DNA of 35,958 bases from Tannerellaceae bacterium. GTDB taxonomy: Bacteria; Bacteroidota; Bacteroidia; Bacteroidales; Tannerellaceae. The DNA is taken from NCBI GenBank assembly GCA_031280435.1, contig JAITGS010000109.1:1-35958 (forward strand), written 5' to 3'. Below are positions 1 to 35,958 of the stretch, in pieces (position 1 is the first letter of the stretch; every line of letters starts with the position of its first letter). The notes beneath the pieces were generated by a model. It did not search any database. It was not told the DNA's origin and saw nothing but the letters and a program-made list of their open reading frames with translations. A program made the position numbers and the translations under genes.

Positions 1-33
1 TATTTATTCTTTTCATCTTTGTCAAAATTATCC

Positions 34-57
34 CGGCAGGGCTTTTACACCCTGCCG
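34..57 (-). terminator. Hairpin after the small secreted-protein gene
   Basis: An 8-bp perfect GC-rich stem (CGGCAGGG pairing with CCCTGCCG) encloses an 8-nt loop, 15 bp beyond the stop codon of the minus-strand gene ending at 73. Downstream on the minus strand the sequence is AT-rich (ATAATTTTG) but lacks a strong U-run. It is probably a transcription terminator for that gene, but a weak one by sequence. Confidence 0.45.
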
Positions 58-72
58 AGAATGGGTTAATAC

Positions 73-459
73 TTAGTTTACTTTCTTAATTGGAATTGAC
101 CTGTGTCCGTGCCGCAGGCAGTATTCGCCAGCCGGTAGCTTTGACAGATTGGGTTTCTCACCTGCTTTCACGGAGGTACGCCACGCTTCCTTCCCTTCGG
201 GGGTATAGACAACCACATCGCCGCCTGTGTACGATGCTATGGGGAAATAGTCCGCAACTTCCGCCTGCCTCTCGCCCGTAGAGACGTTGCATGCAACGTC
301 TCTACATAATTGCGCGGACGGCTGTTCCGTAGAGACGCAAAATCTTGCGTCTCTACCGGTCGCATTCAACACCGGTGTAGTCTGTGCACCGGCATTCATC
401 ACTGACAGCCCAAATACGATAGTCAGGCAGGCCGTCTTCAAAAAAATCTTTTTTCTCAT
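73..459 (-). CDS. Small secreted protein with T9SS-like C-terminal tail
   Basis: 128 aa when started at the ATG that begins a typical signal peptide (MRKKIFLK, hydrophobic core, cleavage near NAGAQ, residues 1-25). A longer reading from 543 would put non-signal sequence in front, so 459 is preferred. The C-terminus (residues ~98-128, with LSKLPAGEY and a final basic KK) resembles the end of a Por-secretion (T9SS) sorting domain, but the protein is far too short to be a normal cargo plus tail. Residues 35-44 (GRDARFCVST) and 52-61 (CRDVACNVST) are translations of two REP-like palindromes inserted in the gene. It is probably a remnant or degenerate cargo gene; function unknown. Confidence 0.55.
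   Translation of the reverse strand: MRKKIFLKTACLTIVFGLSVMNAGAQTTPVLNATGRDARFCVSTEQPSAQLCRDVACNVSTGERQAEVADYFPIASYTGGDVVVYTPEGKEAWRTSVKAGEKPNLSKLPAGEYCLRHGHRSIPIKKVN
278..305. repeat. REP-like palindrome, copy 1 (inside coding sequence)
   Basis: A 28-nt perfect palindrome with outer arms GTAGAGACG / CGTCTCTAC and core TTGCATGCAA. It is bounded by GTAG/CTAC, the tetranucleotide that marks REP sequences used by REP-associated tyrosine transposases. It is read in frame on the minus strand as CRDVACNVST within the small secreted protein. Confidence 0.9.
329..356. repeat. REP-like palindrome, copy 2 (inside coding sequence)
   Basis: 28 nt with the same GTAGAGACG / CGTCTCTAC arms, 12-nt paired arms in total and an AATC centre. 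It lies 51 nt (17 codons) from copy 1, start to start, and is read in the same frame as GRDARFCVST in the small secreted protein. Confidence 0.9.
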
Positions 460-529
460 ATAATAAACAGTTTGCGGACTTGCACCGCGCCGTTCCTTGG
501 ACGGCATCTTGGGTTGTAAAATGTTTGTT

Positions 530-558
530 GTAGAGACGCCCAAATTGGGCGTCTCTAC
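530..558. repeat. REP-like palindrome, copy 3 (intergenic)
   Basis: 29 nt with 14-nt arms around a single A; the core is CCCAAATTGGG. It is identical to copy 5 inside the transposase gene. It lies upstream of the small secreted protein (start 459) and downstream of the decayed tail at 580-640. This is the only one of the five copies outside a convincing coding region. Confidence 0.9.
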
Positions 559-579
559 GATTAAGGGTGCGTTAATAAC

Positions 580-640
580 CTATTTTACTTTTTGAAATGG
601 GATAGACCCGTGCCCCGGGCGGTATCCTCTTTCAGGCAGA
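580..640 (-). pseudogene. Decayed duplicate of the T9SS-like tail
   Basis: On the minus strand this reads LPERGYRPGHGSIPFQKVK and then a TAG stop. It parallels the end of the neighbouring gene (LPAGEYCLRHGHRSIPIKKVN), and the flanking DNA (a shared gttaata motif and downstream codons) aligns too. The frame differs from the repeat ORF just upstream and meets a TGA within the 42-bp array, so no intact protein joins this tail to a signal peptide. This is most simply a duplicated and eroded copy of the 73-459 gene's 3' end. Confidence 0.55.
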
Positions 641-937
641 GCCGTCAACATTGTTGAAAGCTCCACCGACTTGCTCGATCATGCCGCCAACATTGTTGAA
701 AGCTTGATCGACTTGCTCGATCACGCCGCCAACATTGTTGAAAGCTCCACCGACTTGCTCGATCACGCCGCCAACATTGTCGAAAGCTTGATCGACTTGC
801 TCGATCACGCCGCCAACATTGTCGAAAGCTTGATCGACTTGCTCGATCATGCCGCCAACATTGTCGAAAGCTTGATCGACTTGCTCGATCACGCTTTCGA
901 CATTGTTGGCGATGCCCTGCATTTGATTCGGCCCCAT
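632..937 (-). CDS. Possible repeat protein with 14-residue coiled-coil-like units
   Basis: An open frame of 101 aa from ATG at 937 (MGPNQMQG...). It is mostly six copies of a 14-residue unit of the type VIEQVDQAFDNVGG. The hydrophobic positions I2, V5, F9, V12 follow a strict 3-4-3-4 heptad spacing, as in a coiled coil. It has no signal peptide and no recognised domain. It begins just after the transposase gene (stop at 963). The opposite strand is also open across the array because the unit length is a multiple of three, so an open frame alone is weak evidence. Treat it as a candidate small protein only. Confidence 0.25.
   Translation of the reverse strand: MGPNQMQGIANNVESVIEQVDQAFDNVGGMIEQVDQAFDNVGGVIEQVDQAFDNVGGVIEQVGGAFNNVGGVIEQVDQAFNNVGGMIEQVGGAFNNVDGSA
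641..892. repeat. 42-bp tandem repeat array, six units
   Basis: Six consecutive 42-bp units start at 641, 683, 725, 767, 809 and 851. A degenerate seventh follows to about 916. Units differ at a few sites: CTCCACC versus CTTGATC, GTT versus GTC, and a terminal CAT versus CAC. Most contain the inverted repeat GATCGA-CTTGC-TCGATC. Together with palindrome copy 3 and the decayed tail, this fills the stretch between the genes ending at 963 and starting at 459. Confidence 0.92.
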
Positions 938-962
938 GACCGAACCGACTGTTGTGCCGTAG

Positions 963-1667
963 TCATGATTGTTCAAATAATTCGTCCTCATTCCAATTTT
1001 GTGGATTGTTGATAATGTATTCGGCAATGCGTTGCCATTCGTCTTGATTGCGAATCAGGCGGTCGTGGAAACGGGTTTGCCATGCAAATGCGGCGTGGAT
1101 TGTTCGTGTTTCAAACGTCACGCGACCTTTGTACCAGCGTATCACACGCGACAGATTGTTGTTCAACATTGGATTTTTGTTTCCCGTAACACCACCTGCC
1201 GTATGGGCCACCGTAGAGACGCGATTAATCGCGTCTCTACAATCCGCGTCATCACCGGAACAAACGTCATCACCGGAACAAACGCCAATACAATCCGCAT
1301 CATTATCAGGTTTGTTGATAACGATTATCCCGTGCACGTGGTTGGGCATAATCACAAATTGATCCAATACAACAAAAGGGAAATGCGCCGGTATTTGTAG
1401 CCAGTATTCATGGGCGATTTGTCCGATTTCGGATAATTGCATTTCGCCCTGCACAATGCCGCCCAAAAACGGTTGGCGGCGCGCCGTGCAGATGGTGACG
1501 AAATAGGCGGCATTTGCGCGGTAATCCCAATCGCGCCACCGCGCCGAAGGGATGCGGTATTTGCCAGCGTATTTGTTGTCCGCGTTGTTGTCCGCGTTGT
1601 TGTCCGCGTAGAGACGCCCAAATTGGGCGTCTCTACCATGCGCCTGTGTGTTCCTGTTATAATCCAT
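963..1667 (-). CDS. REP-associated tyrosine transposase (RAYT, Y1/IS200-like)
   Basis: 234 aa, Y1_Tnp family HUH single-strand nuclease. The HUH motif is H110-V-H112 in MPNHVHGIIVI, and the likely catalytic tyrosine is Y217 in IAEYIINNPQNW. The N-terminal YFVTICTARRQPFLG strand is typical of RAYTs. Such proteins cut and join at GTAG-type REP hairpins, and five matching palindromes lie within 1.4 kb. Two sit inside this gene and are translated: residues ~11-20 (GRDAQFGRLY) and ~143-152 (CRDAINRVST). The region also carries small in-frame repeats (DNNA x2 then DNK near residues 22-32; CSGDD x2 at 130-140). The ATG overlaps the stop region of the upstream DUF4465 gene by 11 bp, so it may be co-transcribed with the B12 locus. 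The catalytic residues are intact; activity with the extra insert is uncertain. Confidence 0.88.
   Translation of the reverse strand: MDYNRNTQAHGRDAQFGRLYADNNADNNADNKYAGKYRIPSARWRDWDYRANAAYFVTICTARRQPFLGGIVQGEMQLSEIGQIAHEYWLQIPAHFPFVVLDQFVIMPNHVHGIIVINKPDNDADCIGVCSGDDVCSGDDADCRDAINRVSTVAHTAGGVTGNKNPMLNNNLSRVIRWYKGRVTFETRTIHAAFAWQTRFHDRLIRNQDEWQRIAEYIINNPQNWNEDELFEQS
1213..1240. repeat. REP-like palindrome, copy 4 (inside the transposase gene)
   Basis: A perfect 28-nt palindrome with GTAGAGACG / CGTCTCTAC arms and core CGATTAATCG. It is read in frame on the minus strand as CRDAINRVST. It lies next to an 18-bp direct duplication (about 1249-1285, ATCACCGGAACAAACGTC type) that encodes the CSGDD repeats. 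Confidence 0.92.
1608..1636. repeat. REP-like palindrome, copy 5 (N-terminus of the transposase gene)
   Basis: 29 nt, identical to copy 3. It is read in frame as GRDAQFGRLY near the transposase N-terminus. A 12-bp tandem micro-repeat (TTGTTGTCCGCG, about three copies at 1573-1607) adjoins it and encodes ADNNADNNADN. Confidence 0.92.
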
Positions 1668-3024
1668 ATCGTTTAATCAGTTTCGTTGTATATCCGTCAT
1701 ACGTAAGGATATAGATTCCTTTCGGAAGCGTGGAGGTATCTATGCGGTTGAGGCCGGCTGCGAGCTTTGCTTTCTGCACTACCCTCCCGGACATGTTGCT
1801 GATGCTTGCCTCTGTCGCGCGCCTTGTTTCCACCATGATATATTGGGCGAAAGGATTGGGATAAACGGCGTGGAGGGGGGCGGCATGAAGGGTTCCGGAG
1901 GGGTTTTTTACCGTGACTGTGCATGATGCGGTATAGCCGCCCTCTACTGTTGTTGCGGTGATGACGGCCATGCCGGCGGCGAAGGCTACGACCTGCCCGT
2001 CGCTGAAGACGGTGGCTACGGCTTCGTTGCTGCTCGTCCAGGTCAGGCTCCGGTTCTCGGCTGCGGCCGGCGAAACAGAGGCTGTCAGTTGCAGGAGTTC
2101 GCCGGGGGCGAGTTCGGCCTCCGTCCGGTCGAGCGACACTCCTGCGACGGGATGGCTGACGGCCGGCTCGCTCAGGGTCAGCTTGTCCATGCAGAAATAG
2201 GCGGCGGTGTTGAGGCCTACCACCGGGTCGGTATCCGTAGATTCCATTGTGAAGTAGATGCCGCCTATCTCGCCGAGCGCGGACAGATCGACCCATTCCC
2301 AGTCGGGACTTTGAGCGAGCAGGCCGGCGGTGTTTCTTGCCAGGTAGTATTCCACCGTTCGTCCGTTGTCTGCAAGGTTTCCGTCAAGTCCGTGTATGAG
2401 GAGCTTGAAGTAGTCGCCGTCTCGGTTGAGCGGTCGTGCAAAGCTGTCGCCGCCGCTGTTTCCGTAGAAGGGCCAGGGGCTGTTGTTGATATAAACGCCT
2501 TCGGCTCTATACACCTTGTTGAGGTTCACCTGCAAGGTTTGCTTGTCTGATGTCCCGAACAGTATCTTGTAGTAGCCCCAGTATCCCACTAAGTAGGGAA
2601 TGTCGGGGTCGGCCATGATTGTGCCGTCGGCCTTGCGCATCACGTTTCCTGCGGCGTCGGTCTTTATGCCGCCTCCGGCCATGTTGCCGAACTGATGCGC
2701 CACCCAGCTCTGGCTGCTTCCTGCGCCGTAGTTTGTTCGGTCGCCGTCCGTGCTGTAAGTGAATCCGTCCCAGTATCCCCATTCGTTTTCGCTTCCGAAT
2801 CCGTCGCGGTCAACGAGGTGGGTGACGGAGAAGATGCTGTTGTTGAAGGCGAGCCGGGGATAGTCGTTACTGTATGTTCCCGCCCAGATGCGGTTTGATG
2901 CCATCGCGAAAGTGGCCGGATGGGTCGGGCGCGCCAGGTCGAGCACTATAAAGCCGCCGTCGGCCGATAGCTTGCCTGCCGACAGGGCAAGCAGCAATAC
3001 GATTGAAATAAATCTGTTTACCAT
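1657..3024 (-). CDS. btuH: BtuH-like DUF4465 surface protein, T9SS-sorted
   Basis: 455 aa. A signal peptide (residues 1-~21) is followed by a DUF4465-type domain (~25-285, with aromatic-rich motifs such as WGYWDGFTYS and YWGYYKILFG). Next comes a bacterial Ig-like group 2 domain (~295-372, VSLDRTEAELAPG to TASCTVTV), then a T9SS type-A sorting domain (~385-455, starting YPNPF and ending LPKGIYILTYDG...KLIKRYGL). DUF4465 proteins next to btuB/btuG are known B12-binding surface proteins (BtuH) in gut Bacteroidetes. Here attachment appears to be by T9SS rather than by a lipid anchor. It is the last gene of the riboswitch-headed locus, 25 bp after the preceding surface protein. The symbol rests on family and context; B12 binding is inferred. 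Confidence 0.82.
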   Translation of the reverse strand: MVNRFISIVLLLALSAGKLSADGGFIVLDLARPTHPATFAMASNRIWAGTYSNDYPRLAFNNSIFSVTHLVDRDGFGSENEWGYWDGFTYSTDGDRTNYGAGSSQSWVAHQFGNMAGGGIKTDAAGNVMRKADGTIMADPDIPYLVGYWGYYKILFGTSDKQTLQVNLNKVYRAEGVYINNSPWPFYGNSGGDSFARPLNRDGDYFKLLIHGLDGNLADNGRTVEYYLARNTAGLLAQSPDWEWVDLSALGEIGGIYFTMESTDTDPVVGLNTAAYFCMDKLTLSEPAVSHPVAGVSLDRTEAELAPGELLQLTASVSPAAAENRSLTWTSSNEAVATVFSDGQVVAFAAGMAVITATTVEGGYTASCTVTVKNPSGTLHAAPLHAVYPNPFAQYIMVETRRATEASISNMSGRVVQKAKLAAGLNRIDTSTLPKGIYILTYDGYTTKLIKRYGL

Positions 3025-3049
3025 ACATTTATTTTTATGAAGTGATTAA

Positions 3050-4249
3050 TTACTCTGCTTTGAGGAATTTGATTGCCTGACGGTTGGCCCTCAAGACATA
3101 GATGCCGGGCGGAAGCGAACAGTCGATCGAGTTCGTGCCGCGCTGAAGCCTTAAGGATGCGAGCCGGCTGCCGCTCATACCATATACCTCAACCGTCTGC
3201 TCCTTCCCGGAATATATCAGCAACTGCTTCCGCACCGGAGATTGCAGCAGTCGCAGGGAGTTCTCGGGCCGTATGGGAGCGCTGTTGGCGGTGGCTATGA
3301 AAGCGTCGCCTCCGGTGAGGTGGAGGTCTTCGGCGCCGAGTATCTCGGTGGAAGTCTCGCCCAACCATCCGCAGTACTGGTTCACTCCGGTATATACCTT
3401 CACGAAGTGTATGCCGGGCAGATGCACGGCTTTGCCCTCCCCGTCCACGGCCCACTCTATGCTGAGGCCGGAGCGCAGGTCTGCGTTAGGGAAGTTGTCG
3501 ACGTAGCCCCATGGATAGGCGTACTGCACGTAGTAGCTTCCGTTGCCGCTCTCGTCAACGTAGTTGTCGGCTAGCTTGGTCCCGCTGAATACGAGGCTGT
3601 CGTCGTCCAGCCATTGCGGATAGTAAGGCTGGTTGTGGAAGATGTTGCGGAAGAGATAGCCGTCGCCATGTCCGTTGGTTGTCCATCGCAGGTAGGTGAG
3701 GTCGTTGATGTAGCGGTAGTCCGGATCCGGCTCCCGTAGCTTGTCTTCGTCGGGCCTGTGGTAGGTGATGCGGTAATCGTGTATGGTTGTCGGCCGGCCG
3801 TATTCGCTGCCTGCGAGCTCGTACCAGGGATCGTCGGGCAGCCCGTTTCCGTTAGCGTCATAGGCCACCATCACTATTCCCGGCTCGCAACTGCCTCCGT
3901 CGCGCGGAGCTTCGGGATTCGGATTGGCATTTGCAACGAAGGCGTTGCCCATCACCTTGAAGTCGTAGCGTCCGGCTTTGTTCTCCACTAAGTGGTCGAA
4001 TCCGAACAGCACGTAGCCTCCGTATCCTCCGAGGGAGATCATTCCACGGTTATTGTTGGCGATAGCCTCATCGGCTTTGCGAATCATATCCGACTTGGTG
4101 TCGCCCGGTTCGTATTCGGGCAGCTCGTTGATGAACTGTCCGGGCGCCGGAGCATAGTCGTACACCTTATATATATATGGCGACTGCGACTGCGCCCAGC
4201 TACCTGCCGCAAGCAGGACTGCGCTTAAAAAGAGAATCTTTTGTGTCAT
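3050..4249 (-). CDS. Secreted surface protein of the B12 locus, T9SS-sorted
   Basis: 399 aa. It has a signal peptide (MTQKILFLSAVLLAAGSWAQ) and a large extracellular region with GYGGYVLFGFDHLVENK near residues 73-90, an acidic EF-hand-like loop (DANGNGLPDDPW, ~130-141) that could bind calcium, and many aromatic/Asp motifs. A T9SS sorting domain is at ~332-399 (ends LPPGIYVLRANRQAIKFLKAE). Similar cell-surface proteins commonly sit beside btuG in Bacteroidetes B12 loci. I do not recognise an enzymatic motif, so its likely role is an accessory surface component of corrinoid capture. It lies between the btuG-like gene and the DUF4465 gene, on the same strand. Confidence 0.72.
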   Translation of the reverse strand: MTQKILFLSAVLLAAGSWAQSQSPYIYKVYDYAPAPGQFINELPEYEPGDTKSDMIRKADEAIANNNRGMISLGGYGGYVLFGFDHLVENKAGRYDFKVMGNAFVANANPNPEAPRDGGSCEPGIVMVAYDANGNGLPDDPWYELAGSEYGRPTTIHDYRITYHRPDEDKLREPDPDYRYINDLTYLRWTTNGHGDGYLFRNIFHNQPYYPQWLDDDSLVFSGTKLADNYVDESGNGSYYVQYAYPWGYVDNFPNADLRSGLSIEWAVDGEGKAVHLPGIHFVKVYTGVNQYCGWLGETSTEILGAEDLHLTGGDAFIATANSAPIRPENSLRLLQSPVRKQLLIYSGKEQTVEVYGMSGSRLASLRLQRGTNSIDCSLPPGIYVLRANRQAIKFLKAE

Positions 4250-4288
4250 GAGATTATGTGTTTTATAAACAACTTGTTGGTATTATGC

Positions 4289-4296
4289 TATCTTTG
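4289..4296 (+). promoter_or_regulatory. Bacteroidetes -7 box for the orphan antitoxin
   Basis: TATCTTTG matches the TAnnTTTG -7 consensus, 29 bp before the ATG at 4325. No well-placed TTG -33 element is seen (the nearest TTG is too close), so the call rests on the -7 box alone. Confidence 0.45.
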
Positions 4297-4324
4297 TGCT
4301 GTATCACTTAAAAAATCAGTAACA

Positions 4325-4561
4325 ATGACTCGAATAACTATCAATGGAGAGCTCGACCGGAGCAAGCTTGATGTTCTGCTAAGCATGATTAACTCATGGA
4401 ACATAGAGGCGGAAGTAGAGCCGACACCGGCCTCATCAACCATGGAGCCCGCAGCCGACAAGGATGCGGATCTCTTTGCGGAAACGCGCGGCATGTGGGC
4501 AGACCGCGACATCACCGATAAAGAGCTTCGCGCACTGGCTTGGGGAACCGACTTGTCCTGA
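4325..4561 (+). CDS. Orphan VapB-like antitoxin
   Basis: 78 aa from the ATG at 4325, after a -7 box; an upstream reading from 4241 would not resemble the family. The N-terminus (MTRITINGELDRSKLDVLLSMI) and especially the C-terminus (MWADRDITDKELRALAWG) resemble the antitoxins that precede PIN-domain toxins, where the tail binds the toxin. No PIN or RelE gene follows: after the TGA at 4561 there are only ~60 bp before the convergent btuG stop. It is therefore a solitary antitoxin, inserted against the direction of the B12 locus. Antitoxin assignment is by pattern, not by a full motif set. Confidence 0.6.
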   Translation: MTRITINGELDRSKLDVLLSMINSWNIEAEVEPTPASSTMEPAADKDADLFAETRGMWADRDITDKELRALAWGTDLS

Positions 4562-4620
4562 AATCTATCTCCTTTATATCCTAACTTCATCTTTACTTGC
4601 CTTAGCCTGCTCAGGCTCCC

Positions 4621-5757
4621 TTAATCTTCCAGAAATACAAAGTGAGCAGGGATGTCGCCCGTGCGAACGTTCCATTTTAGCCTCCCGTCGCTGCCGAAGC
4701 AGTAGAGCGTGCCGGGTGATACGTAGTTCTTTGCGTCCGTCACGTAGATGTCCTTCGTGAGCGGATGCACCATGATTCCGTAGGGGATTTTGATCTGCTG
4801 ATCGGTGCCGTCGGTGATGAAGCTGCGGGTAACGATCGCTCGCTTGGCCACATCGACAATGCCGTAGGTGACTTCGTTCGACATGCTGATGTAGCTCCAC
4901 TCCGTGCTGTACAGGTAGAGCGAATCGCCGTCGAGATGGAAATTGGAGACGGCTATGTCTATCGAATCGGCTGTCTCGTCGCGCGTTCGGTCTATGCGAT
5001 ACAGGCGCGAAGGCTGAGCGTAGTAATCGCCGCGCGAGGATACCCAGAGGTTGCCGTGGCGGTCGGCCCGGAGGCGATGCAGGTTGCGGGCTACCTCAAT
5101 ACGTTTTATTTCCTTGAAGGACTCAAGGTCGATTACCGACACGGTCTTTTCGTAGTTCGGGAACATGTATCCGCCGGAGTTGGCAACGTAAATCTTGCCG
5201 TCGGCAATCTCAAGTTCGTCAGGCTGGAAGCCAACGAGGCAGCGATCGATCACCAGGAGGCTTGCGGTATCCACCTTTGCCACGTATCCGAGCTGCTCGT
5301 AGTGCGGATTGAGCTCCACCGGCCCGGCGTAGGAGCTTATGTAGGCATAGCCGTTGTGGAAGCGGATGTAACGGCAGTTGGGAACGTCTATCTGCCCCAG
5401 CCGACGGGCCGTACGCTTGTCCATCACCTCTATCTTGTTCGAGCAGTTGATGACGGCATAGAGCTTGGAGCCGTAGATTTTGATGTCGTTTCCCACGTCG
5501 CCGAGCTCCTTTGGAACCGAGGGATTGGCATCGGCAAAGATGTTGCGCCTGTACTCGCCCGTGCCGTAGTCGTAATAATCCAGCGTCGACTTGTTGCTTC
5601 CCATGTTGCCCTCGTTGAGCAGATAGAAGCCGGCTACACGGCCTGCGTCCGGCGGAGCAAGCTGAACGATTTCGGGCGGATAGATTTCGGCTTCGTTCCG
5701 ACAGGAGTACAGGATTGCCACTGCTATCGCCCATGTTAAAAAGATTTGTTTGTTCAT
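4621..5757 (-). CDS. btuG: BtuG-like B12-capture lipoprotein (DUF5074/YncE-type propeller)
   Basis: 378 aa. A lipoprotein signal peptide (lipobox ILYSC, Cys19) predicts outer-membrane anchoring. The mature part has repeated beta-propeller blade motifs: GDVGNDIKIYGSKLYAVINCSNKIEVMD, then PDELEIADGKIYVANSGGY and TVSVIDLESFKEIKRIEV, and KDIYVTDAKNYVSPGTLYCF near the end. DUF5074/YncE-like propellers next to btuB are the BtuG family, which binds corrinoids with very high affinity and hands them to BtuB. Position directly downstream of the btuB-like receptor supports this. There is no T9SS tail, unlike its two downstream neighbours. No TAnnTTTG promoter is visible just upstream, so it probably relies on read-through from btuB. 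Confidence 0.85.
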   Translation of the reverse strand: MNKQIFLTWAIAVAILYSCRNEAEIYPPEIVQLAPPDAGRVAGFYLLNEGNMGSNKSTLDYYDYGTGEYRRNIFADANPSVPKELGDVGNDIKIYGSKLYAVINCSNKIEVMDKRTARRLGQIDVPNCRYIRFHNGYAYISSYAGPVELNPHYEQLGYVAKVDTASLLVIDRCLVGFQPDELEIADGKIYVANSGGYMFPNYEKTVSVIDLESFKEIKRIEVARNLHRLRADRHGNLWVSSRGDYYAQPSRLYRIDRTRDETADSIDIAVSNFHLDGDSLYLYSTEWSYISMSNEVTYGIVDVAKRAIVTRSFITDGTDQQIKIPYGIMVHPLTKDIYVTDAKNYVSPGTLYCFGSDGRLKWNVRTGDIPAHFVFLED

Positions 5758-5862
5758 ATAACTGTATATTTTATAGATATTAATACTGTGTAGTTAAGCT
5801 GAAAAAGCCTGCCGAAAAGAGGTTGCAGCCATATATCGCCCCAAACTCTGCTCCGGATTCCA

Positions 5863-5870
5863 TATATTTG
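5863..5870 (+). promoter_or_regulatory. Bacteroidetes -7 box for the toxin-antitoxin pair
   Basis: TATATTTG matches TAnnTTTG, 23 bp before the antitoxin ATG at 5894. No convincing -33 TTG is seen at the expected distance. It would fire antisense to the btuB-btuG junction. Confidence 0.5.
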
Positions 5871-5893
5871 CGACAATTAAAACATCAGAAATC

Positions 5894-6265
5894 ATGACAG
5901 TAATAGACATTGATGAAACAACAGAAGCCGGAAGGGACATCCTCCGCAAGCTGGCTAAGCACCCTGAAGCAGGGCAGGTGAAATCAGACATTCCGCTGGA
6001 TGAGAACGGCGAACCTATCGGGTATACCTTGGAAGAGGTTTTTGCAGACGTAGACAAAAGCCTGTCGGAAGCATATGGCGTTGACTTCGCCAAAGTATCC
6101 CGCTTGGTTAGATCCGGTGAGCTCAAAGAGGAGGACATAACAAATGAGCTGTTGCTTAGCGCGGAGTTCGAGTACATGCCGTATCCGGGCTTTAAACCAA
6201 AGCGTGTATCGGATGATTTTGAGCCCGACGCGCTTTGGATAGACGCAATATCCGACGAAGAATGA
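5894..6265 (+). CDS. Antitoxin of a RelE/ParE-type pair
   Basis: 123 aa, acidic, with no signal peptide. The N-terminal segment (MTVIDIDETTEAGRDILRKLAKHP) resembles the leading region of antitoxins in this class, and a long acidic C-terminal stretch (to DALWIDAISDEE) would suit toxin binding. I cannot name the antitoxin family. Its stop overlaps the toxin start (ATGA at 6262-6265), the usual translational coupling in type II modules. It lies on the strand opposite to the B12 locus, between btuB and btuG. Confidence 0.65.
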   Translation: MTVIDIDETTEAGRDILRKLAKHPEAGQVKSDIPLDENGEPIGYTLEEVFADVDKSLSEAYGVDFAKVSRLVRSGELKEEDITNELLLSAEFEYMPYPGFKPKRVSDDFEPDALWIDAISDEE

Positions 6266-6561
6266 GACCTTGCAGCCTTGTTATCTCCAATGAAGCCAAA
6301 GCCGATATAGATACGTTTATCAACCACATTTACAACGTTTACAAGCAGCCGCTGACGGCCCGGCGCAACCGTCGGGAGCTTTACCGCAGAATCCGGGAAC
6401 TCCCGACCTATGCAGCAGCCGTCGGCCGGAACGAGTACGTTCAGGAGCTCTTCGGCATGGGGGCCCGCCATATTATTTACGGAAAGATGGCTATAATCTT
6501 TTTCATAAAGAATGATATGATCTACATACGCCGCATCATACCGGCTGCGCTTATTGTTTAG
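6262..6561 (+). CDS. RelE/ParE-family toxin
   Basis: 99 aa from the ATG overlapping the antitoxin stop; the alternative start at 6235 lies inside the antitoxin gene. The layout is typical of RelE/ParE toxins: basic protein, opening strand LVISNEAKADIDTFINHIYN, central arginine-rich helix (ARRNRRELYRRIRELP), and closing strands RHIIYGKMAIIFFIKNDMIYIRRI. Such toxins act as ribosome-dependent mRNA nucleases (RelE) or gyrase poisons (ParE); which one cannot be told. The gene ends 8 bp before the btuB stop on the other strand. Confidence 0.75.
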   Translation: MRPCSLVISNEAKADIDTFINHIYNVYKQPLTARRNRRELYRRIRELPTYAAAVGRNEYVQELFGMGARHIIYGKMAIIFFIKNDMIYIRRIIPAALIV

Positions 6562-6569
6562 CACCCTCA

Positions 6570-8609
6570 TCACATCTCCACCCTCACAATCATTTTCCAG
6601 TTCCTGCCCGGCATGGGGTAGTTCAGGACAACATCGTATTGCTGGTCGAGGAGGTTGTTTACCTCAAGCGACAGTTTGCACTTTAGCTTCGGCAGGCCTA
6701 ATTGCCGGCTGAGCGCCAGGTCGTGCGTGTACCACGGCTGTTCGAGGTTCTCACGTATGTTCGACGAGTTGTGATAGCGCTTGCCTACGTATGCGAAGCT
6801 GTAATTCACATCCCAGCGCTTCCAATTAAGGTTAGCGACGGCCGAGCCGTTGTGCCGCGGGATGTAGGCTATCTGGCGGCCCCATGTTCCGGCTTCGGCA
6901 TCATTGTCGGAGGGCGAGCTGAAGTCCTGCGCACGCTGGAAGGTATAGTTCAGCCCCAAACCGAGCTGCATGGACTCGGCCGGACGCAGTGCGAGGTTTG
7001 CCGAAAGCTCCAGGCCCCTAATCTCCACATAGCCAAGGTTCATCATCATCCACCTGAACTGCCCGTTGCCTTTGGGTACGGCCACAATCTTGTCCGTCAC
7101 CTCGTTGTAGTACGCATCGGCCCGGAGGCTCAGGCCGGAGAGCATTCCGCGGCCGTATTCCTTCTCGAACAGCAGTCCGAGGTTGTACTGAACGGTATAT
7201 TCGGGCCGGAGAGCCACGTTGCCTATATCGGTATAGTATAAGTCATTAAAGGTAGGCATGCGGAAGATGCGCTTGCAGAATGCGCGCAGCAGCAGAGGCC
7301 CCTCGGGGCGCGATCGGTACGAGAGGAAGACCGCCGGCGTATACTCGCGCCTGTCGTTCGCCCCGGACGGCGCCGGCGCCTCCCCGCCCCTTCCGTCAAC
7401 ACTTTCAAACACATAAGTGCCGAGCAGGCTTGCCTGAACCTTCAGCCTCTTCCACTCAAGGGCCGTGGCCAGGGCAACAAGGGCTGTGTGCCGGCGCGGA
7501 CGAACAAAGTCCTGAAGGCTCGCATCGAGTCGGTTCCACTGATAATCGGCCGAGAGGTTAATGTCCCAATCCGGCAGCAGCGAGTATTTTCCGGCAAGCG
7601 ATGCATAGGCCTCCCGCTGCACGAAAGTGTTATCTATATATAATAATGTGGTGTCGGGATTGAGATAGCGCATGCGGTCGACCGCCAGCTTGATGTTGGC
7701 CAGGAGGTCGGCCCGTCCGGAGAACTGCCTGCGGAAGCTGCCCTGTGCGAAAAAGTTCCTGTCCCACTGCCTCTGCGATCGTTTCCAGACGTTGTTGACG
7801 ATAGCCCCCGGAATCCCTTTTTCCGAATCAAAAAAGTAGGCTTTGGCATGCCACGAGCTATGTTCCGTGAAGCCGTTCGCGCCGCCCTCCAGCCTCAGCG
7901 AGCCAATGTCGCCGTTTTGCCTCACCGCGGTCGTATCCCATGCCGTGGTTCCGTCGGCTAACACCTTGCGGTAGCGGAACTTATATTTGCCCGACGCGCC
8001 AATGTACTCGGCATTGAGCGAGAGGGCCGAGCTGCGTCCCGTCTTGATTTCGAGCAGCAGCGAGGGGTTGAGCAGTCCGAAGGAGCCCGTTCGAGCGAAG
8101 GCAATCAGGTTCAGAGGCTTGCCCTCCTCAAACCGGGGCCGTCGCGTACGCAGGTATATGGTGCCGGCCGAGCCAAAGTCCTTGGCAGGCTGGAAGATTT
8201 CGCTCTTTTGCCCGTTGTAGAGCGAAATCTCCTCAATGTTGTCGAGCGAGAATTTTCCCAGGTCGATCTGCCCGTTTTGCGCATTGCCAAGCTGAATCCC
8301 GTCGTAAAACACCCCCATGTGGTTGGTGCCCATGCTGCGCAGGTCCACCGTTTTAAGGCCTCCAACGCCGCCGTAATCCTTTATCTGAACCCCCGAAAAG
8401 TAGCGAATTGCATCGGCCACCGAGAAACTGTTGAGCCCCTCCAACCTCGCGCCCGACAGCCTTTGCGAGGGAATAACCTCCTGATAGCGATTGGCCGTAA
8501 CCGTCACTCCCTCAAGATGCCTGACGCTGTCCGCCAGGCTTTCCTGAGCCTGCAACGCCCCGTGCAACGCGAGCAGCAGGCCGGTCGAAATCATCTTATA
8601 CCAAAACAT
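6570..8609 (-). CDS. btuB: TonB-dependent corrinoid receptor, BtuB-like
   Basis: 679 aa, outer-membrane beta-barrel. A signal peptide (1-~21) is followed by a TonB-box-like LEGVTVTANR (~32-41), a plug domain (~45-150, with VADAIRYFSGVQIKDYGGVGGLKTVDLRSMG and GQIDLGKFSLDNIEEISLYNG) and barrel strands ending in a terminal NNLLDQQYDVVLNYPMPGRNWKMIVRVEM. It is the first gene after a cobalamin riboswitch, which makes B12 or another corrinoid the likely cargo. BtuG and BtuH homologues follow. Length is normal for the family. Expression is expected to fall when intracellular cobalamin is plentiful. Confidence 0.88.
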   Translation of the reverse strand: MFWYKMISTGLLLALHGALQAQESLADSVRHLEGVTVTANRYQEVIPSQRLSGARLEGLNSFSVADAIRYFSGVQIKDYGGVGGLKTVDLRSMGTNHMGVFYDGIQLGNAQNGQIDLGKFSLDNIEEISLYNGQKSEIFQPAKDFGSAGTIYLRTRRPRFEEGKPLNLIAFARTGSFGLLNPSLLLEIKTGRSSALSLNAEYIGASGKYKFRYRKVLADGTTAWDTTAVRQNGDIGSLRLEGGANGFTEHSSWHAKAYFFDSEKGIPGAIVNNVWKRSQRQWDRNFFAQGSFRRQFSGRADLLANIKLAVDRMRYLNPDTTLLYIDNTFVQREAYASLAGKYSLLPDWDINLSADYQWNRLDASLQDFVRPRRHTALVALATALEWKRLKVQASLLGTYVFESVDGRGGEAPAPSGANDRREYTPAVFLSYRSRPEGPLLLRAFCKRIFRMPTFNDLYYTDIGNVALRPEYTVQYNLGLLFEKEYGRGMLSGLSLRADAYYNEVTDKIVAVPKGNGQFRWMMMNLGYVEIRGLELSANLALRPAESMQLGLGLNYTFQRAQDFSSPSDNDAEAGTWGRQIAYIPRHNGSAVANLNWKRWDVNYSFAYVGKRYHNSSNIRENLEQPWYTHDLALSRQLGLPKLKCKLSLEVNNLLDQQYDVVLNYPMPGRNWKMIVRVEM

Positions 8610-8667
8610 AAAAAGCCGTTTAAATTTGACAATTAAACAGCTTTCGCAGGGACATCAGCAGTCACCT

Positions 8668-8772
8668 TTACAGCTTCGCGCCATCTGCAGCGCCAAAGCC
8701 GGGGTGCTTCTGAAAATAAATATTGGGAAAAACCGGCAAAAATTTTGTGGGGATATAAACCACGCCTGCCAT
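8668..8772 (-). CDS. Possible 34-aa leader peptide between riboswitch and btuB
   Basis: On the minus strand an ATG at 8772, preceded by a purine-rich GAGGTGAAC, opens a 34-codon frame (begins MAGVVYIPTKFLPVFPNIYF, ends with GAAD then GAKL) and stops at 8668. That is 58 nt before the btuB start and about 50 nt after the riboswitch B12 box. It has no signal peptide and no recognised domain. It may be a translated regulatory leader, or this may simply be structured leader RNA that happens to be open. Conservation of the reading frame is the deciding test. Confidence 0.35.
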   Translation of the reverse strand: MAGVVYIPTKFLPVFPNIYFQKHPGFGAADGAKL

Positions 8773-8819
8773 GTTCACCTCAAGCCTTATTCCACGAAAG
8801 CTTCGAACTCTAACGACTT

Positions 8820-8992
8820 TGGCAGGTCTTCTGACTTACTCCATCTCCGAACTTCCTTCCCATCCTTTCAACCGGACAGTGGAACAATCATTGTTCGTCG
8901 ACATTGGCGGAGCTTACAGCAGCGGGTCTGTTCAGGATTCTCACCTGATTCCCTTTTCAATGCCTTCCCTTGCGGGGCGGCATCACCAAAAT
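8820..8992 (-). promoter_or_regulatory. Cobalamin riboswitch
   Basis: On the minus strand the 3' end carries the B12-box AGTCAGAAGACCTGCC (plus-strand complement at 8821-8836). Upstream, in order, are TTTTGGTGATGCC near the 5' end, AGGGAATCAGGTGAGAATCC, CAGACCCGCTGCTGTAA and TCCACTGT, the ordered conserved blocks of the AdoCbl-type aptamer. It starts about 7 nt after a -7 box at 8999-9006 and lies ~210 nt before btuB. It should repress the B12 locus when corrinoid is bound. Whether it works by termination or by ribosome occlusion cannot be seen; no clear terminator was found in the leader. Confidence 0.93.
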
Positions 8993-8998
8993 CAGCGG

Positions 8999-9028
8999 CA
9001 AAGATAGCACAAAAAGCGCCGGCTGCAA
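8999..9028 (-). promoter_or_regulatory. Promoter of the riboswitch/B12 locus
   Basis: On the minus strand TTG (9028-9026), a 19-bp spacer and TATCTTTG (9006-8999) match the Bacteroidetes -33/-7 promoter. Transcription would start near 8992, exactly where the riboswitch aptamer begins. Confidence 0.75.
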
Positions 9029-9116
9029 GAGCCTGCTCCCAGCTCCGCACCGCAGCCTGTTCAGCGGGCAGGATTTCCGGCCGTCCGTCGACACATTGCC
9101 GGTGTCTGAAAAAAGT

Positions 9117-9358
9117 TTTTTAGAATTTTTAAGGAATGGCGTTAATGAGCGACGATTTTCCGGAGCCACTGAAACAGTGTCGGTGGGCCCAAATAATTGT
9201 CGCGAGCCGTTGACACTGTGTCGATGGCGTGCGACAATTGTCTGGAGCCACTGAACCCGTTTCGAGGGCGTGCGACAAGTGACGGGGCCCACCGACACTG
9301 TGTCGATGGCTCCGGAAAGTCGTCGCCCATTAACGCCATTCCTTAAAAACTCTAAAAA
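9117..9358. repeat. Large nested inverted repeat (~74-bp arms)
   Basis: The left arm at about 9117-9190 and the right arm at about 9285-9358 are near-perfect reverse complements, with about six mismatches by eye. Both contain AAGGAATGGCGTTAATG, CCGGAGCCA and CAGTGTCGGTGGGCCC blocks. The 94-nt centre holds a second hairpin (AATTGTCGC at 9195-9203 with GCGACAATT at 9231-9239) and further copies of the GGAGCCACTGAA and TGCGACAA words. There is no coding potential beyond chance frames. It sits between the divergent B12 promoter and the promoter of the next gene. It could be a MITE-like element, a structured RNA, or a two-way terminator. Confidence 0.88.
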
Positions 9359-9379
9359 TATTTTTTTTTGAAGGATATA

Positions 9380-9411
9380 TTTGCAGTTATCAAAAAAAAG
9401 GTTTACGTTTG
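9380..9411 (+). promoter_or_regulatory. Promoter of the DUF6261-like gene
   Basis: TTTG (9380-9383), a 20-bp spacer and TACGTTTG (9404-9411) match the Bacteroidetes promoter and lie 30 bp before the chosen ATG. A second -7-like TATATTTG overlaps at 9376-9383. Confidence 0.65.
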
Positions 9412-9441
9412 CGGCCTATAAATAAATTAATCAATAAAAAT

Positions 9442-10380
9442 ATGAGCGTTTTAATCCCTCTAAACTTCAAAACGATGCTGCGGAAGCTTCACATAGCCGA
9501 GCATTTCGACTTCTTTGAGAACGGAATAATCAAAGGACTTAGCACACTGATAGCCGGTCTCACAGCGTTGGGCGGTGTGTTCGCCGCACTCCAGGTAGCC
9601 TTCGCGCGCGAAGACGCTTTCTATAAGAAAAGCCTTTCGTCGGCTCTGACGGGCGACCTTGCAAACGCACATCAGGCGCGGGTCTCGCTATTCACTTTTT
9701 TCTGGGCCAATGTCAGCGTATTTAAATACTTAGGCGATGAATCTAAGATTGAAGCAGCCGATAAGTTACAGCAACTTCATAAAACTTACAAAAGCCTGCC
9801 CACTTCGGCCTATCAGGACACAAGCGGCATGATGACTAACTTCCTGCAAGACTGCAAAAGCAGCGAATGGTTGCCGTACATACAGAGTTTGGGGATTACA
9901 TACCTTATAGACAAGATGGAGGATGCGAATGTGGAATTCAAAGCCATGTACATCGACCGATCGGTAGACAAGGAGCATGTTGCCGACATAGGCAATGCTC
10001 AGGAAGTCCGTGCCGCTGTCGACAACTCCTTCGATACCCTTGTTGAAGCCGTCAACGCAGTCTGGGTCTCGAACGAGATAGGCGCCAAAGATCCCACAAT
10101 GCGCGCAAATCTTATAGCGGTAAGAGACATCATAGAAGCAGCCATCCACCAGGCTCAGACTAACCTTGCACGCCGCAAGCGTCACAAAACCCCGGACAGC
10201 GACAAGACCGACGAAGGCACGCAAACCCCGGACACAACTCCTCCGGCACCTCCTCCGCCACCTTCGGGCACACAAAATCCCGAAAACACCTTACCGAATG
10301 GACCCGATACGACGCAAAACCCGGACGGCGACCGTCCTCACGTGCTCGACCCCGACGAACATCCGCCGGCAGGCGAATAA
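9442..10380 (+). CDS. DUF6261-like conserved hypothetical protein
   Basis: 312 aa from the ATG at 9442, which is correctly placed after the promoter; an upstream start at 9409 would overlap the -7 box. It is mostly helical and predicted cytosolic. Residues ~1-250 resemble a Bacteroidetes-restricted family I tentatively equate with DUF6261 (motifs IPLNFKTMLRKLHIAEH and SLFTFFWANVSVFKYLG). A hydrophobic GLSTLIAGLTALGGVFAAL stretch is at ~33-51. The last ~65 residues are a low-complexity Pro/Thr/Asp tail (TPPAPPPPPSGTQNPENTLP), probably disordered. The function is unknown. Such genes are often multicopy and show rapid C-terminal variation in this phylum. Confidence 0.7.
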   Translation: MSVLIPLNFKTMLRKLHIAEHFDFFENGIIKGLSTLIAGLTALGGVFAALQVAFAREDAFYKKSLSSALTGDLANAHQARVSLFTFFWANVSVFKYLGDESKIEAADKLQQLHKTYKSLPTSAYQDTSGMMTNFLQDCKSSEWLPYIQSLGITYLIDKMEDANVEFKAMYIDRSVDKEHVADIGNAQEVRAAVDNSFDTLVEAVNAVWVSNEIGAKDPTMRANLIAVRDIIEAAIHQAQTNLARRKRHKTPDSDKTDEGTQTPDTTPPAPPPPPSGTQNPENTLPNGPDTTQNPDGDRPHVLDPDEHPPAGE

Positions 10381-10566
10381 GCCAATCCTTCCGAATCACA
10401 GATTCCGAGCTATGAACGGAGGAGCCCCAAACTAAAGCCGGCCGCCTGAAACCTGCCAAAGTTCATTCATAATTCACCACTTACAATTTATAAGCCTAAA
10501 AGCCTTTAGCTTGATTCCCTTTTTTTACGCTCGTTGATTAAAGACTATATATAACTCGAAAATACC

Positions 10567-14770
<4,204 letters not shown>

Positions 14771-15044
14771 GGTAGCCCGTCGGCTGCAAATTTTGAGCAG
14801 GAATTGCCCAGTATTTCGAGCCGAGCAGTAGCTTATTTCATAAGAATAGCTGACAAAGCGTCAGGCTTCCCCCCTTTCACATAGTTTCACACTAAACGGA
14901 TTTAAACACTTTCCTTAATTTATACTATATCCGAGTGCAAACTCTTATACCTTCGGATGTTAAACCTAAGCGTCAGTCCCATTGCAGGGCCCGTAGATGA
15001 AGAAAACTATGCAAAAAAAACGCAGCACATAGCCAAATCGGTTA

Positions 15045-15285
15045 AAACTAAGCTCCCCGCTGTCAGCACGGAGCTTCCGCTAAAGCAAATATTAACAATT
15101 GCAGCTGCGTTCGTTAATATTTATTTTAACCGAAGGCCCTCGACGGCGGCGGGAAGGATATTTTTTTTTACCGAAGCTCCCCGACGACAGCACGGAGCTT
15201 CCGCTAAAATAAATATTAACATTTCCAGCTGCGGCGTTAATACTTTTTTCAACCGAAGCTCCGTGCCGGCTGCGGGAAGCTTAAT
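15045..15285. repeat. Hairpin-rich imperfect repeat region before dapA
   Basis: Within the 710-bp gap 14771-15480 there are two copies of a ~124-bp module, at about 15051 and 15175. Each has an AGCTCC...GGAGCT hairpin followed by an AAATATTAAC...GTTAATATTT hairpin; in copy 1 these are at 15087-15096 and 15113-15122. A third, inverted-looking piece starts near 15257 and ends in GGGAAGCTT. The rest of the gap (14771-15040) holds nothing I recognise. An open frame across it (14957-15349) follows the repeat and looks non-genic. Confidence 0.7.
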
Positions 15286-15413
15286 ATATTCCGATTTTCT
15301 TTCAAATTCTCAGCGGGAAGCTTCGGTTAAGTTTAGGATGCTGACATGATGGCAGTATTTCGCTTAATGTCTTATAGGGAAATCAGGAACGTTCGCCGAT
15401 TGCAAAAAAGGAG

Positions 15414-15443
15414 TTTCAACTCAAATTAAATTCCCTACATTTG
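15414..15443 (+). promoter_or_regulatory. Promoter of dapA
   Basis: TACATTTG (15436-15443) matches the -7 TAnnTTTG consensus. TTTC at 15414-15417, 18 bp upstream, is a near match to the -33 TTTG. The ATG follows 37 bp after the -7 box. Confidence 0.6.
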
Positions 15444-15480
15444 TCCGGTAAACAAAAAAGTACGAAACAACATTCCATAT

Positions 15481-16368
15481 ATGACAGACATAGATTTGAA
15501 AGGGATGGGAGTAGCCCTCATCACCCCGTTTAAAGAAGACGAAAGCGTTGATTATGACACTCTCGGCAAGCTTGTTGACTATCAGTTGCAAAACGGAACC
15601 GACTATTTGGTTGTGCTCGGCACCACCGCCGAAACACCTACCCTCACCGAAGACGAAAAAAGCCGCATTGTTGAGATTGTGGTCGCCAAAGTTCGGCGTC
15701 AGATCCCTATTGTGCTTGGTGTTGGCGGCAATTGCACGCATACGCTGGTAAAAAAGCTGAAAACCGGGACTTTTGAGGGCGTCGACGCCATCCTCTCCGT
15801 TGTTCCTTACTATAACAAGCCTTCGCAGGAAGGAATTTACCGTCATTATCAAGCTATTGCCGAAGCCACCAACCTGCCCGTTGTCCTTTACAACGTTCCG
15901 GGCCGCACCGCCGTCAATATGACTGCCGAAACCACTCTCCGCCTTGCACGCGACTTTCGCAACATCATAGCCGTGAAGGAAGCCTCCGGAAATATCACCC
16001 AAATGGACGACATCATCAAAAATAAGCCTGCGGATTTCAATGTGATTTCCGGCGACGACGGCATCACTTTCCCGCTGATTACCCTCGGCGCTATCGGAGT
16101 TATATCGGTCATAGGCAATGCTTTCCCGCGCGAATTTAGCCGCATGGTGAGGCTGGCCCTGGCCGGCGACTACGAGGGCGCCCGCACCATTCATCACAGT
16201 TTCACGGAGCTAATCGACCTGATTTTCGTCGACGGTAATCCGGCCGGCGTCAAAAGCATACTGCATGCAATGGGCTACATCGAACACAAGCTCCGCCTCC
16301 CGCTGGTTCCAACGCGCATCACCACCTTTGAGAAAATCAGGAACGTGCTGCGGTCGATTAGGAAATAA
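15481..16368 (+). CDS. dapA: 4-hydroxy-tetrahydrodipicolinate synthase DapA
   Basis: 295 aa, the usual length, a cytosolic TIM barrel. It condenses pyruvate with aspartate semialdehyde, the first committed step to lysine and meso-diaminopimelate for peptidoglycan. Key residues are visible: GTTAE (47-51, the Thr of the proton relay), Y137 in VVLYNVPGRTA, and the Schiff-base lysine K166 in IIAVKEASGN. The C-terminal GNPAGVKSILHAMGY is also typical. It has its own promoter and is separated from ligA/DUF6913 by a repeat region. Confidence 0.96.
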   Translation: MTDIDLKGMGVALITPFKEDESVDYDTLGKLVDYQLQNGTDYLVVLGTTAETPTLTEDEKSRIVEIVVAKVRRQIPIVLGVGGNCTHTLVKKLKTGTFEGVDAILSVVPYYNKPSQEGIYRHYQAIAEATNLPVVLYNVPGRTAVNMTAETTLRLARDFRNIIAVKEASGNITQMDDIIKNKPADFNVISGDDGITFPLITLGAIGVISVIGNAFPREFSRMVRLALAGDYEGARTIHHSFTELIDLIFVDGNPAGVKSILHAMGYIEHKLRLPLVPTRITTFEKIRNVLRSIRK

Positions 16369-16399
16369 GATATTGATATTGACAACACAAAAAAGGAAG

Positions 16400-17236
16400 A
16401 TGAAACGATTTAACCTGATAAAACATTTTACCATTACAGTTATTCTGACCGCTCTGCTGGCTTTGGGCATGGCTTACCCCTTTCTTTCCGGAAGGTTTGA
16501 CCGACTGGCCCTGCCTATTTCCATTATGATACAGGTGTTTGGAATCGCCGGGCTCAGTCTGGTTCCTGTGGGTGTTTTATGGCTTGCAATGCCTAAGTTG
16601 CGATTTGTTTTTGCGATAACGACAGTGATTGTCAGCTCTTTTGTTGCGCTCGTTATGGCCCTTTTTGCGGCCTTGAGCGTCGGATATTCTTTTGGAATCC
16701 TGACACTTTTGCTATGGCTCTTTGTCGTATCGCTCTTAATTCCACAGATAAAATCTTTAAAGGAGCGGACAGGACAGCGGGCTAATTGGCAAGCCTTCTA
16801 CTTAATTTGTCTACCGATCTTCACATTATCCATTCAATTGGCGCTTGCAAAGCATCTGAGGGAATTTAGCAGGAACCGTGCTATTGAAAATGCAAGCACT
16901 TTTATTAGCGATATAGAAAACTATCATGCTCAGCAAGGACATTACCCGCTGTCGCTGCAAGCGCAAAACAAAGATTATGACCCTGCTGTGGGTGGTAGTG
17001 AGAAATATATGTATGCTCCGCATAAAAACGCTTATAATCTTTCATTTGAGCAACCTCGGTTTCTGCTCGACGACTTCGGCGCAAGAGAATGGGTCGTTTA
17101 CAATCCTTTGGATGAAAATGCCTCATATAGCCATACGCATTGGCGACTTAACACTAATCAGCCGGAAATAGGCCAGGGCTGGTATGCATCGGAAAGCACA
17201 GGGCATAAACATTGGAAGTATTTTCTGTTTGATTAA
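16400..17236 (+). CDS. Integral membrane protein with pseudopilin-like C-terminal domain
   Basis: 278 aa from the ATG at 16400, after AAAAGGAAG. There are five predicted membrane segments (about residues 10-30, 38-66, 70-95, 99-120 and 132-152). An extracytoplasmic C-terminal half follows, with FISDIENYHAQQGHYPLSLQA, a pattern like the start of the soluble domain in type II secretion pseudopilins. I do not recognise a named family. It follows dapA by 31 bp and precedes the next gene by 6 bp. Base composition is lower in G+C than neighbouring ligA and uvrB, suggesting a different history. Confidence 0.6.
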   Translation: MKRFNLIKHFTITVILTALLALGMAYPFLSGRFDRLALPISIMIQVFGIAGLSLVPVGVLWLAMPKLRFVFAITTVIVSSFVALVMALFAALSVGYSFGILTLLLWLFVVSLLIPQIKSLKERTGQRANWQAFYLICLPIFTLSIQLALAKHLREFSRNRAIENASTFISDIENYHAQQGHYPLSLQAQNKDYDPAVGGSEKYMYAPHKNAYNLSFEQPRFLLDDFGAREWVVYNPLDENASYSHTHWRLNTNQPEIGQGWYASESTGHKHWKYFLFD

Positions 17237-17242
17237 AGAAGA

Positions 17243-17752
17243 ATGAAAATAAAGCTATTATTGAGCGCAACTTTATGCGCACTTACAATTGCCTGCTTAG
17301 GACAGCAAAGCACAAGTTGGGAGCGGTGGACTTCGTTAATAGGAGAATGGAAAGGAGAAGGAAGCGGGCAACCTGGACAGGGAGGCGGAACATTTTCATT
17401 TTCGTTTGAACTCGACAAGAACATAATTGTTCGCAAAAGTCACTCCGAATATCCCGCGACAGACAATAAGCCCAAAGTCATTCACGAGGATTTAATGATT
17501 ATCTATCCGGATAGTAATGAGCAGCCGGCAAAAGCTATTTACTTTGATAATGAGGGACACATCATCCACTATTCCATCAGTTACGCCGAGCAATCTATCA
17601 CTTTAATAAGCGACAAAGTTGCCAATCTTCCTATATTCCGCTTGACATATACCTTGCTCAGTAAGGATATTGTCAATACGGAATTTGAAATGTCGCAAGA
17701 TGGAGAGCAATTTTTTACATACATTGAAGGTAAAAGTATCAAAACAAAATAA
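17243..17752 (+). CDS. Secreted lipocalin/DUF1579-like protein
   Basis: 169 aa with a signal peptide (MKIKLLLSATLCALTIACLGQ); the cysteine at ~18 lacks a good lipobox, so lipidation is doubtful. The mature part begins WERWTSLIGEWKGEGSGQPGQGGGTFSFSFELDKNIIVRKS, a layout seen in small beta-barrel families (DUF1579 or heme-binding-barrel-like): a WxGxG strand followed by antiparallel strands. The assignment is by shape only. It lies 6 bp after the membrane protein and is probably co-transcribed with it. Confidence 0.55.
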   Translation: MKIKLLLSATLCALTIACLGQQSTSWERWTSLIGEWKGEGSGQPGQGGGTFSFSFELDKNIIVRKSHSEYPATDNKPKVIHEDLMIIYPDSNEQPAKAIYFDNEGHIIHYSISYAEQSITLISDKVANLPIFRLTYTLLSKDIVNTEFEMSQDGEQFFTYIEGKSIKTK

Positions 17753-17807
17753 CCGCAATAGTGAGCATTTAAATATTTACCGATATAGCCTAAAAAAATA
17801 ATAAGAA

Positions 17808-18605
17808 ATGACACGCATTTTATTAGCATTATGTATTTCAATGCTTCTGCTCCTTAGCGGTTGCGGAAGCGTGCCCTTAACGGGAAGGCAGCAAATACTG
17901 CTTGTTTCCGACTCTGATGTGCTGACAACCAGCCTCACGCAGTACAGCGAATTTATGAAGTCGGCCAAGGTTTCGACCAACAAAACCAAGACCGATATGG
18001 TAGTGAGAGTTGGCCGTAAGATTGCCGCTGCAACAGAAGCATATCTGAAAGCCAACGGGATGGAGGCCGAGCTGAAGAACTTTGCCTGGGAATTTAACTT
18101 GGTTCAGAGCGCCGACGTTAATGCTTTTTGTATGCCCGGCGGGAAAATTGTGGTCTACGAGGGAATTTTGCCTTTCATGGCTACCGACGACGAGCTTGCG
18201 GCAGTTCTCGGACACGAAGTCGCCCACGCCGTTGCAAAGCATGCCAACGAGCGCATGAGCCAGCAGGTGCTTGCCGAAGCCGGCGGCACGGTCTTGCAGG
18301 AATCGCTCGGCAAGAAATCGTCGACGGTGCAGGCGCTGGCCGGAACGGTTTACGGACTGGGCGCGCAGTATGGCGTGATGCTTCCCTTTTCGCGGAAACA
18401 TGAGTACGAGGCCGATCGCATGGGCTTGATTTTCATGGCTATGGCTGGATATAATCCGCAGGCGGCTATCACGTTCTGGACAAAGATGGCTCAAGGCAAA
18501 AGCGGATCGGTTCCCGAATTTATGAGCACTCATCCGAGCGACGCCAACCGCATTGCAGAACTGAACCGCTACATGCAGGAGGCGATGCAGCACTACAAAA
18601 AATAA
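17808..18605 (+). CDS. M48-family metalloprotease lipoprotein (LoiP/YcaL/BepA-like)
   Basis: 265 aa. A lipoprotein signal (LLLLSGC, Cys19) points to the periplasmic face of a membrane. The zinc motif is H136-E-V-A-H140 in AAVLGHEVAHAVAKHANERM, and the third ligand is probably the Glu in SRKHEYEADRMG (~200). The closing STHPSDANRIAELNRYM is typical of the family. It would degrade or assist misfolded outer-membrane proteins. It follows the small secreted protein by 55 bp and precedes uvrB by 18 bp. Confidence 0.9.
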   Translation: MTRILLALCISMLLLLSGCGSVPLTGRQQILLVSDSDVLTTSLTQYSEFMKSAKVSTNKTKTDMVVRVGRKIAAATEAYLKANGMEAELKNFAWEFNLVQSADVNAFCMPGGKIVVYEGILPFMATDDELAAVLGHEVAHAVAKHANERMSQQVLAEAGGTVLQESLGKKSSTVQALAGTVYGLGAQYGVMLPFSRKHEYEADRMGLIFMAMAGYNPQAAITFWTKMAQGKSGSVPEFMSTHPSDANRIAELNRYMQEAMQHYKK

Positions 18606-18623
18606 TAACTTACAGATAATTAC

Positions 18624-20639
18624 ATGCAATTTGAACTATCCTCGCCGTTCGCTCCCACCGGCGACCAGCCTGAAGCGATAGAAGCCCTGACGGACGGAAT
18701 CCGCCGGGGCATTTCGTTTCAAACCTTGCTGGGAGTGACGGGATCCGGCAAAACATTTACAGTTGCCAACGTTATACAAAACCTTCAGCGGCCAACGCTG
18801 GTGCTTAGCCATAACAAAACCTTAGCAGGACAATTGTACAACGAGTTCAAGGCTTTCTTCCCGAACAATGCCGTTGAATACTTTGTTTCCTACTATGATT
18901 ATTACCAGCCGGAAGCCTATCTTCCGGTAACGGATACGTATATAGAAAAAGATTTGGAGATTAATAAGGAGATCGATAAGCTTCGCTTGCGAGCCACGGC
19001 CTCGTTACTGTCCGGACGGCGCGATGTGGTGGTGGTGTCGTCGGTGTCCTGCCTGTATGGCATGGCCGATCCAACGGCTTTTGCGGCTCAGGTGGTGCAC
19101 GTGGAGAAGGGGATGCAGATTGCTCGCGATGTGTTTCTGCGCCGCCTTGTCGATGCGCTTTATGTTAACAACAAAGTTGAGTTTGTCAGTGGGAGCTTCC
19201 GTGTTAAAGGCAGCACAGTCGACGTCTTTCCTGCGATAGAATCCTACGACGGCATGGCCTACAAGGTGGAGTTCTGGGGGGATGAGGTTGAGCGCATATC
19301 CTCGTTCGTGCCTGCTTCGGGACATGAGATCGACGAGCTGGATTTGCTGAACATTTATCCCACAAACCTCTTCGTCACCACTCAGGACAGGATCAACAAA
19401 GCTCTCGATATAATAGCCCTCGACCTTGGCAAGCAAACCAACTATTTTCAGTCGATAGGTAAAACGCATGAGGCCAAACGGCTGTACGAGCGCGTGAGCT
19501 ACGACATCGAGATGATTCGCGAGCTGGGCTTCTGTTCCGGCATCGAGAACTATTCGCGATACCTCGACGGACGAAATGCGGGCGACCGCCCTTTCTGTCT
19601 GCTGGATTATTTCCCGTCGGACTTCCTGCTTGTGGTTGACGAAAGCCACGCCACCCTTCCGCAAGTCCGCGCAATGTATGGCGGCGATCGCTCTCGCAAG
19701 CAGAACCTTGTGGACTACGGATTCCGTCTCCCGGCAGCCGTCGACAATCGTCCGCTCACCTTCGCCGAGTTCGAATCGCTCACTCCCTTAGCCATATACG
19801 TCAGCGCCACGCCGGCCGACTACGAGCTCGAAAAGAGTGACGGTATAGTTGTCGACCAGCTTATCCGCCCCACAGGCCTGCCCGATCCGGTTATCGACAT
19901 CCGCCCCACGGCCAATCAAATAGACGATCTCATGGACGAAATTGCCGTCTGCACCGCCGCCAACGAGCGAGTGCTTGTGACAACCCTCACCAAGCGCATG
20001 GCCGAGGAGCTTAGCGAGTATCTGCTTCGCTTCGGCATACGCTGCAGCTATATTCACAGCGACGTCGGCACGCTCGATCGGCTGCGCATCATGGACGAGC
20101 TCAGGCAGGGAGTGTTCGACGTGCTCGTTGGCGTAAACCTGCTTCGCGAAGGCCTCGACCTGCCCGAAGTGGCTCTCGTTGCCATCCTCGACGCCGACAA
20201 GGAAGGCTTCCTCCGATCGCATCGATCGCTCACGCAAACCGCCGGCCGCGCAGCCCGCAACATCAATGGCCGCGTAATCTTCTACGCCGATACCATCACC
20301 GACAGCATGCAACTCACTATCAACGAAACCAATAGACGCCGTGAGAAACAACTCGCCTACAACGAAAAACACGGCATCATCCCAACGCAAGCCATCAAAG
20401 CCGGCAAAACCATGATCGCCGACCGGGAAGCCGCCGTCGACCAAACTTCCGTCGAAACACTCATTGCTGCCGATCCTATTGTTCAATATATGAGCCGGCC
20501 CCAACTCGAAAAAGCTGTCGAACATGCCCGCAGCCTCATGCTCGACGCCGCCTCCCGCTTAGAGTTCATCGACGCCGCTCAATATCGCGACGAGATGTAT
20601 AAACTGCAAGCCTTGCTGGACAATTTACCCAAGGATTGA
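18624..20639 (+). CDS. uvrB: Excinuclease ABC subunit B, UvrB
   Basis: 671 aa, full length. It has Walker A GVTGSGKT (~38-45), the damage-probing beta-hairpin YYDYYQPEAYLPVTDTYIEKD (~90-111), the DEAD-type box DESHAT, helicase motifs V/VI in GVNLLREGLDLPEVALVAILDADKEGF and QTAGRAARN, and a C-terminal UVR coiled-coil motif (LEKAVEHARSLMLDAASRLEFIDAAQYRDEMYKL). It verifies DNA damage and loads UvrC in nucleotide excision repair. It converges with the minus-strand DUF2027-Smr gene across a repeat-bearing gap. Confidence 0.97.
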   Translation: MQFELSSPFAPTGDQPEAIEALTDGIRRGISFQTLLGVTGSGKTFTVANVIQNLQRPTLVLSHNKTLAGQLYNEFKAFFPNNAVEYFVSYYDYYQPEAYLPVTDTYIEKDLEINKEIDKLRLRATASLLSGRRDVVVVSSVSCLYGMADPTAFAAQVVHVEKGMQIARDVFLRRLVDALYVNNKVEFVSGSFRVKGSTVDVFPAIESYDGMAYKVEFWGDEVERISSFVPASGHEIDELDLLNIYPTNLFVTTQDRINKALDIIALDLGKQTNYFQSIGKTHEAKRLYERVSYDIEMIRELGFCSGIENYSRYLDGRNAGDRPFCLLDYFPSDFLLVVDESHATLPQVRAMYGGDRSRKQNLVDYGFRLPAAVDNRPLTFAEFESLTPLAIYVSATPADYELEKSDGIVVDQLIRPTGLPDPVIDIRPTANQIDDLMDEIAVCTAANERVLVTTLTKRMAEELSEYLLRFGIRCSYIHSDVGTLDRLRIMDELRQGVFDVLVGVNLLREGLDLPEVALVAILDADKEGFLRSHRSLTQTAGRAARNINGRVIFYADTITDSMQLTINETNRRREKQLAYNEKHGIIPTQAIKAGKTMIADREAAVDQTSVETLIAADPIVQYMSRPQLEKAVEHARSLMLDAASRLEFIDAAQYRDEMYKLQALLDNLPKD

Positions 20640-20665
20640 GAGTGAGAACGTTGAAATAATCAGCG

Positions 20666-20974
20666 AAAAAGGGCTATTCAAAGTTTTTTGAGCCTCCGGT
20701 TGGCCGGTTCCACATTGTGGAAAGCTCGCGCGACTTTCGATTGGCCCATCCCACAATGTGGAAAGCTCGCGCGACTTTCAGTTTGCCCATCCCACAATGT
20801 GAGTTGTAAAGAAAGCCTGACGAAATAGTAAAAGGCAGCCTTGCGGAGCTCGTCCCTAAGGCTGAAGTATAGTGCCCAAAAACTATCAGTAGACGATTGT
20901 AAGCTCTTCACAATTTTCATGGGGAAAACATGGCCCGCAAACAATGGGGAATTGCTTTTTGAACAGCCCTTTTT
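20666..20974. repeat. 309-bp segment bounded by 17-bp inverted repeats
   Basis: AAAAAGGGCTATTCAAA at 20666-20682 is matched by its reverse complement (one difference, A/G) at 20958-20974. The segment fills almost all of the 336-bp gap between two convergent genes and contains the 41-bp array. No target-site duplication is obvious. An 88-codon minus-strand frame (20678-20944) inside it is not convincing as a gene. Confidence 0.6.
20700..20803. repeat. 41-bp tandem repeat, about 2.5 units
   Basis: Units start at 20700, 20741 and 20782 (partial). Each contains a CCACA(A/T)TGTGG palindrome, followed in the full units by AAAGCTCGCGCGACTTT, itself centred on TCGCGCGA. The 41-bp length is not a multiple of three, so this array is unlikely to be selected as protein. 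Confidence 0.85.
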
Positions 20975-20975
20975 T

Positions 20976-22028
20976 TTATTTTATAGTAACCATAGTCGCG
21001 CCGAATCCGTATTCACGAAAAGATGCATCCTGAAAAGCTAAGTGTTTGTATTTATGTCGAAGTTCTTTTTCTATGGAGCTTCGCAACACGCCTTCTCCTT
21101 TTCCGTGTATGAACACAATTTTTCGCCCTTGCTGTCCGGCATATTCGGCCAGAACTTTATGGAAGATTTTTAGCTGATAGTTGAGGATGTCGGCATTGTT
21201 CATGCCGTTGGTATTGTCGAGGAGCTGGTTGATATGCAAATCGATCTCTACGATGGGCTCTTCAATCTTTTTCCGCGGCTTTGATTGCTGAGGGCTGTTG
21301 GAGTTGCTTTTCTGCTGCATAGCTTCGCGGATGTCGTCGGGGCGAATAACGAGCTCCCGTTCAGGACGATCTGCACGAACGAGGGGGCAGATCAGAGCGT
21401 TGTCGTCAAAGTAATCGTTCTCCGTAAAGTAGTGGAGCTTATAGAACTTGGACAGATCGATGCGCAGCTCAGCCGAAATTGCATCCTTAAACATATAGGG
21501 CTTGTTCTTCTTGAAAGCAATAATCTGTACACAAATTCTCTCAAGAGCGTTTATCTCTTCCCGAGCAAACTCTTCAACAAAAACCTTTACGTGCGGCTCC
21601 ATCAAGCCGTCGTATCGACTAACCCAAGTATTGTTCAGCCGACTCATATAATTAATGTAGAGAAAGTAATTGCTTTCGTTAATCAGATAAGTTTCGTAGG
21701 CCTCCCCAAGCTTTTTCGCTTCGAGAGGAAGAAAAGCCAGACTGACGTTAAGAATCTCTCCCTCCGAGGTTTCAATTATCTTAATCGTTTCCTTTGAAGG
21801 TTCGGGTTTAGGCTGGGGAGCCTGCACCGGAGGCGGCGTCGGGTGCGGTCGGAGAGGGCGTGTTTGCGAATCCAAGCTGTCCACCACAACAAGTTCTCGC
21901 GCAAGCGAAGGAATTTCGAATCCATCGCTTGTCTCCACCATTACATGTCCGTTTTTTAGAATACTGCGAACAATGCCGCCACCGACATTGTTAAGAAAGC
22001 GAACCGTGTCGCCTGTTTTTATTTGCAT
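20976..22028 (-). CDS. DUF2027 and Smr-domain protein
   Basis: 350 aa, cytosolic. The N-terminal ~60 residues (IKTGDTVRFLNNVGGGIVRSI...GFEIPSLARELVVVD) resemble the SH3-like opening of Bacteroidetes DUF2027 proteins. A proline-rich linker (~70-85) follows, then the DUF2027 core (~90-255). The C-terminal Smr domain has IDLHI and FIHGKGEGVLR motifs (~265-350). Smr domains are nucleases that act on branched DNA or on stalled-ribosome mRNA; here the role is unknown. It diverges from queA with 63 bp between the starts. Confidence 0.87.
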   Translation of the reverse strand: MQIKTGDTVRFLNNVGGGIVRSILKNGHVMVETSDGFEIPSLARELVVVDSLDSQTRPLRPHPTPPPVQAPQPKPEPSKETIKIIETSEGEILNVSLAFLPLEAKKLGEAYETYLINESNYFLYINYMSRLNNTWVSRYDGLMEPHVKVFVEEFAREEINALERICVQIIAFKKNKPYMFKDAISAELRIDLSKFYKLHYFTENDYFDDNALICPLVRADRPERELVIRPDDIREAMQQKSNSNSPQQSKPRKKIEEPIVEIDLHINQLLDNTNGMNNADILNYQLKIFHKVLAEYAGQQGRKIVFIHGKGEGVLRSSIEKELRHKYKHLAFQDASFREYGFGATMVTIK

Positions 22029-22045
22029 GAATACATGTTTAATAA

Positions 22046-22075
22046 TTTGTTATACGGCAAAGTTCTTTATTTTTG
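22046..22075 (+). promoter_or_regulatory. Promoter of queA
   Basis: TTTG (22046-22049), an 18-bp spacer and TATTTTTG (22068-22075) fit the Bacteroidetes -33/-7 promoter. The chosen ATG at 22092 follows 16 bp after the -7 box, which also rejects the upstream start at 22023. Confidence 0.7.
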
Positions 22076-22091
22076 CGCAAATTCTAAAACA

Positions 22092-23360
22092 ATGATAAAC
22101 GATCCACGTAACATACCAATGAGCGAATACGAATATTCGCTGCCCGAGGACAAGATTCGCAAGCGTCCACTCAAAATGCGCGAATCTGCAAAACTTCTGA
22201 TATATGATAATGGAGAAATAAAAGAAACGGTTTTCTCCCGCTTTTTTGATATTCTCCCGCGGCAAAGCATGATTGCGCTGAATGCTACAAAGGTTATCAA
22301 CGCCCGTATATTTTTCAGGAAAGACAGCGGAGCTAAAATCGAAATCATGTGCCTTAAGCCGATCCATCCTTCGGAATATGAATCAATACTCAAACAAAAC
22401 AAGAAGTGCGTTTGGGAATGTTTCGTAGGCAACCTGGCAAAATGGAAAGAAGGCCCGCTGGTTAACAGTATATTAATCAAAGGAAAAAGTACCTCGCTCA
22501 CCGCCCGCATCCTCAAGACGGAAGGCGATGTTCATATCATCGAATTTACGTGGGACAACGAGGCCTACACCTTTGCCCGCATCCTCGAAATCTTCGGCTC
22601 TATACCCATTCCGCCCTATCTCAACCGCAAAGCCGATTCGGACGACTTGGATTTCTATCAAACAACATACGCTGCAATTCCCGGCTCAGTTGCCTCACCA
22701 ACAGCAGGCTTACACTTCAATCGCAGCACTATAACTCAACTCGCCAAGCGCGACATTTTGCATGCCTACTTAGTTCTTCACGTTGGCGCCGGAACCTTCA
22801 AACCGGTCACTTCAAACACAATAGGCGGCCACGAGATGCACGGCGAAAGGTTTTTCATTAACGACATCTACATTGACACTTTCTGGAGATGCATAGGACG
22901 CATAATTGCAGTGGGCACCACGACGGCACGCGCCATCGAAAGCATTTATTATCTCGGCGTACTAATCTCGCAAAACCCCGACATTATGCTCGATGAGCTC
23001 ATTATTGACCAGTGGATGCCATATAATCCGGCCAATAATGAGCTGCCCGTCAAAGAAGCCCTCCAGAACGTTGTGGCCTATATGAAAAAAAATCAGATGA
23101 AAGTTATAGCCGCCACTACACATATTTTGATCGTTCCCGGATACAAATTCAAACTCGTGAGCGGGCTATTCACCAATTTTCATCAGCCTCAAAGCACTCT
23201 GCTGCTCATGGTAGACGCCTTTGTAGAAGGCAATTGGAAGCGCATTTACGATTACGCCCTCGACCACGACTTTCGCTTCTTGAGCTACGGCGACGGCTCC
23301 CTCCTCCTCAACAATTCCATTGCCACCTCCCCAGAAGACTATGCCCTTATGTGGGTTTAG
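22092..23360 (+). CDS. queA: S-adenosylmethionine:tRNA ribosyltransferase-isomerase QueA
   Basis: 422 aa from the ATG after the promoter. It transfers and isomerises the ribosyl part of SAM onto 7-aminomethyl-7-deazaguanine in tRNA to make epoxyqueuosine. Family motifs are clear: YEYSLPEDKIRKRPL near the N-terminus, PGSVASPTAGLHFN (~198-211), LHVGAGTFKPV (~231-241), VGTTTARAIES, and NFHQPQSTLLLMVDAF near the C-terminus. It is slightly longer than the ~340-aa classical enzyme, as in many Bacteroidetes. It has its own promoter and a strong terminator. Confidence 0.92.
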   Translation: MINDPRNIPMSEYEYSLPEDKIRKRPLKMRESAKLLIYDNGEIKETVFSRFFDILPRQSMIALNATKVINARIFFRKDSGAKIEIMCLKPIHPSEYESILKQNKKCVWECFVGNLAKWKEGPLVNSILIKGKSTSLTARILKTEGDVHIIEFTWDNEAYTFARILEIFGSIPIPPYLNRKADSDDLDFYQTTYAAIPGSVASPTAGLHFNRSTITQLAKRDILHAYLVLHVGAGTFKPVTSNTIGGHEMHGERFFINDIYIDTFWRCIGRIIAVGTTTARAIESIYYLGVLISQNPDIMLDELIIDQWMPYNPANNELPVKEALQNVVAYMKKNQMKVIAATTHILIVPGYKFKLVSGLFTNFHQPQSTLLLMVDAFVEGNWKRIYDYALDHDFRFLSYGDGSLLLNNSIATSPEDYALMWV

Positions 23361-23416
23361 AGTAAAGGGTTTGTAAAGAGATCCTCCTGTTTCCTATAAA
23401 TGGAAAGCACACATAT

Positions 23417-23456
23417 AAAAAGCCGCTGAACACGCTCCCCGTTCAACGGCTTTTTT
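23417..23456 (+). terminator. Rho-independent terminator of queA
   Basis: A 15-bp stem (AAAAAGCCGCTGAAC pairing with GTTCAACGGCTTTTT, one mismatch), a 9-nt loop and a T-run, 56 bp after the queA stop. Its A-rich left flank means it could also act on the other strand. Confidence 0.9.
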
Positions 23457-23532
23457 AATTCCCAAATTCAAAAAAACTCTCCGGCTTAAAAGATTATTTT
23501 CCCTAAAGACCTGAAAACAAAATCAGAATTAC

Positions 23533-23763
23533 AACGAGATTGTTGCCGAGTACAATGAGATTGTTGCCAAGTACAACGAGATTGTTGCCGAGTACAACGG
23601 GATTGTTGCCGAGTACAACGAGATTGTTGCCGAGTACAACGAGATTGTTGCCGAGTACAACGAGATTGTTGCCGAGTACAATGAGATTGTTGCCAAGTAC
23701 AACGAGATTGTTGCCGAGTACAACGAGATTATTGCTGAATACAATTGGAATATTCCTGAATAC
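23533..23763. repeat. 21-bp tandem repeat array, eleven units
   Basis: Eleven 21-bp units begin at 23533, with consensus AACGAGATTGTTGCCGAGTA followed by C. The units at 23554 and 23680 are identical variants (AATGAG... / ...CCAAG), 126 bp or six units apart, suggesting block duplication. The last units degenerate, and a poor twelfth runs to 23784. In one forward frame it reads NEIVAEY heptads, but a stop lies at 23512 and no ATG follows. The rest of the 690-bp gap (23361-24050) holds only the queA terminator and the next promoter. Confidence 0.93.
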
Positions 23764-24015
23764 AATTGGAAAGTTATTGGCTCCTGAGAACAAAACTTAG
23801 GCTCTGTACACAAAAGCGGTTCCACAAATTGCACAAACGAAAGCTCCCACAGCTCTATGCAGTAACATCGCCACGCCCCAGCAGCTTGTATTTCTCAGCT
23901 ATATGGAGTGTATAAAACCGTTAAGAGATTCAAACGGCTTCCCACCTACCCCATTCTTTTAGTTAAAGTTTCCAAAAGGAGAGCATTGTTCCAAGATGTA
24001 TTTAAAGAATAGAAC

Positions 24016-24023
24016 TATCTTTG
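24016..24023 (+). promoter_or_regulatory. -7 box of the ABC/YtrA operon
   Basis: TATCTTTG matches TAnnTTTG, 27 bp before the ATG at 24051. No TTG stands at the expected -33 distance, as is common for regulated promoters. It is a candidate site for the operon's own GntR-type repressor. Confidence 0.5.
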
Positions 24024-24050
24024 CGTACTATAATACTAATACAGTAATTT

Positions 24051-24878
24051 ATGATACAGTTAAAAGAAGTAAGCTTTGGATACCGTAAACAGCAAACGGT
24101 ACTGAAACAAGTGAGCCTGGAAATGCAGCCAGGGCTAATCTACGGATTATTAGGCAAAAACGGCGAAGGGAAAACCACTCTGCTGCACATTCTTAGCGGC
24201 ATGCTTTTCCCTCGTGAAGGACAATGTACAGTGCTGGACGAACAACCCGGCAAGCGTAGGGCACAATTCCTGCGGCAAGTTTATCTGCTGGCCGAGGATA
24301 TTTTTCTCCCCGACGTAACTTTCAAGGAGTACATCAGCATGCACCGTCCATTCTATCCTTCGTTCTCCGACAACATTCTCAAGAATTGTACTCTCTCTTT
24401 TGAGATTGATCCTACGCGAAGAATGAAGAAAATGTCGTTAGGACAAAAGAAAAAAGCGGCGATTGCCCTTGCGCTTTCGGTCAATACTCCCCTGCTCCTG
24501 ATGGATGAACCAACGAACGGCTTAGACATTCCTTCGAAAAGCATTTTCCGCAAACTGCTTTCGTCGATAATGAGCGATGACCGAACAATTGTCATTTCCA
24601 CTCACCAGGTACGCGACCTCGAGAGCCTGATCGACGCCGTGATTATCCTCGACGGCAAGGAAATCGTATTCAACCTTCCTCTCAACCGCATTAGCGAAAA
24701 GCTCGACTTTCGGTTGCTCCGGGCGGGTGAAATATCGTTATATTCAGAGCCGTCGCCCGGCGGCATGATTGGCGTAGTTCCTAATCCGGGCAATGAAAGC
24801 GGTCCTGTTTCGCTCGAACTTTTGTTCAATGCGGCAGTTCTATCGAAAAATGAAATCAAACGAATCTTTAACACTTGA
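24051..24878 (+). CDS. ABC transporter ATP-binding protein (YtrB-like)
   Basis: 275 aa, cytosolic ATPase. It has Walker A GKNGEGKT (35-42), signature MSLGQKKK (128-135), Walker B LLLMDEPTNGLD (148-159), and the H-loop in VISTHQVRDL. The C-terminal ~60 residues are divergent and probably contact the permease. Substrate unknown. It is the first gene of a tightly packed operon: the stop overlaps the permease start (TGATG). Its grouping with a YtrA-type regulator suggests export or envelope-stress roles. Confidence 0.92.
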   Translation: MIQLKEVSFGYRKQQTVLKQVSLEMQPGLIYGLLGKNGEGKTTLLHILSGMLFPREGQCTVLDEQPGKRRAQFLRQVYLLAEDIFLPDVTFKEYISMHRPFYPSFSDNILKNCTLSFEIDPTRRMKKMSLGQKKKAAIALALSVNTPLLLMDEPTNGLDIPSKSIFRKLLSSIMSDDRTIVISTHQVRDLESLIDAVIILDGKEIVFNLPLNRISEKLDFRLLRAGEISLYSEPSPGGMIGVVPNPGNESGPVSLELLFNAAVLSKNEIKRIFNT

Positions 24879-25648
24879 TGTATATGATTATGGACAATCA
24901 ATTTAGTTTCAAACGTGTAGGCCTGCTGCTGCGGCTCGATTTTAAGGCCTACGGAAAAGAATTTGTGATAGGCATGAGCGCCATTCCTTTTGTTTGGTTC
25001 ACATTAATGTGGCTGACAAGGCGTGATAGCACATCGGAGATGTCGGAAATATGCTTCGTTCTCAATGGTTTGTTGGCCTTGATAACATTCTGCGGGCATG
25101 CCGCGCGCAAAATGTTTCGCGAAAAACACTCTTTTATGATGACGCCTGCCTCAAACGAGGAGAAATATGTAAGCTTTTTGGCCGAAGGCTTTATTTATTT
25201 GCTTGTATCACAGATTGGATTTTGGGCCGGCTCCTACCTCTGCAAGCTCTGCTGGCCAACGGTTCATGTGGCGTCGCTGGGGGCTCTTTTCTATCATATG
25301 GATATAAATATCGCATTGATTTTGTTGTTTGCAACTGCGCTTTACTTTGTCACGGCAATGAGCGTTCGTAAATTGTGGTTCCTTGTAGCAATAGCGATAC
25401 CGAATGTTTATGTTCTTCTGCATATAATTATACTTGCCTTGTTAGCCTTCAGTTTTTCGGATTTTGTAGGTACAATGATTGAAGGTAATATCGGGAAAAA
25501 CGAGACTTTTAGCGTGACCAGAGGTTCGGAATATATAGTCCAAACAGTAAAGATTATAAACGAAATATTCGCTCCCGTAACGGCCGTATCAACACTAATT
25601 TTGTTTTACGTATCCTATCTTAAAATCAGGGAAAAGGAACTGAAATGA
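24878..25648 (+). CDS. ABC transporter permease (ABC-2-like)
   Basis: 256 aa from the ATG that overlaps the ATPase stop; a TTG at 24875 or ATGs at 24884 and 24890 are alternatives. There are about six membrane segments (FVIGMSAIPFVWFTLMWL, then SEICFVLNGLLALITFCG, YLLVSQIGFWAGSYL, IALILLFATALYFVTAM, LWFLVAIAIPNVYVLLHIIILALLAF and VTAVSTLILFYVSYL). It pairs with the ATPase just upstream. The stop overlaps the regulator start (ATGA). Confidence 0.8.
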   Translation: MYMIMDNQFSFKRVGLLLRLDFKAYGKEFVIGMSAIPFVWFTLMWLTRRDSTSEMSEICFVLNGLLALITFCGHAARKMFREKHSFMMTPASNEEKYVSFLAEGFIYLLVSQIGFWAGSYLCKLCWPTVHVASLGALFYHMDINIALILLFATALYFVTAMSVRKLWFLVAIAIPNVYVLLHIIILALLAFSFSDFVGTMIEGNIGKNETFSVTRGSEYIVQTVKIINEIFAPVTAVSTLILFYVSYLKIREKELK

Positions 25649-26022
25649 AAACAGGAATATCTTTATTTATCCGCATAGCCGATACGGTTTGCGACAAGAT
25701 ACTCAGCGGTGATTATCAGTCGGAAGGTCGTATTCCCTCTGTTCGCGACCTTGCCGCCGAGATGGAGGTCAATCCCAACACCGTAATGCGTTCCGTGGAG
25801 CGGCTCCAGAGATACGAAATCATTTACAATAAGCGTGGAGTTGGCTATTTTGTGGCTTCCGATGCACGAGAAAAGATACACAAAATGCGTCTCGCCAATT
25901 TCTTAGACAACGGTCTTCCGTCACTTTTCCGCGAGATGGATTTGCTCGGCTTAGGAATCAGCGAGCTTGCCGAAGCATACAAATTATATAAATTAAACTC
26001 ATCAAATTCCGAACAATCATGA
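25645..26022 (+). CDS. GntR-family regulator, YtrA subfamily
   Basis: 125 aa. It has an N-terminal winged helix (residues ~8-72: IADTVCDKILSGDYQSEGRIPSVRDLAAEMEVNPNTVMRSVERLQRYEIIYNKRGVGYFV) and a short helical C-terminal part without a large ligand domain, which defines the YtrA group. The start overlaps the permease stop. Such proteins usually repress their own ABC operon. The stop overlaps a further 30-codon frame. Confidence 0.9.
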   Translation: MKTGISLFIRIADTVCDKILSGDYQSEGRIPSVRDLAAEMEVNPNTVMRSVERLQRYEIIYNKRGVGYFVASDAREKIHKMRLANFLDNGLPSLFREMDLLGLGISELAEAYKLYKLNSSNSEQS

Positions 26023-26111
26023 AACGAAGCAATATTATATTGATTGCACTTGGGCTGTTTCTGCTTTTTCTTCCCTACATTATACTGTTAGTTTGCAGGA
26101 TTATATATTAG
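26019..26111 (+). CDS. 30-aa single-pass membrane peptide
   Basis: A short frame from the ATG at 26019, which overlaps the regulator stop (ATGA), to TAG at 26111. It has a basic N-terminus (MKRSN) followed by about 22 hydrophobic residues (IILIALGLFLLFLPYIILLV) and ends CRIIY. It has exactly the architecture of a small membrane protein, perhaps a subunit or modulator of the ABC transporter. The same ATGA coupling joins the two preceding junctions, which argues that it is a real gene. Confidence 0.6.
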   Translation: MKRSNIILIALGLFLLFLPYIILLVCRIIY

Positions 26112-26128
26112 AATGAAAACAGTCGCAA

Positions 26129-26890
26129 GTGAATAACCTGTTTTTGCAGCTTCCCACACAAACTCCAATGGAGTGGAGCCTGCTGCTGGCAACGGCTCTG
26201 CTGATAGGGATGTCGAAAACAGGCATCCAAGGTATTAACATGCTAATGATCCCGTTGATGGCAATAGCTTTCGGAGCCAGACCATCAACGGGAATCATAC
26301 TCCCGATGTTATGTTTTTCCGATCTGCTGGCAGTTTTGTACTATCGCCGACAAGCAGAATGGAAACATATTCTGAGGCTTTTGCCTGCTGCCATTGCAGG
26401 ATTTGGGCTTGCCGTGGCAGTAGATCGCCTCGTACCGCCGGCCGCCTTTCGCATTTTACTTGCCGGCTGCCTGCTGCTGGGCCTCGCTATAATGATCTAC
26501 GCAGAGGTGAAACGCGGCGCAAACCGATGGGCGGAACGCCGCTGGTATGGGCCTGTGTTCGGCTTGGCAGGAGGCTTCACAACGATGATAGGAAATGCAG
26601 CAGGGCCGGTGATGGCCATCTATCTGCTGTCGGTAAAGCTTCCAAAGTACGCTTTTGTAGGCACAAGTGCGTGGTTCTTCCTTGTTGTCAATTATCTGAA
26701 GTTGCCTATACAAATCTATGCCTGGCATAATATAAGCACTGCGACGCTGATGTTGAATCTGTGTACGATCCCTTTCATGCTCATTGGAGCACTGTGCGGA
26801 ATATACATTGTCAAGAAACTGCCTGAACAAGGATTCAGAAAAGTAATAATAGCGATAACGGTATTGTCTACACTGATATTGCTATTGTAA
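26129..26890 (+). CDS. TSUP-family transporter (TauE/SafE-like)
   Basis: 253 aa if started at GTG 26129; an ATG at 26168 is the alternative and may be correct. It has about eight membrane segments in two related halves. The family signatures are LLIGMSKTGIQGINMLMIPLMAIAFG (N-half) and GFTTMIGNAAGPVMAIYLLSVKLPKYAFVGTSAWFFL (C-half). Members move sulfite, sulfonates or other small organic anions across the inner membrane. It follows the 30-aa peptide by 17 bp and may be read from the ABC operon. Confidence 0.85.
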   Translation: MNNLFLQLPTQTPMEWSLLLATALLIGMSKTGIQGINMLMIPLMAIAFGARPSTGIILPMLCFSDLLAVLYYRRQAEWKHILRLLPAAIAGFGLAVAVDRLVPPAAFRILLAGCLLLGLAIMIYAEVKRGANRWAERRWYGPVFGLAGGFTTMIGNAAGPVMAIYLLSVKLPKYAFVGTSAWFFLVVNYLKLPIQIYAWHNISTATLMLNLCTIPFMLIGALCGIYIVKKLPEQGFRKVIIAITVLSTLILLL

Positions 26891-26929
26891 CACAAAAGCA
26901 TACCGTCGCCTATGCCGCAAACTTGGCAG

Positions 26930-26960
26930 TTGCTCATATTAAGGACTGTAATTATATTTG
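26930..26960 (+). promoter_or_regulatory. Promoter of the small membrane protein gene
   Basis: TTG (26930-26932), a 20-bp spacer and TATATTTG (26953-26960) match the Bacteroidetes consensus, 58 bp before the ATG at 27019. Confidence 0.65.
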
Positions 26961-27018
26961 CGATACTTGAATTTAATATTGAGATAAATAGACATAAGTA
27001 TATTACAATTTATATATA

Positions 27019-27507
27019 ATGAAAAGGCTGGGAAAAAGAGGCTATCAGATATTGAAAATCTTCCATATTCTATTTACAGGCATCTGGATTGGCGCCGTTG
27101 TAACCGCAATACTTTTACTTATAACTTTAAATGCAGAATATCTCATCAGAGATCTGGAGCTTATACTTTTTATTGATCTGGCAATATTCATCCCCTGCGC
27201 AATTGCAACCTTATTGAGCGGAATAATCTTCTCAATATTCACCCAATGGGGACTAAGCAAACATTGGTGGATACTCGCAAAATATCTGATTAATATATTC
27301 CCGATATTTACAGGCTATCCGCTGGTGGCAAGTAAACTACTTGGAATGATAGAGATAGTAAAGCAGCACGGAACCGGCGCAATGACGGACACAGAATTCA
27401 ATGGCTTAGGCAACGAGTGTTTATACGCACTGATTTTGTATGCAGTTATGTTTTTATTCGCCTATACACTTTCCGTAATTAAGCCCAGGAATAAGGGAAA
27501 AGAATAG
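27019..27507 (+). CDS. Small integral membrane protein, DUF2269-like
   Basis: 162 aa with four membrane segments (ILKIFHILFTGIWIGAVVTAILLLI; LILFIDLAIFIPCAIATLLSGIIFSIF; a weaker ILAKYLINIFPIF; and LYALILYAVMFLFAYTLSVI). The opening KxxHIxxxxxWxGA pattern and the W-rich third segment resemble DUF2269 proteins. No function is known. It has its own promoter and stands alone. Confidence 0.6.
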   Translation: MKRLGKRGYQILKIFHILFTGIWIGAVVTAILLLITLNAEYLIRDLELILFIDLAIFIPCAIATLLSGIIFSIFTQWGLSKHWWILAKYLINIFPIFTGYPLVASKLLGMIEIVKQHGTGAMTDTEFNGLGNECLYALILYAVMFLFAYTLSVIKPRNKGKE

Positions 27508-27602
27508 TGCGGCAAAACTTGTTAACAAAGGGACAAAAGGCGGCGTCTGAAGCTATTAAGCTTTATTAATAAGTGCTATTTTTATGGTACAGCGATAGAA
27601 AT

Positions 27603-27610
27603 TATCTTTG
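27603..27610 (+). promoter_or_regulatory. -7 box of the DUF5686 gene
   Basis: TATCTTTG matches TAnnTTTG, 8 bp before the ATG at 27619, implying a very short 5' leader. The -33 region holds only a T-run (near 27579). Confidence 0.5.
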
Positions 27611-27618
27611 TATCCGAA

Positions 27619-30207
27619 ATGAAAATGAATTGTCTCCATAATATATATATACTCTCCGTATTTCTTTACTTACTTGCCCTTCCGGGTATCAGGGTTCAAG
27701 CACAAAATACAATAATTGCTACCGGTATTGTAAGAGATTCCGTTACAAACGAGCCCATTCCCTTTGCATCGGTAGTATTCGAGAACTCCCTCATCGGCGA
27801 TATGACCGACGACAATGGCTCTTTTTCGCTAAAGAACGATAAAAATCTCACCCAGCTTGCGTTCTCATGTCTTGGATATGAGAAGAAAACGATTATACTA
27901 CGCACTGATCGTCGCAACGAAAACCTCGACATTCGGTTACGCCCCACTTTTATCAACCTTACCGAAGTGGTTGTCAAGCCCACTCGCGAACGATACTCCC
28001 GCAGGAATAATCCGGCTGTCGATCTGATTAGGGCAGTAATCGACCGAAAAGACGAGAACCGCATCGAGGCATTCCCCGAATATAAAGTAGAGATGTATGA
28101 AAAGCTCTCAATGGCCCTCGACAATTTCAATCCGAATTTTGACAGCAATGGTTTCATGCAGAAACTTAAATTTGTTAAGAACTACATGGATACCTCAGAA
28201 TTTACCGGTCGCCCCATACTTACAGTCTCTGTTCGCGAAACGCTTTCAGACATATATTATAGGAAAGACCCGCGCTCGAAGAAAACGATAGTGAAAGGAA
28301 AACAGCAGCAAGGCATAGACGAAACCATTGATGAAGGAGGAATAACATCCAACCTTGAGGAATTTTTCCAAGGCATTAACATTTTCGAGAACAACATCAA
28401 CTTCCTGTCCAACCGCTTCGTCAGCCCACTCTCATCGCTCCTGGCGACCACTTACTATCATTATTATATAATGGATACGCTCGACGTTGGCGGTGATCGT
28501 TGCATCGATCTCGCTTTTGTTCCCGTCAACAGCCAGAGCTATGGCTTTACAGGTCGCCTATACATAACTCTCGACAACTATTCAATTAAGAAGTTCCGCC
28601 TCGATATTCCTCGCAATATCAATCTGAACTTTGTGGATAATTTACGAATAGAGCAGGAATTTAAGCTGACCCCCGACAGCACTTGGGTGGTTGATGTCGA
28701 AAACATTTACGTGAATTTTTACATGATGGGCCAGCATCTTTACGCTCATCAGCTCCGCACGTTCAACAATTATAACTTTGAAATCGCTGAGCGCGACTCT
28801 ATTTTCGCACTGCTCGGCCCTATGCATATACTGCCCAATGCTGTGGAGCAACCTGACTCATTTTGGATTCACAGTCGGCATATTCCACTCAAGGAAAAGG
28901 AAAATGTGTTGAACGATCTGGTACGCGAGATACGCAAGGTTCCGGTATTTAATGCAATCATAAAGACCGCTGAAATTCTAATCACCGGCTTTATCCAAAC
29001 CGGCCCCTCCAAAGAGGAAAACTATTTCGACATTGGTCCGATGAACACGGTATTCAGCGCTAACCAGCTCGAAGGCTGGCGCATACGAGTAGGCGGAATG
29101 ACTACGGCCAACCTGTTCCCGCATATGTTTGCCTCCGGCTACGTGGCCTATGGCATGGACGATAGAAAGTTTAAATACAGCGGAAAGTTTACATACAGTT
29201 TCGATGCGAAAAAGTACCACGAGGGCGAATTTCCGGTAAACAATCTATCTCTCATTCAGGAATATGACGTGTATACTCCAGGCCAAGACTTCCTGTTTAC
29301 CAGCAAAGACAACATGTTTGTCGCCCTCAAAGTCGGCGAGCCCGTCACGAACATGAACTATGTCCTTAAAACCATGCTGCAATACAATAAGGACTGGCTC
29401 AACGGCCTCAGTATCAATACATGGATACGCCGCAAAAATGAAGAAGCCGCCGGCACCCTTGAGTACAAACGACTCGATGCAAACGGCAAGCCCATCCGAA
29501 TCAAAAGCATCACCTCAACAGAAACCGGCCTTCAGATACGTTTTGCTCCAGGCGAACGAGCCTACGGAGGAAGAAAAGGTAAAGACTCTTTCTTCAATAT
29601 GTCGAAAGATGCTCCCGTATTCAAACTTTCACATCAGCTTGGCGTCAAAGACATCTTGGGCAGCGACTACAATTATAACCGCACCGAATTCAGCGCCGAA
29701 AAACGCATCTGGCTATCATCCTTCGGCCATATAGACGCCCAATTTAAAGCCGGAAAAATATGGAACAAAGTGCCTTTCCCTCTCCTCGTCCTGCCAAATA
29801 CCAATCAATCGCTCACTATTCAGCCCGAAGCCTTCCACATGATGAGAGCGCTCGAATTTGTTGCCGACGAATACATTTCTCTCAATGCCACTTACTACTT
29901 GAAAGGTTGGATTCTCAACAGAATCCCCGGCATACGCTGGCTCAAATTCCGCGAGGTCGTATCTTTCAATGGTATATACGGTCGCCTTAGCAACCGCAAC
30001 AACCCGCTCGCAATCGGCAATTCAGATCTCTTTATGCTGCCTTCAGGCACATCCGGCCTCGGCGTCCAACCGTACATGGAAGCCAGCTTCGGACTCGAAA
30101 ATATATTTAAAATCCTCCGCATCGACTATTATCATCGCCTCACATATCTTGACAATCCCAACATCAAGCGCAGCGGATTCCGCCTTGCTTTACGATTCTC
30201 TTTCTGA
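27619..30207 (+). CDS. DUF5686 outer-membrane protein with carboxypeptidase-like plug domain
   Basis: 862 aa. A signal peptide (1-~29) is followed by a CarboxypepD_reg-like beta-sandwich (~33-120, IIATGIVRDSVTNEPIPFASVVFENSLIGDMTDDNGSFSLK). The DUF5686 body then has many amphipathic strands and a terminal FRLALRFSF, the aromatic end typical of an outer-membrane barrel. It lacks the TonB plug, so it is not a SusC-type receptor. The family is widespread in Bacteroidetes and its role is unknown, perhaps envelope biogenesis or transport. tsaB follows after 21 bp. Confidence 0.85.
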   Translation: MKMNCLHNIYILSVFLYLLALPGIRVQAQNTIIATGIVRDSVTNEPIPFASVVFENSLIGDMTDDNGSFSLKNDKNLTQLAFSCLGYEKKTIILRTDRRNENLDIRLRPTFINLTEVVVKPTRERYSRRNNPAVDLIRAVIDRKDENRIEAFPEYKVEMYEKLSMALDNFNPNFDSNGFMQKLKFVKNYMDTSEFTGRPILTVSVRETLSDIYYRKDPRSKKTIVKGKQQQGIDETIDEGGITSNLEEFFQGINIFENNINFLSNRFVSPLSSLLATTYYHYYIMDTLDVGGDRCIDLAFVPVNSQSYGFTGRLYITLDNYSIKKFRLDIPRNINLNFVDNLRIEQEFKLTPDSTWVVDVENIYVNFYMMGQHLYAHQLRTFNNYNFEIAERDSIFALLGPMHILPNAVEQPDSFWIHSRHIPLKEKENVLNDLVREIRKVPVFNAIIKTAEILITGFIQTGPSKEENYFDIGPMNTVFSANQLEGWRIRVGGMTTANLFPHMFASGYVAYGMDDRKFKYSGKFTYSFDAKKYHEGEFPVNNLSLIQEYDVYTPGQDFLFTSKDNMFVALKVGEPVTNMNYVLKTMLQYNKDWLNGLSINTWIRRKNEEAAGTLEYKRLDANGKPIRIKSITSTETGLQIRFAPGERAYGGRKGKDSFFNMSKDAPVFKLSHQLGVKDILGSDYNYNRTEFSAEKRIWLSSFGHIDAQFKAGKIWNKVPFPLLVLPNTNQSLTIQPEAFHMMRALEFVADEYISLNATYYLKGWILNRIPGIRWLKFREVVSFNGIYGRLSNRNNPLAIGNSDLFMLPSGTSGLGVQPYMEASFGLENIFKILRIDYYHRLTYLDNPNIKRSGFRLALRFSF

Positions 30208-30228
30208 CAATATTTCCACAGCCTAAGC

Positions 30229-30894
30229 ATGCCTCTCATCCTGCATATCGAAACCTCCACATCAATTTGCTCCGCAGCCATCTCGTCTGACGGTACAATT
30301 ATCTGCGAAAAAATGTCAACAGATAGTTTGTCGCATGCCGGCAACGCAGGGATATTTGTGGAAGAAATAATTGACAATCTAAATGGTAATCGGCTTGACG
30401 CCGTGGCCGTAAGCAGTGGGCCCGGTTCGTACACCGGACTCCGAATCGGCGCATCGCTCGCCAAAGGTTTATGCTTCGGATACAACATTCCCCTCATCGC
30501 CGTCTCAACCCTCCGCCTCTTAGCATTGCAGGCTGCCGCAATTATCGGCAGCCGCGACAACTCCCTCATCTGCCCTATGATAGATGCTCGTCGAATGGAG
30601 GTTTATGCCTCCGTTTACGACTTCAGCCTTGTCGAAATTAGCCCTGTGCATGCCGAAATCATCACTCCGTCAAGCTACGAATCCTTACTCAGCGATCGCC
30701 AAATTTACTTTTGCGGCAATGGAGCCTCCAAATGCCGTGAAATGATCGTACATCCCAACGCCGTTTTTGTCGACAATATCTATCCATCAGCCAAAGACAT
30801 GACCCTGCTTGCCGAAGCAGCCTGGGCGGCCGGGCAATTTGAGGACACAGCCTACTTCGAACCCCTATATTTAAAGGAATGGGGCCAAAAATAG
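30229..30894 (+). CDS. tsaB: tRNA threonylcarbamoyladenosine biosynthesis protein TsaB
   Basis: 221 aa, ASKHA fold. It opens ILHIETSTSICSAAI and carries the family signature SSGPGSYTGLRIGASLAKGL (~62-81) and a CPMIDARRMEVY motif (~115-126). It partners TsaD and TsaE in making the t6A37 base of ANN-decoding tRNAs. Length is normal. It follows the DUF5686 gene by 21 bp and is followed by a 550-bp gap with a palindromic array. Confidence 0.93.
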   Translation: MPLILHIETSTSICSAAISSDGTIICEKMSTDSLSHAGNAGIFVEEIIDNLNGNRLDAVAVSSGPGSYTGLRIGASLAKGLCFGYNIPLIAVSTLRLLALQAAAIIGSRDNSLICPMIDARRMEVYASVYDFSLVEISPVHAEIITPSSYESLLSDRQIYFCGNGASKCREMIVHPNAVFVDNIYPSAKDMTLLAEAAWAAGQFEDTAYFEPLYLKEWGQK

Positions 30895-31141
30895 CTTTTG
30901 TATGGGCAAATTTTGATAACATTATCCTCATTTTACATTTCCTTATTATTGTTTTTCGAAAGCAACGCAGGTTTTCAATGTTAAATCTCTTGAGATCATT
31001 CCAAAGGTTGGCATTTTGTATGCATTTTTACCGATGCAAAGCCCCTCACCAAATAACACACTGATAATAAAGGCTTAAAGGAATTGAATTGAGGTTCTAT
31101 TGCAATCTAAAAGTAAAATTTCACTGCACGAGGCCGAAAAT

Positions 31142-31277
31142 TTGACGTCAAGTTGCGGCTGCTTGACGTCAAGTTACGGCTACTTGAAGTCAAGTTGTGA
31201 CTACTTGACGTCAAGTTACGGCTACTTGACGTCAAGTTACGGCTGCTTGACGTCAAGTTACGACTGCTTGACGTCAA
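31142..31277. repeat. 21-bp array of TTGACGTCAA palindromes, seven sites
   Basis: Six full 21-bp units (starts 31142, 31163, 31184, 31205, 31226, 31247) and a final half unit (31268-31277). Each begins with the perfect 10-bp palindrome TTGACGTCAA, except the third, which has TTGAAGTCAA. Sites are exactly 21 bp apart, i.e. two helical turns. The spacer is GTTACGGCTAC with small changes. Translated forward it gives LTSSYGY heptads, from a TTG start only. In the rest of the gap 30895-31447 I see only the next promoter. Confidence 0.93.
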
Positions 31278-31394
31278 AAAACAGAGCTTACTCGCCTCCT
31301 CCGCGGGATTTTTGATAACATAGCCCCAAGCTCATAGCTGATTTTTATCTCGATGAGTCATTTCATTAGGACAGCAATTAATCGTATAAGAAAT

Positions 31395-31425
31395 TTTGTG
31401 GTTTACATTCGTTGTCTTACATTTA
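31395..31425 (+). promoter_or_regulatory. Promoter of the EamA transporter gene
   Basis: TTTG (31395-31398), a 19-bp spacer and TACATTTA (31418-31425) match the Bacteroidetes consensus except for the final base. The ATG at 31448 lies 22 bp downstream, and the palindrome array ends 117 bp upstream. Confidence 0.55.
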
Positions 31426-31447
31426 CCGCAGTTTTTTCAGAGATAAT

Positions 31448-32329
31448 ATGAAAGGAAAAAGTATATATCACCTCTTAGCGCTGTTTGTAACCATTGTTTG
31501 GGGAGTTACGTTTGTTTCCACCAAGGTTTTACTTCTGCATGGGCTTAGCCCGGCAAACATTTTCATTTTTCGTTTTATTATTGCTTACGTTGCTATATGG
31601 TTTTTTAGCCCTAAAAAGTTGTTTGCCGAAACGAAAAAAGATGAATTCTTATTCGTTGTGATGGGCATTACCGGTGGTTCTATGTATTTCATGGCAGAAA
31701 ATACGGCCTTGAGCTATACATTAGCCTCAAATGTTTCTCTTATTATATCTACTGCGCCATTGATAACTGCGTTCATGTCACATCTATGGGTCAAAGGCGA
31801 AAGTGTGAATAAAACGCTGATATATGGGTCATTATTAGCCTTAGCCGGAGTTGCTTGCGTGGTCTACAACGGTAGTTTTATACTCAAAATGAATCCTATC
31901 GGCGATCTGCTGACTCTGGCGTCGGCAACTTTGTGGGGATTCTATACAATTATCCTCAAACGATTGGATACTATATACCCGATTTTGTTTATTACTCGTA
32001 AAATATTTTTCTACGGGCTTATGACTTTGGCTCCCACCTTCATTATTTGGCCGACTACAATTGACCTGGCGGGACTTTTAAAGCCGACGGTACTCGCTAA
32101 TCTGTTGTTTTTGAGCTTAGTTGCCTCTATGCTTTGCTACATTTTCTGGAACGTAGCCGTTAAGAATCTTGGGGCAATCCGTACGACTAATTATATATAT
32201 CTGACCCCGATCATCACCTTCGCAGCATCCGTAATCGTTCTGAATGAAAGCATTACGCCGGTAGCAATAGCAGGCGCGATATGTATACTCTGCGGCCTTT
32301 GGCTCGCGGGGAGAGAAAAAACAAGATAA
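31448..32329 (+). CDS. DMT-superfamily (EamA) transporter
   Basis: 293 aa from the ATG at 31448; a TTG at 31412 lies upstream of the -7 box and is rejected. It has ten membrane segments as two EamA repeats, with ALFVTIVWGVTFVSTKVLL at the N-terminus and GDLLTLASATLWGFYTIILKRL opening the second half. Both are classic EamA entry motifs. Likely an exporter of amino acids or metabolites; the substrate is unknown. Confidence 0.88.
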   Translation: MKGKSIYHLLALFVTIVWGVTFVSTKVLLLHGLSPANIFIFRFIIAYVAIWFFSPKKLFAETKKDEFLFVVMGITGGSMYFMAENTALSYTLASNVSLIISTAPLITAFMSHLWVKGESVNKTLIYGSLLALAGVACVVYNGSFILKMNPIGDLLTLASATLWGFYTIILKRLDTIYPILFITRKIFFYGLMTLAPTFIIWPTTIDLAGLLKPTVLANLLFLSLVASMLCYIFWNVAVKNLGAIRTTNYIYLTPIITFAASVIVLNESITPVAIAGAICILCGLWLAGREKTR

Positions 32330-32382
32330 CAGAGTTTCTTCAAAAAAACATTAAATAAGTGATGGATTCCCATTTAATAATT

Positions 32383-32390
32383 TAAATTTG
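32383..32390 (+). promoter_or_regulatory. -7 box of the coiled-coil protein gene
   Basis: TAAATTTG matches TAnnTTTG, 40 bp before the ATG at 32431. No clear -33 was found. Confidence 0.45.
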
Positions 32391-32430
32391 CAGACGAAGA
32401 TTAAACAACTATTTATAGTGCAAACAAAAT

Positions 32431-33009
32431 ATGGCCGCATATAAGAAAGCAATTGATTTCGGGAAAATAAAACGATACATAAAGAACAGAACGGCAGAGT
32501 TTTATATTAATTCTCTGAGCGGAGATGAAAGGATTCAATTTAAATCCATTATTAATTACTTAGATAATGTAAGACGAACAAGGGATTTGACTGCCGACTA
32601 CAACGATTCCGAGATCGAAAGAATCAAAAATAAATTGACAGATTTTTCTCCTACTAAGGACCAGCAACGCATTATCAACGGCATCAATCGGCAAACGAAG
32701 GATGAAAACACCAAGCAACGCAAATCTCGCGAAAAGAAGAAGGTTGTGCCGTCTGTGCCACAGTCGGATAAAAGCACATACGAAAAAGTATCGGTTGCCT
32801 TTTGGGATTTGAAAACTCTGCTGGAAGAAGAAGGCAAGTTGCTCACCTCCAAGGAGCTTGAAGTGGTGAAGAAAAACATGATCATCCTTACAAATTTTAT
32901 AGACGCTACGCTTCAGGAACGTTTCAAATTCGAAATACAACAAGCTTTGAAACAAGCGGAAGAGATAAAAGTGAAAATTGAGCGGCTGCACAGCAAAATC
33001 AAGCCGTAA
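32431..33009 (+). CDS. Hypothetical charged helical protein
   Basis: 192 aa, very rich in Lys/Glu, predicted mostly helical and cytosolic. The N-terminal part (~1-75, ending SPTKDQQRIINGINRQ) is joined by a basic linker (KQRKSREKKKVVPSVP, ~95-110) to a C-terminal helical hairpin or coiled coil (~115-190). No domain is recognised. It has lower G+C than tldD downstream. Neighbours give no clue to function. Confidence 0.65.
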   Translation: MAAYKKAIDFGKIKRYIKNRTAEFYINSLSGDERIQFKSIINYLDNVRRTRDLTADYNDSEIERIKNKLTDFSPTKDQQRIINGINRQTKDENTKQRKSREKKKVVPSVPQSDKSTYEKVSVAFWDLKTLLEEEGKLLTSKELEVVKKNMIILTNFIDATLQERFKFEIQQALKQAEEIKVKIERLHSKIKP

Positions 33010-33052
33010 CTTTCGTCTCTTCTCTCAAAAATATTCCATAATATATTAATAA

Positions 33053-34585
33053 ATGAATTACAACAGACGTGAATTTATCAAAACAGGAGGCATGGTCATG
33101 CTCGGATCATTAGCTGCGCCCTCATTTCTCGGCGGATGCGACCGGAACGCCGCCGCAGGCTCAGCCATAGGCATCGCCTTTGCAATGAATCATTTTCAGG
33201 TAACAGACAATGAACTTAAAAAAGTGCTTGCTGCCGCGTTGGAGAAGGGAGGCGATTATGCCGACCTCTTCTTTGAACATTCGTTCTACAACTCGGTCGG
33301 ACTGCAGGACGGAGCGGTTAACAGCGCATCGTCGTATATAGACTTCGGCATGGGAGTCAGAGTTTTATCAGGTGATCAAACCGGTTATGCATACATCGAA
33401 AACATAAGTCTCGACGAGATGCTGAAAGCCGCTCGAACCGCTGCCCGCATTGCCGACGGAACTTCCCGGAATGAGCCGGTTAATATAACAGAAAAGATTC
33501 CGGGCAACTATTACACGGTTCAAACTCCCTGGGATACAGTCTCTACCAAAGAGAAGGCGCCTTACTTGCAAGCTCTCAACGACAAGATTTTTGCCCTTGA
33601 CAAGCGTGTGATAAAAGTAAATGCCGGGATTAACGATACCACTTCTCACATCTTTTTCTGCAACTCGGAAGGCGTTGCTTATTATGATTATCGTCCGATG
33701 ATTACATTTTCGGCTTCGTGCATAATGCAGGAAAACGACAGGATTGAAAATTCATACGCTGCGCGCGCTTACCGCATGGGCGTTGAATTTCTCAGCGATG
33801 AAGTTGTAGATACCATTGCCGGTGAAGCCGTTGAGAAAACTTCCATTCTCTTCAAGGCGGTAAAGCCCAAAGGCGGCGAAATGCCTGTCGTTATGGGCGC
33901 CGGAGGCTCCGGGATACTACTTCACGAGGCTATCGGTCATGCTTTTGAGGCCGATTTTAACCGCAAGAACATTTCTATCTTCTCCGACAAGTGGAACAAG
34001 AAGGTTTGCAACGAAAACATCAACGTTGTGGACGACGGTACAATCCCCTTCAATCGCGGCTCGATCAACATTGATGATGAAGGCGTTGACGGACAGAAAA
34101 CCTACATCGTTCGCGAAGGCGTTCTCACTAGCTATCTGCACGACCGAATCAGCGCTCGCCATTACGGCATTCCTTCTACCGGCAACGGACGACGCGAATC
34201 ATTCCGCCTCATGCCAATCCCGCGCATGCGATCAACATACATGGAAGCCGGAAACGTAAGCGAGGCCGACATGATCGCCGAAGTAAAGAAGGGCATCTAC
34301 GCCGCTAATTTCACCAACGGACAGGTTCAAATTGGCGCCGGCGACTTCACATTCTTCGTTAAAGACGGATTCCTGATTGAAAACGGCAAGCTAACGCAGC
34401 CAATCAAAGACATCAATATCATTGGCAACGGACCCAAAGCGCTCGCCGATATAATTATGGTAGGGAACAATTATAAAATGGACAACGGCACTTGGACTTG
34501 CGGCAAAGACGGACAATCATGCCCCGTAACCTGCGGAATGCCGTCGGCCTTAGTTAGCAAACTTACAGTTGGAGGAGAAAGTTAA
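33053..34585 (+). CDS. tldD: TldD-like metalloprotease subunit with Tat/lipoprotein-type signal
   Basis: 510 aa. The N-terminus reads NRREFIKTGGMVMLGSLAAP and then SFLGGC: a twin-arginine motif, a hydrophobic core and a lipobox-like FLGGC, unusual for a family known as cytosolic in E. coli. The TldD core follows, with the zinc motif HEAIGH (H291, E292, H296) and the GxGxF/VPxxxxRM-like RLMPIPRMRSTYME (~391-404). With TldE it forms a protease that digests unfolded peptides and matures some modified peptides. tldE starts 2 bp after the stop. Confidence 0.87.
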   Translation: MNYNRREFIKTGGMVMLGSLAAPSFLGGCDRNAAAGSAIGIAFAMNHFQVTDNELKKVLAAALEKGGDYADLFFEHSFYNSVGLQDGAVNSASSYIDFGMGVRVLSGDQTGYAYIENISLDEMLKAARTAARIADGTSRNEPVNITEKIPGNYYTVQTPWDTVSTKEKAPYLQALNDKIFALDKRVIKVNAGINDTTSHIFFCNSEGVAYYDYRPMITFSASCIMQENDRIENSYAARAYRMGVEFLSDEVVDTIAGEAVEKTSILFKAVKPKGGEMPVVMGAGGSGILLHEAIGHAFEADFNRKNISIFSDKWNKKVCNENINVVDDGTIPFNRGSINIDDEGVDGQKTYIVREGVLTSYLHDRISARHYGIPSTGNGRRESFRLMPIPRMRSTYMEAGNVSEADMIAEVKKGIYAANFTNGQVQIGAGDFTFFVKDGFLIENGKLTQPIKDINIIGNGPKALADIIMVGNNYKMDNGTWTCGKDGQSCPVTCGMPSALVSKLTVGGES

Positions 34586-34587
34586 AT

Positions 34588-35907
34588 ATGATAACACAGG
34601 AACAGAAAAAACTCGCCCAATGGGCGCTTGATTTCGCCCTCAAAAACGGATGCCAATCCTCGCGCGTGGTCATCGCAAGCGGAACGAACAGCGCTTTCGA
34701 AATCAGAGAAATGAAAGTCGACCGCCTCAGGCAAGCTTCTGAAAGCAGCATGAGGATACAAATCTTCGTCGACGGACGATACGGATCGTTTTCAACCAAC
34801 CGACTCAACAAAAAAGAGCTCGAAGGTTTCATTCGCAACGGAATCGAATCAACTCGCTTCCTGGCCGAAGATAAAGCACGCACACTACCCGCTCCTGAGC
34901 GATATTACAAGGGCGGACAAGCCGACTTGCAGCAGCGCGATCCTGTTTTCGATTCGCTTCAGCCCGACGACAAAGTCAAGCTCGCCATGAACGTTTGCGA
35001 GGAAATGACCGACAAAGATCCGCGCGTCATCTCACCCTACGCTTCCTTCAGCGACGAATTGAACAACCGATACATCATCGCCAGCAACGGACTTGAAGTT
35101 GAAAGCTCGCGAACGGTATTTTTCCTCGAAGCCTCCGTAAGCATGAAAGGCGAAGGCGATGCACGTCCGGAATCATATTGGTACGACGGATCGCTCTTTT
35201 TCGATACCCTCCAGAAGAAAGATATCGGCACAAAAGCTCTCGAGCGCACCATTAAAAAGCTGGGACAAAAGAAAACGGCTTCGGGCAAATATCGCATGCT
35301 GGTCGACAACCTCAACTCCTCCAATCTCGTTTCGCCGATCATAAGGGCTCTTTACGGCTCGTCGATCCAGCAAAAAGACTCGTTTTTGCTCGACAAGCTT
35401 GGTCAGAAAGTTTTGGGCGATAACGTTACGCTCATCGACGATCCGCATCGCCTCAAAACCATAGGCGCGCGCTACTTCGACGGCGAAGGCGTTGCCACCA
35501 AAAAGATGCCGGTTTTTGAAAATGGCGTTCTCAAAACTTATTACATCGACACATATTATGCCAACAAGCTGGAAACCGAGCCAACCGTCGACTCTCCCTC
35601 AATTTTGCAATTCCAACTCGGCTCCAAAAACGCCCAGGAACTTATCGCAGGCGTCGACAAAGGCATTTTTGTCACCGGATTCAACGGTGGAAACAGCAAC
35701 AGCAGTACGGGCGACTTTTCGTATGGCATTGAAGGCTTCCTGATCGAAAAGGGAGAGTTGGTCAGGCCAGTTAACGAAATGAACGTCACCGGCAATATGC
35801 TGACGCTTTGGAATAATCTTGCCGAAGCCGGCAATGATCCGCGCGAAACTAATTCCTGGAAAATTCCCTCGCTGCTATTCAACGACGTTGATTTCAGCGG
35901 ACTTTAG
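34588..35907 (+). CDS. pmbA: TldE/PmbA-like partner subunit
   Basis: 439 aa, PmbA/TldD superfamily without the HExxxH zinc motif, as expected for the TldE half. Family segments include the N-terminal ALDFALKNGCQSSRVVIASG, LVDNLNSSNLVSPIIRALYGSSIQQKDSFLLDKLGQKV (~236-273), and a C-terminal GNSNSSTGDFSYGIEGFLIEKGE. It has no signal peptide, although its tldD neighbour has one. The 2-bp gap implies co-translation. Confidence 0.87.
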   Translation: MITQEQKKLAQWALDFALKNGCQSSRVVIASGTNSAFEIREMKVDRLRQASESSMRIQIFVDGRYGSFSTNRLNKKELEGFIRNGIESTRFLAEDKARTLPAPERYYKGGQADLQQRDPVFDSLQPDDKVKLAMNVCEEMTDKDPRVISPYASFSDELNNRYIIASNGLEVESSRTVFFLEASVSMKGEGDARPESYWYDGSLFFDTLQKKDIGTKALERTIKKLGQKKTASGKYRMLVDNLNSSNLVSPIIRALYGSSIQQKDSFLLDKLGQKVLGDNVTLIDDPHRLKTIGARYFDGEGVATKKMPVFENGVLKTYYIDTYYANKLETEPTVDSPSILQFQLGSKNAQELIAGVDKGIFVTGFNGGNSNSSTGDFSYGIEGFLIEKGELVRPVNEMNVTGNMLTLWNNLAEAGNDPRETNSWKIPSLLFNDVDFSGL

Positions 35908-35958
35908 AAAACCTCGGTTTTACTTTGCCTTCCCTCGATTACACGACTTTGGCGGGGA

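What the first reader, a model, noticed from the sequence alone, without database searches (positions are those of the whole stretch)
278..1636. GTAG-bounded palindromes read in frame as protein, beside a RAYT
Seen: five 28-29-nt palindromes share GTAGAGACG / CGTCTCTAC arms but differ in core (TTGCATGCAA, CAAAATCTTG, CCCAAATTGGG twice, CGATTAATCG). Four lie in coding regions of two unrelated proteins, all in the same frame, giving (C/G)RDA-x-x-x-(R/V)(L/S)(Y/T). Known: REP sequences with a GTAG foot are the substrates of REP-associated tyrosine transposases, and Rickettsia palindromic elements show that repeats can invade coding frames. Inference: this RAYT family disperses a REP that tolerates or favours insertion in frame, adding short peptides to proteins. 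The compensatory cores (arm fixed, core varied but still paired) suggest that structure is selected.
Basis: partly seen in the sequence, partly recalled or inferred. Interest (0 to 1): 0.8.

Follow-up and report, generated by a model that had tools for sequence, protein, structure and literature searches.

The report
Transposase gene carrying its own hairpin
The repeated hairpins are the known partner repeats of a transposase-like protein; they mostly lie between genes, and the few inside genes sit chiefly in the transposase gene itself, where the DNA hairpin rather than the short peptide it encodes appears to be what is kept.

Summary
The five palindromes are real and far beyond chance, part of a family of 86 in this 83%-complete genome. 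The neighbouring gene is a REP-associated tyrosine transposase (RAYT/TnpAREP) with the motif marks of subclass 2.4 of Quentin et al. 2018, who already described 'double-foot' REPs in frame inside such genes. The shared frame is not general: of 77 of 106 RAYT genes with a REP-like hairpin in the same loop, 52 read GTA|GAG, 25 read xGT|AGA and none the frame in which GTAG gives a TAG stop. Structure does look selected: hairpin arms in RAYT genes are more alike (0.81-0.83) than the genes' conserved coding parts (0.56-0.57), whether or not frames agree, and the core type follows the RAYT tree (9 changes; 31 in shuffles). In 9 of 39 genomes checked the RAYT's hairpin is the only full-footed copy. 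I infer that this RAYT gene carries a hairpin for its protein, kept as DNA in disordered protein linkers. Whether it serves as substrate reservoir or self-regulation is untested, and dispersed copies do not simply match the RAYT's core.

The parts
963..1667 (-). RAYT / TnpAREP gene (234 aa), motifs NHVH, WQ and YIINNP
   Evidence: NCBIfam NF047646 E 2.9e-15, 56.4 bits, below its cut-off of 80; Pfam Y1_Tnp only 15.2 bits, below its cut-off of 23; AlphaFold model matches 4er8, RAYT bound to a REP hairpin, first in PDB, E 9.5e-6, TM 0.61 by target; profile hit to 4er8 E 1.8e-7
1213..1240 (.). double-foot REP, core CGATTAATCG, in frame in the loop between HuH and Y motifs (residues 143-152)
   Evidence: residues 126-154 have pLDDT below 50
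1608..1636 (.). double-foot REP, core CCCAAATTGGG, in frame in the RAYT N-terminal extension (residues 11-20)
   Evidence: residues 1-25 have pLDDT below 50; directly abuts a 12-bp tandem array at 1573-1609
530..558 (.). double-foot REP, core CCCAAATTGGG, outside called genes
278..305 (.). double-foot REP, core TTGCATGCAA, inside a small unverified ORF
329..356 (.). double-foot REP, core CAAAATCTTG, inside the same small ORF
73..459 (-). small ORF (128 aa from ATG) with signal-peptide-like start; carries two REPs between signal peptide and C-terminal part
   Evidence: no Pfam or NCBIfam match; no orthologue found in 99 relatives beyond two partial weak hits; not called as a gene
1247..1284 (.). 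18-bp tandem repeat (2.1 copies) beside the loop REP
1573..1609 (.). 12-bp tandem repeat (3.1 copies) abutting the N-terminal REP

Best explanation
The palindromes are double-foot REPs (GTAG at one end, its complement CTAC at the other) that a RAYT of the subclass 2.4 kind processes as single-stranded hairpins. Most copies are scattered between genes. The copies inside coding sequence sit chiefly in the RAYT gene itself, in two disordered linkers of the protein, above all the loop between the HuH and Y catalytic motifs. There they are inherited with the gene and kept as a DNA (or RNA) hairpin, not as a peptide; the only coding constraint is to avoid the frame in which GTAG makes a TAG stop. 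Shown: location, frames, excess conservation, paired changes, match of core type with RAYT lineage. Inferred: that the protein acts on the hairpin in its own gene, and that this copy serves as a carried-along substrate and founder of dispersal, or for self-regulation. The varied cores of the window come from several REP lineages coexisting in one genome rather than from one element drifting.
For: 86 copies genome-wide, 30 with core CGATTAATCG as in the RAYT loop; 2 of 85 in called genes, both in the RAYT. Of 106 intact RAYT ORFs (36 of 51 related sources, 70 of 80 named loci) 77 have at least 13 of 18 REP-arm letters in the loop, against 3 of 106 shuffled loops; 43 of the 77 pair at all 13 positions; frames 52 / 25 / 0. 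Paired changes at nearly every stem position. Arms 0.828 alike in same-frame pairs (1,297) and 0.811 in different-frame pairs (1,031), against 0.572 and 0.564 for the conserved coding parts and 0.49 codon identity at identical residues. Core type 9 changes on the RAYT tree against 30.7 in shuffles, 0 of 500 as low (51 of 69 rows). In 9 of 39 RAYT genomes the in-gene hairpin is the only full-footed copy, checked by coordinates. Near 70 named RAYTs, 51 palindromes lie in 46 kb of RAYT ORF, 8 in 292 kb of other long ORFs, 27 elsewhere. Both window REPs in the RAYT fall in the two predicted disordered segments.
Against: No binding, cleavage or movement was tested. Dispersed copies do not follow the RAYT's core: in this genome the commonest core is CGATGCATCG (37), not the RAYT's; G118, whose RAYT loop has a TTGCA core, holds 13 GATTAATC copies; extra GATTAATC copies occur in 3 of 12 genomes with a GATTAATC RAYT and in 3 of 27 others. 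14 of 38 REP-bearing relatives have no RAYT match. About a quarter of RAYT loops (29 of 106) lack a recognisable REP. Frame is itself clustered on the tree (9 changes against 17.4), so it is partly inherited. Palindromes were found by being paired and by motif, which inflates their likeness. The tree is weak (59 of 102 inner branches unsupported).
Confidence: 0.72

Rival explanations
1. Neutral by-product. RAYTs insert REPs often into their own gene (near, transcribed, single-stranded), and insertions survive only in disordered linkers and open frames; nothing is kept for function. This is close to the reading of Quentin et al.
For: Insertions are confined to linkers and to the two frames without a stop; several genes have a second REP in the N-terminal half (14 outside the loop); presence changes at least 20 times on the tree.
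Against: A neutral insert should decay like its surroundings, yet the arms are much more alike than the coding parts and 43 of 77 are fully paired. In 9 of 39 genomes there is no other full-footed copy from which it could have been renewed. Core type tracks RAYT lineage. Repeated recent re-insertion from another genome remains possible.
Confidence: 0.2
2. One reading: a mobile REP that favours in-frame insertion into proteins and so adds short peptides, like Rickettsia palindromic elements.
For: Two copies lie in one frame in a small secreted-looking ORF besides the RAYT; intragenic REPs in many genes are published for other genomes (Di Nocera 2013).
Against: 83 of 85 copies outside called genes; frame not fixed across RAYTs; the second protein has no orthologue to show insertion.
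Confidence: 0.05
3. The encoded peptide (VETxHALSL or xRDAxxxVST) is what is selected in the RAYT loop.
For: Frame is clustered on the tree and GTA|GAG is twice as common.
Against: The same DNA is read as different peptides in related RAYTs (window and L076 against L109, same core, other frame), and arms are as alike in different-frame as in same-frame pairs; the loop is predicted disordered.
Confidence: 0.03

Closest known systems
TnpAREP / RAYT subclass 2.4 (Quentin et al. 2018, PMC6006769; group 4 of Bertels) with double-foot REPs
   Same: HuH motif NH[IFV]H, WQ, YIxNNP; GTAG...CTAC double-foot REPs; REPs in frame within the gene between HuH and Y; Bacteroidetes and Cyanobacteria among carriers (passages seen)
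   Different: Nothing that excludes membership. I did not see these points in the passages read; the supplements were not seen.
GTAG REP families and intragenic REPs (Di Nocera et al. 2013, PMC3733652)
   Same: GTAG-tagged palindromes linked to RAYTs; some lie inside ORFs in frame (abstract, passages and section 15 seen)
   Different: Their GTAG motif is unpaired at one end; here both feet pair. Their text as seen lists GTAG repeats in other phyla, not in Bacteroidetes.
Rickettsia palindromic elements
   Same: Palindromes read in frame inside proteins
   Different: Those decorate many unrelated genes (as told; size and detail recalled); here only the RAYT and one unverified ORF are hit among 85 copies.
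REPINs (Bertels and Rainey 2011, PMC3116915; seen in search listings only)
   Same: RAYT-linked short mobile repeats
   Different: A REPIN is a pair of inverted REPs with a spacer (recalled); here a single perfect palindrome, which Quentin et al. suggest could arise by deletion between two inverted REPs.

Membership tests
TnpAREP subclass 2.4 (Quentin 2018) | HuH motif NH[IFV]H, WQ, and YIxNNP | tested here: met
   NHVH, W196-Q197, YIINNP
TnpAREP subclass 2.4 (Quentin 2018) | double-foot REP, GT[AG]G...C[TC]AC | tested here: met
   all five window palindromes; 86 in the genome
TnpAREP subclass 2.4 (Quentin 2018) | REP inside the gene, in frame, between HuH and Y | tested here: met
   1213-1240 at HuH+34 residues
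TnpAREP subclass 2.4 (Quentin 2018) | position within the subclass 2.4 clade of the published tree | not tested
   the published reference sequences were not fetched
RAYT, NCBIfam NF047646 | score over the curated cut-off of 80 bits | tested here: not met
   56.4 bits in two stretches, split by the loop; the name RAYT here rests on fold, motifs and Quentin's scheme
RAYT | fold of a Y1 HuH transposase / TnpAREP | tested here: met
   first Foldseek hit 4er8, E 9.5e-6
RAYT | binds and cleaves its REP hairpin | not testable with these tools
   bench test
canonical single-foot REP | unpaired GTAG beside an imperfect hairpin | tested here: not met
   GTAG pairs with CTAC in all five predicted folds
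Rickettsia palindromic element-like | in-frame copies in many unrelated genes | tested here: not met
   2 of 85 copies in called genes, both in the RAYT

The most novel reading that the evidence does not exclude
This RAYT lineage keeps a functional hairpin inside its own coding sequence, selected as nucleic acid and indifferent to reading frame: a transposase gene that carries its recognition site within the ORF, so that gene and site travel together between phyla, seeding new REP populations or throttling the enzyme by binding (or nicking) its own gene or message. Nicking there would also make the in-frame tandem arrays that border it.
Probability: 0.35. Interest if true: 0.75.

Novelty: new member of a known kind. 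Interest (0 to 1): 0.42.

Why it matters
It settles that in-frame REPs here are not a general way of adding peptides to proteins: they cluster in the RAYT gene. It also turns a published oddity (REPs inside tnpAREP) into a testable claim: a DNA hairpin held under selection inside a coding sequence without regard to the reading frame. If the in-gene copy is functional, it would explain how RAYT and REP stay linked and bears on the open question of what RAYTs do for their hosts.

Tried and rejected
In-frame dispersal as a general habit: rejected by the whole-genome table. The caller is home-made (3-periodic Markov model trained on 176 long frames from the same stretches), so small genes can be missed; 1 of 86 copies was not in the fetched stretches. 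A fixed RDA-type peptide: rejected.

Orthologues of the 128-aa ORF without the inserts: sought, none found, so insertion there cannot be shown.

Cognate pairing of dispersed copies with the RAYT's core: looked for with three core patterns in 39 genomes, not supported. Only three of six core types were searched, exact matches only.

The arms sequence was sought in papers (143 papers, the 30 listed are unrelated by title; 3 papers, not opened): no report of this repeat was recognised there. Passages of PMC9067536, which notes palindromes over cas genes, were seen; no link was established. Searches gave no other paper on in-gene REPs that I recognised; only open-licence papers are held.

An error of mine: searches placed two genes (L110, L139) at the wrong copy of the palindrome; one search repeats both with this mended, with nearly the same numbers, and only one search is cited for them. 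Motif-based and geometric frame counts differ slightly (first loop palindrome 49:20:22).

Selection of samples: the 80 named loci are the best 80 of 524 by likeness to the window RAYT. 15 of 51 related sources and 10 of 80 named loci had no intact HuH...Y frame by my motif and were dropped. 18 of 69 palindromes of 'other' core were dropped from the core test. 18 pairs at 70% protein identity or more were dropped. L144 was read at a second RAYT of the same locus.

Full report
What is there. Five palindromes of 28-29 nt share the arms GTAGAGACG / CGTCTCTAC at the stated coordinates. Ten arms in 36 kb against 0.17 expected rule out chance, and each folds into a strong single-stranded DNA hairpin in which both feet are paired. 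The window is contig C139 of a 3.06-Mb draft, 83% complete. It is probably a member of the Bacteroidales (my inference from T9SS sorting domains and from relatives named); the organism itself is not named by any search.

The gene beside them. ORF 963-1667 (minus) is a RAYT. NF047646 matches at E 2.9e-15 but below its cut-off, because the match is split by a loop; Pfam Y1_Tnp is below its cut-off too. Its AlphaFold model (mean pLDDT 78) has as first PDB match 4er8, the RAYT bound to a REP hairpin, and a profile of the family finds 4er8 alone in the PDB sequences at E 0.01. It has NHVH, WQ and YIINNP, the marks that Quentin et al. 2018 give for subclass 2.4 (passages). Two of the five palindromes lie in this gene: 1608-1636 in an N-terminal extension (residues 11-20) and 1213-1240 between HuH and Y (residues 143-152). 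These are inside the two segments predicted to be disordered, 1-25 and 126-154.

Where the copies are. The genome holds 86 palindromes with exact arms: 37 with core CGATGCATCG, 30 with CGATTAATCG, the rest rarer. I fetched the surroundings of 85 and called genes with a codon-periodic model: 2 of 85 lie in a called gene, both in the RAYT, though 77% of the fetched DNA is called as coding. Of the other 83, 22 lie between genes of one direction, 7 between convergent, 8 between divergent genes, and 46 lack a called gene on one side of the stretch.

Link with RAYTs. Among 100 related genomes 38 have the palindrome and 33 a RAYT match; 24 have both, 14 the palindrome alone, 9 the RAYT alone, 53 neither, p 8e-7 (1.6e-6 without the own genome). 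Kinship and completeness are not corrected for. A broader arm pattern is found in 49 of 100.

Frames. In 36 intact RAYT ORFs from 51 related sources, 18 have a full palindrome between HuH and Y: 15 read GTA|GAG, 3 read xGT|AGA. The window RAYT and L076 share core and frame; L109 has the same core in the other frame. I added 70 intact ORFs from 80 named loci, whose titles name Bacteroidota and also Gammaproteobacteria (Crenothrix), Chloroflexi, Chlorobiota, Balneolaceae, Planctomycetes (Kuenenia), KSB1, Marinimicrobia, Patescibacteria and Cyanobacteria; many are MAGs, so single cases may be mis-binned. By arm likeness 77 of 106 loops hold the REP (3 of 106 in shuffled loops), 69 of them 28 nt and 8 of them 29 nt long; frames 52 / 25 / 0. 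Zero in the third frame follows from the stop TAG.

What is conserved. In 61 even-centred loop palindromes, stem positions vary mostly as pairs, for example A-T/G-C at positions 5, 7 and 9. Arms are alike at 0.828 (1,297 same-frame pairs) and 0.811 (1,031 different-frame pairs); the conserved coding parts at 0.572 and 0.564; codons at identical residues at 0.488 and 0.487. Arms exceed the coding parts in 1,257 of 1,297 and 965 of 1,031 pairs. Since palindromes were found through pairing and a motif, part of this excess is ascertainment; the equality between same-frame and different-frame pairs is not easily explained by it. On a tree of the RAYTs built without the loop, the core type needs 9 changes against 30.7 in shuffles (51 of 69 rows). 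Frame needs 9 against 17.4, so it too is partly inherited. The tree is poorly resolved.

Is the in-gene copy drawn from a dispersed population? In 39 RAYT genomes a full-footed pattern counts exactly 1 in 13. For 9 of these the single copy is by coordinates the one in the RAYT gene; in G108 it is another; for G110, G125 and G129 the place was not listed. In 7 of 39 there is none, the RAYT's own copy having altered feet. So the in-gene hairpin can persist without dispersed ones. Against a simple picture: extra copies of a core do not follow the RAYT's core (GATTAATC: 3 of 12 genomes with such a RAYT, 3 of 27 others; G118 has 13 copies with a TTGCA RAYT), and in the window's own genome the commonest core is not the RAYT's.

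Neighbouring tandem repeats. In the 106 RAYT genes I find 75 tandem arrays, 72 with a period divisible by three, 68 in the HuH-Y loop (27% of length), and 51 of the 58 in palindrome-bearing genes lie within 60 nt of a palindrome. Of 7 arrays outside the loop, 4 lie beside one of the 14 palindromes outside the loop, the window gene among them (12-bp array at 1573-1609). Genes without a loop palindrome have arrays less often, but not rarely (14 of 37 against 36 of 69). Slippage or nick repair at the hairpin is a guess.

Known or new. REPs inside tnpAREP, in frame, between HuH and Y, double-footed, in Bacteroidetes and Cyanobacteria: published (PMC6006769, passages). Intragenic REPs in other genes: published (PMC3733652, abstract, passages, section 15). 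Frame indifference with conserved arms, core-lineage match in this subclass and the sole-copy state I did not see in those passages nor in the listings; supplements could not be read. The finding is therefore a new member of a known kind, with a sharper hypothesis about it.

Noticed in passing
window 641-894: 42-bp tandem repeat, 6 copies, coding a 14-aa repeat (VIEQVDQAFDNVGG) in ORF 632-1027 minus; the stretch after it resembles the C-terminal end of the neighbouring 128-aa ORF in another frame (by eye).
   Followed up: no
window 23530-23744, 31142-31277, 9149-9310: Further tandem arrays: 21 bp x 10, 21 bp x 6.5 and a degenerate 41 bp x 4.
   Followed up: no
L074 (G000:C75:2740-3378): The genome's second RAYT belongs to another clade (HHRRSIR-type start in kin) and has no double-foot palindrome in its loop by the search.
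   Followed up: partly
RAYT genes, e.g. L109, L112, L113, L093: In-frame tandem arrays adjoin the in-gene hairpins, which may explain the variable loop length that Quentin et al. noted.
   Followed up: partly
L119, L132, L139, L175, L182, L203: A second site for REPs in RAYT genes, 46-55 residues before HuH; in L119 it reads CRDAINRVST in a turn where kin have no insert.
   Followed up: partly
G127 (L144), G132 (L169): Two genomes with very many full-footed palindromes, 99 and 69.
   Followed up: no
G000 contig ends: Many palindromes lie within a few hundred bases of contig ends in this draft, so the repeat probably breaks assembly and copy number is a lower bound.
   Followed up: no
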